Shown here in pieces: positions 1-64,000 of a stretch of DNA of 64,000 bases. The notes under the pieces are model-generated. The model worked only from the letters and a program-made list of their open reading frames with translations, ran no database searches and was not told the DNA's origin. Source of the stretch: Geomonas sp. RF6 (lineage in GTDB: Bacteria > Desulfobacterota > Desulfuromonadia > Geobacterales > Geobacteraceae); assembly GCF_021044625.1 (NCBI RefSeq), contig NZ_CP087999.1:4671001-4735000 (forward strand), read 5' to 3'. The stretch's first letter is position 1. Each line of letters begins with the position of its first letter. The position numbers and the translations under genes were made by a program.

Positions 1-1890
1 TCCCGGCACGTTTCCGAGCCGCCTCGGCTCGCCGAGCCTGACCATCTCGCGTGCGTAGTACTCGAGGAAGTCGATCGCCTCCGTCACGTCAGCGTACGCC
101 TGGTCCCATTGCTTTCCAATCTCCAGCACCTGCCATGCCGAGAGCTCGAAGACGCGCCTGCGGGCGATTTCGGCGGCCCTGAGGAGATAACCGGCGCGCT
201 CGGACGAGGGGGTGTCGCGCCATGCCGGGAAGGCGCCCTTGGCGGCGGCGATCGCTTCCCCGACTTCCCTCGTCCCTGCCTGGCAGACCTGCCCGAGGAC
301 CTCGGAGGGACGGTTCGGGTTCACGGTCGGCAGGAGCTCCATGGTGCGCACCTCCTTCCCGTTTATGAAGAGGGGGTAGGTGTTGCCGAGTTCCTCGCGC
401 ACCTCGGCGATGTGCCGCGGGAACGCTTCGCGATGATCGGCGCGGGTGAAGTCCACCATCGCCTCGTTCTTGAAGCGAGGAAGTCCCTTTCCCTCTTTCG
501 GGCTCAGCTCCGGCGCGCGTGCTGCGTGCTCCCGCTTGGCGGTAACGGTAGGATCCTCCAGGAGCTTTTCCACCTGCGCGTCGCCGGCAAAGCTCTGCCT
601 GAGGAACGACTCGTTGGCGGTGTTTTCCAGGAGGCGGCGCACCAGGTACCCCATTCCCGGGACCATGTCGCCGTACGGGCAGTAGAGACGGATGCGGCCG
701 GCGACCTTCAGGATGCCGCGACGGACCGGCTCAGCCATGCCGTACAGGACCTGGAACTCATAGCGATCCTCGGGAACCTTCAGTTCGCGCGCAGTCTCCA
801 GAACGGAGGAGATGGTGCGGATATTGTGGGAGGCGCAGGCGAAGTGGCAGATGTCGCTGTTTTCGAGGATCCTGCGGGCGTGCCTCTCGAAGGCGGCGTC
901 GCTCTCCGCCTTCACCGTCCAGACCGGCACCTGCCAGTCGTTCTGTTTCGCCTTCACCGTCTCGTAATCCCAGTATGCCCCCTTCACCAGGCGGATGGAG
1001 ATCTGCACCCCCTCATTCCTCGCCCAGTCGAGAAGCTCCGGAAGATCCTGATCGGTGTCCTTCAGGTAGGCCTGGAGCACGATCCCCAGGTGCGGGTAGT
1101 CGCGGTACTCGAGCTTCAGGCGCCGGAAGACCTCGAGGATGATCGCCTTGTGGCGATAGGACTCCATGTCGATGCACAGGAAGCCGTCCAGCTCGACGAC
1201 TTTCGCGCAAATGCGGCGCAGCCGCTCCAGAATCGCCACAACCGAGCCTTCGAAGTCCTGCGGGTTCGCGAGGCAAAAGAGAGCGGTCGGCTTCACCGCG
1301 ACGTTCACCTTCGGAGCGTGTCCCCAGTCGAGATCCCCCGATGCGTTACCCAGTGCCTTCCAGCTCCGCTGCTCTTTCTTGAGGGACTCCAGGAGCTCCA
1401 GGTAGGTGTTCGTGTAGATCTCCGCCTCTTCCTCGGAAAGGGTCGCCTCACCTAGGACGTCCACCACGAAGGCAAATCCTTCCTTTCTGAGCTTCTCCAG
1501 GTTCTTCACAGCCTCTTTCGTCGTCTCGCCAACGATGAATTGGCGTGCCATCTCCTGGATGTTGGAGGAAAGCGCCTTGTTGAGCACTGCTCCGCCGAGA
1601 GAACCGAGCATCCCCGCCGCCTTCGCCCCCCAGGAAAGGACCGGTGGCATTTCCTGCTCGCCGCCGAAGTATTCCTTGATGTGGTCGGTAAGAAGCCTGC
1701 TCGTGGTGAGCGAAGGGAAAACGTCTACGAAGCGGAACATCTGGACCTTGAACTGCTCGTTTTGCATGCTCCAGTCCATGACCTTCCCCATCCAGGCGCC
1801 CTTGTTGAAGAGGGACGGTTTTTCGCCGCTGATGGTGGCGAAGAATTCCTTACCGCGGGAAATTATTTTTTCGTTAAGTGCTGTTTGCAT
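1..1890 (-). CDS. putA: Bifunctional proline dehydrogenase / delta-1-pyrroline-5-carboxylate dehydrogenase PutA, 3' end beyond window
   Basis: The first 630 codons of PutA, which oxidises proline to glutamate in two steps: FAD-dependent proline dehydrogenase, then NAD-dependent aldehyde dehydrogenase. The start ATG at 1890 follows GGAGCCTCCT. The N-terminus (MQTALNEKIISRGKEF) begins directly in the PRODH arm, with no ribbon-helix-helix DNA-binding domain, so this PutA should not repress itself. PRODH motifs are visible (IRLVKGAYWDYE; YEFQVLYGMAEPVR; LYCPYGDMVPGMGYLVRRLLENT). The dehydrogenase half opens with YPLFINGKEV and runs to the window edge, so its catalytic Cys and Glu are not seen. 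A divergent FadR-type regulator shares the promoter region, making it the likely controller. Family assignment is firm; about one third of the protein is missing. Confidence 0.95.
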   Translation of the reverse strand, partial: MQTALNEKIISRGKEFFATISGEKPSLFNKGAWMGKVMDWSMQNEQFKVQMFRFVDVFPSLTTSRLLTDHIKEYFGGEQEMPPVLSWGAKAAGMLGSLGGAVLNKALSSNIQEMARQFIVGETTKEAVKNLEKLRKEGFAFVVDVLGEATLSEEEAEIYTNTYLELLESLKKEQRSWKALGNASGDLDWGHAPKVNVAVKPTALFCLANPQDFEGSVVAILERLRRICAKVVELDGFLCIDMESYRHKAIILEVFRRLKLEYRDYPHLGIVLQAYLKDTDQDLPELLDWARNEGVQISIRLVKGAYWDYETVKAKQNDWQVPVWTVKAESDAAFERHARRILENSDICHFACASHNIRTISSVLETARELKVPEDRYEFQVLYGMAEPVRRGILKVAGRIRLYCPYGDMVPGMGYLVRRLLENTANESFLRQSFAGDAQVEKLLEDPTVTAKREHAARAPELSPKEGKGLPRFKNEAMVDFTRADHREAFPRHIAEVREELGNTYPLFINGKEVRTMELLPTVNPNRPSEVLGQVCQAGTREVGEAIAAAKGAFPAWRDTPSSERAGYLLRAAEIARRRVFELSAWQVLEIGKQWDQAYADVTEAIDFLEYYAREMVRLGEPRRLGNVPG

Positions 1891-1914
1891 AGGAGGCTCC
1901 TCTGGTGCAACTTG

Positions 1915-1931
1915 TAATGGTTGGACCATTA
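1915..1931. promoter_or_regulatory. Perfect inverted repeat, likely FadR/GntR operator between putA and its regulator
   Basis: TAATGGT-TGG-ACCATTA is a perfect 7/3/7 palindrome lying 25 bp upstream of the putA start. It matches the TGGTnnnACCA form typical of FadR-subfamily GntR operators. The position suggests repression of putA; binding by the adjacent regulator is inferred. Confidence 0.7.
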
Positions 1932-1962
1932 CATAATCCATTTTTGTATACTTGTCAACACT

Positions 1963-2020
1963 GTTCAACCATTGGTTATTGCCATACTTCCGGCTTGCTG
2001 GTATAAAGGTTCAACCGTTG
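1963..2020. promoter_or_regulatory. Second operator-like site and direct repeats in the putA-regulator intergenic region
   Basis: AACCATTGGTT (1967-1977) is an 11-bp palindrome carrying the same TGGT/ACCA half-sites as the 1915 operator. GTTCAACCATTG (1963-1974) is nearly repeated as GTTCAACCGTTG (2009-2020), 55 bp before the regulator start. This suggests autoregulation by the FadR-type protein. Confidence 0.5.
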
Positions 2021-2074
2021 ATAGCGAGGGTCCGAGACCCTGAAAAGAGCGTGCGGCCTGAAAGGATTTTTAGG

Positions 2075-2791
2075 ATGTTCCGACAAGCAAAACAGAGCAG
2101 GGTATACCAGGACGTGGTCGAACAGATCCAGGAAGCGATCGTTACCGGAAAGCTGAAAACCGGAGACCAGCTTCCAGCCGAGCGCGATCTGAAGGAGAGG
2201 TTTCAGGTAAGCAGGGGGACGCTGAGGGAGGCGCTGCGGGTACTGGAGCAGAAAGGGCTCATCGAGATACGTACCGGTGTGGCAGGCGGCTCAATAGTGA
2301 AAGGGGTGGGTACTGAGCAGGTAAGCGCGAGTCTCGCGCTGCTGATCCGCTACAAGAAGGTCTCCCTGCAGAACCTCGCGGAGTTCCGCATCGGGCTGGA
2401 AGGAGACGTGGCTGCCCTCGCCGCTACCCGCGCTACAGCCGAGGATGTCGCGAAGCTGAAGGCGCTTCTGGCGAAGGCATCGGACTTCTTCCAGAAAGGC
2501 CCGGACTTCTGGGACAGCTTCATCCGTACCGACGAGGAGATCCATCTCGGTGTCGCCGAGACCACCAGAAATCCTCTTTTCATCTCGGTACTCGAATCCC
2601 TCTCCCAGAACATCCATACCTATTACGAGAGCTTCCTGCCGAGGGACGAGGCACTCCTCCAGGAGAACCACCAGGACATGATCCAGCTGATCGCCGCCAT
2701 AGAGGCCGGCAATGCCGAGGAAGCGAGAAGGGTCGCCCGCGAACACGTAAGCCGTTTCAACAGCTACATGGAGCAGAAAGGGGTCAGTTAA
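2075..2791 (+). CDS. FadR-family (GntR superfamily) transcriptional regulator
   Basis: A 238-residue DNA-binding regulator. The N-terminal winged helix-turn-helix shows the GntR signature (VYQDVVEQIQEAIVTGKLK; GDQLPAERDLKERFQVSRGT; LREALRVLEQKGLIEIRTG). The C-terminal all-helical FCD ligand-binding domain contains EFRIGLEGDVAALAA, a conserved D/H metal-site pattern (DEEIHLGVAETTRNP) and a final DHxxM-like segment (NHQDMIQLIAAIEAGN). I take ATG 2075 as start because AAAGG lies about 10 bp upstream and the helix-turn-helix begins a few residues in; an in-frame upstream extension has no ribosome binding site. It is divergent from putA with palindromic operators between them, so proline or a breakdown product is a plausible effector (inference). 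No other target is visible. Confidence 0.88.
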   Translation: MFRQAKQSRVYQDVVEQIQEAIVTGKLKTGDQLPAERDLKERFQVSRGTLREALRVLEQKGLIEIRTGVAGGSIVKGVGTEQVSASLALLIRYKKVSLQNLAEFRIGLEGDVAALAATRATAEDVAKLKALLAKASDFFQKGPDFWDSFIRTDEEIHLGVAETTRNPLFISVLESLSQNIHTYYESFLPRDEALLQENHQDMIQLIAAIEAGNAEEARRVAREHVSRFNSYMEQKGVS

Positions 2792-2800
2792 GAATCAGAC

Positions 2801-2995
2801 TCCGCGGGCTTTCTCAGTTGTAGGCCGGGATAAGCCGCAGGCGTTCCCGGCGTCGGCGCGAGGCGATGTGTGGACCGCCGGAAACGCTCCGCTTATTCCG
2901 GCCTACATGGAACACATCGGCTCAGCTGCTACGGGTATCCCGCCTTCGTCCACGCCTACACCCTTCCTTCCAGAGCCGAGAGAGATTCGGTACCC
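2801..2995. repeat. REP pair duplicated together with the 3' end of the nearby rhodanese gene
   Basis: About 190 bp that is nearly identical to 3285-3485. It contains half a terminator hairpin (CCGCGGGCTTTCT), a forward REP (2820-2852), an inverted REP (2877-2907), and then about 60 bp matching the last ~21 codons of the rhodanese gene at 3420-3731. There is no start codon or reading frame of its own, so it is a non-coding remnant copy. Confidence 0.8.
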
Positions 2996-3245
2996 CTTCG
3001 CAAAGGGTCTTCCGGGAATTCTGGGGAACGCGCTACAAAGAATCCGGGTGCCCCACGCTGGAGCGTAGGCATCTTGCCTGGGATGGCGACGCAGCCGTCA
3101 CAGACCGCGCGGCTGGCGCCGCGGTACAGGCTGGGAAGCCTGTGCTCCAGCGCGGCGCCACTAGTGTCCCCTCACGTCAACGGAGGCGACCGGGCTCAAT
3201 TCCCGGAATTCCCGGATGAACCTTCGCAAAGGGGGGAACGTGTGG
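2996..3245. repeat. MITE-like repeat element (family B), inverted copy near 43 kb
   Basis: A roughly 250-bp block whose ends are imperfect inverted repeats: CTTCGCAAAGGGTCTTCCGG on the left and a CCGGATGAACCTTCGCAAAG-type end on the right. The core contains GGCTGGGAAGCCTGTGCTCC. A near-identical copy lies in opposite orientation around 42935-43130. No open frame of plausible length or codon use is present. Confidence 0.75.
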
Positions 3246-3263
3246 CTTGGTGCGACGCTTCAT

Positions 3264-3298
3264 AAAAAAGCCCGCAGGATGAAGGTCCGCGGGCTTTC
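3264..3298 (-). terminator. Intrinsic terminator downstream of the rhodanese gene
   Basis: AAAGCCCGC / GCGGGCTTT stem (3267-3297), with a six-T run on the minus strand (3264-3269). It lies about 120 bp past the extended rhodanese stop; its right arm is also present in the duplicated copy at 2801. Confidence 0.65.
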
Positions 3299-3310
3299 TG
3301 ATCTGTCGTT

Positions 3311-3400
3311 GCCGGCCGGGATAAGCCGCAGGCGTTCCCGGCGTCGGCGCGAGCCGATGTGTGGACCGCCGGAAACGCTCCGCTTATTCCGGCCTACATG
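3311..3400. repeat. REP-like inverted pair (family A)
   Basis: The forward unit GGCCGGGATAAGCCGCAGGC with its GTTCCCGGC end and the inverted unit CCGGAAACGCTCCGCTTATT flank a ~25-bp spacer. It sits directly downstream of the rhodanese stop codon and matches the pair at 2820-2907. Confidence 0.85.
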
Positions 3401-3419
3401 GAACACATCGGCTCAGCTG

Positions 3420-3731
3420 CTACGGGTATCCCGCCTTCGTCCACGCGTCCACCCCTCCTTCCAGAGCCGAGAGATTCCGGTACCCTTTTTCTGCAAATTC
3501 CGCTGCCCGACCGGCAGACGAGTACTCGTCCGGTCACTTGCAGTAAAAGATGATCTCCCTCTCCTTCCCGATCTCCGGAAGCTTCGTGCTGAACTCCCCA
3601 AAGGTCATCGCCCCTTCCAGCCGCGCACGTTCGCACTTTTCCTCGTCGTCATACGCGCAGACAAGGAGCGCCTCCCCCGCCTGCACCTTCCGCCGCGCTT
3701 CTTCCGGCTTCACTCGCTTCGCTTCGGCCAT
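3420..3731 (-). CDS. Small rhodanese-domain protein with in-frame UGA, candidate selenoprotein
   Basis: Conventional translation from ATG 3731 stops at UGA 3534-3536 after 65 residues, ending IIFYCK. The frame continues past the UGA with PDEYSSAGRAAEFAEKG and SALEGGVDAWTKAGYP to TAG at 3420, which completes a standard ~103-residue single-domain rhodanese. Related small rhodaneses have a CxCPxE active loop: the first Cys is the sulfur-carrying residue and is present here (YCK), and the second is replaced by UGA, giving CKU. A hairpin suited to a bacterial SECIS starts about 15 nt after the UGA. Readthrough with selenocysteine is the simplest explanation; a truncating mutation is the alternative. 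Likely function is sulfur or selenium transfer or redox (inference). AGGAGGAAG lies ahead of the start. Confidence 0.72.
3501..3519 (-). promoter_or_regulatory. Candidate bacterial SECIS hairpin
   Basis: In the mRNA the stem CUGCC / GGCAG closes a GGUCG loop (stem 3513-3517 with 3503-3507, loop 3508-3512). The stem extends by two more pairs if one U is bulged. The loop begins 22 nt after the UGA, inside the usual bacterial spacing, and carries the GGUC seen in the E. coli fdhF element. SelB binding is not demonstrated. Confidence 0.55.
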
Positions 3732-3806
3732 TTCTTCCTCCTTTCGCAGGAATGGGTGTTGCCACCTTGAGAAGCTTACCAGAGAAAGCCGGCGTCGCCT
3801 GGCCGC

Positions 3807-3840
3807 AAAAAAGCCCGGCAGATCTCTCCGCCGGGCTTTC
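3807..3840 (-). terminator. Intrinsic terminator of the LivK gene
   Basis: AAGCCCGGC(A/G) stem at 3811-3838, followed on the minus strand by a T6 run at 3807-3812. It lies 25 bp past the stop codon at 3865. Confidence 0.85.
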
Positions 3841-3864
3841 CTTCTGCTTCGTGCGATTCGCGTC

Positions 3865-5043
3865 TTACTCTTCCAGCTTGACGGGAACCTTTGCCTTCAG
3901 TGCGTACTTGCCACCCTTCACTTCGAGAAGTGCGAGCGGGGTCTTGATCGGCTCGCGATTTGCGCGGATGGTGATGGTGCCGGAAACGCCTTCGAAGTTC
4001 TTCGTCTGGCCAAGGGCGGTCTTGAATACTTTCGGGTCGTTGCTCTTCGCGCGCTTCATGGAGTCCGCGAGGAGCATGACGGCGTCGTAGCCCTGTGCGT
4101 CGAAGAGGCCCGGCTCGGCGCCGTTGAACTTCTTCTTGAACGCCTCGACGAATTTCGCGGTGGTCGGGGAAGCCTGCTCCGGAGAGAAGCCGAGAGCGCA
4201 CATGGAGCCTTCAACCGCGGGGCCGCCGAGCTCGATGAACTTCGGAGAGAAGAGGCCGTCGCCGCCGAACATGTTCGCCTTCAGCCCCTGCTTGCGCGCT
4301 TCCTTCATGATCAGGGCGCCTTCGGTGTAGTAGCCGGAGAAGAAGATGACGTCCGGATTCTTCGCCTTGATGTTCGTTACCTGTGCGGAGAAGTCCTTGT
4401 CGCCGTCCTTCACCTTCTCCTCGGAGACGATCTCGATCCCCTTCCCTTTTGCCGCATCGCGGAAGGTCTGGGAGAAGCCGACGCTGTAGTCGTTGTTGTC
4501 GGAAGTGATCACTGCGACTTTCTTGAAGCCGAGGTCTTTTGCGAAGTAGTCGATGCAGGCCGGGATGGCGACGCTGTCGAGCAGGGTGTCGCGGTAGATG
4601 AAGTCGCCGTTTTCCACGACGCCCGGGCCGGTGGCGCCTGCGGAGAGGAGTACCACCTGGGCTTTCTGCGCGATCGGGGCGGCAACTTTGGTGATGCCGG
4701 TGGTCGGGTCGCCGACGATGGCGACGACGCCGTCACGGGTGATGAGCTTCTGGGTGACCGAAGCGCCTTCCTGCTTGTCGCCGCGGTTGTCGGACTCGAC
4801 GATCTCGATCTTCTTGCCGTTTACGCCGCCGGCGGCATTGATCTCTTCTGCCGCCATCTTCATCCCTTCCAGGGTCGGCTTGCCGAACATCGCGACGTCG
4901 CCGGTCAGAGCACCCAGGAAGCCGATTTTTACAGTGTCGCCGCCAGCGGCGGAACCGGCACCCTCTTCCTTCTTCTTGCAGCCGAAGCTGCCTGCAGCCA
5001 TCAGGCCGACCATCAGCAGCGCTGCATATTTCTTCATCGTCAT
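3865..5043 (-). CDS. livK: Branched-chain amino-acid ABC transporter substrate-binding lipoprotein (LivK-type)
   Basis: A 392-residue periplasmic binding protein. The start at ATG 5043 is chosen because AGGAGGG lies 7 bp upstream; an upstream in-frame ATG lacks one. The signal peptide ends in a lipobox (AAGSFGC), so the mature protein is lipid-anchored at Cys22, followed by KKKEEG. The type I fold is visible: VKIGFLGALTGDVAMFG, GVVAIVGDPTTGITKVAAPI, VVLLSAGATGPGV, KKVAVITSDNNDYSVGF, NPDVIFFSGYYTEGALI and FDAQGYDAVMLLADS. It binds leucine, isoleucine, valine or a related amino acid. No livHMGF genes are nearby, so it must work with a transporter encoded elsewhere. Its own terminator follows. 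Confidence 0.92.
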   Translation of the reverse strand: MTMKKYAALLMVGLMAAGSFGCKKKEEGAGSAAGGDTVKIGFLGALTGDVAMFGKPTLEGMKMAAEEINAAGGVNGKKIEIVESDNRGDKQEGASVTQKLITRDGVVAIVGDPTTGITKVAAPIAQKAQVVLLSAGATGPGVVENGDFIYRDTLLDSVAIPACIDYFAKDLGFKKVAVITSDNNDYSVGFSQTFRDAAKGKGIEIVSEEKVKDGDKDFSAQVTNIKAKNPDVIFFSGYYTEGALIMKEARKQGLKANMFGGDGLFSPKFIELGGPAVEGSMCALGFSPEQASPTTAKFVEAFKKKFNGAEPGLFDAQGYDAVMLLADSMKRAKSNDPKVFKTALGQTKNFEGVSGTITIRANREPIKTPLALLEVKGGKYALKAKVPVKLEE

Positions 5044-5116
5044 TGGTACACCCTCCTTTTTCATGGCATGAGATACAAAAATAGACTCAACGGTACCGCA
5101 CTACGATCAGCTTCTC

Positions 5117-5431
5117 CTAGCGACCGCCACCACCCCCGCCACCTCCGCCGGGTTTGTTGAGGTCAGCCAGAAGAGAGTTCACCTCCTCCAACTTACGCTT
5201 CAGGGTCTGCAGCTCTTCCTTCGTGTACACCCGGTCACCTTTGCGGATCTCCTTCTGCAGTTTCTTCACCTGCTTCTGGATGGAATCCACCTCATTGGCG
5301 CACCCCCTGGCTGCCAGGAGGCACTCGTCCTTCTCCTGTGCAGAGACCTGCCCCTGGCTGGACGACTGGGCGTAAACGGGAACGGCTGCGAACATCAGGC
5401 ATGCGAGGAACAAAGCGGAAACTTTCTTCAT
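5117..5431 (-). CDS. Small secreted coiled-coil protein with poly-glycine tail
   Basis: A 104-residue protein; the start at ATG 5431 has AGGAGG 7 bp upstream. It has a signal peptide (MKKVSALFLACLMFAAVPVYAQ), then a short segment with two cysteines (ECLLAARGCANEV). A heptad-rich region follows (DSIQKQVKKLQKEIRKG and TLKRKLEEVNSLLADLNK), and it ends in nine glycines and an arginine. It is probably periplasmic and forms a coiled coil. I do not recognise a named family. It lies between the porin and livK on the same strand, 73 bp upstream of the livK start, so co-expression with either is possible. Function unknown. Confidence 0.75.
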   Translation of the reverse strand: MKKVSALFLACLMFAAVPVYAQSSSQGQVSAQEKDECLLAARGCANEVDSIQKQVKKLQKEIRKGDRVYTKEELQTLKRKLEEVNSLLADLNKPGGGGGGGGGR

Positions 5432-5460
5432 GATACGCCTCCTGTGCACTCGTTGTGGGA

Positions 5461-5486
5461 AAAGCCGCCGGGGAAAATCCCCGGCA
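5461..5486 (-). terminator. Intrinsic terminator of the porin gene
   Basis: GCCGGGGA-TTTT-CCCCGGC hairpin followed on the minus strand by CTTTTCCC, about 20 bp past the porin stop. Confidence 0.7.
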
Positions 5487-5501
5487 GCTGGTGGCTAGTC
5501 C

Positions 5502-6971
5502 TTAGAAGCTGTAGTTTACCAGAACTTTCACGTCATACGGATCGTCCGGATCCTGGCCGCCTGCAGCGACACCCTTGAAGTAGTCGCCAAGGAAGACATA
5601 ACCGGCGCGGGTCGAGAAGGTGACGTTCTCTGCGAACTTGTAGTTCACCTCCGCGTTGATCTCGGTGCCGAGGTAGTTGCTGCTGTTCTGGCTGCCGGTG
5701 TTGAGGTTGACCGGCTTGGCCGCGTTCGCCTTCGCTGCCGCGGCGAAACCTGCATTCACGCTGCCGGAGATCTTGTCGGTGAAGGTGTGGTCGTAGCCGA
5801 CAGAGCCGAAGAAGACGCCCTCGTTCTTGTTGTTGCCGTCGAAGACGATGGCGGTGTCGTTGGTGAAGGCGTTCTTGTCGCGGCCGAGGATGACCATCTC
5901 GTTGTTCCAGAAGCCGGACTCGGAGTAGTTGAAGGTCGCCGGGGTGTAGAAGGCGTTGGTGGTGCCGCGGTCTGCGTTCCCCTCGCCGGAGACGTAAAGG
6001 AATTCGCTGCGCAGGGTGCCGTTCGGTGCGACCTTCATACGGGCGCCGACGTTGGCGGCCCAGGCGCTGCGGTGCTTGTTGGCGTCTGCGGTGGCCGGAG
6101 TCTGCCAGAAGGACTGGTTGCCGGCGTAGTTGGTGCCGAACTGGTACAGGGCGAAGCCGTCGATGGTGACCGGACCGATGGCGGTTTCCCCATTCAGGCC
6201 GACGGTGTGAACGGTAAGGTTCTCGTTGAGTACAGACTCATCGATGGCGGTCGTAGCCGCATCATCGTCAGCCGCAGTCATTATGTTCACATTGTTGGAG
6301 TTGACGAAGTAGTAGGCGAGCCCGAGCTTCGTGGTGTCGGTGACCTTCAGCTTGCCGTCGAAGAGGACCATGTCGCGGGCGTCCTTGCCGAGGGAGGTGA
6401 AGGGATTGACCTTCCCGGAGGTGTCGTTCCAGCGGAAGAAGCCGACCGAGGCGGTTGCCTTGGAGAAATCGTGGGTCAGCATCACACCCGGCATGTCGGC
6501 GCTGAAGAAGATCCCCTTGAAGGCGTCGTCGACCGGCTGCATGCCGAACTTGGCGCTGGTGGCCAGCGTCGGGGAGTTCAGGTCGAGGAAGACGTTCTTC
6601 GTCTCGAGGTTGACGGTGTCGGCGCCAAGCGCGCCACCCTGGTTGCGCTTGGTGGTGTAGCTCGAGTTACCCCAGTAGGAGTAGTCCAGCTCGAACTTGG
6701 TGACGAGTTTGACGTCCTGGTTCGCCTTGGCGATGTAGGCCAGACGCGCGCGCTGCTCGAAGAAGTTCGCGGTTGCAGCCTTCGCGTCCTTCCCCTCCGG
6801 CGTGTACCGTGCGCCCGTCGCGTCAGCGGTGTTGGAGCCGTTGAAGTTCGAGTTGTCGAACTGCAGCTGGAACATCCCGTGGAACTCGTTTTCCAGCGCA
6901 AGAGCCGGAACTGCTGCTGCGGTCAGCGCGCCGGAAACCGCGAAGACCAGAAGTTTACTGCTTACTTTCAT
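5502..6971 (-). CDS. Outer-membrane porin, Geobacter type
   Basis: A 489-residue beta-barrel. ATG 6971 is preceded by GGGAGGG and begins a clear signal peptide (MKVSSKLLVFAVSGALTAAAVPALA). The mature part alternates amphipathic strands with polar loops and ends in a terminal phenylalanine (VKVLVNYSF), the outer-membrane sorting signal. Recognisable strands include EFHGMFQLQFDNSN, FFEQRARLAYIAKANQDVKLV, SAKFGMQPVDDAFKGIFFSA and VNYKFAENVTFSTRAGY. This architecture matches porins that are abundant in Geobacter outer membranes. The channel probably passes small solutes; substrate preference is unknown. It is monocistronic by spacing, with a GGTGCGCGA...TGCGCACC hairpin just upstream in its leader (near 6997-7014). 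The adjacent amino-acid transporter could profit from it, but that link is only positional. Confidence 0.88.
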   Translation of the reverse strand: MKVSSKLLVFAVSGALTAAAVPALALENEFHGMFQLQFDNSNFNGSNTADATGARYTPEGKDAKAATANFFEQRARLAYIAKANQDVKLVTKFELDYSYWGNSSYTTKRNQGGALGADTVNLETKNVFLDLNSPTLATSAKFGMQPVDDAFKGIFFSADMPGVMLTHDFSKATASVGFFRWNDTSGKVNPFTSLGKDARDMVLFDGKLKVTDTTKLGLAYYFVNSNNVNIMTAADDDAATTAIDESVLNENLTVHTVGLNGETAIGPVTIDGFALYQFGTNYAGNQSFWQTPATADANKHRSAWAANVGARMKVAPNGTLRSEFLYVSGEGNADRGTTNAFYTPATFNYSESGFWNNEMVILGRDKNAFTNDTAIVFDGNNKNEGVFFGSVGYDHTFTDKISGSVNAGFAAAAKANAAKPVNLNTGSQNSSNYLGTEINAEVNYKFAENVTFSTRAGYVFLGDYFKGVAAGGQDPDDPYDVKVLVNYSF

Positions 6972-7047
6972 ATTGCCCTCCCCCTTGATATAGGAGGTGC
7001 GCGATAGTGCGCACCCACCGTTGCTACACAAACACATTGTTACATAG

Positions 7048-7794
7048 CTACAGGATCTGACTCAAGAAAAGCTGGGTACGCGGGTGGCTCGGAGCGGTGA
7101 AGAAGTGCTCCGGGGTTCCCTCTTCGATGACGCTGCCGTGGTCCATGAAGAGGACTCGGTCGGCGACCTCGCGGGCGAACCCCATTTCGTGGGTAACCAC
7201 CACCATGGTCATCCCCTCACGTGCCAGGTCCTTCATGACGTCGAGCACCTCCCCGATCATTTCCGGGTCGAGCGCGGAGGTCGGCTCGTCAAAAAGGATC
7301 ATCTTCGGGTCCATCGCCAGGGAACGCGCGATGGCCACTCGTTGCTGCTGCCCCCCGGAGAGCCTCCCCGGGTAGGCGTTTGCCTTGTCGGTAAGGCCGA
7401 CTTTTGCCAGAAGCTTCGCCGCACGCTCGATCGCCTCGTCCTTCGGGCGCTTGCGCACGACCCTCTGTGCCAGAGTCAGGTTCTCCATTACCGTCTTGTG
7501 GGGAAAGAGGTTGAAGGACTGGAACACCATCCCCACCTCTTCCCGCACCTTGCTGATGTCGGTGCGCGGGTCGTACAGGTCCATCCCGTTCACCACCATG
7601 GTCCCGGCGTCGATCTCCTCGAGCCTGTTCATGGCGCGCAGCAGCGTGCTCTTCCCCGATCCGGAAGGGCCGATGATGACGACTTTCTCCCTTTCCTTCA
7701 CGTCGACCGAGACCCGGTCCAGCGCCTTGAATCTTCCGTAGAACTTCACGACGTCTCGTGCTTCCACCATCTTCCGAGTGTTACCTGCCGGCAT
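7048..7794 (-). CDS. Polar amino-acid ABC transporter ATP-binding protein (GlnQ-like)
   Basis: A 248-residue cytoplasmic ATPase energising amino-acid import. Walker A ([18 protein letters not shown]), Q-loop ([18 protein letters not shown]), signature ([19 protein letters not shown]), Walker B ([15 protein letters not shown]) and H-loop ([18 protein letters not shown]) are all intact. These are the standard sequences of the PAAT family. The start overlaps the permease end by 14 bp, with GGAGGAGCG upstream, so the two are translationally coupled. It is the last gene of the operon binding protein - permease - ATPase. Confidence 0.95.
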
Positions 7795-8563
7795 TGATAC
7801 GCTCCTCCATGATCCCTATCAGCTTCGAGAAAAACAGCGTGATGATGAGGTATATCAGCGCTATCACCGTGTAGGTTTCGAAATAGGTGAACGATTCGGA
7901 GGCGAACTCCCGCCCGCGGCGCAGGAGATCGGCGACCGCGAGGATGGAGACGAGGGACGAGTCCTTCAAGAGTGCGATGAACTCGTTCCCCACCGGCGGC
8001 AGGACGACCTTGAAGGCCTGCGGGACGATGACGTGGTACATCGCCTGCCCGCGGCTCATGCCGAGGGTGAGAGCTGCCTCCATCTGCCCTTTCGGTATCG
8101 ACTGGATCCCTGCGCGGAAGACCTCCCCCATGTAGGCGCCGTAGCAGATCGCCATGGCGATGATGGCGGAGAGCATGTCCGGGACCTTCACGATGCGGCC
8201 GAGAGCGTAGTAGATGTAGAAGATCTGGACAAGGAGCGGGATGCCGCGGATGACCTCAACGTACAGAGAAGCGATTCCGTTGATGATCGGGTTGTGGGCG
8301 ACGCGCCCAAGCCCCGCGATGAGGCCGATGACGAGTGCCAGGAGGATCGCCCCGACCGTAACCTTGAAGGTGACGACGATGCCGTCGGGAACGAACTTGA
8401 GGATGGTGAGATACGGGTCCGGTATGTAGTAGACCAGCCAGCCAAGGAGAGCGATCGCCCCGAAAAAGGCGATGCGCCATGCAGTGAAGAGCCCCATGTC
8501 CTTCTTGGTGGGGATGGCGGCTCCGTCACCCACCTCGATGCGTTTCTTTCCGTTTTCTAACAT
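7781..8563 (-). CDS. Polar amino-acid ABC transporter permease
   Basis: A 260-residue inner-membrane permease with several hydrophobic segments ([62 protein letters not shown]). It has the HEAT-family signature typical of GlnP/HisM ([57 protein letters not shown]). ATG 8563 is preferred over the TTG just before it. It is likely a homodimer with the downstream ATPase, fed by the binding protein encoded upstream. The N-terminal 25 residues are longer than usual and polar. Confidence 0.94.
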
Positions 8564-8589
8564 CAAATAAAATCCTTCATGCGCATTAC

Positions 8590-8698
8590 TCAGTACAGTC
8601 CCTCCCCTTGCGGGGGGAGGTGAGGGTGTGGAGGAAGACCGCCAGCGGCGGCTTCACACGCCCGCTGCCCCCCTCCCGAGGGAGGGGGGGCAGGACGA
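8590..8698. repeat. GC-rich hairpin repeat inside the amino-acid transporter operon
   Basis: CCCTCCCCTTGCGGGGGGAGG and CCCCCCTCCCGAGGGAGGGGGG are two strong hairpins between the binding-protein stop and the permease start. They may act as a processing or stabilising structure that lets the binding protein be made in excess, which is known for such operons (inference). Confidence 0.5.
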
Positions 8699-8700
8699 AA

Positions 8701-9444
8701 CTATTTCAGCCACTTCTTCTTGAGCTGCTGGTCGATCTTCTTCGCCTTCACAGCCGTGATCCCCTTGTTGAGCAGGGCCACGACGTCCTTGTTCCCCTTC
8801 TTCACGCAGATGCCGTACGCTTCCTTGGTGAAGGCCTTCCCGGCGATCTTGAACTTCTCCTTGTACTCCTTCTTCTGGAGAGCATAGATGATCGCGGTCG
8901 GCTCGTCGCAGACGACCCCCTGGATGCGGCCTGCTGCCATGTCTTCGAAGGCAAGACCGATCTCGTCATAGGTCTTCAGCTCGAGCCCTGCCACCTTCTT
9001 TACCTCGAAAGCACCGGTGGTCCCGATCTGGGCGCCGACCTTCTTCCCCTTCATGTCGGCGAGCTTCGCAGCCTTGTCGGTCTTAGGCACGACGAGGATC
9101 TGGCCGGCATCGATATACGGCAGGGAGAAGTCGTACTTCTTCTGGCGCTCGGGGGTGATGGTTACGGAGGAGATAACGGCGTCGTACTGGCCGGAGTCGA
9201 GGCCGGCAAAGATCCCGTCCCATGCGGTGTTCTTGAAGACGACGTTGAAACCGGCCTCCTTGGCGGCAGCCTTCAGGAAATCGATGTCGTAGCCAACGAT
9301 GTTCTTGTTGGCATCCACCATCTCCATCGGGGGCCAGGTGGCATCGGTAGCCACGGTCAACGTCCGTGGAGCAGCGAGCGCGGTAGCCGCAAGGCACAGG
9401 GAAAGGGTCAGCACAGGCAACAGCAGACGCAGCAGTTTTTTCAT
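8701..9444 (-). CDS. Polar amino-acid ABC transporter periplasmic binding protein
   Basis: A 247-residue type II binding protein. Signal peptide MKKLLRLLLPVLTLSLCLAA...ALA; mature protein begins APRTLTVATDATWPPME. Conserved segments are VGYDIDFLKAAAKEAGF, DAVISSVTITPERQKKYDFS, GKKVGAQIGTTGAFEV and AGRIQGVVCDEPTA. The R in TPERQ and the D in VVCDEPTA are the usual contacts for the alpha-amino and carboxyl groups. GGAGG precedes ATG 9444. It is the first gene of the operon with the permease and ATPase. Ligand is a polar or basic amino acid; glutamine, arginine and others cannot be told apart by eye. Confidence 0.94.
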   Translation of the reverse strand: MKKLLRLLLPVLTLSLCLAATALAAPRTLTVATDATWPPMEMVDANKNIVGYDIDFLKAAAKEAGFNVVFKNTAWDGIFAGLDSGQYDAVISSVTITPERQKKYDFSLPYIDAGQILVVPKTDKAAKLADMKGKKVGAQIGTTGAFEVKKVAGLELKTYDEIGLAFEDMAAGRIQGVVCDEPTAIIYALQKKEYKEKFKIAGKAFTKEAYGICVKKGNKDVVALLNKGITAVKAKKIDQQLKKKWLK

Positions 9445-9839
9445 TTGAAGGCCTCCATTCTCATTTTAATAAACAATTGTTTTAGCCACCGGAACGGCCT
9501 TACTTGTAAACAGATTTTCTATCGATGTCAATAGCTTTGGTATGACCATTTGCTTTTTATTTGCATTTCTCCCTGGAAATGGGCCACAATGACTCACCCT
9601 TCGTCATCACTCCCTTTTTGATCCATAGGTTGGCCGTTTCCGTTCCCAAAGGTAATACTTTTTCTGACCATCGGGTGTCTTTCTTTATTCTTCACCTGAA
9701 GGGCAGATCTGTGGGATGCGGCTGGCAAACTCGCATGACGTGGATCGATCCCGGGAGCGCTCCTTGTGGCCCCCAATATTTGCAGGTCCACCGTGGCAAG
9801 GAGCCTTGAAAATCTTTGGGCGAAGGGATGGAGTCTACT
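9445..9839. other. Intergenic region between divergent amino-acid transporter and EamA genes
   Basis: About 395 bp, more AT-rich than its surroundings, especially 9450-9570 and 9600-9690. It must hold the promoters for both directions. I see no convincing -35/-10 pair, RNA structure or small gene. Confidence 0.4.
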
Positions 9840-10745
9840 ATGATGAAAAAAGGGATGGCAGTCGTCCTCCTCTTGATCACCACCTTCTTCTGGGGGGTCA
9901 CCTTCACAGTCGTCAAGGATGCGGTAGCCAAAGTAGATGTATTCGTTTTCCTCTCCCAGCGCTTCTTCCTCGCCTTCATCCTCCTGGTTTGCCTCTGCCT
10001 CATCAAGAAGAGGCCGGTAAACCCGGCGACCGTTCGAGACGGGGCGCTCCTCGGCGTCTTCCTCTTCATGGCCTTCGCTTTCCAGACCATCGCGCTTCTT
10101 TTCACGAGCGCCACCAACACCGCGTTCCTTACCGGCCTCAATGTCGTACTGGTGCCCCTTCTGGGGGCGATCTGCTTCAGGCACTCCATCTCCCTCCCCG
10201 TGGGGCTCGGCGTGTCGCTCGCGACCGTCGGCCTCTTTCTCCTTTGCACCGACGGGAAAGGGATGAACTTTAACCCGGGCGATCTCCTGGCCGCAGTCTG
10301 CGCGGTCTGCGTCGCGCTCCATCTTCTGTGCACCAGCCGCTTTGCGCGCAAGGGAGGAACCGACGTCCTGTGGCTCACCGCGATGCAGATCGGCACCGTC
10401 TTTTTCCTGAGCTTCGTGGTGGCGCTCTGGCGCGGCCAGCCGGTACTCGTGCTGCAGGAAGGGACCGGGTGGGCTGTCGGCGTCTGCGCGATCTTTGCCA
10501 CCGTCTTCGCCTTCCTGGTGCAGACCTCCATGCAGCGCGTGCTGAGCCCGGCGCACACGGCTCTCATCTTTTGCTGCGAGCCCGTTTTCGGCGCCCTTTA
10601 CGCCTTCAAGGTGGGGAAGGAATCGCTCGGGAGCTACGGCTTCCTGGGCGCAGGCCTTATCGTTACCAGCATGCTCGTCTCCGAGCTCTTGCCGGCAAAA
10701 GTCTCTGCACCTTTTCCCATCGTCGTCGAAGAGGCCGCCGACTAA
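9840..10745 (+). CDS. EamA/DMT-superfamily transporter
   Basis: A 301-residue inner-membrane protein with ten predicted hydrophobic helices in two EamA repeats. The first begins AVVLLLITTFFWGVTFTVVKDAV, and the second follows the cytoplasmic stretch near residue 150 (GDLLAAVCAVCVALHLLCTSRFA). C-terminal helices include SPAHTALIFCCEPVFGALYA, a typical DMT motif. Members export amino acids, sugars or other metabolites; the substrate here is unknown. Start: ATG 9840 has GGAG about 8 bp upstream, and other in-frame ATGs at 9828 and 9843 remain possible. The next gene, threonine aldolase, begins 39 bp downstream on the same strand, so co-transcription and a role in amino-acid efflux are plausible. 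Confidence 0.85.
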   Translation: MMKKGMAVVLLLITTFFWGVTFTVVKDAVAKVDVFVFLSQRFFLAFILLVCLCLIKKRPVNPATVRDGALLGVFLFMAFAFQTIALLFTSATNTAFLTGLNVVLVPLLGAICFRHSISLPVGLGVSLATVGLFLLCTDGKGMNFNPGDLLAAVCAVCVALHLLCTSRFARKGGTDVLWLTAMQIGTVFFLSFVVALWRGQPVLVLQEGTGWAVGVCAIFATVFAFLVQTSMQRVLSPAHTALIFCCEPVFGALYAFKVGKESLGSYGFLGAGLIVTSMLVSELLPAKVSAPFPIVVEEAAD

Positions 10746-10784
10746 CCAGAGCTGCACCTAGCAGCGGAAAGGAATTCCCGTCGC

Positions 10785-11858
10785 ATGACCGTTACCAGCA
10801 CCCACCCTACCCGTTTTCAATTTGCCAGCGACAACTACGCCGGAGTCTGCCCGGAGGCATGGGAGGCGATGGCCGAGGCAAATCGCGGCTACGCCTCCTC
10901 CTACGGCGAGGACCCCTGGACCGCGCGCGCCTCCGAGCGCCTGCGCGAGATCTTCGAGACGGACTGCGAGGTCTTCTTCGTCTTCAACGGCACCGCCGCG
11001 AACTCCCTTGCTCTCGCCTCGCTTTGCCAGTCGTACCACAGTATCATCTGCCACGAAATGGCGCACATAGAGACGGACGAGTGCGGTGCCGCGGAATTCT
11101 TCAGTAACGGCACGAAGGTACTGCTCGTGCGCGGGGACAACGGGAAGGTCGACCCGGCCGAGGTGGTGCACGCCGTGAAGCGCCGCTCCGACATCCACTA
11201 TCCGAAGCCGAAGGTGCTGAGCCTCACGCAGGCGACAGAGCTTGGGACTGTCTACTCCGTGGACGAGTTGCAGGCGATAGCGGAACTGGCCCGCAGGCAC
11301 AAGCTGCGCATCCACATGGACGGGGCCCGCTTCTCCAACGCGGTCGCCTCCCTCGGAGTCGCCCCGAAAGAAATCACCTGGAAGGCCGGCGTCGACGTCC
11401 TCTGCTTCGGCGGGACAAAGAACGGGTTTGCCATCGGTGAGGCGGTCGTCTTCTTCAACAAGGAGCTCGCCTACGAGTTCGAGTATCGCTGCAAGCAGGC
11501 GGGGCAACTCGCCTCCAAAATGCGTTTTTTGACGGCACCATGGGTGGGGATGCTGGAAAACGACATGTGGCTGACCCGCGCGGGGAACGCCAACCGGTGC
11601 GCCCGCCTCCTGGAGAGCCAGCTCAGGTCGATCGATGGCGTCGATGTCATGTATCCGAGCCAGGCCAACGCCGTTTTTGTCGACCTCCCGCCGCAGCTGG
11701 CCGAGATGCTGCGGGAAATGGGATGGCACTTCTATACCTTTATCGGCTCGGGCGGCGCCCGCTTCATGTGCTCCTGGGAGACTACTGAAGCTGATGTGGA
11801 CGCACTGGTCAAAGACATCCAGGCAGCAAGCGCACAATTGAAAGGGGAAAAAGCATGA
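10785..11858 (+). CDS. ltaE: Low-specificity L-threonine aldolase
   Basis: A 357-residue PLP enzyme of the beta-eliminating lyase / threonine aldolase fold that cleaves threonine to glycine and acetaldehyde. Visible features are the N-terminal SDNYAGVCPEAW, the cofactor loop FNGTAANSLAL, the conserved HIETDECGA, the PLP-phosphate Asp in HMDGARFSNA (Asp179), and the Schiff-base lysine in CFGGTKNG (Lys212). It fits the cytoplasmic tetramer family in length. AAAGGA precedes ATG 10785. It is followed with a 4-bp ATGA overlap by a small secreted protein gene and preceded by a DMT transporter. It probably links threonine use to glycine supply. Confidence 0.9.
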   Translation: MTVTSTHPTRFQFASDNYAGVCPEAWEAMAEANRGYASSYGEDPWTARASERLREIFETDCEVFFVFNGTAANSLALASLCQSYHSIICHEMAHIETDECGAAEFFSNGTKVLLVRGDNGKVDPAEVVHAVKRRSDIHYPKPKVLSLTQATELGTVYSVDELQAIAELARRHKLRIHMDGARFSNAVASLGVAPKEITWKAGVDVLCFGGTKNGFAIGEAVVFFNKELAYEFEYRCKQAGQLASKMRFLTAPWVGMLENDMWLTRAGNANRCARLLESQLRSIDGVDVMYPSQANAVFVDLPPQLAEMLREMGWHFYTFIGSGGARFMCSWETTEADVDALVKDIQAASAQLKGEKA

Positions 11859-12418
11859 AGCGCAGCATCGTACTCACCGCACTACTGATCGTTCTCACCT
11901 CCGCATCCGCACAGGCCGCCGAACCGGCACCGGCGGAGACGGCACAATCCCTCTACCTCCAGGCCGGGAAGGCTGAGCGGCAGGACCAGCAGGCCAAGGC
12001 AAAAGAGCTGTACGAAGCGATCATCGACCGCTTCCCCACCAGCGATCTCGCGCTGAACGCGAACGACCGCCTTCTCGAGCTGATGAGGGGAACGACGACC
12101 GCCCCGTCGACGAAGCCGACCCCGCCCCCCCCTGCTGACCCGAAGGCAAAAGCGCGGGAACTGCTGGCGCTGAAGAAAAAGGCGGCCGACATCCAGGACA
12201 AAGAGTGGCGTCGTCTCTCCATCGCCTTTTTCAACCGTTACGACCACAGGTACAACCGCAGCGAATTGAGGGAAAACGAGCAGCAGTGGGACAAGCTCGC
12301 CGAGGAAAAAGTAAGGGAAGAGCTCGGGATGGGGAGTGCGGAAATCAACGCACGGTTCGAGGAAGCATGCCACAAGCTCGGCATCACCGGCACCTGCGAT
12401 GAGAAGGCGCTGAAGTAA
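11855..12418 (+). CDS. Secreted TPR-like protein of unknown function
   Basis: 187 residues. The signal peptide (MKRSIVLTALLIVLTSASAQA) is followed by a single tetratricopeptide-like helix pair (AQSLYLQAGKAERQDQQAKAKELYEAIIDRFPTS broken at the usual positions). A proline/threonine linker comes next (near residues 85-95), then a charged helical C-terminus with two cysteines (EACHKLGITGTCDE). It is periplasmic. Its ATG overlaps the ltaE stop (ATGA), so translation is coupled to the aldolase, although no functional link is evident. I recognise no named family. Confidence 0.75.
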   Translation: MKRSIVLTALLIVLTSASAQAAEPAPAETAQSLYLQAGKAERQDQQAKAKELYEAIIDRFPTSDLALNANDRLLELMRGTTTAPSTKPTPPPPADPKAKARELLALKKKAADIQDKEWRRLSIAFFNRYDHRYNRSELRENEQQWDKLAEEKVREELGMGSAEINARFEEACHKLGITGTCDEKALK

Positions 12419-12470
12419 CGCAGGATCGGCAGCTTACGCTGCAGCAGATAAAGTATTGCAGGAAGAGATG

Positions 12471-12500
12471 AAGGCCAGGTACCCACCTGGCCTTTTTTTT
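12471..12500 (+). terminator. Intrinsic terminator of the ltaE operon
   Basis: GGCCAGGT-ACCC-ACCTGGCC followed by T8, about 55 bp past the last stop codon. Confidence 0.9.
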
Positions 12501-12501
12501 G

Positions 12502-12592
12502 TCGGGCGGGATGAGCCGCAGGCTTTCCCGGCGCCCCCTCCTTCATGCGGCACCAGGATGCCGGAAACGCTCCGCTTATTCCGGCCTACAAC
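12502..12592. repeat. REP-like inverted pair (family A)
   Basis: Forward unit with GGGATGAGCCGCAGGCTTTC (12506-) and inverted unit GCCGGAAACGCTCCGCTTAT ending in CCGGCCTACA. It lies between two convergent genes. Confidence 0.8.
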
Positions 12593-12613
12593 ACGTCAAC
12601 ATTCCGCCGAGCT

Positions 12614-13201
12614 CTATGGAAAGGGGTACTCCATGTAGGCTGCCGTCCCTTGCGCGACTTCTTTCCCGAAAAGGGAGGCGACGACGTGGAGGCTCATGTC
12701 TATTCCCGCGCTGATTCCGGCTGAGGTCACCACCTTCCCTTCATCCACAAAGCGTGCGTCACGCAAGACCTCGCTTTCGGGAGCTATCTCGGCGAGGAGC
12801 CCGAAAGCACTGTGATGGGTGGTGCATCGCAGCCCGTTCAGAAGACCCGCCTTCCCGAGGAGCAGTGCCCCGGTACAGACCGAAAGCACCCTCTCGGCCC
12901 CCTGTGCCGATGTGACGATCCAGGAGAGGACCTCGTTGTCGTGCAGGAGGGGACGCGTCCCGCTGCCACCAGGGATGATCAGAATGTCCGGCACCGGCGC
13001 CTCCCCGAGGGCGTAGTGCGGGATCACCGACAGCCCGTTTCGGGCTCGTACCTCCCTCTTCTCTCCCGACACGGTGAAGATCTCCATAAGACCATATCCA
13101 TTCACTTCATTGGTGACGGAAAAGACTTCGAACGGACCGGCAAAGTCCAGAACCTCCACATCATCGATTATGAGAATGGCTACCCTCTTTTTCTCTACCA
13201 C
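12614..13201 (-). CDS. DJ-1/PfpI (GATase1-like) family protein
   Basis: A 195-residue alpha/beta protein. GTG 13201 is taken as start because AGGAGGAG lies just upstream; an upstream extension of 42 codons has no such site. The fold is shown by VAILIIDDVEVLDFAGPFEVF, PDILIIPGGSGTRPLL and the nucleophile-elbow region RVLSVCTGALLLGKAGLLNG, in which the Cys of SVCTGA is the reactive residue. TTHHSAF and VTSAGISAGIDMSLHVV follow, as in the GlxA/AraC N-terminal amidotransferase-like group. There is no C-terminal AraC DNA-binding domain. Related enzymes include isonitrile hydratase (InhA) and glyoxalase III types; the substrate cannot be assigned. It is divergent from the SDR gene. Confidence 0.82.
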   Translation of the reverse strand: MVEKKRVAILIIDDVEVLDFAGPFEVFSVTNEVNGYGLMEIFTVSGEKREVRARNGLSVIPHYALGEAPVPDILIIPGGSGTRPLLHDNEVLSWIVTSAQGAERVLSVCTGALLLGKAGLLNGLRCTTHHSAFGLLAEIAPESEVLRDARFVDEGKVVTSAGISAGIDMSLHVVASLFGKEVAQGTAAYMEYPFP

Positions 13202-13344
13202 GGCTCCTCCTGATCCTCGGAATGAATGGACGCCAACATTACCACCGCACGGACGGCATGTCCACCGCTTGTACCGGCGACCGGACCTCGCGATGCTATA
13301 CTCCTGGTGGATTGAAGGACATCTCATCTTCGGGAGGAGCTCTT

Positions 13345-14304
13345 ATGGCAAAGATTCGCGATATGGCAGTCGTCGTCACCGGAGCATCGAGCGGCATCGG
13401 CAGAGCGGTCGCCCTCCATGTCGCTGCGAAGGGGGGTACGGTCTGGCTCGTTGCCCGAAACAGAAAGTCGTTGCAGGTAGTAGCCAACGAATGCCGCAGC
13501 AAGGGGGGGATGGCAGTAGAACTGCCGGCCGACGTCACCCACGCCGAACAGATGCACGACGTGGCCCGACGGATGGTGGAATACTGCGGTCGCATCGACG
13601 TCTGGATCAATAATGCCGCTGTCTTCATCATGGGACGACTGGAGGAAATCCCCTCCCAGGCGGTACGGCGGGTGCTGGATGTCGATCTCCTCGGCTACTT
13701 CCACGGGGCACAGGCCGCCATCTCGGTCTTCCGGGAGCAGGGTCACGGCCTCCTCATCAACATCGGCTCCGTTGCAGGGCTGAGCGGCCAGCCATTCGCA
13801 GCCCCTTACGTCGCCGCCAAAGCCGGGATCGAGGGTCTGTCAAAGTCGTTGCGCATGGAGCTAAGGGACGTGCCGGGGATCCGGGTATGCACCATGCGCT
13901 TTCCCTCCATCGATACTCCGCTTTTTGGGCACGCCGCGAACTATACCGGACTCGAAGTGCGACCGCTTAAACCGGTTCTCGCGGCTGAAGCCGCCGCACG
14001 AGCCGTATTGCGGCTGATCCGGCACCCAAGAAACAGCGCCTATCTCGGCTGCAGAGCCCCTCTCCTCACGCGGATAGCAATGATGCCGGGAATCGGAGAA
14101 AAAATAATGGCGACCAAGGTAGACCGGGAACAGTTGGGTCCGGAGCAGGCGGCAACGCACGATGGGAACCTTTATCATCCGCCGGATGACAATTCCGTGT
14201 CGGGTGGATGGAGGGGTGGCAAAGCGCCCGCCCGCGGGATAGCTCTTGCCTCGGCCGCACTGGTTCTCGGGTTTTTCGCCGCGAGGCGCATGGCGCGGGC
14301 ATGA
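13345..14304 (+). CDS. Short-chain dehydrogenase/reductase with C-terminal membrane anchor
   Basis: A 319-residue protein; ATG 13345 follows GGGAGGAG. Rossmann motif VVVTGASSGIGRAVALHV, NNA motif (WINNAAVFIMGRL), catalytic Ser in NIGSVAGLSGQ, and Tyr/Lys in APYVAAKAGIEGL are all intact, so it should be an active NAD(P)-dependent oxidoreductase. Beyond the SDR core there is a polar linker and a final hydrophobic helix (GIALASAALVLGFFAARRMARA) that probably anchors it to the membrane. An alpha/beta hydrolase gene starts 55 bp downstream, so the two may form an operon acting on one hydrophobic substrate (inference). Confidence 0.86.
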   Translation: MAKIRDMAVVVTGASSGIGRAVALHVAAKGGTVWLVARNRKSLQVVANECRSKGGMAVELPADVTHAEQMHDVARRMVEYCGRIDVWINNAAVFIMGRLEEIPSQAVRRVLDVDLLGYFHGAQAAISVFREQGHGLLINIGSVAGLSGQPFAAPYVAAKAGIEGLSKSLRMELRDVPGIRVCTMRFPSIDTPLFGHAANYTGLEVRPLKPVLAAEAAARAVLRLIRHPRNSAYLGCRAPLLTRIAMMPGIGEKIMATKVDREQLGPEQAATHDGNLYHPPDDNSVSGGWRGGKAPARGIALASAALVLGFFAARRMARA

Positions 14305-14359
14305 CGGCGATAACGCGAGCTCAAGAAATGGCGCCCTCGCGCCGGACGGCGGAGCAGGG

Positions 14360-15151
14360 ATGATTCCCACGCCCCAACACAGCGACAAAAAGGCGGACTT
14401 GGTCGATGACTGTACCGAGACGTCGTGCGGCACTATCTACGCCCGGCGCGGCGGGATCGATCTGGCGGGAACGCCCGTCATCCTCGTGCACGGGCTGGTA
14501 GTCACCAGCCGCTACATGATCCCGCTCGCGTCGCGCCTCGCGGCGTACTTCCCCGTCTACGCTCTCGACCTCCCCGGCTACGGCAATAGTTCCAAGCCGG
14601 CTCTCCCTTCAGGGATGACAGAGTTGGCTGACGCCATCGAGGCGTGGTTGGAGGCAAAGCGATTCTCCCGTGTCCACCTGGTCGGCAACTCCATGGGGTG
14701 CCAGGTCATCGCCGACTTTGCCACCCGCTTCCCGTCCCGCGTCGACCGCATCGTTTTCCTCGGGCCGACAGTCGACCCGCACGCACGCTCCTTCTGGCGT
14801 CAACTCTGGCGGCAAATGGAAAACGCGCTTTACCAGAAGCCTCTCCTGCCGGTCATCGCTGCCGACTACTCTACCGTCGGCTTCAGGCGCTCCGTCGCCA
14901 TTACCGCCATCACCCTCAACGACAGAGAAGAGGAGAAACTCCCCCGCATCCCTGTCCCCGTCCTGGTTGTAAGAGGTTCTCGCGACCCGGTCTGCCCCCA
15001 GAGATGGGCAGAGGAAGCGGTGCGCCTCCTCCCCCGCGGGGAGCTGCGCATTATCCCCGGCGGGCAGCATGTCCTCAACTTCAGCATGCCTCGGGAGGTC
15101 GTACGCGTGATGCTCCCCTTCCTTCATGCTGAGGCTGACATCTTTTCCTGA
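14360..15151 (+). CDS. Alpha/beta-fold hydrolase
   Basis: A 263-residue hydrolase. Oxyanion motif ILVHGLVVTSRYM, nucleophile elbow LVGNSMGCQV (Ser), acid in VVRGSRDPVCP (Asp) and base in IIPGGQHVLNFS (His) give a complete catalytic triad. A lid region containing two Trp and helix-forming residues lies near residues 150-185. ATG 14360 is preceded by GGAGCAGGG; an upstream in-frame extension overlapping the SDR 3' end is less likely. Probably cytoplasmic; the substrate (ester, lactone or C-C bond) is unknown. Likely co-transcribed with the SDR gene. Confidence 0.83.
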   Translation: MIPTPQHSDKKADLVDDCTETSCGTIYARRGGIDLAGTPVILVHGLVVTSRYMIPLASRLAAYFPVYALDLPGYGNSSKPALPSGMTELADAIEAWLEAKRFSRVHLVGNSMGCQVIADFATRFPSRVDRIVFLGPTVDPHARSFWRQLWRQMENALYQKPLLPVIAADYSTVGFRRSVAITAITLNDREEEKLPRIPVPVLVVRGSRDPVCPQRWAEEAVRLLPRGELRIIPGGQHVLNFSMPREVVRVMLPFLHAEADIFS

Positions 15152-15241
15152 ACTCCCACTCATACTTCTTGACCACATATAGTTTTTATCATATATTCAA
15201 CAACAACTATACCCACCATTCATGCTGAAGAAGGAGGCACC

Positions 15242-16924
15242 ATGCAAGAGCGTATCGTGGTCATCGGCGCAAACGCCGCCGGGGCGAAGGCAGCCGCCAA
15301 GGCGAAACGAATAAACCCTTCCGCTCAGGTCACAGTTGTCGACCGCGGAAGCTTCATATCGTATGGCGCCTGCGGCATTCCCTACTACATCTCCGACACG
15401 GTCGCGGACGTGAAGGATCTGATGTCGACCCCGGTGGGGGTCGTCCGCGACGTCCCCTTCTTCAGGAAGGTGAAGGGGGTCGAGGTCCTCATCAGGACCG
15501 AAGCGATCGGGGTGGAGCGCCAGAAAAAGCTGGTGCACCTTGTCGAGCTGGAAAGCGGGCGAACCTTCACCCTCCCCTACGACACACTCATCCTGGCGAC
15601 CGGCAGTTCCCCCCTCGTCCCTCCCCTTTCCGGTCTTGACCTCTCAGGGATCGTCACGGTGAAGTCGATAGAGGACGCGCAGCGCCTGAAGGAATTGGCA
15701 CAACCGGGGAAGCGGGCCTGCGTTGTAGGGGGGGGACTGATCGGGCTGGAGACGGCTGAGGCCTTTCAGATGAAGGGGATGGAGGTCACCGTTGTGGAGA
15801 TGCGGGAGCAGCTACTCCCTGGTCTGTTCGATCCCGAGATGGCCTATCTGGTGGAGAAGAAACTCCGTCAAAGCGGCGTGGAGGTACATACATCCTGCAG
15901 CCTCACGGGGTTCACCGGAAAGGGAAGCGTTGCCTCCGTTCTCACCAGCACGGGTGAAATCCCCACTGACCTGGTCGTACTGTCCCTTGGGGTGAAGCCG
16001 AACGGCGAGCTCGCACAGGGGGCAGGGCTGGAGACGGGTGTGAAAGGTGCGATAGCGGTCGACGACCATATGCGCACCAGCGATCCCGACATCTATGCCT
16101 GCGGAGATTGCTGCGAATGCACCCACCTCGTGACAGGAAAAAAGGTCTATCTCCCACTCGGCAGCACTGCCAACAAACAGGGGCGGGTGGCGGGGATCAA
16201 CGCAGCTGGGGGTGACGCCAGGTTTCAAGGAGTGATCGGCACGGGCATCATCAGGGTGTTGAGCATAAATGCCGGCAGGACAGGACTGACCGAGGCGCAG
16301 GCCAGGGCGGAAGGGTACGAGGTGGCGACGGTCCTCTCCCCTGCCCCGGATCGCGCACACTTCTTTCCCGGTGCCAAGCCAATAGCTTTGAAGCTGGTAG
16401 CCGATCGCGGCACCGGCAGGCTCCTGGGGCTGCAGGCGGTCGGTGAAGGGGCCGTCGACAAGAGGGTCGACGCGGCGGCCACCGCCATCACCTTCAGGGC
16501 CACGGCGGAACAGATCTCGCAGCTCGATCTGGCCTACGCTCCACCGTACTCCGCCGCGATGGACAACCTCATCGTTGCCGCCGATATCCTGAAGAACAAG
16601 ATAAGCGGGGAGGCCCGCGGCATCTCCCCGATGGAAGTAAAGCGAAAGCTCGACGAGGGGGAGGACTTCGTCCTGCTCGATGTACGCTCTCCGGCGGAAC
16701 ACGCTGAGGTCGCCATAGAGGGTGCGAAGCTCATCCCGCTCGGCATGCTGCGCGAGAAGCTCGACACGCTCCCAAAAGACAAGGAGATCGTCACCTTCTG
16801 CAAGATCAGTCTGAGGGGGTACGAGGCGCAGAAAATACTCGACGCAGCAGGGTTTCCGAGGACGTCCTTCATGGATGGCGGGATCCTTACCTGGCCTTAC
16901 CAGCTCATACGGCCGCAGGGGTAG
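15242..16924 (+). CDS. FAD-dependent CoA-disulfide reductase fused to a rhodanese domain
   Basis: A 560-residue fusion. The N-terminal pyridine nucleotide-disulfide oxidoreductase has the FAD loop VVIGANAAGAKAAAKAK, the single redox cysteine in SYGACGIPYYI (Cys44), the NAD(P)H loop CVVGGGLIGLETAEAF, and the second FAD motif IYACGDCCECTHL. The dimerisation domain follows, then a C-terminal rhodanese (LLDVRSPAEHAEVAIEGAK) whose loop has an intact cysteine (VTFCKISLRGY, Cys520). Such CoADR-Rhd fusions reduce CoA disulfide, CoA persulfide or polysulfide with NADH. Here it probably handles sulfane sulfur or thiol stress. AAGGAGG precedes ATG 15242, and an AT-rich stretch (15177-15210) upstream likely holds the promoter. 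Confidence 0.92.
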   Translation: MQERIVVIGANAAGAKAAAKAKRINPSAQVTVVDRGSFISYGACGIPYYISDTVADVKDLMSTPVGVVRDVPFFRKVKGVEVLIRTEAIGVERQKKLVHLVELESGRTFTLPYDTLILATGSSPLVPPLSGLDLSGIVTVKSIEDAQRLKELAQPGKRACVVGGGLIGLETAEAFQMKGMEVTVVEMREQLLPGLFDPEMAYLVEKKLRQSGVEVHTSCSLTGFTGKGSVASVLTSTGEIPTDLVVLSLGVKPNGELAQGAGLETGVKGAIAVDDHMRTSDPDIYACGDCCECTHLVTGKKVYLPLGSTANKQGRVAGINAAGGDARFQGVIGTGIIRVLSINAGRTGLTEAQARAEGYEVATVLSPAPDRAHFFPGAKPIALKLVADRGTGRLLGLQAVGEGAVDKRVDAAATAITFRATAEQISQLDLAYAPPYSAAMDNLIVAADILKNKISGEARGISPMEVKRKLDEGEDFVLLDVRSPAEHAEVAIEGAKLIPLGMLREKLDTLPKDKEIVTFCKISLRGYEAQKILDAAGFPRTSFMDGGILTWPYQLIRPQG

Positions 16925-16949
16925 CCGGGTGCAGGCTGGGTGACGCAGC

Positions 16950-16978
16950 GCGAGTGGGTGGTGAACGCACCCACTCGC
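16950..16978. terminator. Hairpin between convergent genes, likely terminator
   Basis: GCGAGTGGGT / ACCCACTCGC stem of 10 bp with a 9-nt loop, followed on the plus strand by ACTTTCACTCTCTT. It is a weak U-run, but the stem is strong. Confidence 0.55.
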
Positions 16979-16982
16979 ACTT

Positions 16983-17324
16983 TCACTCTCTTCCTTCAGC
17001 GTCGGACGGCGCTCCGTCTCCCGGAAGGGATTTGGTGTCACATTCAACCACAGCCAGCGCCTTCTCCCCCACGAGAGCCAACGCAACCTTCTTTCGGGCG
17101 CTCGCCACCAGCCTCTGGACCGTGCCGCGCGAGACCCCCATGGAGAGACCCGCTTCCTCCTGGGTCTTCCCCTCACCATCACAAAGGTGCAGCGCCTCGA
17201 GCTCATCATGCCCGAGCCGTATTACCTCCAGGTCCGCCATCTGAACCCCTGCGGGCTTGAACACCGTTCCGCACCCATCCTTGTGGCGGCAACTGCAGAT
17301 CCTCGCCTTGCGCGGCCGCGGCAT
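16983..17324 (-). CDS. DUF134 family DNA-binding protein
   Basis: 113 residues. It starts MPRPRKARICSCR and contains a conserved cysteine cluster (CSCRHKDGCGTVFKPAG). A sigma70-region-4-like helix-turn-helix follows (LHLCDGEGKTQEEAGLSM; GVSRGTVQRLVASARKKVA). This matches the DUF134 group, which is usually encoded beside NifX/NifB-like proteins. It probably binds DNA and perhaps a metal through its cysteines. ATG 17324 overlaps the stop of the upstream NifX-like gene as TGATG, so translation is coupled. A dyad upstream of that gene (17743-17761) may be its operator (inference). Confidence 0.85.
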   Translation of the reverse strand: MPRPRKARICSCRHKDGCGTVFKPAGVQMADLEVIRLGHDELEALHLCDGEGKTQEEAGLSMGVSRGTVQRLVASARKKVALALVGEKALAVVECDTKSLPGDGAPSDAEGRE

Positions 17325-17722
17325 CAGTGTGAGCACCCTGAGCCATGGCCGTGTCCATGACCATGCCCGCCACGACAGGTTTGTCCGGGCTCGAACTCGG
17401 GGAGGGTGCTCGCCTTCAAGAGCGGTACATTACCGCCGACGGTCGCCTCCTTCGCCTGGTAAACCCGCATCCCGGCCGCATGCAGCTTCTGCAGAGCACC
17501 GAGCCCGATGCCGCCGACGACGACTCCGTCGACGCGCTCACCACCGAGTGCGGCAATCGGATTGCAGCCGCCATGATCGTGAATGCGGTTGGCGTTCTGA
17601 ATGGCAGCCACATCGCTCGTTGCCAGATCGACGACGAGAAATACCGGCGCCGATCCGAAGTGCCCGAAGATCTCGCTCTCCATCCCGTTGTCTTCTGCTA
17701 CAGGAAAACAGACTCGCATCAT
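17324..17722 (-). CDS. NifX/NifB-like dinitrogenase iron-molybdenum cofactor domain protein
   Basis: A 132-residue single-domain protein of the MTH1175/NifX-like fold. MMRVCFPVAEDNGMESEI, FGHFGSAPVFLVVDL and DGVVVGGIGLGALQKLHAAG are the family hallmarks. The C-terminal tail alternates Gly and His with a final Cys-His (GHGHGHGHGSGCSH), a likely metal-binding extension. Stand-alone members occur outside nitrogenase clusters and are thought to bind iron-sulfur or molybdenum-iron precursors. GGGAGG precedes ATG 17722. It is the first gene of a two-gene operon with the DUF134 protein. No nif genes are in view, so a nitrogenase role is not supported here. Confidence 0.87.
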   Translation of the reverse strand: MMRVCFPVAEDNGMESEIFGHFGSAPVFLVVDLATSDVAAIQNANRIHDHGGCNPIAALGGERVDGVVVGGIGLGALQKLHAAGMRVYQAKEATVGGNVPLLKASTLPEFEPGQTCRGGHGHGHGHGSGCSH

Positions 17723-17742
17723 GCACCTCCCGTTAAAATTGA

Positions 17743-17761
17743 GTATATGCACAGAATATAC
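17743..17761. promoter_or_regulatory. Dyad upstream of the NifX-like/DUF134 operon
   Basis: GTATAT-GCACAGA-ATATAC, a perfect 6/7/6 inverted repeat 21 bp before the start codon, in the position of an operator overlapping the promoter or 5' leader. DUF134 is the obvious candidate binder (inference). Confidence 0.5.
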
Positions 17762-17832
17762 ACCGGACACCACATGTCAAGGTAAGAAGGGAAGCGTTAT
17801 GTGGCCCCGACTAGCCGCGGGAAATTGTAGGA

Positions 17833-17864
17833 ATGTAGGCCGGAATAAGCGGAGCGTTTCCGGC
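17833..17864. repeat. Single REP-like unit (family A)
   Basis: TGTAGGCCGGAATAAGCGGA followed by GCGTTTCCGGC; solitary, downstream of chrA. Confidence 0.8.
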
Positions 17865-17905
17865 ATAAGGCAGCGAGCTCTGTTAGGGGGGCACAAGGTA
17901 GCCTC

Positions 17906-19093
17906 TTACAGGAGCGCCAGCGAGAAAGCCGCCCCCGCGAAAACGACGAGGAGAAGATCGACCTTGCGCAGCAGCGCGCAGAAGGCGACAAGCGCGAGGA
18001 TTCCTCTCTTCGCGTCCCACGGGATCTCCAGAGAGAACTGGTACGTCACGTAAAAGAGGAGGCCTACGAAGCACGCCATGATCCCCCTGGAGGCGCAGGC
18101 AAAGAGTTGTGAAGACTTCAGGCGGGCAAAGTACGGCTCCGAGAGTATCAGGAGGATAAAGGAGGGAGAAAAGGTTGCCAAGGTCGCAGCTACCGCGCCG
18201 GCAACACCGAAGAGGAGGTAGCCGATGAAGGTCCCGGTAATGCTGATCGGCCCCGGCGTCACCTGCCCCAGTGCGATGCCGTCGATGAACGCCTTGCTCT
18301 CGAGCCAGCCTCGGGAGACGAACTCGTGATGCATGAGGGGAAGGGCTGAGAGACCGCCCCCAAAAGCGAGGAAATTGATCTCCAACATCCGGGCCGAAAG
18401 GGTGAAAAGCCGCGGGTGCGCGAACCAGAGAGCGGCCAAGCCCACACCAACGCACGCAGCAGAGATCACCACACGCTTTCTCACCGTACTGTCACCGGCT
18501 TCCGGTACGGGAGAGGTGGCGGGGGTGGCACGGAAAATGACCATGCCTACCAGGGCGCTGGCGCCGATTACCGCAGCGGCATTAATCTTCAGGTAGAGAA
18601 GCCCGGCGCAAAGAAGGGCGATCGCGACACCCTTCACGCTTTTCACGATGTCCTTCCCGAAGGTGCACGCCGCGTGCGCGACGATCGACACCACGATGAC
18701 CTGGAGACCGCCGAAGAGGGAGACCACCTCCGTGATCGAACGGGATGCGGCGTAGAAACGGGAGAGGAGGAGCATGAGAAAAAAGGCGGGGAGGCCGAGG
18801 CCGAGGTAGGCGAGCGCCGCCCCCCTTACGCCCTGCGCCTTGAGCCCCACATAGGCAGCGACCTGCATCGCGGTGGCGCCGGGAATGGATTGGGAAAGTA
18901 CGACACCGTCCTTGAAGGTGGCAGCATCTACCCACTTTTTCCTCACCACTGCGAGTTCCCGAACGTGGGCGATGATCGCCGGCCCTCCAAAGGCGGTGCA
19001 CCCGAGCTTCAGGAACTCCCAGAAGAGCTCGCGTCCCCCCTCTGCCTTTTCCTTAGTCTCCGTCACTGGGAGATCCTGCTCGCAAAACTTCAT
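17906..19093 (-). CDS. chrA: Chromate transporter (long ChrA type)
   Basis: A 395-residue inner-membrane protein made of two homologous CHR halves. The N-half has FLKLGCTAFGGPAIIAHVRE, SQSIPGATAMQVAAYVG and several hydrophobic helices. The C-half has NFLAFGGGLSALPLMHHEFV and GQVTPGPISITGTFIGYLLF. The inverted duplicate arrangement is standard for full-length ChrA, which exports chromate by proton antiport; many environmental members are also simply of the CHR family without tested activity. ATG 19093 has AGAGG about 7 bp upstream. A terminator-like hairpin lies within its 5' leader (see 19117-19271). It is not accompanied by chrB or chrC. Confidence 0.9.
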   Translation of the reverse strand: MKFCEQDLPVTETKEKAEGGRELFWEFLKLGCTAFGGPAIIAHVRELAVVRKKWVDAATFKDGVVLSQSIPGATAMQVAAYVGLKAQGVRGAALAYLGLGLPAFFLMLLLSRFYAASRSITEVVSLFGGLQVIVVSIVAHAACTFGKDIVKSVKGVAIALLCAGLLYLKINAAAVIGASALVGMVIFRATPATSPVPEAGDSTVRKRVVISAACVGVGLAALWFAHPRLFTLSARMLEINFLAFGGGLSALPLMHHEFVSRGWLESKAFIDGIALGQVTPGPISITGTFIGYLLFGVAGAVAATLATFSPSFILLILSEPYFARLKSSQLFACASRGIMACFVGLLFYVTYQFSLEIPWDAKRGILALVAFCALLRKVDLLLVVFAGAAFSLALL

Positions 19094-19116
19094 CGCAACC
19101 TCTTAGCGAAGCTCAC

Positions 19117-19271
19117 AAAAGAAAAAAGGCCGAACCCTGTCATCGAGTTCAGCCTCAAAGAATGCGTCAGCCGTGCAACCGGCTGGAATCGGTACGGGCA
19201 GCGTGCCCGGTGCGTCGCTGCCGCCGCATCATGACGGCGGCGCGTGCCCTGCAGCATGAGGCTGCACACTT
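19117..19271 (-). promoter_or_regulatory. Attenuator-like leader: terminator and competing anti-terminator before chrA
   Basis: On the minus strand a 10-bp stem (19128-19137 with 19145-19154, loop 19138-19144) is followed by T6, a full intrinsic terminator just upstream of chrA. TGAGGCT (19151-19157), overlapping its 5' arm, is exactly complementary to AGCCTCA further upstream (19257-19263). This gives a mutually exclusive fold. Two additional hairpins lie between. It could equally be the simple terminator of the upstream GGDEF gene, because no promoter is recognised between. Confidence 0.5.
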
Positions 19272-20261
19272 CTAGTTGATTTCACAGCCCCTGTCAACGA
19301 AATCTTCGGCGCCGCAGGGCCATACGCTGACGCGGTTGCGACCGGCCTGCTTCGATACATACAGAGCCCGGTCCGCCGCCTCGATAAACCAGGAGACCGT
19401 GCTCGACCTCGTCACCGGTGCCCCCACGACCCCCAGACTGATGGTGACGCAGTCAGCGACCTGCGAGGTCTGGTGCGGCACGTGGATCCTCATCATCTCC
19501 TCGCGCAGCTTTTCCGCCAGGAGCGAGGCGGCATGAGGCGGGGTATCGGCCAGTATGACCGCAAACTCCTCTCCCCCGAAGCGCGCCACCAGGTCACCGG
19601 CACGCCTGAAGACGGTGCGCATGGTGTTTGCCACCACCTTCAGGCAGCGGTCACCGGCAAGATGGCCGTACGCGTCGTTGTAGCGCTTGAAGAAGTCAAC
19701 GTCGCACAGAATGAGCGACAGGCATTGCCCGGTATGGCAGGCACGCCGCACCTCCATCTCCAGCACCTCGTTGAAGTGCCTGCGGTTGGCAAGGCGAGTG
19801 AGACCATCCTCGATGGCGAGCTTTTGCAGATCCTGGTTTTTCCTGCTGAGCTCCGCGGCCAATTGCTGCAGGAGATCGCGGCTGCGTTTCAATTCGAGGT
19901 GGTTCCTGACGCGCGCCTTCACAATCGGCGTGCTGACGGGCTTCAGCATGTAGTCTATGGCGCCGCATTCCAGCCCCTTCGCCTGGTCCGCCTCTGTACT
20001 CATGGCGCTGACGAAGATTACCGGCACATCCTTTGTCTTTGCGCTCCTCTTCAGTTCCTGGCAAACCTCGTAGCCGTCCATCTCCGGCATCATCACGTCG
20101 AGAAGAATCAGGTCGGGCGCCTCACGGTTCGCGATCTGCAGTGCATCAGCACCGCAGTTGGCCGAGTAGATCTTGTAATCGTGGTGCAGTATCCCGCGCA
20201 GAATCTCTATGTTTGTCTGCGTGTCGTCCACGATCAAAAGCTTTTGCATGTCTGTTCCCAT
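19272..20261 (-). CDS. Receiver-GGDEF diguanylate cyclase (PleD-like, single receiver)
   Basis: A 329-residue response regulator. The N-terminal receiver has the acidic pair in LLIVDDTQ, phospho-acceptor Asp55 (LILLDVMMPEMDG), and a conserved Lys in DYMLKPVS. A helical linker leads to a GGDEF domain with RFGGEEFAVIL (active GGEEF form) and an RxxD product-inhibition site exactly five residues before it (RAGDLVARF). It should make cyclic di-GMP upon phosphorylation and be feedback inhibited. No partner kinase is adjacent. The start ATG at 20261 has only a weak binding site; a second ATG lies four codons downstream. Confidence 0.92.
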   Translation of the reverse strand: MGTDMQKLLIVDDTQTNIEILRGILHHDYKIYSANCGADALQIANREAPDLILLDVMMPEMDGYEVCQELKRSAKTKDVPVIFVSAMSTEADQAKGLECGAIDYMLKPVSTPIVKARVRNHLELKRSRDLLQQLAAELSRKNQDLQKLAIEDGLTRLANRRHFNEVLEMEVRRACHTGQCLSLILCDVDFFKRYNDAYGHLAGDRCLKVVANTMRTVFRRAGDLVARFGGEEFAVILADTPPHAASLLAEKLREEMMRIHVPHQTSQVADCVTISLGVVGAPVTRSSTVSWFIEAADRALYVSKQAGRNRVSVWPCGAEDFVDRGCEIN

Positions 20262-20381
20262 CTCTACCCGCCGAATGTCATCTGATGCAAAGCCTGTGCA
20301 GCAACCGGAGGTCGAATTCCGGAAAAACGCGAAGAAGGTTCGTGTATGGTATCGACAGAATCGACAGCGGCTTTAGCTTAT

Positions 20382-22205
20382 TCATGAAACTATTTCGGCA
20401 CCCTCCGCTACCGTCCACAGCGCGTCCCTCAGACCAGATTTGCGGTCGACCTTGCGCGAAACCGCCCCCAGAAAAACCTCCTCGTCCCCCCAGATCTCCA
20501 CAGAGCTCTTTGCCCTGGTTATTCCGGTGTAGATGAGTTCCCGGGTCAGCGCCTCAGTCTCGTGGGCGGGGAGGACCATGAGGACCTTGTCGAACTCTGA
20601 TCCCTGGCTCTTGTGTACCGTCATGGCAAAGACCGTGTCGTGCGCGGGGAGGCGCACCGGCGAGACCTTGCGCACCCCTCCATCGGGTGACGGAAAGAAG
20701 ACGCGCAGCGCCCCCTCCCCTTCCTGGTCGGGCAGGACAATCCCGATGTCTCCGTTGAAGAGCTTCAGGTTGTAGTCGTTCACCGTGATCATGATCGGCC
20801 TGCCGCTGTACCAGCGGCTCCCCTTTTGGATCAACCCTTTTTCGGAGAGGATCTCCTCCACGAGATCGTTCATCCCTGTCACCCCGTACGGACCCTGACG
20901 CAGCGCGCACAGGATGCGGAATGAGTCGAAGCGCCGCAGCGCTTCCTCGGCAGTGGAGGCGCAGAGGTACCCGCGATAGCCGGTGATGACCTGCTCGGTC
21001 AGCGATTTCTTGAGCCGCTCCGGCGCGGGGACGGCCTGCCACCTCACATCATCTCGACCTTCCCGCAAAAGGGAGAGCGCGCTCCTCCCCTCCCCTGCAT
21101 TTACTGCGCGGGCCGACGCTCCGATACCGCTTTCGGAGCCGAAGCGGTAATTTTTCTTCAGGACGACGAGGGAATCGGTGAGGCACGATCCCGGTTCGTA
21201 GGGGGGCAGGACCTCCCCGGCAACGCGCTCGGCAAAGGCTGAGAATGCTTCAGAGAACGGCTCCCGCCGCCCGCCGCCGCAGATATCCCCAAGCGCAGCC
21301 CCCGCCTCCACCGACGCGAGCTGATCCCTGTCGCCCAAAAGGATAAAACGAGCGTCAGGCTTCAGAGCTGTAGCGAGCTTCGCCATGAGCGGCAAGGCGA
21401 CCATCGATGCCTCGTCGATGATGACGACGTCGAAGGGGAGCGGGTTATCCTCGGAGTGGCGAAAGCGGAAGGAGCCCGCGCGCACCCCCAGGAGACGGTG
21501 GATGGTGCTGACCTCCTCCGGTATGAGCGCCCTGATCTCGGCGCTCGTGTCGAGCTTCTCCTTCATCCCCCGGATCGAATCCTTCAGACGCGCAGCAGCC
21601 TTTCCGGTCGGCGCGGCAAGGGCGATGCGCACCTTCTTTCCCGCCGCCTGCTCAAGGAGAAGCGCAAGGATCTTCACGACGGTGGAGGTCTTCCCGGTGC
21701 CGGGCCCTCCGGAGATGACGCTGAACCTCTTTCTTACCGCGGCAAGGGCTGTGAGCTTCTGCCAGTCCACCTCCCCCGGCGACGCGGGGAAAAGCCTGCC
21801 CACACCGGCGGCGAGAAGTGGCTCGTCGACCCCGTCCTCCAGGCAGGCCGACTTTTCCCTGATGACCCGCACCAGATCCCGCTCGTATTTCCAGTACCGG
21901 TACAGGTAAAGCCGCCCGTCCTCGTCAAGGACGAGGGGGCGAAACTCTCCCGGAGAGCCCACGACCGAAGTCTGCGAGAGGTGCCCCCGCAGCTCTTCCA
22001 GCGACGGGACAGGATAGAGTTCCCCGTCGACCTCGATCTCCGCGCCTGCGATGTCGCCGAGGTTGAGGCAGATATTGCCTCCGGCGACGGCGTTGCTGGC
22101 GAGGGAGACGGCGTGCCAGAGCCACGGGCTTGCCGACCCCGCCTCCCTGGCAATGAAATCGGCAAAGTGCCTGTCGGTGGCATTGAGTACAAAAGGTGTG
22201 TTCAC
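20382..22205 (-). CDS. recD: Exodeoxyribonuclease V subunit alpha RecD
   Basis: 607 residues: the fast 5'-3' helicase subunit of RecBCD. Walker A is VISGGPGTGKTSTVVKIL near residue 160, and Walker B with DEAS is VVIIDEASMVALPLMAKL. Motif III is RFILLGDRDQLASVEAGA, and the C-terminal motifs FAMTVHKSQGSEFDKVL and YTGITRAKSSVEIWG complete superfamily 1B. An N-terminal domain contacts RecC/RecB. The start is GTG 22205, 3 bp after the recB stop, with GGAGGG upstream, so it is coupled to recB. It is the last gene of the recC-recB-recD order and acts in double-strand break repair. Confidence 0.95.
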   Translation of the reverse strand: MNTPFVLNATDRHFADFIAREAGSASPWLWHAVSLASNAVAGGNICLNLGDIAGAEIEVDGELYPVPSLEELRGHLSQTSVVGSPGEFRPLVLDEDGRLYLYRYWKYERDLVRVIREKSACLEDGVDEPLLAAGVGRLFPASPGEVDWQKLTALAAVRKRFSVISGGPGTGKTSTVVKILALLLEQAAGKKVRIALAAPTGKAAARLKDSIRGMKEKLDTSAEIRALIPEEVSTIHRLLGVRAGSFRFRHSEDNPLPFDVVIIDEASMVALPLMAKLATALKPDARFILLGDRDQLASVEAGAALGDICGGGRREPFSEAFSAFAERVAGEVLPPYEPGSCLTDSLVVLKKNYRFGSESGIGASARAVNAGEGRSALSLLREGRDDVRWQAVPAPERLKKSLTEQVITGYRGYLCASTAEEALRRFDSFRILCALRQGPYGVTGMNDLVEEILSEKGLIQKGSRWYSGRPIMITVNDYNLKLFNGDIGIVLPDQEGEGALRVFFPSPDGGVRKVSPVRLPAHDTVFAMTVHKSQGSEFDKVLMVLPAHETEALTRELIYTGITRAKSSVEIWGDEEVFLGAVSRKVDRKSGLRDALWTVAEGAEIVS

Positions 22206-22208
22206 CGC

Positions 22209-25200
22209 TTACCCTCCGGCCTCGATGAGGCAACTTGTCAGCTCGTCGATCATCTCCCGCGGCGGCGTATCCCTGAAGATGCCGAATTCCTCACCGCGGT
22301 CCTTCCGCACGCCGCGCAGGAAGAAGTAGAGGACTCCACCGAAGTGGCTCTCGTAGCTGTAGCCCGGTACGCGGAGCTTCAGGAAACGGTTCAGCGCCAC
22401 GGTGTACAGCAGGTACTGCAGGGGGTAGAGCTTCTGCTCCATGGCACCGGCCAGACGCTCGGGGCGGTAATCCTCCACCTGGTTACCCAGGTGGTTGGAC
22501 TTCCAGTCCACGAGGTAGAAGCGCCCGTCGTGCTCGAAGACAAGGTCGATGAAGCCCCGCACCATCCCCTTTGCGGGGCGAAACCTCAGCTGGGAGCAAA
22601 GGGCGAGGAGGTCCACCGCACGGTGCTGTCCGCTCCATTTCTGGAAGTAGCTCTTCAGGTTCCCGGAGGTAACAAAGCGCAATGGAAAGAAAAACTCGAG
22701 CTCGCTCAGCCATTTGTCCTGCTGGAGGTCGGAGAGGGAAAAAGTACCCCCCGGGGCGGCAAGGGGGGCCGTCACCACGTTTCGCACCATGGAGCTGATG
22801 GACGGAGCCCACTCGTCGCTGAAGTGATGCGCCTCGAGGCATGTCCGCACCAGATCCGCCGTCTTCTCCTCGGAAGCTCCGGCAAAATCGAGCTTCTCGA
22901 ATATCTCGTGCAGGAAGATACCGGCGCGGGCGCCGCGCGGGAAGGTAAAGATGCTCATCCCCTGCGGCTCCGGAGGAGGGGCGGCGGGAATCTGCGCCTC
23001 ACCCTCGCCGCTCTGGTCGCGGTCCGGAAGTTCCGCGCCCCCGTCGTGCGCCGCAAAGGAGGTAAAGCTGGAAACGCGCCAGTCGCGGTCGATGTGACGG
23101 CTGAAGGAAAGCGCGCTGAACGCCTCCTCACCCCCCTTCATGGGAGAGAAAGGCTCCGCATCCGGCTCGGGCAAGGGGGAGACGGAGATCGCCCCCGGAT
23201 TGCGCCCCGCCACGTCCCGGAGCTGCTGCACCATACCGGCACAGGAGAGCTTCTTTACCTCTCTCGCGAGGCTCCCCACCACGTCGGTTGAGGTGCGCGT
23301 CTCGGTGGAGGCATGGAAAAGATAGGCAAGGGGGGAGGTCTCCGGCCGGTTGCGCCCGGTCTTGTCGGCAATCCTCCCGCCAACGACATAGCAGCGAAAC
23401 TTGGCCCGGGTAAGCGCCACATAGAGGAGGCGCAGGTTCTCCGCGAGGGACTCCTTCTGCGCCAGGAGCTCGTTGCGGGAGCGATCGGGTGAGCCGAAGT
23501 CCTTGATGAGGCGGTAATCGTCGTGGAAGGTGATGATCTCGTCGCCGGAGCGGATCCCCCCCCACAGGAAGGGGCAAAAGACGACGGGGTACTCCAGCCC
23601 CTTGCTGACGTGGATGGTGAGGATCTTCACCGCCTTCTCGTCGGTCTCCAGGCGGATCTGGTACTCCTCCGCGGCATCCTCCGCGCTTATCCGCTCCCCG
23701 AACCAGGTGACGGCACCCTCCGCGCCGAGACTCCTCTCCTGGGTGGCGGCGTGCAGAATCTCGAAGCAGTGCAGGAGGTTGGTGAGTCGCCTCTCGCCGT
23801 CGCTCCTGGCAAGGAGCCTTCCGCGCACCCCTTCCCTCGACATAAGCGCCTGCACCATGACCATGAATCCGCGCTCGACCCAGAGCTGGTGGTACTCGCG
23901 AAACCTCGCCAGCCACTCTTCCCAGCGAGGCTCGTCCTCCAGAAGTTCCGCGATGCCGTCGCCGCTCACCCCGAGGATGTCGATGACGAGCGCGGCGCGC
24001 ACCTTCGGCTCGCTCCCCGGAGATGCGAGCGCGGCGAGAAGGGTACAGAGCTCGCGCGCCTCGCGGCTGGTGAGAACGCTCTTGTCGCTGCGCATGACGC
24101 TCGGAATGGAGAGCGCGGAGAGCGCCTCCTGCATGCAGGCGGCCTGCCGGTGGCTGCGCACGATGACTGCGATGTGTTCAGGAAGAAGGGGCTTTTCTCC
24201 GATGAGCGCCTTTCCCTGCGCTCCATCCCTCAGAAGGCGTGCGATCTCGGCGGCGACCGCTCCGGGGACGATGTCGTTTGCCACCCCCACATTCACTTCC
24301 CTGCCGTTGTGCACCTCCGGGAGATGCCAAAGCTGCAGCGGCGCGTCGTCGGCGTCGGGGAGGACCAGGCGGTCCCCCCCTTCCTTCTTCCCGTACTTCA
24401 CCGGATGGTAGGAGATCTGGCCGAAGATGAAGGGACGGAGGTCGTCTTCAAAGACGGTATTGAAGGCATCGAGGAGGCGCGGAGTAGAGCGCCAGTTGCT
24501 GGTGAGGGTAAAGCGGCGCTCTTCCTCCACATCGGCGGCCGCCTCTAGGTAGGCGAAGATGTCCGCACCGCGAAAGCTGTAGATCGCCTGCTTCGGATCG
24601 CCGATCAGAAAGAGGGGTGAGTCGGCGTCCGAGTAGATGGTGCGAAAGATGTCGAACTGCACCGGGTCCGTGTCCTGGAACTCGTCGATAAGCGCGGCGC
24701 GGTACTTTTGGCGCAGGGCAAGGGCCAGGTCGGCGCCCCTCTCGCTCTTGAGCGCATCGTAGAGGGAGGTGAGGAGGTCGTCGAAACAGCGGACGTTGCG
24801 CTCTCTCTTCCGTGCCGGAAGGCGTTCGCGGGCAAAGTCCAGAAGCTCGCACTTCAGCGCGAGGAATCTGCGCTCGAGAATGGTCAGTAGCTCCTCGCAA
24901 CGCTCGAAGAAACGGTGCTCAGGAGCGGCTCCGCTCGGCTTTTTGCCTGCCAGGATGCCGCTCACGGTGAACTTCTCGAAGCCCGCGCAAACCTCGTACG
25001 GCTGCGCCCCGCGCAGGTAGCACTCCATCGCGTCGAAAAGCTCGGGGAGGGAGTCGGGATGATATTTCCCCTGCGCGCGGGAGAGCCCCTTGTGCGTCTC
25101 CAGGAGCTCCCTGACCTCTTCGTGCGCCCCCTGCCACAGAGCCGCCACTGCCGCAAATGCCTCCCGACACTCCGTCTCGAGCGCTGGAAGCCCGGCCAGA

Positions 25201-25814
25201 TCGAAATGCGGCACCACCTCCAGCTTCGGGTTCCCGAGCATACCTTTGAGGAAGCCGACGAAGTAGGGTGGGGAAAGACCTTTGCGGAGGGCATAGCTCA
25301 AAAGAGGTGCAGGGTCGGCAAAGAAGTGGCTGCGCCAGAAGTCATCGACAATCTCCTGCAGGAGATCGGACTGGTCTGTGACGAGCTCCGTATCGTAGAG
25401 AGAGCCGCTCTCGAAGGCGTTATCCTGCAGAGCCCTGAGGCAGAAGCCGTGTATGGTGAAAATGGAGGCGAGGTCGAACGATTTGAGGGCGCGGTCGAGC
25501 CGGTCGCGTGCGACCTCCGGACACGGTCCCTTGCCGCTGGCGTTCTGCGCCAGTCCGGAGAGGAAGAGGTCATCGGTGGCGGCTCCGTCGAAAACGGAGA
25601 GGGCCTCGCGGATACGGGCGCGGATACGGCCGCGAAGCTCCTCCGTGGCGGCCTCCGTGTAGGTCACCACGAGGATCTTTTCCGGCGGGAGATCGAGCTC
25701 CACAAGGAGGCGCAGGTACAGGCAGGCGATGGCGTACGTCTTCCCCGTCCCGGCGCTCGCCTCGATGAGATTCCTGCCGGAGAGGTCAATATGTAGGTGA
25801 TCGAGCTCTTTCAT
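22209..25814 (-). CDS. recB: Exodeoxyribonuclease V subunit beta RecB
   Basis: 1201 residues, near the E. coli length: 3'-5' helicase plus nuclease of RecBCD. Walker A is EASAGTGKTYAIACLYL at residue ~20, motif II LIDEFQDTDPVQFDIF, and motif III LFLIGDPKQAIYSFRGAD. Motif V/VI regions are VKILTIHVSKGLEYPVVF and LLYVALTRAKFRCYVV. The C-terminal nuclease keeps GFIDLVFEHDGRFYLVDWKS with the catalytic D and DxK. ATG 25814 starts the protein (AGGGTG upstream). A 540-bp repeat-filled gap separates it from recC upstream, and recD follows after 3 bp. It initiates homologous recombination at broken ends. Confidence 0.95.
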   Translation of the reverse strand: MKELDHLHIDLSGRNLIEASAGTGKTYAIACLYLRLLVELDLPPEKILVVTYTEAATEELRGRIRARIREALSVFDGAATDDLFLSGLAQNASGKGPCPEVARDRLDRALKSFDLASIFTIHGFCLRALQDNAFESGSLYDTELVTDQSDLLQEIVDDFWRSHFFADPAPLLSYALRKGLSPPYFVGFLKGMLGNPKLEVVPHFDLAGLPALETECREAFAAVAALWQGAHEEVRELLETHKGLSRAQGKYHPDSLPELFDAMECYLRGAQPYEVCAGFEKFTVSGILAGKKPSGAAPEHRFFERCEELLTILERRFLALKCELLDFARERLPARKRERNVRCFDDLLTSLYDALKSERGADLALALRQKYRAALIDEFQDTDPVQFDIFRTIYSDADSPLFLIGDPKQAIYSFRGADIFAYLEAAADVEEERRFTLTSNWRSTPRLLDAFNTVFEDDLRPFIFGQISYHPVKYGKKEGGDRLVLPDADDAPLQLWHLPEVHNGREVNVGVANDIVPGAVAAEIARLLRDGAQGKALIGEKPLLPEHIAVIVRSHRQAACMQEALSALSIPSVMRSDKSVLTSREARELCTLLAALASPGSEPKVRAALVIDILGVSGDGIAELLEDEPRWEEWLARFREYHQLWVERGFMVMVQALMSREGVRGRLLARSDGERRLTNLLHCFEILHAATQERSLGAEGAVTWFGERISAEDAAEEYQIRLETDEKAVKILTIHVSKGLEYPVVFCPFLWGGIRSGDEIITFHDDYRLIKDFGSPDRSRNELLAQKESLAENLRLLYVALTRAKFRCYVVGGRIADKTGRNRPETSPLAYLFHASTETRTSTDVVGSLAREVKKLSCAGMVQQLRDVAGRNPGAISVSPLPEPDAEPFSPMKGGEEAFSALSFSRHIDRDWRVSSFTSFAAHDGGAELPDRDQSGEGEAQIPAAPPPEPQGMSIFTFPRGARAGIFLHEIFEKLDFAGASEEKTADLVRTCLEAHHFSDEWAPSISSMVRNVVTAPLAAPGGTFSLSDLQQDKWLSELEFFFPLRFVTSGNLKSYFQKWSGQHRAVDLLALCSQLRFRPAKGMVRGFIDLVFEHDGRFYLVDWKSNHLGNQVEDYRPERLAGAMEQKLYPLQYLLYTVALNRFLKLRVPGYSYESHFGGVLYFFLRGVRKDRGEEFGIFRDTPPREMIDELTSCLIEAGG

Positions 25815-25865
25815 GGCACCCTGCCTTAAGGAGTAGTGGCGCATTCCGGCGGGACCTCCCGGATC

Positions 25866-26295
25866 GGCTCTGTCATGCCGGGAACGCCTTGCGGCTTATC
25901 CCGGCCTACAGGTCGGACATGTACATCTCGTCGTCCCCGGACTACGCCTTCTGTTGCGTTCTCAAACTCGTTCCCAAGCTCCAGCTTGGGGACGGAATTG
26001 CCAGCGAGGCCCAGCCTCGCCTATTGCGCCAGCGACCCACCGCTCACGCGGATGCAAAGCCGGAGCTTTGCACCCAGGTGCGTTCCCAAGATGACCCTGG
26101 GAACGAGTTGTCTACTCGTTCCCAAGCTCCAGCTTGGGGACGCAATTGCCCGCGAGGCTCAGCCTCGCCTCTTTCGACAGCGATAGATTATCCGCTGACG
26201 CGGATGCAAAGCCGGAGCTTTGCACCCAGGTGCGTTCCCAGGATGACCCTGGGAACGAGTTGTACGTGTTGTACGTGTTGTACGAGTTGTACATC
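25866..26295. repeat. Repeat block inside the recC-recB gap: REP, 148-bp tandem duplication, 9-bp repeats
   Basis: Contains an inverted REP unit (about 25875-25911). Two copies of a 148-bp unit (25966-26113 and 26114-26262) are each built from nested palindromes (CCCAAGCTCCAGCTTGGG; GCAAAGCCGGAGCTTTGC; CCCAGGATGACCCTGGG-type). TTGTACGTG-like 9-bp repeats follow (26258-26292). No gene is present. Confidence 0.85.
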
Positions 26296-26356
26296 CCATG
26301 GGGGCGTTCAGCCTTTCTTTGCGCCCTTTGCGTCTTTGCGGTTCGTGATTTTGCCT

Positions 26357-29300
26357 TTACGACCTGTGCTGCACGAGAGGACCCAGAAGCTCTTGTGCCA
26401 GCCGCTCGAAGCTCTCGTCCAGAGGGTCCTCTTCCTGCCCGAAGCAGAGCTGGAAGTGGGGATCCTCTTCCTCCCCCTTATAAAACCCCGTCTCCCACTT
26501 CTTCCGGGCCATCTCCACATCGCCGTTTCGGCAGACGTATTCCATGGAGGAGGTCGGAAAGAAGCGCAGTGGCATCTTCAGCCCTTCCCAGTAGCACTCC
26601 AGAAGGGAGGCGAGAAGCTCTGCTGCGTTCTCCACCGGCGCGAAGGTCACCACTGCATTTTTCATGATGACGATACTCTCCCGCGGGTACCCCTCCGGCG
26701 CAAATGCGTTCAGCGCGAGGTGCTCGATCCACCCCTTGATCTCGTCCTTTGCCTTCAGGTTGGCGCAGCGGTGCACGATCTTTCGCTTGCTCCAGATTCC
26801 CCCTACCCGCCCGGAAAGGCGGAAATCCCCCAGCACCTCATCGAAAACGAAGGGAGGAAGCTCCTTTTGCCCGGCACACTGCTCCTCGATCTTCTCCACG
26901 AGCGACTCAACCTCCGCGACGGCGTCGGCAAAGACGATTTCCCCATGGCGCGCAGGAGGGAGAAGACCGCGGCAGCGCGCTATGGTGCAGAAAGGATCGA
27001 GCTCTGCTCCAGCCAGCTTCTTTTCCAGGAGCTCCTGGTTGAGCCCGTATGCGTCGAGCCCGTCCACCGCAAAGACTTCTCGCTCAGGAAGGGGCGTTGC
27101 CACGTCCTCGAGCCTTATCTCCAGCCGGTTTTCCAGAAGAAAACGCGCCGGATTGGCGAAAAAACGCACCAGCTGCAACAGATCCACCTCGCGCATCTCT
27201 CTCGGCGGCTCCTTGAGCGGCGCTGAGATGAATTCGGTGCGGGAGGCGACGGCTGCCGCGGCTTCCTTCACTGCATCGCAGTTTTCCGTCGAGTAGCTGA
27301 AGAGCCCGGAGCCGTCGAAGTAGCTTCGGCTGAATGCCTGCAGCCGGTGCTTTGTCACCAGCCGCTCCTCGACCTTTCGTCCCGGTGCCTCGAAGGAGCC
27401 CTCCACGGCATCGAGGAATTCGCTTACCACCACCGACGGTGGAATGGTGCTGTTGTCCTTGATGCTTTGCCCCACGTAGCTCATGTACAGATATTTTCGG
27501 GCCGAGAGGAGGCACTCCAGGAAGAGGTACCGGTACTCGTCCCGCGCCGACCGGTCGCCGCGCTGCGGGTCTTGCGCGATGAGATCGAAGCCGGTGGAGC
27601 GGCTCTGGGGGGGGAAGGCGTTGTCGCTCATGCCGACGAGCGCCACCACGGAAAAGGGGATCGATCGCATCGGCACCATCGCGCAGAAGGTCACCCCGCC
27701 GGTGAGGAAGCCGACACCCTGCTCGGCTTCGCTCAAGCGGGAGGAAATCCACGACCTGATGACGGAGAGGTCCACCTCTTCTGCAAAGGAGGTCCTCGCT
27801 GCGGCTTCCTCCAGCGACTGGACGATCCGGTTCACCGTCGCGACCTCGTGCGCGAGGTCGTCGCCTGTCTCCACGAAGTCGGCGATCATTTCCTTCAGGA
27901 CACTTCCCCACTCGCGGAGAGAGCGCTTCCGGCAGAGGATGTCGCAGAGCTTCACCACGCGGCGGACGAACTCCGCAAACTTCCCGAGCGTCTCCGCGCT
28001 CCCCCCCTCCATCTCGTCGTAGGGGAGGATGCCGTTGAAGAGCTGGTGCCCCTCCTCCGGCATGGCATATCCCAGGAGGAGCCGGTCGAGCCCGGCGCGC
28101 CACGAATTGTCCCGGTACGGCGGGAGCCCGAGCCCTGCGCGATGCTCCTCATCGACTCCCCAACGGATGCGGGTGTCTTCAATCCAGGAGCGCACCAGAT
28201 CGAGCTCCTGCGCCTCCAGGTCGAAACGGGTCCGCACAGGGAGTGACTCGAGGATGTCGAAGACGCTGGTGACCGTGAGTCGCGTCCCCGGAAGAGCGAG
28301 GAGCTTTAGGAGCGCTGCGGCGACCACCCCCTGGCTTGAGAGGTTGCGGTCTGCGATGGAAAAGGGGATCCTTCTGGCGGGGTCCTGGCACCCGTCGAAG
28401 ACCATGGAGATGTACGGCGCGTACCTCTCGATGTCCGTGGTCATCACCACGATATCCCAGCAGTTGAGGGTGGGGTCTTTATCCAGCAGGGAGAGGAGGT
28501 TGTCGTGCAGCACCTCGATCTCGCGCATGCGGCTGTGGCAGGAGTGGATCTGCACGGAGGCGTCATCCGGTGCGATGGTACGCCGCGGCCGGTCCCCTTC
28601 CCTGCCGCGCAGGTTGAGGACGTCGGACTGCAGGGCAGCCAGAAGGGTCCCGCTCCCCGGGTCCTCATAGAGGTCGGTATCTTCGGAAACGGCGCCGCAG
28701 GAGATCACCGTGTTGGAAAAATCGCGCGCCAGTCTGCCAAGGGAAGCGAGGAGCGGGTTTCCCTCCACAAGATACTCCCGCGCCTCAGGAGCTCGGCGCG
28801 CCTTTTCCCGGGCCGAGACAATGTCGACCCAGTACTCGCGGCAGGGGCTCAGCAGGAAGAGATGAACATCCCTGTGCTCGGCGACCTGCGCCAGCAGGTC
28901 CATATGGTAGTTCGGCAGATAGGAGATGCCAAAGACGGTGATCCTCTCCGGCAGCGCGTTGCGGCCGATCTCCCCCTCGGCCAGAAGCTTGAGGAAGTCC
29001 TCCTTGAGCCTCGCACGATGCTGGCCGTTGCCGCAGCGGGCAACCTCCCGCCACAGTATCTCCTGCCAGTCGCCACCTTCTGCACCTTCCCACGAGAGAA
29101 GGAGATCAGGGCGAAAGACGGTATATTCCTCGAAAACGCCGGCAATCTTCCCCGCGAGCTGGAAGCGCTTCAATCCGTCGCGGTCGTCCCGGAGGTAGTG
29201 CCTCAAGGGGGCGAACTCAGGACGGTTGAGGAAGAGCGGAAGAAGCATCATGATCTTCCACGCCATAAGGTCGGGATTGAAGAAAGAAGTTTCCGACAGG

Positions 29301-29536
29301 TTCGGAAGGGTCTTTCTGAAGAGCTCCCAGACCATGACCTTGGGGAAGAAATACTTGCAGTTCGCCCAGATGCCGAGCCTCTTCGCCAACTCCATAGCGG
29401 CCCAGCGCTCCATCCCCTTGCTCTGCACCACGAGGAACTCGGGGGCAAAGGGGGAGGACAATGGTTTCGCGAGAACGCCGGAGAGGGCGTCGACGAGGTT
29501 CTCCATCCTGTTGCTGGTGTAAATCTTTAGGGGCAT
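26357..29536 (-). CDS. recC: Exodeoxyribonuclease V subunit gamma RecC
   Basis: 1059 residues: the scaffold and Chi-recognition subunit of RecBCD, an inactive helicase-nuclease relative. The N-terminus (MPLKIYTSNRMENLVDALSG), FLVVQSKGMERWAAMELAKR and GIWANCKYFFPKVMVWELF are characteristic. Central helicase-like segments such as SCHSRMREIEVLHDNLLSLL and WDIVVMTTDIERYAPYI follow. Mid-protein TFCAMVPMRSIPFSVVALVGM matches RecC of other Proteobacteria. ATG 29536 has AGGAGGA upstream; an N-terminal extension of 35 codons is rejected for lack of one. It is the first gene of recC-recB-recD. A 159-bp tandem array lies immediately upstream and may crowd its promoter. Confidence 0.94.
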   Translation of the reverse strand: MPLKIYTSNRMENLVDALSGVLAKPLSSPFAPEFLVVQSKGMERWAAMELAKRLGIWANCKYFFPKVMVWELFRKTLPNLSETSFFNPDLMAWKIMMLLPLFLNRPEFAPLRHYLRDDRDGLKRFQLAGKIAGVFEEYTVFRPDLLLSWEGAEGGDWQEILWREVARCGNGQHRARLKEDFLKLLAEGEIGRNALPERITVFGISYLPNYHMDLLAQVAEHRDVHLFLLSPCREYWVDIVSAREKARRAPEAREYLVEGNPLLASLGRLARDFSNTVISCGAVSEDTDLYEDPGSGTLLAALQSDVLNLRGREGDRPRRTIAPDDASVQIHSCHSRMREIEVLHDNLLSLLDKDPTLNCWDIVVMTTDIERYAPYISMVFDGCQDPARRIPFSIADRNLSSQGVVAAALLKLLALPGTRLTVTSVFDILESLPVRTRFDLEAQELDLVRSWIEDTRIRWGVDEEHRAGLGLPPYRDNSWRAGLDRLLLGYAMPEEGHQLFNGILPYDEMEGGSAETLGKFAEFVRRVVKLCDILCRKRSLREWGSVLKEMIADFVETGDDLAHEVATVNRIVQSLEEAAARTSFAEEVDLSVIRSWISSRLSEAEQGVGFLTGGVTFCAMVPMRSIPFSVVALVGMSDNAFPPQSRSTGFDLIAQDPQRGDRSARDEYRYLFLECLLSARKYLYMSYVGQSIKDNSTIPPSVVVSEFLDAVEGSFEAPGRKVEERLVTKHRLQAFSRSYFDGSGLFSYSTENCDAVKEAAAAVASRTEFISAPLKEPPREMREVDLLQLVRFFANPARFLLENRLEIRLEDVATPLPEREVFAVDGLDAYGLNQELLEKKLAGAELDPFCTIARCRGLLPPARHGEIVFADAVAEVESLVEKIEEQCAGQKELPPFVFDEVLGDFRLSGRVGGIWSKRKIVHRCANLKAKDEIKGWIEHLALNAFAPEGYPRESIVIMKNAVVTFAPVENAAELLASLLECYWEGLKMPLRFFPTSSMEYVCRNGDVEMARKKWETGFYKGEEEDPHFQLCFGQEEDPLDESFERLAQELLGPLVQHRS

Positions 29537-29636
29537 GAGAGAGTCCTCCTCTCCTGGCAGTCCGTTCTTATCCTGCAGCAAAGTGTAGCGAAGGGAATCC
29601 GCTGAAATGACATAGTAAGTCGCATGAACCACCCGG

Positions 29637-30240
29637 GACAAACAGTTGAAGCCGCGCTGGAGGATAGGCTTCCAGCCTGTCCCGCGGCGCCAGCCGTGTC
29701 ATCTGTGGCGGCTGCGCCGCCAACGCAGGCAGGGATGCCTGCGCTCCAGCGTGAGGCGACCTGGCGTCCGCAGAAGGAGAAGCTTGATCCTCGCGGACAA
29801 ACAGTTGAACCCGCGCTGGAGGATAGGCTTCCAGCCTGTCCCGCGGCGCCAGCCGCGTCATCTGTGGCGGCTGCGCCGCCGACGCAGGCAAGGATGCCTG
29901 CGCTCCAGCGTGAGGCCACCTGGCGTCCGCAGAAGGAGAAGCTTGATCCCCGCGGACAAACAGTTGAACCCGCGCTGGAGGATAGGCTTCCCAGCCTGTC
30001 CCGCGGCGCCAGCCGCGCATTGTGTGGCGGCTGCGCCGCCGACGCAGGCAGGGATGCCTGCGCTCCAGCGTGAGGCCACCTGGCGTCCGCTGAAGGAGAA
30101 GCTTGATCCCGGGCGCCAACCGCTGTAGCCGGCCTGGAGGATAGGCTTCCAGCCTGTCCAGCGGCGCCAGCCGCGCATTCTGTGGCGGCTGCGCCGCCAA
30201 CGCAGGCAAGATGCCTGCGCTCCAGCGCGGCCACTTGGCG
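29637..30240. repeat. 159-bp tandem array upstream of recC (three full units and a diverged fourth)
   Basis: Units begin at 29641, 29800 and 29959 (AACAGTTGAA in each), with a diverged partial from about 30118. Each contains inverted motifs GGATAGGCTTCCAGCCTGTC, GGCGGCTGCGCCGCC and CAGGGATGCCTGCGCTCCAG. The period is a multiple of three, so long meaningless open frames cross it. No gene supported. Confidence 0.9.
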
Positions 30241-30276
30241 TTTGCAGAAGGTGGGCTAACCTTCTGGCACTACTGT

Positions 30277-30678
30277 CTACTCCGCTGCCTCCGCCTCACA
30301 CTTCTCCACTACTTCTTTGAGCCAGGCAATCTCTGCGGGGAGGAAGCTTTTGGAAAAGTCGGTGCCTACGTTCAGCGCCCAGTGCAACTGGTCCATGGTG
30401 CTCGATGCCAGAAGGTATCCGGGGACCTCCACGTGGGGCACTTTCGACCCTGCCCAGCCGTAGAGTCGGTCGGCGGAGTCAAAGAGCATGAGGTATTCGG
30501 AGCCGCCGGCTTCGATGACGAGGGGACAGGCTGCGGATGGGTCGGCGTCAGCGGAATCGTCCTCCATGGTGGGAACAAAGAAGGTGGCGTTGAGAAAAAG
30601 GTCGTAGTACTGCGACTGTCTCTCGGCGTCGTTCATGTCCTCACGCAGGGAGACGAGGGCGTTGTCAAGTTCGGTCAT
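30277..30678 (-). CDS. SseB-family protein
   Basis: 133 residues from ATG 30678 (MTELDNALVSLREDMNDAER). The central region LFLNATFFVPTMEDD, CPLVIEAGGSEYLMLFDSAD and VPGYLLASSTMDQLHWALNVGTDFSK (read with the natural breaks) resembles the SseB N-terminal domain. This is a cytoplasmic fold often found in proteins of unknown enzymatic role. The C-terminal helix is acidic (WLKEVVEKCEAEAAE). AAAGGA lies about 12 bp upstream, a weak site; an extension upstream of this start is possible but reads as low-complexity sequence. Isolated between repeats and the MucR gene. Confidence 0.65.
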   Translation of the reverse strand: MTELDNALVSLREDMNDAERQSQYYDLFLNATFFVPTMEDDSADADPSAACPLVIEAGGSEYLMLFDSADRLYGWAGSKVPHVEVPGYLLASSTMDQLHWALNVGTDFSKSFLPAEIAWLKEVVEKCEAEAAE

Positions 30679-30900
30679 CGTGGGGGCGGTCCTTTCGGAT
30701 AACTGGGGAGTACTGCCGGATTGACTCTGGGAGTTTCCTGTCGCAGGCATGACGCTGGCGCCGCAGAGTATCACTTACTCAGGCGTCAAACAACGAGATT
30801 CTGCGGCTGTCGGTTCCGTGAACCGGAGTGGACGCACTCCTGGAGTGGGTTGACCTGGAAGAGCGTGGCGGAAAATGAGAGGGGAAAAAGGAGAGTATCA

Positions 30901-30923
30901 GGGACGCCTCGGCGAGGCGTCCC
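30901..30923. terminator. Strong hairpin between SseB-like and MucR genes
   Basis: GGGACGCCTC / GAGGCGTCCC stem with a 3-nt loop, followed on the plus strand by TTTCG only. It may end MucR transcription; the U-run is poor, so function is uncertain. Confidence 0.35.
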
Positions 30924-30976
30924 TTTCGAAAGGGACGGCGGTGCAGGCTAGTAAAAAAGAGGGGGTTTGAGGGGGA

Positions 30977-31492
30977 CTACTCCGTTCCGGTCGCAAGAAG
31001 CGAGGTCGCCGTCTGGTCGACTCTGGCTTTCACCACCTTCTGCTTCGGCTGCAGAGGCGCCTTCCTTGCTTTCAGCTTTGCTGCCCTGATTTCCCTGGCC
31101 TTCGCCAGATTATCGGCCAGCCCCTTCTCAGCCGCCATCTGACGACGCGCATCAGAGAAGCTCTTCGCTGCCAGCGACTGCTTGGAATCGATGCCGTGCT
31201 TCTTGCGGTACTCCTTCGGTTTCATCTTGTGGGTGGTCTGCAGATGTCTCGACAGTGTCTTGAAGCCACCTTTGCCGCACTCGAGACAGACGATTTCGTG
31301 CTTCCGGAATGCCTCTTTGACAGTGAGCGCGGTCCTCCTTTCTGCAGGATCATCAGACAGGTTGGCGGATTCAAGATTTCTAAGGGCAGCATATACCCTT
31401 CCAATTTCAGCGACGAGTTCATCGGTGGTCATAGCCGAATTTGACGCATGAGCAGAAACTACTTGCGCTGCCACTTCAACGAGCGTCGACAT
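30977..31492 (-). CDS. MucR/Ros-family zinc-finger transcriptional regulator
   Basis: 171 residues from ATG 31492 (GAGGG upstream). N-terminal helical dimerisation part (TLVEVAAQVVSAHASNSAM, EIGRVYAALRNLE). The Ros/MucR zinc finger is CLECGKGGFKTLSRHLQTTH, with Cys2-His2 spacing, followed by the diagnostic KPKEYRKKHGID and an Ala/Lys-rich tail (KAREIRAAKLKARKAPLQ). Such proteins bind AT-rich DNA and control surface or virulence genes in alphaproteobacteria; several copies occur in Geobacter relatives. Its upstream region has two dyads (31728-31772) that could serve as autoregulatory sites. Confidence 0.9.
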   Translation of the reverse strand: MSTLVEVAAQVVSAHASNSAMTTDELVAEIGRVYAALRNLESANLSDDPAERRTALTVKEAFRKHEIVCLECGKGGFKTLSRHLQTTHKMKPKEYRKKHGIDSKQSLAAKSFSDARRQMAAEKGLADNLAKAREIRAAKLKARKAPLQPKQKVVKARVDQTATSLLATGTE

Positions 31493-31872
31493 AAACGTAG
31501 CCCTCCATGCATAAATTTTTCTTAATATATTCAATGATGGTCTTTCCCTTGTCAATGAGTTTTTTTCCTTAGGCATAGATGAAGACTGTGAAGTTGCTTC
31601 TGAGGATTCTATGTCACGCCCCGCTGACAGAGGCTCTCTTCCACTCTGGGAGGTATCGTGAAAAAATCACATCTGTGAGAAACAGAGGCACAGAAAGTAT
31701 CCTCTATGAGGGGACTCTGCTCGATACTTGACAGTTGCTGTCAATCCCATCCCGTATACACCCATGTTATACAGTTGGGCATGAGGAAGCGTTTTCTTCG
31801 GGCGCTGGACTTGGTGGTGGGAAGGAAAGCCCGGAACGACGCTGTTCCGGAGCCGTACCAAGGAAGGCAGGA
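31493..31872. promoter_or_regulatory. Intergenic region with two dyads upstream of mucR
   Basis: TTGACAG-TTG-CTGTCAA at 31728-31744 is a perfect 7/3/7 palindrome. GTATACA...TGTTATAC at 31754-31772 is a near-perfect one. The block 31500-31560 is AT-rich and probably holds the mucR promoter. A 33-codon frame at 31781-31879 (+) has no binding site and is not called as a gene. Confidence 0.4.
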
Positions 31873-32235
31873 TTACTGATTCGGGGTGTAGATAAGGCAG
31901 GAAGCGCTCTTTTTCTTCACGATGTCGCCAGGTTTAACCTCTCCCTCCAGGACCTGCGCCTCGAAGTAGTGCTCTCCCTCGTACGACAATACCTTTACCT
32001 TCCCTACCTTCCTGCTGGTGGTATGCCCGCCGGCCATCGTCTCCCGGTATACCGGGATCACGTCGTTGAGGCAGATCTCTTTCTTCACATCGGAGGTACC
32101 GCTGTGAAAAAGGTGCACCGTCCCCCCTTCCTTCATCACCACTTCGCCTTTCCGTTCGGCGGCATTGGCAGCAACAGGGGCGGCCAGCAGCGCCGAGAAG
32201 AGCAGGGTAAATGCCATCTTTGTAATTCGGTCCAT
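31873..32235 (-). CDS. Secreted protein of unknown function
   Basis: 120 residues from ATG 32235 (AAAGGAG upstream). Signal peptide MDRITKMAFTLLFSALLAA...ANA. The mature part is small and beta-rich (GEVVMKEGGTVHLFHSG, ICLNDVIPVYRE, KVKVLSYEGEHYFEAQVLEG, VKPGDIVKKKSASCLIYTP) with two cysteines that could form a disulfide. The pattern resembles FlgA/LysM-like or OB-type beta domains, but no family is certain. Monocistronic, divergent from the ferritin-like gene. Confidence 0.72.
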   Translation of the reverse strand: MDRITKMAFTLLFSALLAAPVAANAAERKGEVVMKEGGTVHLFHSGTSDVKKEICLNDVIPVYRETMAGGHTTSRKVGKVKVLSYEGEHYFEAQVLEGEVKPGDIVKKKSASCLIYTPNQ

Positions 32236-32413
32236 GAGCGTCTCCTTTCTTTCTCCTTTGCAGTGGATTTTCAGGCGGTAAGGACTTGAAATGCCTCCCG
32301 CTCTCCTAAACGCTATCAACGCCCAGATGTAATGTCAAACGTGGCACATGCCATAACCGCCCTGAAATATAACGATTCCAGGACGAAGGGAACCGGAACG
32401 AAAAGTGCTTTAA

Positions 32414-32440
32414 TTGACAACAGCACCTGCGTCTTATAAT
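32414..32440 (+). promoter_or_regulatory. Sigma70-type promoter of the ferritin-like gene
   Basis: TTGACA (32414-32419) and TATAAT (32435-32440) match consensus exactly; the spacer is 15 bp, shorter than the optimal 17. The start codon lies 38 bp past the -10. Confidence 0.6.
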
Positions 32441-32477
32441 GTAAACATCCAGCATCGATTCTCCCGGGAGGAAAGCT

Positions 32478-32966
32478 ATGAACGACGTCGAGGCAGCAAT
32501 AAAGACAGCGATCCAGACTGAAAAGAATGCCATGAACTTCTACCAGATCGGCGCGGAGCAGATGAAAGATCCGGAAGCGAAGCGTCTCTTCGAGCAGCTC
32601 GCCAAGGAGGAGAAAGAGCACGCGGCCCAATTCTACAGGGAGTATCACGGCAATGACATCCCCTCCTTCGACGGATTCATGGCAACCCCGCCGGAATACG
32701 CTTCCGTATGGGTTGGATCGATCAGGAAGCTGATCGGAGACGACTTCACCGAAGAGCGCGCGCTGGAACTGGCGATGGAAAGGGAATCGAACCTGGAGAG
32801 TACGCTGCGGCAGACTGCGTCAAAGCTCACGGATGATGCCGTAAGGGCGGTCTTTGAGCGCAACGCCGATGAGACTCGCAATCACTACCTGACCATCGAG
32901 TCGGAGTACGCGAGAATCATGAAGATGGTGCACGAATCGGACATTGATATCTTCGTGCGAGAGTAG
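32478..32966 (+). CDS. Ferritin-like / rubrerythrin-type diiron protein without rubredoxin domain
   Basis: A 162-residue four-helix protein. Metal-site residues are visible as EKNAMNFYQIGAEQMK and EKEHAAQFY (ExxH) in the first half, and MERESNLESTL and ADETRNHYLTIESEY in the second. There is no C-terminal rubredoxin CxxC motif, unlike the rubrerythrin at 57944. It likely has a peroxidase or iron-handling role in the cytoplasm. GGAGGAAAG precedes the ATG, and a consensus promoter is just upstream. Confidence 0.85.
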   Translation: MNDVEAAIKTAIQTEKNAMNFYQIGAEQMKDPEAKRLFEQLAKEEKEHAAQFYREYHGNDIPSFDGFMATPPEYASVWVGSIRKLIGDDFTEERALELAMERESNLESTLRQTASKLTDDAVRAVFERNADETRNHYLTIESEYARIMKMVHESDIDIFVRE

Positions 32967-33071
32967 TTGTCCCCTCTTCGCTTGAGTATGGCGCGTGCCT
33001 CGCCCGCGCGGCACGTTAGTTTTTTTTCTTGCCAACAAGTAACGAGAATGATATAAATTTCTTCGCTCAAA

Positions 33072-33158
33072 GCCGGAGTGGCGGAATTGGTAGACGCGCT
33101 AGATTCAGGTTCTAGTGAGGGTTCCCTCGTGCTGGTTCGATTCCAGTCTTCGGCACCA
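33072..33158 (+). tRNA. tRNA-Leu (CAG)
   Basis: A complete cloverleaf of 87 nt with long variable arm. Acceptor GCCGGAG pairs with CTTCGGC, the discriminator is A and CCA is encoded. The anticodon loop TTCAGGT carries CAG, and the T-arm contains GGTTCGATTCC. A terminator follows. Confidence 0.96.
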
Positions 33159-33166
33159 AAAGTTCA

Positions 33167-33195
33167 GGGTCAGCTAACTGCTGGCCCTTTTTTTT
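33167..33195 (+). terminator. Intrinsic terminator after tRNA-Leu
   Basis: GGGTCAGC-TAACT-GCTGGCCC followed by T8, starting 9 nt past the tRNA. Confidence 0.93.
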
Positions 33196-33628
33196 GTTCA
33201 AGAGAAGCTTGGCCGACGGCACGATCGATTCGGCGGGCTTGTCAACAGTCTGCCCCATCCCCACCCTGTCCCTCCAAAGGGAAGGGAAACGGCCCCACCA
33301 TTCCGGCCGGTCTCATTCCATCCCATAAGGCGCCTGCCTCGCACGCTCTCCAGGCGGCTGCCCCCCGTCTTCACGCAGCGGCACATGCACCGCGATATAA
33401 TTTTGTAGAAATGCGACAATAGGAGGGTGTTAGACAATCTGGCAGATTGTGAAGAGGTTTTTCCATGGCTGAACCGGATTCATTCCTTGCCTGCCATAAA
33501 CTCTCCCCCAGGAAAGTACACCCTCCCCGTCACCCTGTGCTCATGCAACCGAGCCGTCTCCGCGCCGAAAACTCGCCCATTTACACCACACCGTCTACTG
33601 CGACTATGCCGTCTTGTGAGGTAGCAAC
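33196..33628. other. Intergenic region between tRNA-Leu and the GAF/PAS kinase
   Basis: About 430 bp with scattered frames lacking binding sites. CAATCTGGCAGATTG (33436-33450) is a small palindrome. Presumably holds the kinase promoter; I see no gene, integrase remnant or tRNA fragment. Confidence 0.4.
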
Positions 33629-36064
33629 GTGCGCTTAAAAGAGGACGCACACCCGGATATCATCACTGTCGCAGCGGCGTGCCACGCCATCGCCAGGGAG
33701 GCGACAGTCGTCGGGCTCTGTGCCACCGTCATCAGGCTCGCGGTCGAAGATTCCGGCGCGCTGACCGGCTACCTTCTGCTCGCGGAGAAGGGTGAGTTGC
33801 AGGTAACGGCAACAGCTGTTGCCGATCGGGAAAGGGTCCGCGTTCAGATGGAGAGTTTCGTCCCCTCCCCCACCGTCTTGCCGCTTGCGGCGGTGGACTT
33901 TGCGAGGGGATCGAAGCAGAAGGTCGTGATCGATGACACCTCCCGTCCCCACCTTTTTTCCGAAGATGACTATTTCTCCAGAAAAAAGGGGGGCTCCTTT
34001 GCCTGCATCCCGATCGTGAGGGATGACTCCACCCTCGGCGTGCTCTACCTGGAAAATGACCGTGCAGCTGGGGCCTTCGATGAAGATCGCATCCTTATCC
34101 TCGAGATCATCGCCGCCCAGAGTGCGGTAGCGCTGGAGAACATCTACAGCACCGAGAGGTTGAAAGGGCTGCTGGATGCCGCGCCGGACGCCATGGTCAT
34201 CGTCGACAGCGATGAGGCGATCGTCATTGTAAATGCACAGACAGAGCACCTTTTCGGCTACAGCAGGGAGGAGTTGCTCGGCAAATCGATGCTTATTCTC
34301 ATGCCGCGGCGCTACCGCGATGATCATACCTCTCACGTCGGGCGCTACAAAAGTGCGCCGCGATATCGCGCCATGGGAGAAAACGGTGAACAGCTGTACG
34401 CCCTGCGCAAGGACGGCAGCGAGTTCCCGGTCGATATAAGCCTCAGCCCCTTTTATCTTGACGACAAACTCCTTATTACCGCGGCGATCCGCGACGTGAC
34501 GGAGCGCGTACGCGCAGACGAGGAACTGAAGCTCGCAGAGGCGAAGTACCGCGGCATCTTTGAAAACTCCGTCGACGGCATCTTCTATGCCTCGCCACAG
34601 AGGCATCTCATCGACGTCAACCCCGCCCTCGCCGCCATGCTGGGATATGAATCTCCTGCGGAGCTTCTCGCCGCCTGCGGCGACCTTCTGCATACCATAG
34701 AGGAGACGAAGAAAACCTGCACCCTTGCATCCGTGCTTCAGGATGGGGGGCACATGGAGAGGTTCGAGGCGCTGATATCGCGCAAAAACGGCGAAGTCAT
34801 CAGCATCGTCGTGCAGGTGCGCGGCGTGCACGACGAGACCGGAAAGCTCCTGCATCACGTAGGTGTAGTTGAGGACATAACGGAGCGGAAGAAGGCGGAG
34901 GAGGCGCTGCGCTTCAGCGAGGCCCGCTACAGGACGCTGTACCGCGAAAACCCCACCATGATATTCACCGTCGACTCCAGCATGACCATCGTGTCGGCGA
35001 ATCCCGCCTCCGCACGGCAGCTGGGGTACGCGGTCGAGGACATGGAAGGGCAGAAGATTTCCTTCTTCTTCCATCACGAAGATCGCGCCGACATCGTCAG
35101 CCAGATCGAGCGGTGCATCGCCAACCCGGGGCAGGTGTACACATGGCAGTTTCGGAAGCTCTGCAGAAGCGGGAGGACCTTGTGGGTCGAGGAACTGGGG
35201 CAGGCAACCTACGACCTCAACGGCACCATCAATGTCCTCATCGTCTGCCTCGACATAACCGAGCGCCTCACGGCGGAACGCGCGCTCAAGGAGAGCGAGC
35301 TAAAGTACAAGCAGCTTGCGGAGACGCTGGAACTGCGCGTGAAGGAGACGGTGGCCGAGTTGCGCCAGAAGGACAAGATGCTGATCGTCCAGAGCAGGCA
35401 GGCGGTCATGGGAGAGATGATAAGCAACATCGCGCACCAGTGGCGCCAGCCCCTGAACACGCTCGGACTCCTTGCCCAGGAGATGCACTATTACTACGCC
35501 CCGGAGAAGGGAACGAAAGAGGGGGCGGACGTAAACTTCCACAAGACGATGGAGATCATCAACCACATGTCCAAGACGATCGATGATTTCCGGAACTTCT
35601 TCAGGCCGGAGAAGGAAAAGGTCTACTTCAGGGTCTCCGAGAGCATCGAGAAGGCGCTGAACCTCCTGGAGGGGAGCCTCAAGGTGTCCCTGATAAAGGT
35701 CGAGGTGAACAAGGCGTCCGATCCTGAGGTGGAGGGATTTCCGAACGAGTTCTCCCAGGTGCTGATGAACATACTCATAAACGCACGGGATGCCTTCGCC
35801 TCCGTCAGGGTCCCCGATCCCACCATCACCATCGACGTTTTCGAGGAGGGGGGAAAGGCGGTCGTTACCATCACGGACAATGCGGGGGGCATTCCGGGGT
35901 GGGTCCTCGAGAAGATCTTCGAACCGTACTTCACCACCAAAGGGCCAGACAAGGGAACAGGTGTCGGCCTCTTCATGTGCAAGACCATCGTGGAGAAGAG
36001 CATGAACGGCACGCTGAGCGCCAGGAACGTGGAGGGCGGCGCCCAGTTCAGGATCGAATTCTGA
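33629..36064 (+). CDS. Soluble sensor histidine kinase (GAF - three PAS - HisKA - HATPase)
   Basis: 811 residues, no membrane segment. A GAF domain (about 20-175; ends LEIIAAQSAVALENIY) is followed by PAS 1 (LLDAAPDAMVIVDSDEAIVI; EEFPVDI-type loop as GSEFPVDISLSP), PAS 2 (IFENSVDGIFYASPQRHL) and PAS 3 (NPTMIFTVDSSMTIVSANP). The dimerisation box SNIAHQWRQPLNTLGLLAQ carries the phospho-accepting His. The ATPase has N-box NILINARDAF, G1 ITDNAGGIPGWV and G2 TGVGLFMCKTIVE. The AHQWRQPLN form is common in Geobacter kinases. The start is GTG 33629 with GAGG upstream. No adjacent response regulator, so the output is unknown; the signal is probably a redox or ligand cue through the PAS/GAF domains. 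Confidence 0.93.
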   Translation: MRLKEDAHPDIITVAAACHAIAREATVVGLCATVIRLAVEDSGALTGYLLLAEKGELQVTATAVADRERVRVQMESFVPSPTVLPLAAVDFARGSKQKVVIDDTSRPHLFSEDDYFSRKKGGSFACIPIVRDDSTLGVLYLENDRAAGAFDEDRILILEIIAAQSAVALENIYSTERLKGLLDAAPDAMVIVDSDEAIVIVNAQTEHLFGYSREELLGKSMLILMPRRYRDDHTSHVGRYKSAPRYRAMGENGEQLYALRKDGSEFPVDISLSPFYLDDKLLITAAIRDVTERVRADEELKLAEAKYRGIFENSVDGIFYASPQRHLIDVNPALAAMLGYESPAELLAACGDLLHTIEETKKTCTLASVLQDGGHMERFEALISRKNGEVISIVVQVRGVHDETGKLLHHVGVVEDITERKKAEEALRFSEARYRTLYRENPTMIFTVDSSMTIVSANPASARQLGYAVEDMEGQKISFFFHHEDRADIVSQIERCIANPGQVYTWQFRKLCRSGRTLWVEELGQATYDLNGTINVLIVCLDITERLTAERALKESELKYKQLAETLELRVKETVAELRQKDKMLIVQSRQAVMGEMISNIAHQWRQPLNTLGLLAQEMHYYYAPEKGTKEGADVNFHKTMEIINHMSKTIDDFRNFFRPEKEKVYFRVSESIEKALNLLEGSLKVSLIKVEVNKASDPEVEGFPNEFSQVLMNILINARDAFASVRVPDPTITIDVFEEGGKAVVTITDNAGGIPGWVLEKIFEPYFTTKGPDKGTGVGLFMCKTIVEKSMNGTLSARNVEGGAQFRIEF

Positions 36065-36096
36065 GAGGTGAAGGCGTGTACCCCCCCGGATTCCGC

Positions 36097-36125
36097 TTGA
36101 CAAGGGGATCGTCAGGGGATATAGA
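36097..36125 (+). promoter_or_regulatory. Sigma70-type promoter upstream of the DUF2325 gene
   Basis: TTGACA (36097-36102), 17-bp spacer, TATAGA (36120-36125). The start codon is about 120 bp downstream, leaving a long leader without obvious structure. Confidence 0.6.
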
Positions 36126-36243
36126 TGAAAGCAACTTTCAATATCACACGATCAGATAAGCTGGAAGGACGTGTGCTGCAGGAATGTCATGAGCGATAGC
36201 GGACAGCGAAATACCAACGAATACTGTAGGACCGGAGGGAGTC

Positions 36244-36543
36244 ATGTGTGTTGCACTCATAGGGGGAATTGACCGCATAGGGAAGCATTATCTCGAGGAA
36301 GGGGCACATGCGGGGGTCGAACTGAGGGTCTTCAGCCAAAGCGAGGTAAATCTCGTTTCCAAGCTGAAGCACGTCGATGCCATGGTGGTCTTCACCAACA
36401 AGGTCTCGCATCGGGCGAAGATCGAGGCGATGAAAGCCGCGAAGGCAAACGGGATCCCGGTCCTGCTGCGACATTCCTGCGGCGTTTGCACCTTGCGCGA
36501 GTGCCTCGATTGCTTCAAAAACAACGCTGCCTGCGCAGCCTAA
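36244..36543 (+). CDS. DUF2325 domain protein
   Basis: A 99-residue protein matching DUF2325: MCVALIGGIDRIGKHYLEEG, VDAMVVFTNKVSHRAKIEAMK and IPVLLRHSCGVCTLRECLDC. The tail holds CxxCxxxxCxxC cysteines, a probable metal or iron-sulfur site. Members are small Rossmann-like proteins without proven role. GGAGG precedes ATG 36244 by a suitable distance. Monocistronic; a sigma70 promoter lies upstream. Confidence 0.85.
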   Translation: MCVALIGGIDRIGKHYLEEGAHAGVELRVFSQSEVNLVSKLKHVDAMVVFTNKVSHRAKIEAMKAAKANGIPVLLRHSCGVCTLRECLDCFKNNAACAA

Positions 36544-36563
36544 AGGGAAGAGTTTATAGGTAA

Positions 36564-36600
36564 GGCGCCCTCTCCGCTGCTGGCGAACCGGCAGGGCGCC
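36564..36600. terminator. Hairpin between convergent DUF2325 and THUMP genes
   Basis: GGCGCCCT / AGGGCGCC stem with a long loop containing a smaller stem (GCTGGCGAACCGGC). No T-run on the plus side, so it may be a stabilising structure instead. Confidence 0.4.
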
Positions 36601-36623
36601 GGTTCACCCCCTTAAGGATGTAG

Positions 36624-37163
36624 TTAATCTAGATGGAGCAGCTGATAGCGCTGCAGTTCCTCGCGGGTCCAGAGGGAGAGCCCGGCGCGGGGGCCGACAG
36701 TTTCAAGGGCGATGATCACGTCGGGGTTGTCGAAGGAGATACGGGCGGGCATCCCCGCCATCTGGAGAGCCTCAAGAAGATAGGTGTCGAGAAAGCGCTC
36801 CTCGTCCATCGTGGAGAGCTTTCCCTTGAAGCCGCGGCGATGCATCCGCAGGTGAAATCTCTTCCCTTCCAGAGACGGCAACCAGGCCGTCACCGCGTTG
36901 CGGGCCTTCTGTTCGAAATCCATCGGTGACTGGAAGGTGAAGGTCTGCAGCACGGGCATCAGGCGTGCGATCGCATGCAACTTCGCAGGTTCCCGCGCAG
37001 CCTCCTCCGTGATGGCGTCGAGGAGGCGCCGCGGGTCCTCCACGCGCATCAGGAGCACGTTGAAAAAATCACTCTTCGCTACCGGCCCGTAAGGCTCAAG
37101 AACCCTCCGGGCGTGGTTGTACCCCCCTTCGTAGACCGTCACCACAACGTTCCAGTCATTCAT
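36624..37163 (-). CDS. Stand-alone THUMP domain protein
   Basis: A 179-residue protein. NVVVTVYEGGYNHARRVLEP, then FFNVLLMRVEDPRRLLDAI and the region FHLRMHRRGFKGKLSTMDEE with FDNPDVIIALETVGPRAGLSLW are typical of THUMP RNA-binding domains, like Tan1/TmcB-type adaptors of tRNA modification. No catalytic domain is attached. It probably presents tRNA to an enzyme encoded elsewhere (inference). ATG 37163 is preceded by GAGGATG. Next downstream toward its 3' end is a convergent gene; upstream is phhB on the same strand, 51 bp away. Confidence 0.82.
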   Translation of the reverse strand: MNDWNVVVTVYEGGYNHARRVLEPYGPVAKSDFFNVLLMRVEDPRRLLDAITEEAAREPAKLHAIARLMPVLQTFTFQSPMDFEQKARNAVTAWLPSLEGKRFHLRMHRRGFKGKLSTMDEERFLDTYLLEALQMAGMPARISFDNPDVIIALETVGPRAGLSLWTREELQRYQLLHLD

Positions 37164-37214
37164 GTCATCCTCCAGATATCTGTGGCAGGGAACGCTACTT
37201 CCCCGCGAGTCGTG

Positions 37215-37562
37215 TCAGGCCTCTTTGCCAAAGAGCGCGTCCACCCGCGCCGCGCAGATGAAGTCGTTTTCCGAGAGCCCCCTCACCGCATGGGTGGTGT
37301 AGCGGACCAGGCATGAGCGATACGAGACCTCCAGGTCCGGGTGATGCCCCTCGGCGTGCGCGATCCAGGCAATCGCATTCACAAAGGCGATGGTCTGGTA
37401 GTAGTTCTTGAAGTCGTATTTCTTGGAAATGCCCTTCTCCCCCAACTCCCATCCGGAAAGTTTCGAAAGGAGGCGCTGCGCCTCCTCGAGCCCCAGGGGC
37501 GCCCCACCTTCTTCGCATGGAGTGCAGTGCTTCTGCGAGAGATCGCACACTTCATTTCCCAC
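37215..37562 (-). CDS. phhB: 4a-hydroxytetrahydrobiopterin dehydratase (pterin-4a-carbinolamine dehydratase)
   Basis: 115 residues from GTG 37562, preceded by AAGGAGG. It contains the family signature FVNAIAWIAHAEGHHPDLEV with the active-site histidines, and YRSCLVRYTTHAVRGLSENDF. The enzyme dehydrates 4a-hydroxytetrahydrobiopterin during aromatic amino-acid hydroxylation; some bacterial members act in molybdopterin metabolism instead. The N-terminal CxxC-like cluster (CDLSQKHCTPCEEG) is common in bacterial PhhB. No phenylalanine hydroxylase gene is in the window. It lies 51 bp upstream of the THUMP gene on the same strand. Confidence 0.9.
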   Translation of the reverse strand: MGNEVCDLSQKHCTPCEEGGAPLGLEEAQRLLSKLSGWELGEKGISKKYDFKNYYQTIAFVNAIAWIAHAEGHHPDLEVSYRSCLVRYTTHAVRGLSENDFICAARVDALFGKEA

Positions 37563-38032
37563 TGGCAATCCTCCTTGGACGGCAGGCTCGCCGGCCGCCG
37601 GCCGCTCGAATCGGTACCACACTTCACTATACCATGCGATGCCGACGCCACACGTGTCGTGGGCATGACTTCTAAGCCCTGCCAAAAGCAGGCGTAACTA
37701 CGCCACTTTTCCTCGGCAGCACGCTTGGAGCTGCATGTACCGTTGCTGAAAAAAGGGGTGTGACTTTTTGTTAATTAACCCTGAGGAGGTCTGTACGGGG
37801 CACTCTTTCGCGGAGCCGCTCCCAGCGAAGCTTCAGGCATTTCCCCTCAGGCCGGGTTTGCGAAAATGACTGCGCCCTTTTCCAAGGCAGATCTTATTTT
37901 AAATTTTTATGGAGAAACCGTGATGTTCCCTGTGATACCATGCCTCAAGTTGATCCGCCTAATGTTTACCCTACTCTACTATTCCCCATTAAATCTGATA
38001 CAATCAAAGGCTGATACAGCAACTGGAGCATT
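37563..38032. other. Long AT-rich upstream region of the PilZ gene
   Basis: About 470 bp. The stretch 37870-38040 is markedly AT-rich compared with flanking DNA. It carries several TTTTAAATTTTTATG-like runs and ATAAT-like hexamers, so promoters are likely. A 66-codon frame at 37866-38066 lacks a binding site and overlaps the PilZ start; not called. Confidence 0.45.
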
Positions 38033-40081
38033 ATGGAAACGGCCAGAAAGCTATTACATTTTGTAAAGCCTGATTCAAACCTTCCTTTCCGCCAGGACAA
38101 CGAGAAGCAAATCAACAGGCAACGCCTGATTAACCGTCTGAACTATGTTAACTTTCAGGACGGCACAGTTCTCGTCAACTTCAAACACAAGAGATACTTT
38201 CAAAATGTAACGCTCGAAGCAAAGCCGCAGCCCTGTGAAGATGACACCCTGCACTGTTACTGGGTTGATACAGAAGACATAGAGAAAAAACTTAAATCAA
38301 GCAACTTCGAAAATCTCTTCATTGTAGACGGCCACAAGCTGGTAGTTATCGAGCCGACGGTCGTCAAGGTCGACGCAACCGGTATCACAGTACGACTCCC
38401 GGAGACGGGGCGGGAGCTGAGCTACCGCAAGATGAGAAGGCACCAGTGCAGCGGTATTTCGGTGCAGCTCTCCCAGAACAGCGCCGTCTTTACGGGAACC
38501 CTCGCCGACTTCAACGCCGTCCACTTCCGCGTCGACCTGCAGGCCAAGCCCCCCCAGACATTCCAGTGGATCGACCACGAGTCCCCGGTGGTGGTCTCAT
38601 TTTCCGACGGGAAGGAAACGTACTACTCAGCAATCTGCCACATCGTGAAGCAGTCGCACGGGGCGCGTGAGCGCAGCTTCGTGCTTGAGCCGGACGGGCA
38701 GCACAAGCCGCGGTTCCGCACCAAGGCCTACCGCTCGACGCGCCAGCAGCTCCTCCCCTCCCCCAACGTCGTCTTCGATCATCCCCTCACCGACAAGATC
38801 GTCGACCTGAAGATCGTCGATATCTCCGGCACCGGCTTCTCCGTCGAGGAGAGCGTGGAGAACTCCGTGCTCGTCCCGGGGCTCGTGGTGCCGGAGGCGG
38901 AGCTCAACTTCGGGAACAGCTTCGCGACCCGCTGCAGGGTGCAGGTGGTGTTCAGGAAGGTCATCGAGGAAGAGGACGTGGTGCGCTGCGGCCTGGCCAT
39001 TCTGGACATGGACGTACAGGATCACGTGAACCTCCTCTCCCTGCTGTACCAGGTGCACGAGCGGAACTCCTACCTGAACAACCGGGTGGACATGGACAAG
39101 CTGTGGCAGTTCTTCTTCGAGACCGGATTCATTTACCCCAAGAAATACGCCTTCATCAAGGCGAACAAGGCCAAATTCAGAAGCCTCTACGAGAAGCTCT
39201 ACACGGCGAGCCCGCGTATCGCGCGTCACTTCATCTACCAGGACAAGGGATCGATTCTCGGCCACATGGCCATGGTGCGCTTCTACGAGAACGCCTGGCT
39301 CATTCACCACCACGCCGCGAGCAAGGTGGAGTCGAACCGCGCCGGGCTCGTGGTGCTGAACCAGATCGGCCGCTTCATAAACGATTCGCACAGGCTCCAT
39401 TCGATCCACCTCGATTACGTCTTTTGCTACTACCGTCCGGACAACAAGTTCCCGCACCGCGTCTTCGGCGGCGTGGCGAGGCATCTGAAAGACCCGCAGG
39501 CGAGTTCCCTCGATCCGATGGCCTACCTCCATGTGCAGCGCGACGAGAATGCGGCGCCCGCCGAGGAGAGCGAGGAGTGGCAGCTTACTCCCGCCACCCA
39601 CGAAGACCTGCGCGAGCTCTCCCGCTTCTACGAAAACCACTCCGGCGGACTGATGATCGACGCCCTCGACCTGCACCCCAATGATTCGGCGGACGAGGAC
39701 ATTGCCCGCGAGTACGCAGCGATCGACTTCAAGAGGGAGAGACACCTCCTGTCGCTGAGAAAAAAGGGGGGGCACCTCCTTGCGGTGGTGACGGTCGTTC
39801 TCTCGGACGTCGGCCTCAACATGTCGGATCTCACCAACTGTATAAAGGTCTTCGTGCTGGACCAGGAAGAGCTCTCCAAGGAGCTGCTGCAACCGGTGCT
39901 GAAGCAACTGGTGCACAAGTTCGAGCAGGAGGAGATGCCGGTCCTCCTCTACCCCGCCGCATACGCCGACGCCCAGGAGATCGAGTACGAAAAGACGTAC
40001 AACCTCTGGGTGCTCAGCATGAACCACACGGACGAGTACTTCTCCTATCTGGACCGCCTGATCAAGACGGTGAAGCACTAG
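38033..40081 (+). CDS. Large PilZ-domain protein with GNAT-like C-terminal half
   Basis: 682 residues, cytoplasmic. The N-terminal YcgR-like part ends in a degenerate PilZ (RKMRRHQCSGISV near residue 135). A second PilZ near residues 230-290 has a complete c-di-GMP site: RxxxR in YRSTRQQL and DxSxxG in VDISGTGFSV. The C-terminal half (about 345-680) looks like an acyl-CoA N-acyltransferase fold (KGSILGHMAMVRFYENAWL; NRAGLVVLNQIGRFINDS), but I cannot confirm the acetyl-CoA loop. It may be an effector whose acyltransferase-like half responds to cyclic di-GMP (inference). The first 60 codons are more AT-rich than the rest. A terminator follows 65 bp downstream. Confidence 0.8.
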   Translation: METARKLLHFVKPDSNLPFRQDNEKQINRQRLINRLNYVNFQDGTVLVNFKHKRYFQNVTLEAKPQPCEDDTLHCYWVDTEDIEKKLKSSNFENLFIVDGHKLVVIEPTVVKVDATGITVRLPETGRELSYRKMRRHQCSGISVQLSQNSAVFTGTLADFNAVHFRVDLQAKPPQTFQWIDHESPVVVSFSDGKETYYSAICHIVKQSHGARERSFVLEPDGQHKPRFRTKAYRSTRQQLLPSPNVVFDHPLTDKIVDLKIVDISGTGFSVEESVENSVLVPGLVVPEAELNFGNSFATRCRVQVVFRKVIEEEDVVRCGLAILDMDVQDHVNLLSLLYQVHERNSYLNNRVDMDKLWQFFFETGFIYPKKYAFIKANKAKFRSLYEKLYTASPRIARHFIYQDKGSILGHMAMVRFYENAWLIHHHAASKVESNRAGLVVLNQIGRFINDSHRLHSIHLDYVFCYYRPDNKFPHRVFGGVARHLKDPQASSLDPMAYLHVQRDENAAPAEESEEWQLTPATHEDLRELSRFYENHSGGLMIDALDLHPNDSADEDIAREYAAIDFKRERHLLSLRKKGGHLLAVVTVVLSDVGLNMSDLTNCIKVFVLDQEELSKELLQPVLKQLVHKFEQEEMPVLLYPAAYADAQEIEYEKTYNLWVLSMNHTDEYFSYLDRLIKTVKH

Positions 40082-40146
40082 CCATCCCCCTCGCATAGCG
40101 CTTGACTCCACAGGCGTAGTCGGCTACGTTGCCATGCAATCATATT

Positions 40147-40181
40147 CTCCTGCCCTTTCACCGAGGGGCGGGAGTTTTTTT
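40147..40181 (+). terminator. Intrinsic terminator of the PilZ gene
   Basis: CTCCTGCCCTT / AGGGGCGGGAG stem of 11 bp, 5-nt loop, then T7. Confidence 0.9.
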
Positions 40182-40208
40182 GCCTGCTGTAGTCAATGGA
40201 GGTGGCGA

Positions 40209-40655
40209 GTGTACGAGGACATCTACGAGGAGAAGATCATCCGGGGGGAGCCGCTCCCCTTCCAACTCCCCGGCTGGATCGCCTGTGCTCCCTTTGAGGA
40301 GTACCTCGGCATGAAGATCGAGGAAGCACGGGAGGGGAAGGCGCTTTTGAGCATGCCGTTCCAGGCAAAGCTCGCCCAGGGGAAGGGGCTTATGCATGGC
40401 GGAGCTATCACCGCCCTTGCCGACACGGCGGTCGCCATGGCGATAAAGAGTCTACTCCCGGAAGGGACCCACTTCGTCACCATGAGCCTCGCCCTCAAAT
40501 TTCACGCACCTGTTACCGGCGGCACCGTCCGTGCCGTCGCGACGACGAGCATGAAGGACGAGCGGACGATAGAAGGGGTCGCCGAGGTCTTCGACGAGAA
40601 CGACGTGAAGGCCGCGACCTTCACTTCACTCTTCAGGGTAAAGCGGGGGGGATGA
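40209..40655 (+). CDS. PaaI-family hotdog-fold thioesterase
   Basis: 148 residues from GTG 40209 with GGAGGTGG just upstream. The signature region FQAKLAQGKGLMHGGAITAL has the HGGxxxALAD motif, with ADTAVAMAIKSLLPEG following. SLALKFHAPVTGGTVRA is the second strand pair. Such enzymes hydrolyse acyl-CoA, often phenylacetyl-CoA or other aromatic thioesters; the substrate is unknown here. The gene starts only 28 bp after a terminator, so its promoter must overlap that terminator (a TTGACT box at 40103 is possible). Followed 78 bp later by aroK. Confidence 0.85.
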   Translation: MYEDIYEEKIIRGEPLPFQLPGWIACAPFEEYLGMKIEEAREGKALLSMPFQAKLAQGKGLMHGGAITALADTAVAMAIKSLLPEGTHFVTMSLALKFHAPVTGGTVRAVATTSMKDERTIEGVAEVFDENDVKAATFTSLFRVKRGG

Positions 40656-40733
40656 TCCTGGCTCGTCGGCATTTGCCGGGGAAGTACCTATCCCCTACAA
40701 TCTTGGTGTGCCCGAGGAAAAAAGGAGCTCACC

Positions 40734-41270
40734 ATGCCACACCCCGACACAAACATCATTCTCATCGGCATGCCCGGCTCGGGGAAGAGCACGGTCGGCG
40801 TCGTGCTGGCAAAGCGGATCTCCCGCAACTTCGTCGACACCGATGTCGTCATCCAGACCGCCATCGGGCGAACTCTGCAATCGGTCGTCGACAACGAGGG
40901 GTACCTCGAGCTGCGCAAGATCGAAGAGAAGATCCTGGTCGGCCTCTCCTGCCGCGGCCACGTCATCGCCACCGGAGGGAGCGCGGTGTACAGCGATGCC
41001 GCCATGACACATCTTAAACGGAACGGCCTGGCGGTCTTTCTCGACGTACGCCTGGCCACCCTGAAAGCGCGAGTCCGCGACTACACCACCAGAGGGCTCG
41101 CAAAACGCCCCGATCAGACCATCGACGACCTCTTTGCCGAGCGCTTCGCCCTCTACACCAGGTACGCAGACCTCACAGTCCACTGTGACGCCCTGACGCA
41201 CGAGGAGGTGTGCAAGCAGATAGAAGATCTCCTCGCCGCCCCCCCCTCCCCCCTCACCCGGACAATGTAG
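40734..41270 (+). CDS. aroK: Shikimate kinase
   Basis: 178 residues: phosphorylates shikimate in aromatic amino-acid biosynthesis. P-loop GMPGSGKST (residues 12-20), shikimate-binding Asp in FVDTDVVIQ, and Walker B-like VIATGGSAVY are present. The lid contains TTRGLAKRPD with the conserved Arg. Length is typical. A family peculiarity is that the usual GGG triplet of ATGGG is TGGS here. AAGGAG precedes ATG 40734. It may be co-transcribed with the thioesterase gene, with no functional link apparent. Confidence 0.88.
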   Translation: MPHPDTNIILIGMPGSGKSTVGVVLAKRISRNFVDTDVVIQTAIGRTLQSVVDNEGYLELRKIEEKILVGLSCRGHVIATGGSAVYSDAAMTHLKRNGLAVFLDVRLATLKARVRDYTTRGLAKRPDQTIDDLFAERFALYTRYADLTVHCDALTHEEVCKQIEDLLAAPPSPLTRTM

Positions 41271-41278
41271 CCAATGTA

Positions 41279-41460
41279 CCAATGTAGGCCGGAATAAGCG
41301 CAGCGTTTCCGGCAGATCCCGGCAGCTCCATCGGCTGGCGCCTTCCACCAGAATGCAAGACCATGTAGGCCGGAATAAGCGGAGCGTTTCCGGCAGACCT
41401 CGCCAGCTCCATCGGCTGGCGCCGACGCCGGGAACGCCTGGGCTTATCCCGGCCTACATC
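41279..41460. repeat. Three REP-like units (family A) downstream of aroK
   Basis: Two same-orientation units (about 41283-41314 and 41364-41395, each TGTAGGCCGGAATAAGCG...GTTTCCGGC) each followed by CAGCTCCATCGGCTGGCGCC. One inverted unit lies at about 41425-41457. Confidence 0.85.
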
Positions 41461-41610
41461 CACACACCGCAAAACATCCTCGCCCCCTCCTTTTCCGCAA
41501 CCATCTGTCAGGATTTCACCGCGATTGCTCCACATTAAATATCTGCTATAAATTCATGGCGACAAGGCTTCGATGGCACGAAAGGTGCCCACACTCATGC
41601 GGGGGGACTC

Positions 41611-42393
41611 ATGCAGAGACGACATACACTTCGGCTCGCCATCATACTTTTACTCGCCACCCTCACCCCTGCTCATGCCGAGCCGGGGAAACAGATCCCC
41701 GGCGCCGAGAAGACCACAAGGACAAAGGCGCTCGAAGCAGGAGCAAAGCTCATCCAGGAGAGGTCTCCACTGAAGGCGATGAGCATGTACCTGAACGGCT
41801 TCCACTTCCATTCCGGCGACATGACCCACCAGATGACCGCGTACCACTACTGCTCGGGGCTGAGCGAAGAACTGACGCAGTGCGTCCTCTATGACGGAAA
41901 CGACAAGAACTCACGCCTCATCGGCATTGAATACATCGTGAGCGAACGCCTCTTCGGCACCCTGCCGGAGGAGGAGCGAAAGCTCTGGCACAGCCACAGA
42001 TACGAGGTGAAGTCGGGGACGCTGGTAGCTCCGGGTATACCTCTTGCCGTCGAGCACCAGCTGATGGAGAAGATCGTAAGCACCTACGGAAAGACGTGGC
42101 ATACCTGGGAGTCGGCGTACGATCCCCTGCCGCTCGGCATACCGATATTGATGATGGGATTTACAGCGGACGGGCAGATGAAGCCGCAGGTTATGCAGGA
42201 AAGGGACCGGCTCCTCAAGGTCGACTCTGCGGAGCACAAGAAGAACAGGGCGGACATCCCGACGCCGAAGCCGGTGCCGGGGGCGGACGCGTGGCAGAAC
42301 GGTCCCGCGCCGCAGGTGACACTTACAGAAGGGAGAAGGAAGCGGACAGGAGATTTAGTCGTTCCTGCCCGGAAGGTGGAAGCCGGCAAATAG
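41611..42393 (+). CDS. Secreted DUF1264 (oil-body-associated-like) protein
   Basis: A 260-residue exported protein. A signal peptide (LRLAIILLLATLTPAHA) is followed by the DUF1264 core: HSGDMTHQMTAYHYCSGLS, CVLYDGNDKNSRLIGIEYIV, EERKLWHSHRYEVKSG and IPILMMGFTADGQMKP. The family includes plant oil-body-associated proteins and bacterial relatives of unknown function. GGGGG lies ahead of ATG 41611 at a usable distance, a poor ribosome binding site. Monocistronic, convergent with the ArsR-type gene. Confidence 0.83.
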   Translation: MQRRHTLRLAIILLLATLTPAHAEPGKQIPGAEKTTRTKALEAGAKLIQERSPLKAMSMYLNGFHFHSGDMTHQMTAYHYCSGLSEELTQCVLYDGNDKNSRLIGIEYIVSERLFGTLPEEERKLWHSHRYEVKSGTLVAPGIPLAVEHQLMEKIVSTYGKTWHTWESAYDPLPLGIPILMMGFTADGQMKPQVMQERDRLLKVDSAEHKKNRADIPTPKPVPGADAWQNGPAPQVTLTEGRRKRTGDLVVPARKVEAGK

Positions 42394-42405
42394 GGAAAGA
42401 GAGAG

Positions 42406-42720
42406 TCAGTGCTCCTCCTGCCAAGGGAGGGGGAGCCCGGCTTCCCTCAGCATCATCTCTGCCGCGAGATCGGCGATAGAGAGGACCTCAGGATGCTTGA
42501 TGGCATAGAAAATCTTCAGCCCCTCGCGGCTGCGGCTCAGAATGCCGGCGGCAAGCATGAGGTTCAGGTGGCGGTGCACCGGGTATTGTTCCTCACCGAT
42601 CGCTGAGGAGATGTCGCAGACGCTCCGTTCCCCGTCACGCAGGCACTCGATGATCTTCAGGCGGGTCGGTTGTCCCAGGGCGTTCAGGATGTCGGCCCGC
42701 CACTCGATCAGGTCGTTCAT
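42406..42720 (-). CDS. ArsR-family winged-helix repressor
   Basis: 104 residues from ATG 42720 (AAGGAG upstream). ILNALGQPTRLKIIECLRDG, then a short recognition region (VCDISSAIGEEQYPVHRHLNLM) and a beta wing (AAGILSRSREGLKIFYAI), as in the SmtB/ArsR family. The ELCVCDL metal-site motif is only partly kept as SVCDIS, so metal sensing is possible but unproven; its single Cys could sense redox or sulfur species. No obvious adjacent target gene apart from DUF1264 at its 3' side. Confidence 0.87.
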   Translation of the reverse strand: MNDLIEWRADILNALGQPTRLKIIECLRDGERSVCDISSAIGEEQYPVHRHLNLMLAAGILSRSREGLKIFYAIKHPEVLSIADLAAEMMLREAGLPLPWQEEH

Positions 42721-42894
42721 TGCAACTCCTTCCAAAACACGAGATGGCGTCGGCTCTGACGCCTTCTTCAGGTCGGGATAATTAGCATGTTTGCGCTGCG
42801 AGATCATCCTTTTTCTTGGCCACGCCCGGAATACAAACTTTTATTTATTACAGTTTTCTCTACCACCTTCCTCCCCTCTCCCCTCGTTCAAGGT

Positions 42895-43140
42895 TCATCA
42901 GCGCGGCGCCCGGAAGAGCAAATCGCCTTGTCCCCCCTTTGCGAAGGTTCATCCGGGAATTCCGGGAATGGAGCCCGGTCTCTTCCGTTGAGGTGAGGGG
43001 ACACTAGTGGCGCCGCACTGGAGCACAGGCTTCCCAGCCTGTACCGCGGCGCCAGCCGCGCGGTCTGTGCCGGCTGCGCCGCCATCGCAGGGCGTTCCCC
43101 GGAATTCCCGGAAGACACTTTGCGAAGGGGGGGCAGGGGG
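42895..43140. repeat. MITE-like element (family B), inverted copy of the one near 3 kb
   Basis: CCCCCCTTTGCGAAGGTTCA end at the left and GGAAGACACTTTGCGAAGGG at the right. The core is shared in reverse orientation with 2996-3245 (GGCGCCACTAGTGTCCCCTC on the reverse strand, GGCTTCCCAGCCTGTACC). No gene within. Confidence 0.8.
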
Positions 43141-43324
43141 GATTTGATCTTCAAGTCTCCTCCAGAAGTGCCAGCCCGGTAACAGTACATCTGGGTCGTC
43201 GAACAACAGTGCTGCGGCATCTAAAAATCAACGACATAGGCCCCCACCAGTTCTTTGAAAGTGGACTCAAGGAAAGTGCTTGAGACTACAGCAGTTGCGC
43301 ACTTTGCAGGACGCTTCCGGCCAA

Positions 43325-43460
43325 GTCAAATCCCCCCTGTCCCCCCTTCGCAAAGGGGGGAACGCGAGGCCTCGTGCGGTGCTTCGTGGCACTGGCCCCA
43401 CGCTGCCCCGGAATTCTCGGATGAGCCTTCGCAACGGAGGGAACGCTGGTTCGCGTACAG
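43325..43460. repeat. Family B repeat copy between ArsR and M16 genes
   Basis: CCCCCTTCGCAAAGGGGGG palindrome followed by a GCGAGGCCTCGTGCGG-type core and a CCGGAATTCTCGGATGAGCC end, matching the copies at 47.3 and 60.2 kb. The rest of 42721-43532 shows no gene. Confidence 0.7.
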
Positions 43461-43532
43461 CGCTTATGGCAACGTACTCCGGCTCCCTGAATTTCCGGGT
43501 GCAAAGCAGGAACGCGTGTCCCTGATTCCATA

Positions 43533-44801
43533 TCACTCCGGCAATACCGGCCCTTCCCCCGGTCCGACGGACTCGACGCGCGGGACGACGGTGCCGAAGA
43601 GCTGCTGTGCGAGGGAGCGGACGTCCTCGGCGGTGACCGCTTCGAGTGCCTCGAGAGAAAACGCTATCGGTTCCGGAGCACCCAGTATCGACACGTTGTT
43701 GGAGATGCGCCTCATCTGGATCTCGCAGTCGTCCAGCGCCATCAGCCGGTTGCACCGCAGCTGCTCTTTTGCGTCACGCAGCGTATCCTCCCCCACCATC
43801 TCATCGCACAGCTTCATGATCTCCCCATGGGAGACCTTCACCGCCTCCTCCGCGCGCTCAGGGCCGGTTGCAGCGTAGATCAGGAGTGCCCCGGTATCGC
43901 TGTAGAACTGCAGATGCGAGTACACCGAGTAGGCCAGCGAGCGCCGCTCGCGTACCTCGCGGAAAAGCCTCGAGTTCATCCCGGATCCGAGAATCTGGTT
44001 CAGCACCGCGAGTGCGTGACGCTGCGCGCTCCCGGCAGGGGGAATCGGGTATCCCATGTAGAACTGCGTCTGCTCCATGGGGCGGGTGTGATGCGCCTTC
44101 TGCCGCAGGGCCGGCTGCCACGCGGGGTGGGAGGGGCGCGACGGGAGGGCTCCGACCGGGAGCTGGCCCAGGAGGCGCTCAGCAAGCTCCACGATCGGTG
44201 CATGCTCCACGTTTCCCGCCACCGACACGATTGTGCCGTTGGCAAGGTAGTTGATGAGCTTGTGCGCCACCAGCCGGTCGCGCGCGATGGAGCTTATGGT
44301 TTCGGCGGTGCCAAGGATCGGAAGCCCCACCGGGTGCCCGATCCAGTACCCCTGGTGGAACTGGTTGTACAGGAAGCGGTTCGGGTTGTCGAAGTTCATG
44401 GAGATTTCCTGCAGCACGACGCCGCGCTCCTTGTCGACCTCCTTGGTGGGAAAGGACGCGTTGACGTACATGTCCGCCAGGATCTCGAAGACCTGAGGGA
44501 TGGTGGAAGCGAGGCACACGGCGTAGTAGAAGACTTCCTCCTGGCTCGTGTAGGCGTTGGCACGCGCGCCGAGGGCGTTGAATTCGTCCATGATCCTGTC
44601 TGCACTGCGCTTTTCCGTCCCCTTGAAGAGAAGATGCTCTATGAAGTGGGAGGCGCCGCCGGTGTCGGGCTCCTCGTTTCTCGTGCTGCTCTCTATGCGG
44701 ATCCCGATGGCGGCGCCCTGCATGTTCACCTGCTGCGTCGCGACGCGGATGCCGTTTGAGAGGGTCGTCATCTGCACGTCCGGTAACCTCGGTGTTGTCA
44801 T
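43533..44801 (-). CDS. M16-family zinc peptidase (processing-protease type)
   Basis: 422 residues, cytoplasmic by lack of a signal peptide. The inverted zinc motif is HFIEH (His52, Glu55, His56) with the third ligand Glu132 in VVLQEISMN. The substrate arm VYSHLQFYSDTGALLIYAAT and the second M16 half (EQTQFYMGYPIPPAGS) are present, so a complete ~45-kDa peptidase is encoded, similar to the mitochondrial-processing-peptidase/PqqL-like single-chain type common in Gram-negatives. It probably degrades small peptides. ATG 44801 has AGGAGCAA upstream. Confidence 0.9.
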   Translation of the reverse strand: MTTPRLPDVQMTTLSNGIRVATQQVNMQGAAIGIRIESSTRNEEPDTGGASHFIEHLLFKGTEKRSADRIMDEFNALGARANAYTSQEEVFYYAVCLASTIPQVFEILADMYVNASFPTKEVDKERGVVLQEISMNFDNPNRFLYNQFHQGYWIGHPVGLPILGTAETISSIARDRLVAHKLINYLANGTIVSVAGNVEHAPIVELAERLLGQLPVGALPSRPSHPAWQPALRQKAHHTRPMEQTQFYMGYPIPPAGSAQRHALAVLNQILGSGMNSRLFREVRERRSLAYSVYSHLQFYSDTGALLIYAATGPERAEEAVKVSHGEIMKLCDEMVGEDTLRDAKEQLRCNRLMALDDCEIQMRRISNNVSILGAPEPIAFSLEALEAVTAEDVRSLAQQLFGTVVPRVESVGPGEGPVLPE

Positions 44802-45073
44802 GGTTGCTCCTTGTCTATATCCGAATCCCTCTCACGAAAGGAGAAGGAGCGGGTCACGCTGGGTTAGATCAGGCTGTCTCAGCCTCCGGAGATGAAGTCC
44901 TTTGCTTTAATGATACCGCGTCAGAGGTGCTGCGTGCCACCGTTATCAAAGATCGCCTTTCGCGCTGCAGCCTGATGCCGTCCCGTGACTTGCATTAAAA
45001 GCAAAAGTTTCCTCCCCTGCGGTCGATAAGGAGTGCACCGGGTAACCCGGATTCTTCCTGAGGGATGGGCTTC
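44802..45073. other. Intergenic region between M16 peptidase and MASE1 kinase
   Basis: About 270 bp that must serve two divergent promoters. CCGGGTAACCCGG near 45038-45050 is a short palindrome ahead of the kinase. Otherwise nothing recognisable. Confidence 0.35.
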
Positions 45074-47191
45074 ATGACAAGAGAGCCGAGACTGGAAAAG
45101 AGAGCATTTCTTCTGCGGATCGTCCGCACTCTGCTGATCGTCTCCGGCGTTGCCGCTGCGTACTACGTCACCGGGCGCGCCATCGTAGCCCTCGGCGCCC
45201 CCCCAAACGGAGCGATAACGACCGTGTGGCTCCCCTCCGGGATCACCGTTGCGGCGCTCCTCCGTTTCGGGAGGTGGCCTGCCGCAGGCGCCTTCATCGG
45301 CTCACTTGCCCTGGACTGCAGGATGGGGACGCCCCTCACCGCCGGAATACTGGTGGCGATCGCCAACTCCGGGAGCGAATACCTCTGCTACAAGATGATG
45401 ACCGGGGGCGCCAGCGCCTTGCGCAGGCTCGAAATAAGGAGCGTTGCGCGTCTTCTGATCGGTTCCCTCGTTGCCTCGTTACTTTCCGCTGCAATTGGTG
45501 TCACCGCCTACGTCTCATTCGGGGTCATCCCCGCTCCTCTCTACCTCTCGCTCCTGATCACCTGGTTCGGCTCCTGCGCTGTCGGCATCGTGCTGGTGGC
45601 CCCCTTTCTGATCTGCACCCTTGATGACTGGTCCGCGGCCGCCGGTGGAGTCCGCCGCCTCGAGTTCGCAGCCACCCTCGCGGCACTCGCCTGTGCAGCG
45701 TTTCTGTGGCAGGGGCCGACGCTCTCCCACGAGGCGCATGAACCGCTGGTCGTCGCGGTACTGATCCTCTTCTTGTGGATTGCCTACCGCTTCCCGACAA
45801 CCGCCATGGCAGGCGCCGTCTTTCTCTTTGCAACAGCAACGGTCGGTGGAGCGGTCCTGCGCGTCGCAAAGGAACCGCAGGAGACCGCCTTCATCGCCAT
45901 CTTCGGGCTGCAGCTCATACTCGCCGGAGTCGCCGTCTTCGGCTACCTCCTTGCCTCCCTCGTGTCGGCCCAGAGACGCGCCACCGAGGGGGTGCGCCTG
46001 GCGGCAAAGGTGTACGAGACCACAAGCGAAGGTATCGTCGTCACCACCCCGGAAGGCGCAATAATCGACGCCAACAGCGCCTTTGAGCAGATCACGGGGT
46101 ATCCGCGCGCCGAAGTGCTCGGGCAGCATCCGAGCTTCCTGAGATCCGACCGGCACCCTATGGAGTTCTACAAGTCACAGGTGCACGCGCTCCTCACCCT
46201 CGGCGAGTGGCAGGGGGAAGTATGGTACCGACGCGCCGACGGCACCCTCTTCCCCGGATGGATGTCCCTTACGGCCGTGCGCGACGCAAAGGGGACGATA
46301 ACCGAGTTTGTCGGCATCCTCTCCGACATAACGGAGTTGAGAGAGGCGCAGACAAAACTCCTGGACAGCGCCCGGCACGCGGGGATGGCCGAGATCGCCA
46401 CGAATATGCTGCACAACATAGGAAACGTGCTAAACAGCGTCAACGTCTCTGCGGGGAGCTTGCAGGCGCGGGTGCACGCCTCGAAAGTGGCGGGTCTCAC
46501 GAAAGCAAGCACGATGCTGAAGGCGAATGCGGAGCGCCTCCCGGACTTTCTTCTCAATGACCCAAAAGGGAAGCTCCTCCCGGACTACCTGGAGAAGCTC
46601 GCCACGACACTCTCGGCGGAGCAGCAAGAGATACTCGAAGAGGTGGGGAGGATTTCGAGGAGCATCGACCACATAAAGGATATCGTGGCGACCCAGCAAT
46701 CGTATGCGGGAGCCTCCACGCTGGTTGAGATGGTGCAGGTCCGCACCCTCCTGGAGGACGCGCTACGCATGAACGCGGAGTCGCTGACAAGGCACACGGT
46801 CACGGTGGTGAGGGATTTTCGCGACGTCCCGGAGATCCCCCTCGACAAGGCGCGCATCATGATGATCCTCGTCAATCTGATCCGCAACGCAAAGCACGCC
46901 ATGGGGAAGGTTACCGACCGGGAGCAGATCCTGACGCTGCGGCTGCGCCTGGCGGAGAAGGAGGGGGGGCGCGCCTTGCAGATTGCAGTGCAGGACGTCG
47001 GTGAAGGGATCTGCGAGGAGAACCTGACCCGCATCTTCGCCCACGGTTTCACCACGAAAAAGGACGGGCACGGCTTCGGGCTGCACAGCTGCGCCCTTGC
47101 CGCCAGCGAGATGGGGGGGACCCTGACCGCAGTAAGCGCCGGTCCGGGACGGGGTGCCACCTTTACCCTGGAATTACCGGTGCAGGTGTAA
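45074..47191 (+). CDS. Membrane sensor histidine kinase (MASE1 - PAS - kinase)
   Basis: 705 residues from ATG 45074. MASE1 region of about eight hydrophobic helices (GVAAAYYVTGRAIVALG; ITTVWLPSGITVAALLRF; LLITWFGSCAVGIVLVAPFL) senses an unknown cue. One PAS domain follows (VYETTSEGIVVTTPEGAIID...NSAFEQITGYPRAEVLGQ) with PAC ending EFVGILSDITELREAQ. The dimerisation box is GMAEIATNMLHNIGNVLNSV, an atypical H-box with the phospho-His followed by NIGN. The ATPase has NLIRNAKHAMG and VGEGICEENLTRIF, then GHGFGLHSCALAASEM. ATG 45065 is an alternative start with worse spacing to GAGGG. No neighbouring response regulator. Confidence 0.9.
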   Translation: MTREPRLEKRAFLLRIVRTLLIVSGVAAAYYVTGRAIVALGAPPNGAITTVWLPSGITVAALLRFGRWPAAGAFIGSLALDCRMGTPLTAGILVAIANSGSEYLCYKMMTGGASALRRLEIRSVARLLIGSLVASLLSAAIGVTAYVSFGVIPAPLYLSLLITWFGSCAVGIVLVAPFLICTLDDWSAAAGGVRRLEFAATLAALACAAFLWQGPTLSHEAHEPLVVAVLILFLWIAYRFPTTAMAGAVFLFATATVGGAVLRVAKEPQETAFIAIFGLQLILAGVAVFGYLLASLVSAQRRATEGVRLAAKVYETTSEGIVVTTPEGAIIDANSAFEQITGYPRAEVLGQHPSFLRSDRHPMEFYKSQVHALLTLGEWQGEVWYRRADGTLFPGWMSLTAVRDAKGTITEFVGILSDITELREAQTKLLDSARHAGMAEIATNMLHNIGNVLNSVNVSAGSLQARVHASKVAGLTKASTMLKANAERLPDFLLNDPKGKLLPDYLEKLATTLSAEQQEILEEVGRISRSIDHIKDIVATQQSYAGASTLVEMVQVRTLLEDALRMNAESLTRHTVTVVRDFRDVPEIPLDKARIMMILVNLIRNAKHAMGKVTDREQILTLRLRLAEKEGGRALQIAVQDVGEGICEENLTRIFAHGFTTKKDGHGFGLHSCALAASEMGGTLTAVSAGPGRGATFTLELPVQV

Positions 47192-47211
47192 GGGGCGCTA
47201 GGCAGGTTCAT

Positions 47212-47375
47212 CCAGAAATGCCGGGGGAGCGTAAGTACATTGCCACGAAGCACTGCAGAACGCCTAACGTCCCCCCCTTCGCAAAGGGGGGGACGCGAGG
47301 CCTCGTGCGGCCTTCATTGAAACATACTACGGCTTCCCCGGAATTCTCGGAAGAGCCTTCATGAAGGGGGGAACC
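47212..47375. repeat. Family B repeat copy
   Basis: GGTTCATCCAGAAATGCCGG at the left, a CCCCCCCTTCGCAAAGGGGG palindrome in the middle, and GAATTCTCGGAAGAGCCTTC at the right. It shares CCACGAAGCACTGCAGAA with the 57.7 and 60.1 kb copies. Confidence 0.75.
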
Positions 47376-47446
47376 TGATGCCGGGCCTTTTCCACTTAGA
47401 GGACTGCACAAACGCCTCGTCCCCTGAGTGTCGCACCTATAACGCA

Positions 47447-49489
47447 TTACCCGGAGAGGGCGTTCCGGATCTGCCTGATCTCCTCCACCACCTCCGGATT
47501 TGCAAGAGTGGTGACGTCTCCAGGATCTTCTCCGTTGGAGAGCGCGGCGAGCACCCGGCGCATGATCTTTCCGGAGCGGGTCTTCGGCATGTCCGGCACC
47601 ATTATGACCTGCTTCGGGCGTGCAAATGGCCCTATCTCCGCCGTCACAGCCGCGGTCACCCGCTGCCTCACATCCTCGCCAGGGGTAAACCCGGGCTTTA
47701 GCGACACGTAGAGCTCCGGCATCCTCCCCTTTATCTCATCCGCCACCGGCACGACGGCGGCTTCCGCGACTTCGGCGACACTGAGCGCGGCGGACTCTAT
47801 TTCCTTCGCACCGAGCCGGTGCCCAGCCACATTGATGACGTCGTCTATCCGCCCGAGGATGCGGTAATACCCGTCCTCCCCCTGCATGGCGCCGTCCCCG
47901 GACATGTAGGGCCAGTCTCGCCAGTCCGTGCTCTCGGGGTCACGGCAATAGCGGGCATAGTACTGCGCGACGAAGCGCCCGGGATCCTTCCAGATCGTCT
48001 GGAAGCACCCCGGCCAGGGGTTGCTGATGCAGATATTCCCGGCCCGCCCCGATCCCTCCGGGATCTCCCGCCCTTCGTCGTCGAGGATCACCGGATAGAT
48101 CCCCGGCATGGCAGGCCCCGTGCTCCCCGGCTTCATCGGGTGGATCGCCGGCATGGTGCTGGTCAGAAATCCGCCTGTCTCGGTCTGCCACCAGGTGTCG
48201 ACGATGACCGCCTCCCCTTTCCCCACGACATCGTGATACCAGCGCCACACCTCCGGCTCGATCGCCTCCCCTACCGTTGTCATGAGCTTGAAGTGGTAGT
48301 CGTACTTCGCCGGCTCGTCTGGCCCTGCCCGGCGCAGCCCGCGAATCGCCGTCGGCGAGGTGTGGAAGATGTTCACGTCGAGCTCCTGTGCGATGCGCCA
48401 CGGCCGCCCGGCATCCGGCCAGGTCGGCAGCCCTTCGTAGATCACCACCGACGCCGCCAGCGCCAGGGGGCCGTAGACGATGTAGGAGTGACCGGTGATC
48501 CAGCCGATATCCGCCATGCACCAGTAGACGTCCTCCGGATGTATGTCCTCCACGTACTTCGCGGTCCCGGTGACGTAGGAGAGATACCCCCCGGTACTGT
48601 GCTGGCATCCCTTCGGGCGGCCGGTGGTGCCGCTGGTGTACATCAGAAAGAGAGGGTCTTCCGCCGCGCTCTCCTCCGGCTTGACGCGGCAGCCATGGTA
48701 CCCCTTCAGCATCTCGTTCACCAGGCAGTCGCGCCCCTCGACCAGCGGCGCCTTGCTGGAGTAGCGACCGGGATAGCGCTCCCACACAAGCACCTTTTCG
48801 ATGCGCTGGCCTCCGTTTTCGGCCAGTTCCACCGCCTGGTCTGCACCTGCCTTGTGATCGAGGAGCCTCCCCCCACGGTAGTAGGCATCCATGGTGATGA
48901 GGACGCTGCTGCCGGCGTCGATGATCCGGTCGGCGAGGCTTTTTGCGCTGTAGCCGCTGAAAACCTGGGAGTGGATCGCGCCGATGCGGGCGCAGGCGAG
49001 CATGGCGATCGGCAGCTCCGCCACCATCGGGAGGTGCAGCGTCACGCGGTCCCCCTTCTTCACCCTCGCCACTTCCCTGAGCAGGGTGGCAAACTCGTTC
49101 ACCCGGTACGACAGCTCCTGGTACGTCACATGGTGAATCGGTTCGTCCTCCGGCTCTGGCACGAAGTGCAGGGCCGCCTTGTTCTTGAAGCGCGCGAGAT
49201 GCCGGTCGATGCAGTTGTAACTCGCGTTCAGCCTTCCCCCGACGAACCAGCGCCAGAAAGGGGGGTGGCTGCTGTCGAGGACCGTGTCCCAGCGCCGGTA
49301 CCAGTCGAGAAGCTCTGCGTACTCCGCAAAGCAGGCCGGAAACCTCTCCGGTGCAAAGCGCTCGTATATCGCCGGGTCCGCCAGATTCGCCTGTTTTATG
49401 AAGGGGACCGGTGGCTGGTAGTACTCCTCTTCCTGCCAGTGAACCGCTATCTCCGCTTCCGATACCCGTTCATCCCTTGCTGTCTTCAT
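47447..49489 (-). CDS. acsA: Acetyl-CoA synthetase (AMP-forming)
   Basis: 680 residues: activates acetate to acetyl-CoA via acetyl-AMP, a central step in acetate use. Phosphate loop YTSGTTGRPKGCQHSTGG, acetate-pocket motif DTWWQTETGGFL with the size-limiting Trp, adenine-binding GAMQGEDGYYRILGRID, and the C-terminal catalytic and regulatory lysine in KTRSGKIMRRVL (a known acetylation site in Acs) are all present. ATG 49489 follows AAGGAGGAG; the upstream start would lack one. Propionate may also be used. Monocistronic. Confidence 0.93.
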   Translation of the reverse strand: MKTARDERVSEAEIAVHWQEEEYYQPPVPFIKQANLADPAIYERFAPERFPACFAEYAELLDWYRRWDTVLDSSHPPFWRWFVGGRLNASYNCIDRHLARFKNKAALHFVPEPEDEPIHHVTYQELSYRVNEFATLLREVARVKKGDRVTLHLPMVAELPIAMLACARIGAIHSQVFSGYSAKSLADRIIDAGSSVLITMDAYYRGGRLLDHKAGADQAVELAENGGQRIEKVLVWERYPGRYSSKAPLVEGRDCLVNEMLKGYHGCRVKPEESAAEDPLFLMYTSGTTGRPKGCQHSTGGYLSYVTGTAKYVEDIHPEDVYWCMADIGWITGHSYIVYGPLALAASVVIYEGLPTWPDAGRPWRIAQELDVNIFHTSPTAIRGLRRAGPDEPAKYDYHFKLMTTVGEAIEPEVWRWYHDVVGKGEAVIVDTWWQTETGGFLTSTMPAIHPMKPGSTGPAMPGIYPVILDDEGREIPEGSGRAGNICISNPWPGCFQTIWKDPGRFVAQYYARYCRDPESTDWRDWPYMSGDGAMQGEDGYYRILGRIDDVINVAGHRLGAKEIESAALSVAEVAEAAVVPVADEIKGRMPELYVSLKPGFTPGEDVRQRVTAAVTAEIGPFARPKQVIMVPDMPKTRSGKIMRRVLAALSNGEDPGDVTTLANPEVVEEIRQIRNALSG

Positions 49490-49562
49490 GGTTCTCTCCT
49501 CCTTTACCGTCATGCAAACGGGCGGCAGATGCGGACGTCAGAACTCCCCGTGCGGCATGTAG

Positions 49563-49596
49563 GGTGTAGGCCGGGACAAGCCGCACGCCATCCCGG
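49563..49596. repeat. Single REP-like unit (family A)
   Basis: TGTAGGCCGGGACAAGCCGC followed by ACGCCATCCCGGC, between the acs and MBL genes. Confidence 0.7.
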
Positions 49597-49612
49597 CGGT
49601 GAATGCCATTTC

Positions 49613-50461
49613 TCAAGGAATGCGGAACTCGTACGTGTCGCCATGGGTGAGGTAGAGAACCTTCCCTTCCAGTCCCGCTACCCTGACCGCTATCACAAAC
49701 GCTTCCAGCGACGACTTGAACACCCGGTAGTCGTTGTAATGTATCGGGATATTCTTGTCGGCGTTGATGATGCGGATCGCCTTGATCCCTTCCTCCGCAT
49801 CCATCGTCACCAGGACGCCCAGAATTCGCGTTCCGCCGAGGTGAAAGAGCCCAAGGTTCACTTTCGGGTACCTGTGGGGTATCTCCATCAAGTGCTCGCC
49901 GACCAGAGTGTCGCCGGAGATGTAGAGGCGGAAGGTGGGCTCACCCTCGCCGCTCCCCCATTCGAGCATGCTCCCCATGACCGGTGGCAGGAGAGAATTC
50001 ACCACCCCCGGCCCGTGCCGCCCTGGCATCGACGTCACCCTCAGCCAGCGATCCCCTTGAGACAGAACCGCCTCGTCCCAGGTCCCAAGGCCGATCGTCC
50101 TCCTGAAGCCGCGCTGCCCCAGCACCCTCGCCGCATGCACCGTCGTCACTATCGGAAGATCCTTCGAAAGCTTCGCCTGTGCGATGTGGTCCCAATGGTC
50201 GCCGTGCAGATGCGACAGGAGACAGACATCGAGGGGGGGGAGGTCTTCTATTTCGCGAGCGGGGTTGGTTCGGCGACGGGAGGTGAGACCGTATCCGAGA
50301 TGGGCGTGGTCACCTGCATGGAGGAAATTGGGATCAGTAAGGATGGTGAAACCACCACCAGTGATGAGGGTGGTCGCTGTTCCGATAAAAAAAATGGAGC
50401 CAAGGTTCGGGTCGTCACTGCCGGGTGAAGATAACACCTCCACCCTATGAGATGTAACCAC
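49613..50461 (-). CDS. Metallo-beta-lactamase-fold hydrolase
   Basis: 282 residues. The zinc motif HxHxDH is in LLSHLHGDHWDHIA. Later ligands are in the SMPGRHGPG, LYISGDTLVGEHL (Asp) and IPIHYNDYRVF (His) segments. GTG 50461 is favoured because GGAGG sits 5-6 bp upstream; a longer form from 50542 and shorter forms from 50443 or 50437 cannot be excluded. Probable hydrolase of the UlaG/L-ascorbate-lactonase-like group acting on an unknown substrate. No signal peptide. It is divergent from the hemerythrin gene. Confidence 0.83.
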   Translation of the reverse strand: MVTSHRVEVLSSPGSDDPNLGSIFFIGTATTLITGGGFTILTDPNFLHAGDHAHLGYGLTSRRRTNPAREIEDLPPLDVCLLSHLHGDHWDHIAQAKLSKDLPIVTTVHAARVLGQRGFRRTIGLGTWDEAVLSQGDRWLRVTSMPGRHGPGVVNSLLPPVMGSMLEWGSGEGEPTFRLYISGDTLVGEHLMEIPHRYPKVNLGLFHLGGTRILGVLVTMDAEEGIKAIRIINADKNIPIHYNDYRVFKSSLEAFVIAVRVAGLEGKVLYLTHGDTYEFRIP

Positions 50462-50765
50462 TGCCGCCTCCGTGCTGCTGCAAACGCGACTGCCTGTCGT
50501 TGTTAATAAGAGTTTACCATGGCAGTACCTTGGCACCTGCATCGGAGATGCTCAGGAAAGAGATGGCTCCTTTGGCAGGAGGATCTCCGGGCGGCCGCAC
50601 GGACAGGACGGGCGAGATATGAACGACACGGAGCATGAGGGGGGAGTTGCATGGTTTGATGTTCTGTTGACATCGGTCAAAGAAAGGAAGGCAGCGTCGG
50701 GCGTATAGTCGAACCATGACAGCCGCAGCAGATGGCGGACGAAAACATTGACGAAGAGGTTGAAG

Positions 50766-51173
50766 ATGGGGCGACTAACTGACGATTTGAAAAAGGACCA
50801 CGCGGACATTGCAGCGATGCTGGAGCAGGTGAAAGAGGCAAGGAGTTCCCACAAGGACGTGCACAAGATACTCCTCTCCGCCCGGAACTCGCTTCTGAAC
50901 CACCTGCGCAAAGAGGACGCGCATCTCTACCCCCTCCTCAACGCCGCAGCCCAGAAGGACCCGGCACTGAAGAAACTCCTCGACCACTACACGAGGGACA
51001 TGGAAGAAATCACCCGGAATGCGGTTACTTTCTTCGACACCTATACGCCGTCAGGGACGGAGCACAATATCGATTTTGCGGTTGCGTTCGGGAAGCTTTA
51101 TGCGGCGATCGCGCGAAGGCTGCGCAGTGAAGAAGGCACTATCTATCGAGAGTATGACAAGCTGTGCCCGTAG
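50766..51173 (+). CDS. Hemerythrin-like HHE-domain protein
   Basis: 135 residues from ATG 50766 with AGAGG upstream. The four-helix HHE pattern has KKDHADIAAML, LNHLRKEDAHLYPLL, LDHYTRDMEEI and a final EEGTIYREYDKL, giving the diiron His/Glu set. Probably binds oxygen or iron, or senses redox or nitric oxide, in the cytoplasm. An alternative TTG start 18 bp upstream exists. It is followed by the 171-bp repeat array. Confidence 0.85.
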   Translation: MGRLTDDLKKDHADIAAMLEQVKEARSSHKDVHKILLSARNSLLNHLRKEDAHLYPLLNAAAQKDPALKKLLDHYTRDMEEITRNAVTFFDTYTPSGTEHNIDFAVAFGKLYAAIARRLRSEEGTIYREYDKLCP

Positions 51174-51229
51174 TCAGGAAGGAATAGGTGCAGTAGTCGT
51201 TGAGCGGGGTGCGACAGGGAATTCCAGGA

Positions 51230-52177
51230 TGAAGGAACGAGCGCTTATTCCGCCCGACATTGGCTACACAGCATCTATGTAGGCCGGGATAAGCCGGAGG
51301 CGTTCCCGGCGGTCCACACGAACCTATGCGGGAATCCCACGCTGTCCCAAAAGCTCGACAAGGTAGGCGGCGCAGTCGCCATGGCACAATGCCACCTTAT
51401 GCCGGAAACGCTACGCTTATTCCGGCCTACATGGCTACACAGCATTCCTGTAGGACGGGGTAAGCCGGAGGCGTTCCCGGCGGTCCACACGAACCTACGC
51501 GTGAATCCCACGCTGTCCCAAAAGCTCGACAAGGTAAGCGGCGCAGCCGCCATAGCGCAATGCCACCTTATGCCGGAAACGCTGCGCTTATTCCGGCCTA
51601 CATGGCTACACGGCATCTCTGTAGGCCGGGATAAGCCGGAGGCGTTCCCGGCGGTCCACACGCGCCTACGCGGGAATCCCAAGCTGTCCCAAAAGCTCGA
51701 CAAGGTAGGCGGCGCAGCCGCCATAGCGCAAGGCCAGCTTATGCCGGAAACGCTGCGCTTATTCCGGCCTACATGGCTACACAGCATTCCTGTAGGCCGG
51801 GATAAGCCGGAGGCGTTCCCGGCGGTCCACCCGCGCCTACGCGGGGAATCCTACGCTGTCCCAAAAGCTCGACAAGGTAGGCGGCGCAGCCGCCAGCGCA
51901 CGGCCACCTTATGCCGGAAACGCTGCGCTTATTCCGGCCTACATGGCTACACAGCATTCCTGTAGGCCGGGATAAGCCGGAGGCGTTCCCGGCGGTCCAC
52001 ACGAACCTACGCGTGAATCCCACGCTGTCCCAAAACCTCGACAACGTACGCGGCGCAGCCGCCATGGCACAATGCCACCTTATGCCGGAAACGCTGCGCT
52101 TATTCCGGCCTACATGGCTACACAGCATTCCTGTAGGCCGGGATAAGCCGGAGGCGTTCCCGGCGGTCCACACGCAC
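51230..52177. repeat. 171-bp tandem REP array abutting the hybrid kinase gene
   Basis: REP-forward units start at 51278, 51450, 51620, 51791, 51961 and 52132, a period of 170-172 bp. Each unit runs: REP forward, a ~45-bp segment resembling the last ~14 codons of the adjacent hybrid kinase, a GGCGGCGCAGCCGCC hairpin, an inverted REP (CCGGAAACGCTGCGCTTATT), and TGGCTACACAGCATTCC. The last unit merges into the real kinase 3' end. Because 171 is a multiple of three, long open frames run through it on both strands; none is a gene. Confidence 0.95.
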
Positions 52178-54547
52178 CTACGCGGGAATCCCCAACTGTC
52201 CCAATAGCCTCGACAAAGTATCTGCGTCGTACGGTTTCGGATATGCCGCGCAAAAGCCGTGCTCGTTCCAGGCGCTCATCACCGGATCGTTGGAATACCC
52301 GCTCGACACGATCAGACGGGCGCCGGGATGCAGCTTGAGGATCTGCTGCGCGGTCTCTCTCCCCCCCATGCCGCCGGGGACCGTTAGATCAAGGATCCCC
52401 ACCTCGAATGGCCTCCCTGCCTCACAGGCTTCCCGCCACAGGTTCACCGCTTCCTCACCGGTGCAGCACGCAGTCACCACGTATCCCTGCTTCTCCAGCA
52501 CATCTCGCGCAAGATCGCGGATAATTTCCTCGTCATCCATCACCAGCACGGGGGTCCCCTCGGCGCTCACCGCTGCGGCTATCTCTTCCTCTGGTTGCAG
52601 CGGTGCCTCCGGCTTTCTGATCGCCGGAAGATAGATCGTGAAGGTCGTTCCCCTGCCGGGGGTGGAGCTGAAGGTGATGGCGCCTCCGTGTCTGGTGATG
52701 ATGGAGTGGGCGGTGGCGAGCCCCAAGCCTGTGCCGACCTCCGCCTTTGTGGTGAAGTACGGGGTGAATATCTTCGGGCTGTCCTCCTCGCTGATGCCGC
52801 ACCCCCGGTCTATGAAGGAGAGCTCTACATACTCCCCTGCCGTCTTCACCGGGATCTTCTCGCTTTCGCTGCTGACGTTTCTTCCCCGCACCGTCAACAC
52901 ACCGCCACCCGGCATCGACTGCACGGCGTTGATGCAGATGCAGTTGAATGCCTGGCAGATCTGGCCGTCGTCCACATACACGTTGTGGAGCGCTTCGGGG
53001 AATTCGAGGCGGCTCGCGACGGAGGAGCCGGTGGTGGCAAGGGTGACTGATTCCTCCACCAGTTTTACCAGTGAAACAACCTTCTTCACCGGGGCTCCGC
53101 CGCTGGCAAAGGTCAGAAGCTGCGTTGCGAGCCCCGCCGCCCTCTTGGAGGCCTTCTCCGCGTAGCGCAGGAGCTCGTAGGCGCGGTGAGACTCCCCGAG
53201 CATCTTCCTGGCAAAGGAGATATAGCCGAGGACGCCGGTGAGGGCGTTGTTGAAGTTGTGCGCGATCCCCCCTGCCAGCACCCCTATCGATTCCAGCTTC
53301 TGGTTTCTGATGATCTGCTGCTGCAGGAGCTCCCGCTCCGTCATATCTATCAGTATGTCCACCGTGCGCCCGCCCGAGAGCTGGTTCGTGCAGCTCAGGT
53401 CGCGCACGGAGCCGTCCTTGCACACCACCCGCACATCGTAGAAGGAGCTCTCCGTCGCTCCCCCCCGCCATGCCGCGATCGCCTCCGCACGCAGGGACGC
53501 CACCCGCTCCCGCTGTGCTTCGTCGGGGCAGGCGTGGGAGAGCCACTCGTCGAAGGTGCGCGCTTCGTTGTAGAGGTAGCCGATGCGCTCCAGCATGAAG
53601 TGATTCAGGTACTCCACGGTGCCGTGGGTGTCGGACCACACGATCCCCACCGGCAGCTGCTGCACGAGATTCCTCAATTCCTGCTGGGCCTGGACCCTTT
53701 CCTCCACCTCTTCCTCGAGCGCCTGATTCAACTCGACAAGCCGCTCCTTCGAAGCGGTCTCCTGGCGCACCGCCTCCAGGAGATCGGCGTTGAGACGCCG
53801 GTTCTCCTCGTCACGCTGACGCAAAGTTTCTGCAAGAACGTTCACGGCGGCGGACGCCCTACCCGGCTCGTCATCAGAATTCACCTCGATGCGGGAGACG
53901 TAATCACCGCTGTGCACACGCTCGAGCCCCTCCATGAGGGCCTGGAACGAACGGGTGACCCGTCGCAGCAAGAGGTGGCAGGAGAAGGAAACGACGAGCC
54001 AGAAGAGGATGGCGTAGGCGCACCCGGTCACGACCACCCTTTGCGCGCTCGCCTGCAGATCCTCCGTCCCCCTTGAGAGGCGCACCGTGCCGATGAGGTC
54101 GCCTGCGCTGTCGGTCTCCCCGACTGCCGTCTCGGGCCACAGCGGCGCGGCGGTGCTGCGGATTTCCACCTCTTTGGTTATATGATGCGCGGAGACGGCG
54201 CTTGCGACTTCGGGAATGCGCACCAGCACGGCACCGTTGGCCGAGACGATTTCCACGGCCTTTACCTGCGGCAGCCTCACGATCTCCTCTGCCAGGTGCT
54301 TCAGGAGCTCACGGTTCTCCGCGTAGAGGGGAAGCCGGATGGAGTTGGCGAAGGCGTTGGCGGTGAGCTGCAGTTTCTCGGACGCCTCGCGCCTGTGCTG
54401 GCGGATCTCGCGCACCACAAAAAGGGAAACGAAGAGGGCGGTGAGAACGAAAGTTAGAAGGGTAAAGAGGAGAAAGAGCTTCAGCTGGAAGCTGGAGCGG
54501 GAGGGTGTGAGCCGCGAAAGGAGCTTTCTGTTATTCATACCTGCCAT
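52178..54547 (-). CDS. Hybrid sensor histidine kinase (periplasmic sensor - HAMP - PAS - kinase - receiver)
   Basis: 789 residues. An N-terminal membrane helix (LKLFLLFTLLTFVLTALFVSL), a periplasmic domain (about 50-170), a second helix (GCAYAILFWLVVSFSCHLLL) and HAMP (RSFQALMEGLERVHSGDYV) are followed by a coiled coil and a PAS (LVQQLPVGIVWSDTHGTVEY). Kinase: H-box VLAGGIAHNFNNALTGVLGY, N-box CICINAVQSM, FIDRGCGISEEDSPKIFTP, GTGLGLATAHSIITRHGG. A C-terminal receiver carries the acceptor Asp in VGILDLTVPGGMGG and Lys in YPKPYDADTL. It ends LLGQLGIPA right at the repeat array, and the repeats contain copies of that tail. Divergent from the TonB-receptor operon, which it may control. ATG 54538 is an alternative start. 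Confidence 0.92.
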   Translation of the reverse strand: MAGMNNRKLLSRLTPSRSSFQLKLFLLFTLLTFVLTALFVSLFVVREIRQHRREASEKLQLTANAFANSIRLPLYAENRELLKHLAEEIVRLPQVKAVEIVSANGAVLVRIPEVASAVSAHHITKEVEIRSTAAPLWPETAVGETDSAGDLIGTVRLSRGTEDLQASAQRVVVTGCAYAILFWLVVSFSCHLLLRRVTRSFQALMEGLERVHSGDYVSRIEVNSDDEPGRASAAVNVLAETLRQRDEENRRLNADLLEAVRQETASKERLVELNQALEEEVEERVQAQQELRNLVQQLPVGIVWSDTHGTVEYLNHFMLERIGYLYNEARTFDEWLSHACPDEAQRERVASLRAEAIAAWRGGATESSFYDVRVVCKDGSVRDLSCTNQLSGGRTVDILIDMTERELLQQQIIRNQKLESIGVLAGGIAHNFNNALTGVLGYISFARKMLGESHRAYELLRYAEKASKRAAGLATQLLTFASGGAPVKKVVSLVKLVEESVTLATTGSSVASRLEFPEALHNVYVDDGQICQAFNCICINAVQSMPGGGVLTVRGRNVSSESEKIPVKTAGEYVELSFIDRGCGISEEDSPKIFTPYFTTKAEVGTGLGLATAHSIITRHGGAITFSSTPGRGTTFTIYLPAIRKPEAPLQPEEEIAAAVSAEGTPVLVMDDEEIIRDLARDVLEKQGYVVTACCTGEEAVNLWREACEAGRPFEVGILDLTVPGGMGGRETAQQILKLHPGARLIVSSGYSNDPVMSAWNEHGFCAAYPKPYDADTLSRLLGQLGIPA

Positions 54548-54873
54548 CACTTCTGCACCACCGGTGGCCGAAAGCCACAGCAGGATATGAGTGGACCGAG
54601 AAGCTGAGCGTGAGAGATTTTTCTGAGGCTGTAATAGTTATTATGGGAATGACCTTTGTGAGCCAAAGTAAGCGTACCTAACCGTTCAAAGATTAGGGGG
54701 AATTTAACACAAACGTTTTCAAATGCAAGTACTATCTGCAGACAACGAGTTCAAGGTGTAAGGGAAGGGATGACAGAACATTACAAGGTTATAACTTATT
54801 GCAATTGTAACAAACAGGGTTCTAGAAACGCTTTGACATTAGTAAAGGAAACTGGTAAGAAGCAGGCAAATTT
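54548..54873. other. Divergent promoter region between hybrid kinase and TonB receptor
   Basis: About 325 bp, AT-rich at 54610-54720 and 54775-54880. A 74-codon frame at 54770-54994 with several cysteines overlaps the receptor start and is not called. No riboswitch consensus recognised. Confidence 0.4.
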
Positions 54874-56787
54874 TTGCATCACCCTTTCATTACCCTATTG
54901 TTGCGTTGGTACCTGTTGCTACGAACCCTCGTTTACATATTCGTCTTCGCCGGCCTCTCCCTTTGGTGGCCCGTCGCTCCCGCGAGCGCTGTAGAAGATG
55001 CTGACGAGCTCTCCCGCTCCCTCGGACTATCCGCAGAGGAAGGGGGCACCATCTCCCGTTTCCCCCGCCCCGCTTCTAAGATCGCCGAAAATGTCACCAT
55101 TATCACCGCCGACGATATAGCTCGCGTCAATGCCCACACCCTTGCCGACGTGCTGCAGACCGTCGCAGGCGTGCAGCTCGACGAGGTGACGACCCCCGGG
55201 ACCTTCTCCTTCATCAGCGTCCTCGGAACGACAACACGGCACATTCAGCTCCTCATCGACGGCGTCCCGCAGAACTTCCTGAGCGCGGACAACATCGCCG
55301 ACCCCGGGTCGATCCCGGTGCAGATGATCGACAGGGTCGAGATAATAAAAGGAGCCGCCTCAGCGGCCTGGGGCTCCGCCCTCGGCGGGGTGATCAACGT
55401 CCTCACGAAGTCGCCCAACGCGGAGCAAACCGTGGGAGGAATCGCCTCCGCCTCCCTCGGCGAGCAGAGCACCACCGACGCGCGCGCTGAGATCACCGGC
55501 ACTGCAGGAAAACTCGGCTACTACCTCACCGGAGGGAACATCCACTCCCAAGGGCTCATTCCCGGCAACGGGACGACCCTGAACCACCTCTTTGCCAAAC
55601 TCACATACGACCTCCCCACAGGGGGGAACCTCGCCTTCGGATTCGACCTGCGCGACAACTCGCCGGGGCAGGGAACCTTCCCCAAATACGACTACACCGG
55701 CACGGGGAATATCGACAACCTGAGCGGCCGTCTCACCTTTACCCATCCACTGGCCGACCGGCTGAACCTTTCCGTGCAGGCCTCCGGCGGACGCCGCTCC
55801 ATCTCAACACAGCAGGGACCGATCAGCGAGCCGTTCCTCTACCGGGACGGCGCGGCGAAGGAAATCTTCCACAACGCGAAGGCCGAGATCAACTGGGGTG
55901 ACGCGGAAGTAAATGTGGTCGGCGGTATCGACTTCCAGTCGGTCGATATCTGGCAAAGGGAGCTGGTGACTATGGATCCCGCCGCCAATTTCACCGCCTC
56001 CTTCAAGCGCACCGGCGCCTATCTAAACGGCACCTATACCATAGGGCGCGTCTCCATCCTCCCCGGGGTGCGGTTCGACCACTCAAACCTCGTGGAGGAT
56101 GCCTTAAGCTATACCCTCGGCGCGACGGTGCGCCTCACCGACAACACGATCCTGCGGGCATACGGCGCACGCGGCTATAGCCTGCCGATGATCAACAACG
56201 TGGAGGTCCTGAACGGGCGGCGCCAGCTGCAGAACCTCTGGACAGTACAGGCAGGGGTGGAGTCGGCGGCCATCCCGTACCTCTGGGTAAAAGGGACCTT
56301 CTTTTACAACAACATCTGGAACATCCAGACCTTCACAGGCACGCTCGGTGACGGCGGCGTCGTCCTTGCGGAGCAGACGAGGCAGGGATTCGACGCAGAG
56401 CTGCGCACCTCGCCGATTTATGGCGTCGCACTCAGCGCCGGCTACACCTACAGCGATTCGCGCGACAAAAAGACGGGGCTGGAGCTGACGGGGGACACCG
56501 GTCCGCGTGAGGGGCTGAAGCTCGGGGTCAATTACGACAACAGCGCCATCGGCAGCCGCGCCTCTCTCCTTGGCAACTACGTCTACTACAACCTGCCGGG
56601 ATATGACTCAAAGCTCTCTTCCATCATCTGGGACCTGCATCTGACCCAGAAGCTCTTCCCCAGCCGGGAGCTGTCGCCGGAGATCTTCTTCTCCCTGCAC
56701 AACATCTTTAACGACGATCAGTATCAGTTCGATCTCCGTCCCAACACCCCCCGCTGGGTGGAAGGTGGCATGAGGTACCGGTTCTGA
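54874..56787 (+). CDS. TonB-dependent outer-membrane receptor
   Basis: 637 residues. N-terminal hydrophobic export signal (LVYIFVFAGLSLWWPVAPASA), then a plug domain (KIAENVTIITADDIARVNA; LADVLQTVAGVQLDEV; LLIDGVPQNFLSADNIADP; RVEIIKGAASAAWGSALGG) and a 22-strand-type barrel ending GGMRYRF with the terminal Phe. Vitamin-B12/BtuB-like or siderophore-type uptake is possible; the ligand is unknown. The TTG 54874 start is uncertain: it has only AGGCAAA upstream, and a TTG near 54898 would also encode the signal. It is translationally coupled (TGATG) to the next gene, a periplasmic binding protein. Confidence 0.88.
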   Translation: MHHPFITLLLRWYLLLRTLVYIFVFAGLSLWWPVAPASAVEDADELSRSLGLSAEEGGTISRFPRPASKIAENVTIITADDIARVNAHTLADVLQTVAGVQLDEVTTPGTFSFISVLGTTTRHIQLLIDGVPQNFLSADNIADPGSIPVQMIDRVEIIKGAASAAWGSALGGVINVLTKSPNAEQTVGGIASASLGEQSTTDARAEITGTAGKLGYYLTGGNIHSQGLIPGNGTTLNHLFAKLTYDLPTGGNLAFGFDLRDNSPGQGTFPKYDYTGTGNIDNLSGRLTFTHPLADRLNLSVQASGGRRSISTQQGPISEPFLYRDGAAKEIFHNAKAEINWGDAEVNVVGGIDFQSVDIWQRELVTMDPAANFTASFKRTGAYLNGTYTIGRVSILPGVRFDHSNLVEDALSYTLGATVRLTDNTILRAYGARGYSLPMINNVEVLNGRRQLQNLWTVQAGVESAAIPYLWVKGTFFYNNIWNIQTFTGTLGDGGVVLAEQTRQGFDAELRTSPIYGVALSAGYTYSDSRDKKTGLELTGDTGPREGLKLGVNYDNSAIGSRASLLGNYVYYNLPGYDSKLSSIIWDLHLTQKLFPSRELSPEIFFSLHNIFNDDQYQFDLRPNTPRWVEGGMRYRF

Positions 56788-57632
56788 TGCGCAGACTGGT
56801 CCTGTCCATAGCCCTTGCGGCGTTGACCGTACTCCCTGCCTGGGGGGCTGACATCCTCGTGCTGCAGTCGCAGCGCGCCCCCGCCTACAGCGAGGCGCTG
56901 CGCGGCTTCCGTGCCGCGTGCAAAGAGTCGGAGCAGACGATCATCCTCAGCGACTACGCGGAGGTGAACGTCGAGCGACTGGTGAGGGAAGAGCGTCCGC
57001 GGGTGATAGTGGCGATGGGTGACAAGGCTCTTGCTGCTGCGAAGATGGTGCGGGAGATACCGGTGGTATCCATCCTCTCCCTGAACATACTCAGAGAGCA
57101 CGCGGATAACGTCGGCGGCATCACCCTTCTTGCGGCGCCGGAGCAGTACCTGAAGGCGTTTGGCACGATCGGGGTGGAGAGGGTCGGCGTCCTGTACGAC
57201 CCCGCAAGGTCCGGCCGGTATCTGAAGAGGGTGACGCAGGAAGCAAAGCAGATGGGGATCACGCTGGTGCCTGAACCGGTGAGGGCACCCCGGGATATCC
57301 AGTCGAAGCTCGAATCGCTGAAGGGGAATGTTGAGGCGCTCTGGGTGCTGCCGGACAGCACCGTGTTCAGCAGCGTCAACATGGAGGCGTTCCTCCTCTT
57401 CTCCGTGGCACACAACGTGCCGATCATCACCTTCAGCAGTCAGTACCTCCAGTACGGCGCGGCGGCAGCGCTTGACCTCGACTACTTCGACATCGGTGTG
57501 CAGGCCGCGGAGATGGCAGTGGCGCGCATCTACACCCCGTCCTCCAGGAAGGTTCCCACGGTCGACCCGCGCCGGTCGCTGCTGCGCACCAACGATACCG
57601 TCCTCAGAAAGGTCGGACTGAAGGCGAGATAG
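56787..57632 (+). CDS. Periplasmic ABC-type substrate-binding protein (PF04392 family)
   Basis: 281 residues. Signal peptide MRRLVLSIALAALTVLPAWG; mature protein begins ADILVLQSQRAPAYSEAL. ABC_sub_bind features: PRVIVAMGDKALAAAKMV, IPVVSILSLNILREHADNV, VERVGVLYDPARSGRYLKRV, VEALWVLPDSTVF and VPIITFSSQYLQYGAAAALD. No permease or ATPase genes follow, so it may act as a sensor partner or capture protein for the TonB receptor or the divergent hybrid kinase rather than as a transporter part (inference). ATG 56787 overlaps the receptor stop. It ends 310 bp before rubrerythrin. Confidence 0.88.
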   Translation: MRRLVLSIALAALTVLPAWGADILVLQSQRAPAYSEALRGFRAACKESEQTIILSDYAEVNVERLVREERPRVIVAMGDKALAAAKMVREIPVVSILSLNILREHADNVGGITLLAAPEQYLKAFGTIGVERVGVLYDPARSGRYLKRVTQEAKQMGITLVPEPVRAPRDIQSKLESLKGNVEALWVLPDSTVFSSVNMEAFLLFSVAHNVPIITFSSQYLQYGAAAALDLDYFDIGVQAAEMAVARIYTPSSRKVPTVDPRRSLLRTNDTVLRKVGLKAR

Positions 57633-57709
57633 CTTTTACTCACCGAACCAGATTCAGGATCAGGTATTCAAGGCAATCAAGGGCTTGCAGCACTAAAGGA
57701 GACATCACG

Positions 57710-57835
57710 CCCCCCCCTTTGCGAAGGTTCTTCCGGAAATTCCGAGGGAGCGTGGGTGCATTGCCACGAAGCACTGCAGAAGGCCTAACGTTCCCCCCTT
57801 TGCGAAGGGGGGGCAGGGGGGATTTGCCTTGGGTA
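57710..57835. repeat. Family B repeat copy
   Basis: CCCCCCCTTTGCGAAGGTTC at the left, GGGAGCGTGGGTGCATTGCC and CACGAAGCACTGCAGAAGGC in the core, then CCCCCCTTTGCGAAGGGGGG. Confidence 0.8.
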
Positions 57836-57884
57836 CCTCCTCCAGACCTCACCCCGAAGCCGGTTTCTTAAAAACTGGATCAAC

Positions 57885-57919
57885 TAAAAAAGCCGTCCCC
57901 ACCTGGAGACGGCTTTTTC
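57885..57919 (-). terminator. Intrinsic terminator of rubrerythrin
   Basis: AAAAAGCCGTC / GACGGCTTTTT-type stem with T6 on the minus strand, about 25 bp past the stop at 57944. Confidence 0.9.
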
Positions 57920-57943
57920 ATTTCGTGCAGGCCGACCTAAACC

Positions 57944-58441
57944 TTACGGCGCCTTGAAGAACGCCACCTTGTTCGCGTTGCAAACCGGGCACTTCTCCAG
58001 GGGCTCGCGCTCGACGGTGTGGCCGCAGACGTTGCAGATGTAGTAGTCGTAGCTCGCCTCTCCCTGCTGCAGGGAATCGAGCATCTTCTGGTACAGGCCG
58101 GCATGCACCTTCTCCACCTCGTTTGCCCAGGTGAAGCCGCGCTCCGCCTGAGCAGCGCCTTCGGCTGATGCCTCCGAGATCATCTGCGGATACATCTCGG
58201 TGAACTCGTGGGTCTCCCCCCCTATCGCCTCGAGAAGGTTCTCGCGGGTACTCTTGATCCCGCCGAGCACGCGCAGATGCATGTGCGCATGTACCGTCTC
58301 CGCCTCAGCCGCAGCGCGGAACAGTTTTGCTGCCTGGAGGTACCCTTCCTTCTCCGCCTGCTTGGCAAAGGCAAGGTACTTGCGGTTTGCTTGGGATTCG
58401 CCGGCGAACGCGGCAGCCAGATTTGTTTCAGACTTAGTCAT
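57944..58441 (-). CDS. Rubrerythrin
   Basis: 165 residues from ATG 58441, preceded by GGAGGG. N-terminal ferritin-like diiron domain (ESQANRKYLAFAKQAEKEGY; AAEAETVHAHMHLRVLGG; WANEVEKVHAGLYQKMLD). The C-terminal rubredoxin has CNVCGHTVEREPLEKCPVCN, a 2x CxxC iron site. It reduces hydrogen peroxide with electrons from NADH via rubredoxin-like donors, protecting an anaerobe from oxygen. Single gene with its own terminator. Confidence 0.95.
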   Translation of the reverse strand: MTKSETNLAAAFAGESQANRKYLAFAKQAEKEGYLQAAKLFRAAAEAETVHAHMHLRVLGGIKSTRENLLEAIGGETHEFTEMYPQMISEASAEGAAQAERGFTWANEVEKVHAGLYQKMLDSLQQGEASYDYYICNVCGHTVEREPLEKCPVCNANKVAFFKAP

Positions 58442-58756
58442 TGTGCCCTCCATAAAATTGAAGATGTACTCTTTCGCCCGAGCTTCCCAGGCAGACAGCA
58501 CAGAAATATAGCACATGAAACGACATTGTCTCTAATTTTTCTCTCTAAGCCACGCCACATGACATGGAGTAGCTAGAAATGACAATAGCTTATGCCGATG
58601 CGAGGCACCGTATACCATATGCCTGTCCACTTCTACTTCAAATCCTTCCTGGTACTTCGATGGCGGCGCATATCGCACATGAGTTTGACTTAAGGATCCT
58701 TAAAGCTATTCTCTCAAAGGTGATTTTTCACTGACAGCACTGCGAGGATATGAACT
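58442..58756. other. AT-richer intergenic region between rubrerythrin and the JAMM gene
   Basis: About 315 bp, noticeably more AT-rich than average (58520-58740). It contains the divergent promoters but no clear -35/-10 pair or small gene that I trust. Confidence 0.4.
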
Positions 58757-59455
58757 ATGGCTCCGCGTAACAGTGTCGGATACGTGGTCAGACTTTCCGA
58801 GCCAGCACTGATAGGAATGATCCTCAACGGGCTCGAAGCATACTCCGTTATGCACGACCGGAGAGCGCGTTTCGTCGAGACTTACGGCTGCCTATTCGGA
58901 TACCAGGCAACGATGCTGGACGAAAGGACGCTGTACCAGGTGGAAATGGCGAATATCGACACCTCGGCAAAGAGAAAAGCGGATGGGGTGAAATATTACC
59001 CCGAGGCGATGATACTGAAAGCGGAGACGATGCACTGCTACTGGCCGCACCTTGAGTACCTCGGAGACTTCCACACCCACCCCTATGAGAGCTGCTCCAG
59101 GGTGCGCTCGGCACCGAGAGAGGCGGGGGATGGCTCAGGGGATAGCAAGGGCTATTTCTTTTCCGTAGAGGATAAAAAGAGTCTCAGGCACCTTACGAAA
59201 CAGTGCAGGGAAAACAACATCAGGTATAGAGTGGGCTTGGCAGTTGCGATAGCAGCATTGGATGATCTAAAAAGGAAGGAACCGGCACATATTCACAGCA
59301 ACTGCATAGCGTTTAACATCAAGAGGCATCGCATGTGGATCACCGCGTACTGTGCCTATGAGAATGGCCACTCCTGGCAGTACACCGAAAACAGAGACAA
59401 CACTGTTTTTCTTGAATGTCAATCGGTGTTGGGAAGTATCGAGAGCTTCTTCTGA
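58757..59455 (+). CDS. JAMM/MPN-domain protein, possible deubiquitinase-like metallo-isopeptidase
   Basis: 232 residues. The JAMM metal set is visible: Glu41 in FVETYGCLFG, His106 and His108 in LGDFHTHPYES, and Ser136/Asp139 in FSVEDKK. The distance from HxH to SxxD is about 18 residues longer than in classical JAB domains, so there is an insertion. No signal peptide or transmembrane segment. Such stand-alone enzymes remove ubiquitin-like or sulfur-carrier tags, or cleave Cys conjugates in metabolism and defence; nothing adjacent encodes an E1, E2 or ubiquitin-like partner. The upstream stretch is AT-rich, suggesting acquisition. AGGATATG precedes the start. Confidence 0.75.
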   Translation: MAPRNSVGYVVRLSEPALIGMILNGLEAYSVMHDRRARFVETYGCLFGYQATMLDERTLYQVEMANIDTSAKRKADGVKYYPEAMILKAETMHCYWPHLEYLGDFHTHPYESCSRVRSAPREAGDGSGDSKGYFFSVEDKKSLRHLTKQCRENNIRYRVGLAVAIAALDDLKRKEPAHIHSNCIAFNIKRHRMWITAYCAYENGHSWQYTENRDNTVFLECQSVLGSIESFF

Positions 59456-59513
59456 CCCGTTCACAGCGGTTCCAGCAGCACCCGCTTTTCCTGCATTTCT
59501 AGACAGTTACACA

Positions 59514-59551
59514 AACCTTCGGGGCAGTACCGGAAGGTTTGATTTTTTTTG
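59514..59551 (+). terminator. Intrinsic terminator of the JAMM gene
   Basis: AAACCTTC / GAAGGTTT stem followed by GATTTTTTTT. Confidence 0.85.
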
Positions 59552-59606
59552 GGCGATATGGTCCAATAGCAATTAGCGGCAACTCACCCCGCCCAGGAGG
59601 TAAGAC

Positions 59607-59984
59607 ATGAAGATTAAAAAAGAGGATTGCCCTCGTAGCATAGATATGGTAACCGAAGACTTCTCCGACAAATCTGATTCCACCGTAACATGCACCAGAT
59701 GCGGTGCCAGCGCACACGATCCTTCACTTCTTTGCAGCCCGGATGTTACTCTCGCCTCAAGCACCCAATTGAGGGAAGGCAGCCAAAGCAGTTTTAGCAG
59801 CCAGAGCGGGCAAAGCGATTTCCAAAGCGGACAGAGTCAATCCAGCCAGAGCCAGAGCCAATTTGGCCAGAGTCAGAGCCAGTTTGGCCAGGGCCAGAGC
59901 AGCCAGGGGCAGAGCAAGAACATCCAGAACCAGAGCCAAAGCAACCTCGGGAAGAGTGAAGAAGATGTAGACCTTGGGGAATAG
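59607..59984 (+). CDS. Ser/Gln-rich low-complexity protein
   Basis: 125 residues. AGGAGGTAAGAC immediately precedes ATG 59607, so translation is likely. Residues 1-55 are ordered with a CxxC and a third Cys (CTRCGASAHDPSLLC). Residues 57-115 are almost only Ser, Gln, Gly, Phe and Asn, in repeats of the type SQSQFGQ and GQSS, then an acidic tail (KSEEDVDLGE). Such prion-like tracts are rare in compact bacteria. It follows the JAMM gene on the same strand but after a terminator. No family recognised; could be a condensate-forming or structural protein (inference). Confidence 0.7.
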   Translation: MKIKKEDCPRSIDMVTEDFSDKSDSTVTCTRCGASAHDPSLLCSPDVTLASSTQLREGSQSSFSSQSGQSDFQSGQSQSSQSQSQFGQSQSQFGQGQSSQGQSKNIQNQSQSNLGKSEEDVDLGE

Positions 59985-60012
59985 TGTCTACTAGCGTGGT
60001 ATAAACCGCTTC

Positions 60013-60046
60013 AAAAAGGCCCGGACCTGACATCCGGGCCTTTTTC
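60013..60046 (+). terminator. Intrinsic terminator of the Ser/Gln-rich gene
   Basis: AAAAAGGCCCGGA / TCCGGGCCTTTTT stem and U-run, about 30 bp past the stop. Confidence 0.93.
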
Positions 60047-60094
60047 CGTTTTTGCGGCGTATTATGCTTCAACGAAGCGCCGCGCGAGCCCTCG

Positions 60095-60272
60095 CGGCCC
60101 CCCCTCTGCGAAGGCTCATCCGAGAATGCCGGGGGAGTGTGGGTAAATGCCACGAAGCACTGCAGAAGGCCCAACGTTCCCCCCTTTGCGAAGGGGGGGA
60201 CGCGAGGCCTCGCGCGGCCCTTCATTGGAACATACTACGGCTTCCCCGGAATTCGCGGATGAGCCTGCGAAG
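60095..60272. repeat. Family B repeat copy
   Basis: CCCCCCTCTGCGAAGGCTCA at the left, CACGAAGCACTGCAGAAGGC in the core, CCCCCCTTTGCGAAGGGGGG in the middle, and GGAATTCGCGGATGAGCCTG at the right. Confidence 0.8.
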
Positions 60273-60289
60273 GGGGAACGCTACCTCGC

Positions 60290-61858
60290 TTACTCCTTTG
60301 AAAGCACACACTCGCTGTCCACGGATGCCTCGGCTCCCTCGAGTAGTTGCCGCCCCAGAAGGTCGCTGTAGATCCCGTCTTTTATCAGTTTCTTCGACTT
60401 TTCTATATCCGGCGCAAAGTAGCGATCCTCCTCGTAAAAGGAAACTTCCTGGCGCAATTGCCTTTTCGCCTCTTCAAGGAGCGGGGAGCTTTTGTTTGGT
60501 GCGCGAAAATCGACGCCCTGGCAGGCGGCGAGGAGCTCGATGGCGACGATCCCCGCGCTGTTGTCTGTCATCTCCAGCAACCGCCTTGCCGCAAATGTGG
60601 ACATGGAGACGTGGTCCTCCTGATTGGCCGAGGTGGGGAGGCTGTCGACGGAGGCGGGGTGGGCAAGACTCTTGTTTTCGCTGGCGAGTGCCGCGGCGGT
60701 GACCTGCGCTATCATGAAGCCGGAATTGAGCCCCCCCTTCTCCACCAGGAACGGTGGAAGCTTGCTCAGGTTCGCGTCGATGAGGAGCGCGATGCGACGC
60801 TCCGACAGCGCGCCAACCTCGGCAATGGCGAGGGCCAGGTTGTCGGCGGCCAGCGCCACAGGCTCGGCGTGAAAATTTCCCCCGGAAATCACGTCCTGGG
60901 AGTCGGCAAAAACGAGGGGATTGTCGGAGACCGCATTCGCCTCTATCAGAAGGATCCTGGCCACGTGCCTGATCTGGTCGAGGCATGCCCCCATGACCTG
61001 TGGCTGGCAGCGCAGGGAGTAAGGATCCTGGACCGCGCCGCACCCCTCGTGCGAGGCCTCTATTTCGCTATGGGCCAGCAGGTGGCGGTAGGCAGCGGCG
61101 ACGTCGATCTGGCCGCGATGGCCGCGCACCTCATGAATGGGAGCCTCGAACGGTCGTCTGCTGGCAAGGGCGGCCTCGACGCAGAGACTCCCCGCAACGA
61201 GCGCCGCGCAGAAGAGATCTTCGGTGGCAAAGAGCGCTTCCAGCGCAAAAGCGGTGGAGGCCTGGGTACCGTTGAGAAGCGCCAGCCCTTCCTTCGGCGC
61301 GAGGGTGACCGGCTCGAGCCCAGCAATCTCCAGCCCGCGCCGCCCCGAAAGGCGTTCTCCACGATGCAGCACCTCCCCCTCACCCAGGAGGACCGTGCTC
61401 ATGTGGGCCAGAGGGGCAAGGTCTCCGGAGGCCCCGACGGACCCTTTCTGAGGGATGCATGGGTACACCTCCGCCTCCAGCAGGCGCGCCAACGCCTCCA
61501 CAACCTGGAGACGGATCCCGGAGTAGCCGCGGGCGAGGCTGTTTATCTTCAGTACCATCAGGAGGCGGACGGTCGATTCCGCCATGAGCGCCCCCGTCCC
61601 GGCTGCATGGGAGAGGACGATGGCGCGCTGCAGGTTTTCCAGCTCTTCGAGAGGGATGCGCGTCCGTGCCAGGAGCCCGAACCCCGTATTGACCCCGTAG
61701 ATGGCGCACCCTTCCTCGATCATGCTCCGCACCGTCTGGACCGAGCGCTCGACTGCCGCGACGCACCCGGGATCGAGGTCGACCCGAACCGCCTCGTCCC
61801 TGACCTGGCGCAGTTCCTTGAGGGTGAGGTTCCCCGGGTGGAGTTTGAGGGTGAACAT
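60290..61858 (-). CDS. hutH: Histidine ammonia-lyase
   Basis: 522 residues: converts histidine to urocanate and ammonia. The MIO cofactor triad Ala143-Ser144-Gly145 sits in [12 protein letters not shown], with [45 protein letters not shown] and [10 protein letters not shown] as flanking family motifs. ATG 61858 has GAGGAGG upstream. It is last in the minus-strand order hutG-hutU-hutH, 75 bp after hutU. Cytoplasmic. Confidence 0.95.
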
Positions 61859-61933
61859 GATCCCTCCTCAGGCCTCGCATGACAATACAGCCGGAATTCG
61901 GCCGGTTACTGTGGTGCCTGCCCCGCCCCGCCT

Positions 61934-63598
61934 TTATAACATCGGCAGGTCGAGACCATTCTCCCTCGCGCACTCAATCGCCTGCTCATACCCGGCGTCT
62001 GCATGCCGCATGACGCCGGTGCCGGGATCGTTCCGGAGTACCCGCGCCAGACGCCGGGCCGCACCTTCGGTGCCGTCCGCAACGATGACGAGTCCTGCAT
62101 GCTGGCTGAAACCGATGCCGACTCCGCCGCCGTGGTGGAAACTGACCCAGGTCGCGCCGCTTGCGGTGTTGAGAAGGGCGTTCAGGATGGGCCAGTCCGA
62201 AACAGCATCGGAGCCGTCCGCCATCCCTTCAGTCTCCCTGTTCGGGCTGGCGACGGAGCCGGAGTCGAGGTGATCCCTCCCGATGACGATCGGCCCCTTC
62301 AGCTCCCCCTGCGCCACCATTTCGTTGAATGCGATCCCGAGCCGTGCCCGGTCCTTCAGCCCTACCCAGCAGATGCGCGCGGGGAGCCCCTGGAACTTGA
62401 TGCGCCTGCGGGCGAGATCGAGCCAGTTGTGCAGCAACCGGTTCTCCGGAAGGAGCTCCTTTACCTTCTCGTCGGTGCGATAGATATCCTCCGGATCACC
62501 GGACACCGCCACCCAGCGGAAGGGGCCGATCCCCTGGCAAAATAGCGGCCGGATGTAGGCGGGGACGAACCCGGGGAAGTCGAAGGCATCCTCGACACCC
62601 TCTTCGAGAGCGATCTGCCGGATGTTGTTCCCGTAATCGAAGGTCTGTGCCCCTCCCCTTTGCAGCGCGAGCATGGCGCGAACATGGGTCGCAATGGATG
62701 ATCTCGCAGCCTTCTCCACCGCCGCAGGATCGTCCCGTCGCATCACTCGCGCCTTTTCCAGCGACCACCCCGCCGGCAGATACCCGTTCAAGGGGTCGTG
62801 CGCGCTCGTCTGGTCGGTGACCATATCGGGGAGGACGCCGCGCCTCGCCATCTCCGGAAGTATCTCCGCGCAGTTCCCGAGGAGACCTACGGAGAGCGCT
62901 TCGCCGTCGCGCCGCGCCCTGTCGATCATCTCCAGCGCCTCTTCCAGATCGGTGACCTTCCGGTCGAGGTACCCCGTCGCAAGCCGCTTGTCGATCCGCT
63001 TCTCGTCGCACTCAACGGCAAGAAGAGAGTATCCCGCCATCGTTGCCGCCAGCGGCTGCGCCCCTCCCATCCCCCCGAGCCCGCCGGTGAGGACCCAGCG
63101 CCCCCTCGCCTCTCCTCCGAAATGCTTTTGCGCGGCAGCAGCAAAGGTCTCGTACGTCCCCTGCACGATCCCCTGCGACCCGATGTACACCCAGGAGCCG
63201 GCCGTCATCTGCCCGAACATCATGAGCCCCTTCCGGTCCAGCTCGTTGAAGTGCTCCCAGGTCGCCCAGCGAGGGACGAGGTTGGAGTTGGCGATGAGGA
63301 CGCGCGGCGCGTCGGGGTGCGTCTTGAAAACACCAACCGGCTTTCCGGACTGCACCAGGAGGGTCTCGTCATCCTCGAGCCGGCGCAGCACCTCCACGAT
63401 GCGGTCGTAGCACTCCCAGTTGCGCGCGGCCCGCCCGATACCGCCGTAGACCACCAGCTCTTCCGGGCGCTCGGCCACCTCCGGGTCGAGGTTATTCATG
63501 AGCATGCGCAGGCACGACTCGGTAAGCCAGCTTCTGGCACTCCTCTCACCCCCTCTGGGGGCCCTGATGTGGCGGGGGGGATCGAGCCGCTCCTTCAT
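61934..63598 (-). CDS. hutU: Urocanate hydratase
   Basis: 554 residues: hydrates urocanate to imidazolonepropionate using tightly bound NAD. Recognisable regions are [58 protein letters not shown], and the C-terminal [19 protein letters not shown]. The active Cys lies in [23 protein letters not shown] 63598 overlaps the hutG stop (ATGA), so it is coupled. It acts between hutH and HutI, which is not in the window. Confidence 0.95.
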
Positions 63599-64000
63599 GG
63601 GATCTCTCCTTCCGTATCGGGTACGCTCTCTCCCGGCGAAGTGACGAAAGAGCGCGCCACCAGATAACAGAGCCTCGCCGCGACCTTTGCGGTGCGACCG
63701 TCGCCGTCAAATTCGGGGTTCATCTCCGCTATCTCCGCGACCGCGACCTTCCCCCCATCTTCACCTATAACCTGCAGGAGGTGTTCTACGACTTCCAGCG
63801 CTACGCCGCGCGGCGCAGGTGCGCTGACGCCGGGAGCCACGGAGGCCGGGAGGATGTCGAGATCGATGCTCAGGTGAATGAAGTCGCACCGGGCGAGGAA
63901 GTGCCGCACACGCCGCTCCGCTGCCGCCATGTTCCACGCCGCCAGCTCTTCGTCGAGGAGCCACTCCGCGCCGAGTGATCCTGCCCGGCGGAAAAGCGCG
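63595..64000 (-). CDS. hutG: Arginase/agmatinase-family hydrolase, likely formimidoylglutamase HutG, 5' end beyond window
   Basis: The last ~134 codons of an ureohydrolase-fold enzyme. The manganese motif DxD is in [19 protein letters not shown]. The conserved Glu is in [17 protein letters not shown], with the C-terminal helix [16 protein letters not shown]. In the hut context it most likely cleaves N-formiminoglutamate to glutamate and formamide, the last step of histidine degradation; agmatinase is a less likely reading. It overlaps hutU by 4 bp (ATGA). The N-terminal part with the first metal ligands lies outside the window. Confidence 0.88.

Follow-up and report, generated by a model that had tools for sequence, protein, structure and literature searches.

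The window analysed here is a 64-kb stretch of the Geomonas sp. RF6 genome, and it carries on its minus strand a small gene for a rhodanese-like protein with a TGA inside its reading frame. The frame opens at an ATG (3731-3729), meets the TGA at codon 66 (3536-3534) and ends at a TAG (3422-3420). Translation through the TGA yields 103 residues with one U (MAEAKRV...EIIFYCKUPDEYSSAGRAAEF...GGVDAWTKAGYP), and this confirmed the frame that an earlier sequence-only reading had drawn (ATG 3731, UGA 3534-3536, TAG 3420). The features of the locus are listed below, where members are the homologues described in the next section.

3420-3731, minus strand: gene for a predicted rhodanese-like selenoprotein of 103 residues, ATG to TAG with the UGA as Sec66 (from the frame, Pfam, relatives and predicted structure)
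3737-3744, minus strand: Shine-Dalgarno-like sequence AAAGGAGG, 5 nt upstream of the ATG (read from the sequence)
3657-3659, minus strand: codon of Cys25 in the C-A-Y-D/E motif, about at the place of the rhodanese D-x-R (57/57 members; profile alignment with D-V-R)
3540-3542, minus strand: codon of Cys64, the rhodanese active-site Cys position (Cys in 55/57 members, predicted Sec in 2/57)
3534-3536, minus strand: in-frame UGA, predicted selenocysteine 66 (TGA in 58/58 members)
3503-3517, minus strand: SECIS-like hairpin, stem 3517-3513 with 3507-3503, loop 3512-3508 GGUCG (paired cells, covariation, codon invariance)
3314-3399, no strand assigned: core of a dispersed repeat, about 86 bp, just downstream of the gene and outside the selenoprotein (genome matches)

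The Pfam Rhodanese family (PF00581) matched the translation at 30.3 bits against a cut-off of 22.2 (E 6e-7), and the same family was matched at E <= 0.001 by all 31 rows of the alignment used for structure prediction (29 from the clade described below and two of the D-V-R type). The resulting AlphaFold2 model, built from those 31 rows with Cys in place of Sec and with a mean pLDDT of 83.9, has a rhodanese fold, and its best solved match is E. coli GlpE (1gmx; Z 15.2, rmsd 2.2, 100 aligned residues). The rhodanese identity that had been read from the sequence was thus borne out by both the family score and the predicted fold. A similar Shine-Dalgarno-like sequence precedes the start in many relatives. 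As the frame has no N-terminal extension, the protein is probably cytosolic.

The gene upstream (3865-5064, minus strand) encodes a periplasmic binding protein (PF13458), and it is followed at about 3837-3807 by a G+C-rich hairpin and then a T run. Because of this hairpin and T run, the rhodanese gene may be transcribed on its own; a pattern scan covering loops of 3-8 only called neither the hairpin with its T run nor a promoter. When ORFs were compared by eye at 17 loci, no shared neighbour gene was seen.

A direct repeat of 167 nt has two copies, 96% identical, at 2817-2983 and 3308-3474. The second copy covers the final 52 nt of the rhodanese coding sequence together with the 3' region of the gene, so that 2817-2983, downstream of the gene, partially duplicates its end. 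A query with window positions 3290-3474 gave 62 matches in the genome, most of them over 3314-3399, and some of these are clustered, with copies about 126-131 bp apart (for example, C1:283235-283952 and C1:841325-841935). A literature search on Geobacter intergenic repeats found nothing.

Conservation of the in-frame TGA among relatives

We assembled a homologue set of 58 members, from 55 genomes and one Nitrospirota contig, with 57 distinct matches at E <= 1.6e-22. Of the 147 relatives searched, 34 carry the gene, with 35 matches at E <= 3.5e-23; the best of the remaining matches stands at 2.9e-9. Across the phylum, 395 genomes were searched with a profile; up to 12 candidates were scored in each, so some may have been missed. 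This yielded 27 matches at E <= 1.6e-22 from 26 genomes, and five of those genomes had already turned up among the relatives. The Nitrospirota member came from a contig search, whose other hits were two weak ones and two on Geomonas contigs that the set already contained.

All 58 members carry TGA at the position of codon 66, 41 codons after the Cys of a C-A/G/S-Y motif, and in the strong range (E <= 1.6e-22) no match without this TGA was found in the 147 relatives or the 395 genomes of the phylum. Such agreement at one codon is therefore not chance. The sequence-only reading would have been undermined by other stops or random codons at this site in close relatives, and the TGA is kept in every one. 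That reading had also placed the UGA where related rhodaneses have a Cys. This was true of distant rhodaneses (L098, L099, L107, L108, L113) and did not extend to the protein's own clade, where no Cys66 version was found among the 58 members in the searches made.

The frame beyond the UGA is under the same constraint as the frame before it. Over 56 comparisons with the window copy, the median pN/pS was 0.42 after the UGA and 0.45 before. Decay of the downstream frame, which would likewise have spoken against a selenoprotein, was confined to two broken copies among the 58: in L117 the frame is lost right after the UGA, and in L119 it is interrupted by a TAA at a later codon.

Two members, L115 (G316:C132) and L116 (G469:C53), have TGA at both codons 64 and 66, and their predicted motif is U-x-U. 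They belong to different families of the phylum. A sequence error is possible in both, since their genomes are split over about 950 and 60 contigs and each codon is one base from a Cys codon. If they are not errors, these members suggest that both positions are redox-active.

The downstream hairpin and the selenocysteine machinery

The CUGCC/GGCAG stem with a GGUCG loop that had been noticed after the UGA was recovered at 3517-3503. It has five pairs (CUGCC-GGUCG-GGCAG), and its loop starts 21 nt downstream of the UGA. The two extra pairs that the sequence-only reading had gained through a bulged U did not hold up, as they are not conserved and their columns are paired in only 24/50 and 19/50 sequences. 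These counts come from an alignment of 50 distinct sequences drawn from 57 members, L117 being excluded, in which the five stem pairs hold in 98.4% of cells.

Within this alignment, columns 21 and 33, which are the wobble positions of codons 72 and 76, switch together from U-A to C-G in 18 of the 50 sequences, and the covariation score of the hairpin was reached by none of 500 shuffles and by no slid version. One of the five stem pairs covaries and three are invariant; two of the five hairpin measures, covarying pairs (1) and further pair types (2), were no higher than in shuffles. Two codons are fixed: Ala73 is encoded by GCC in 57/57 and Gly74 by GGT in 49/49, with zero synonymous variation, while the normalised entropy was 0.48-0.96 at the 19 other scorable four-fold codons (those with at least 40 rows sharing the residue). 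The second loop base is G in 50/50. The loop of 5 nt, the stem of 5 pairs, the position of the G and the spacing of 21 nt fall within the limits of a published bacterial SECIS model, as given in the accessible part of PMC13188914.

The consensus fold of the 50 homologues consists of the GGUCG-loop hairpin alone. Folded singly, the window's own RNA has a different minimum-free-energy structure, which does not contain this hairpin; considered as a conserved alternative, that fold was rejected, with 57.5% of its cells paired in the 50 relatives and no excess over shuffles. An Rfam scan at the hairpin returned five sub-threshold matches, none of them to a SECIS family. By eye, eleven D-V-R-type selenoproteins seem to have a hairpin at this position too, built from different stem bases.

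The sequence-only reading had also depended on the presence of the sel genes, and the Geomonas sp. RF6 genome (5.26 Mb, one contig) holds all four: selA, selB, selC and selD, each with its best match above the family cut-off. selC lies 94 bases downstream of selA. The selD match (L053, G000:C1:2535725-2536639) has one in-frame TGA, and for this reason the selD product is probably a selenoprotein itself.

Among the relatives, SelB scored above cut-off in 32 of the 34 carriers. In the remaining 23 carriers (two relatives and 21 found by the phylum search only), tRNA-Sec was above cut-off in 21 and SelB in 20, so that SelB, tRNA-Sec or both were above cut-off in 54 of the 55 carrying genomes. The one carrier with neither above cut-off is G025, which is 84% complete. 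Conversely, none of the 11 relatives that are at least 90% complete and have no SelB at E <= 1e-60 gave a strong match to the gene. SelB is widespread in this group (127/147 relatives), and the co-occurrence of gene and SelB is therefore weak evidence.

A rhodanese-fold clade with a C-A-Y motif

The NCBIfam model NF041203 (rhodanese_LYCAU) gave the gene 58.1 bits, below its cut-off of 115. The model scored above cut-off in at least 7 of the 147 relatives, at no fewer than 8 places; among the matches listed, none of these is a place of one of the 58 members, and the best-scoring clade member reaches 62.6 bits. In a tree of 75 rows and 103 columns, with 21 of its 70 inner branches open, the 56 clade rows are split off by one branch with 100/100 support and a length of 0.99. 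Five NF041203 rows (L082-L085 with D-V-R and L087 with D-A-R) fall outside, together with other rows. With a midpoint root, the clade is adjoined by four canonical rows (96/58) and not by the D-V-R selenoproteins, and the tree does not resolve its nearest rhodaneses. On these alignments, the gene belongs to a clade that is separate from the sampled NF041203 members.

At the end of the second strand, where classical rhodaneses and GlpE have D-x-R, the clade has Cys-Ala/Gly/Ser-Tyr instead, followed by Asp or Glu in 54/57 members. Cys25 is present in 57/57 and Glu69 in 56/57. How C-A-Y lines up with D-x-R is uncertain by one residue; a profile comparison sets Ala26 on the Asp and residue 28 on the Arg, and this comparison is not independent because both alignments share rows L078 and L081. 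Across loop positions 65-73 of the 57 members there is no conserved Arg or Lys. In four UGA-less rhodanese rows (L109, L110, L114, L123) an Arg follows the Cys at a distance of five residues, and in others it does not (for example, L100, L103, L104, L111 and L112). As several UGA-less rhodanese-like rows lack the Arg too, its absence is a weak argument about the substrate.

Reports of rhodanese selenoproteins go back to 2005 (PMC1088965), and such proteins are tabulated in PMC13188914 and PMC9312934, in the parts of these sources accessible to us; the kind of selenoprotein is therefore already known. The accessible part of the 2026 review PMC13188914 lists NF041203 as rhodanese form 3, with the motif C-x-U. 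Our protein resembles form 3 in its rhodanese fold and in having its predicted Sec two residues past the active-site Cys, and it resembles NF041203 in the Y-C-x-U motif, in the Glu three residues after Sec and, by eye, in a hairpin at the same place. It differs in its score (58.1 against 115 bits) and in its motif, since the five members in the tree have D-V-R or D-A-R and stand outside the C-A-Y clade; another member, L086, has D-V-D. The NF041203 rows compared are L082-L087; the published example of form 3 is TKB26178.1. Rhodanese form 1 (WP_010941598.1) is also a rhodanese-domain selenoprotein, but by the table description in PMC13188914 its motif is U-x-x-S, compared with C-x-U here.

Compared with E. 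coli GlpE (1gmx), a single-domain thiosulfate sulfurtransferase, the protein is alike in fold and length (Z 15.2 over 100 residues), but the NCBIfam GlpE model gives it 25.7 of the 102 bits needed, and the clade has C-A-Y-D/E and Sec66. The Cys-x-Cys rhodaneses have Cys at the place of the UGA (YCDC in L098 and L108, YCAC in L107, YCSC in L113); they lack the UGA and keep D-x-R, as DVR in L098, L108 and L113 and as DTR in L107. The C-A-Y clade, its missing Cys form and the U-x-U motif were absent from the accessible text of PMC1088965, PMC1794560, PMC13188914, PMC9312934, PMC5029168, PMC2398784 and PMC12013277, and neither 'UxU' nor 'LYCAU' occurs in the main text of PMC13188914 as accessible. 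The separate C-A-Y clade, the lack of a Cys form and the U-x-U members may thus be new, although an earlier description is possible.

Probable recoding of UGA66 and the proposed chemistry

We consider it very probable that UGA66 is recoded as selenocysteine in a rhodanese-fold protein. Readings in which the UGA is a true stop, the gene a pseudogene, the codon a sequencing error or the genetic code a different one were rejected on the comparative data. TGA does end ordinary frames in this DNA (with overlapping frames counted, 18 of the 40 mechanical ORFs in the window that reach 300 codons), and two of the 58 relatives are broken after the UGA, as would be expected if the product were a truncated protein of 65 residues or a decaying pseudogene. 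Such a stop is nevertheless highly improbable, given the TGA at one codon in 58/58 members, a downstream pN/pS equal to that upstream and the wobble covariation in the hairpin. The same use of TGA to end other frames argues against readthrough by a near-cognate tRNA or under another code, as do the SECIS-type hairpin and the Sec machinery in 54 of 55 carriers, and we give this explanation, in favour of which nothing was found, very little weight. Since TGA is one base from TGC and TGT, a Cys codon altered in this strain by a single mutation, or misread in sequencing, could also produce it, but the same TGA recurs in 55 genomes and the Nitrospirota contig, which leaves this account next to no probability.

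A different question is what a selenocysteine here would do. With the same recoding, Cys64 or Sec66 might carry a persulfide or perselenide and pass it to an acceptor, and the protein would then be a Sec version of a sulfurtransferase. We regard this as a real possibility, though one short of an even chance. The rhodanese fold and the active-site Cys are kept, and there are weak matches, far under cut-off, to the MoeB, MoeZ and GlpE models; the D-x-R motif is missing, however, no acceptor gene was seen adjoining, and the lack of a conserved loop Arg or Lys counts weakly in the same direction. Loss of D-x-R disfavours thiosulfate transfer in rhodaneses, and because the motif is gone here, classical thiosulfate:cyanide transfer would be less likely.

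On comparative evidence, SelB and Sec-tRNA(Sec) very probably decode UGA66, directed by the downstream hairpin, and place Sec66 two residues after the active-site Cys64 (C-x-U-P-x-E). For the chemistry we infer a C-x-Sec redox or persulfide pair, as the sequence-only reading had suggested. The Cys64/Sec66 pair may cycle between thiol/selenolate and selenenylsulfide, it may act on disulfides, persulfides or other sulfane-sulfur or selenium species, and Cys25 may serve as a third thiol; for this chemistry as a whole the chances seem to us about equal either way. The fullest form of this proposal is tentative, and we would not expect all of it to hold: a Sec-dependent, rhodanese-derived clade, not previously described, with a Cys25/Cys64/Sec66 centre, which would have left thiosulfate transfer for selenenylsulfide chemistry (diselenide chemistry in the case of the U-x-U members), with persulfides or selenium species as substrates, and which would occur in Geomonas, in relatives across the phylum and in at least one Nitrospirota bacterium.

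Truncation of the protein by conventional annotation, as had been suggested, has indirect support, because NF041203, the model that names such proteins, scores it below the cut-off. A gene finder that ends the frame at the UGA misses the Sec and the 37 residues behind it, and for methods that require a Cys/Sec pair in close homologues, none is available among the members found. If the proposal is true, the clade would be a natural case of Sec two residues from the rhodanese active-site Cys, and the role of Sec in sulfane-sulfur chemistry would become testable by one mutation in a small protein.
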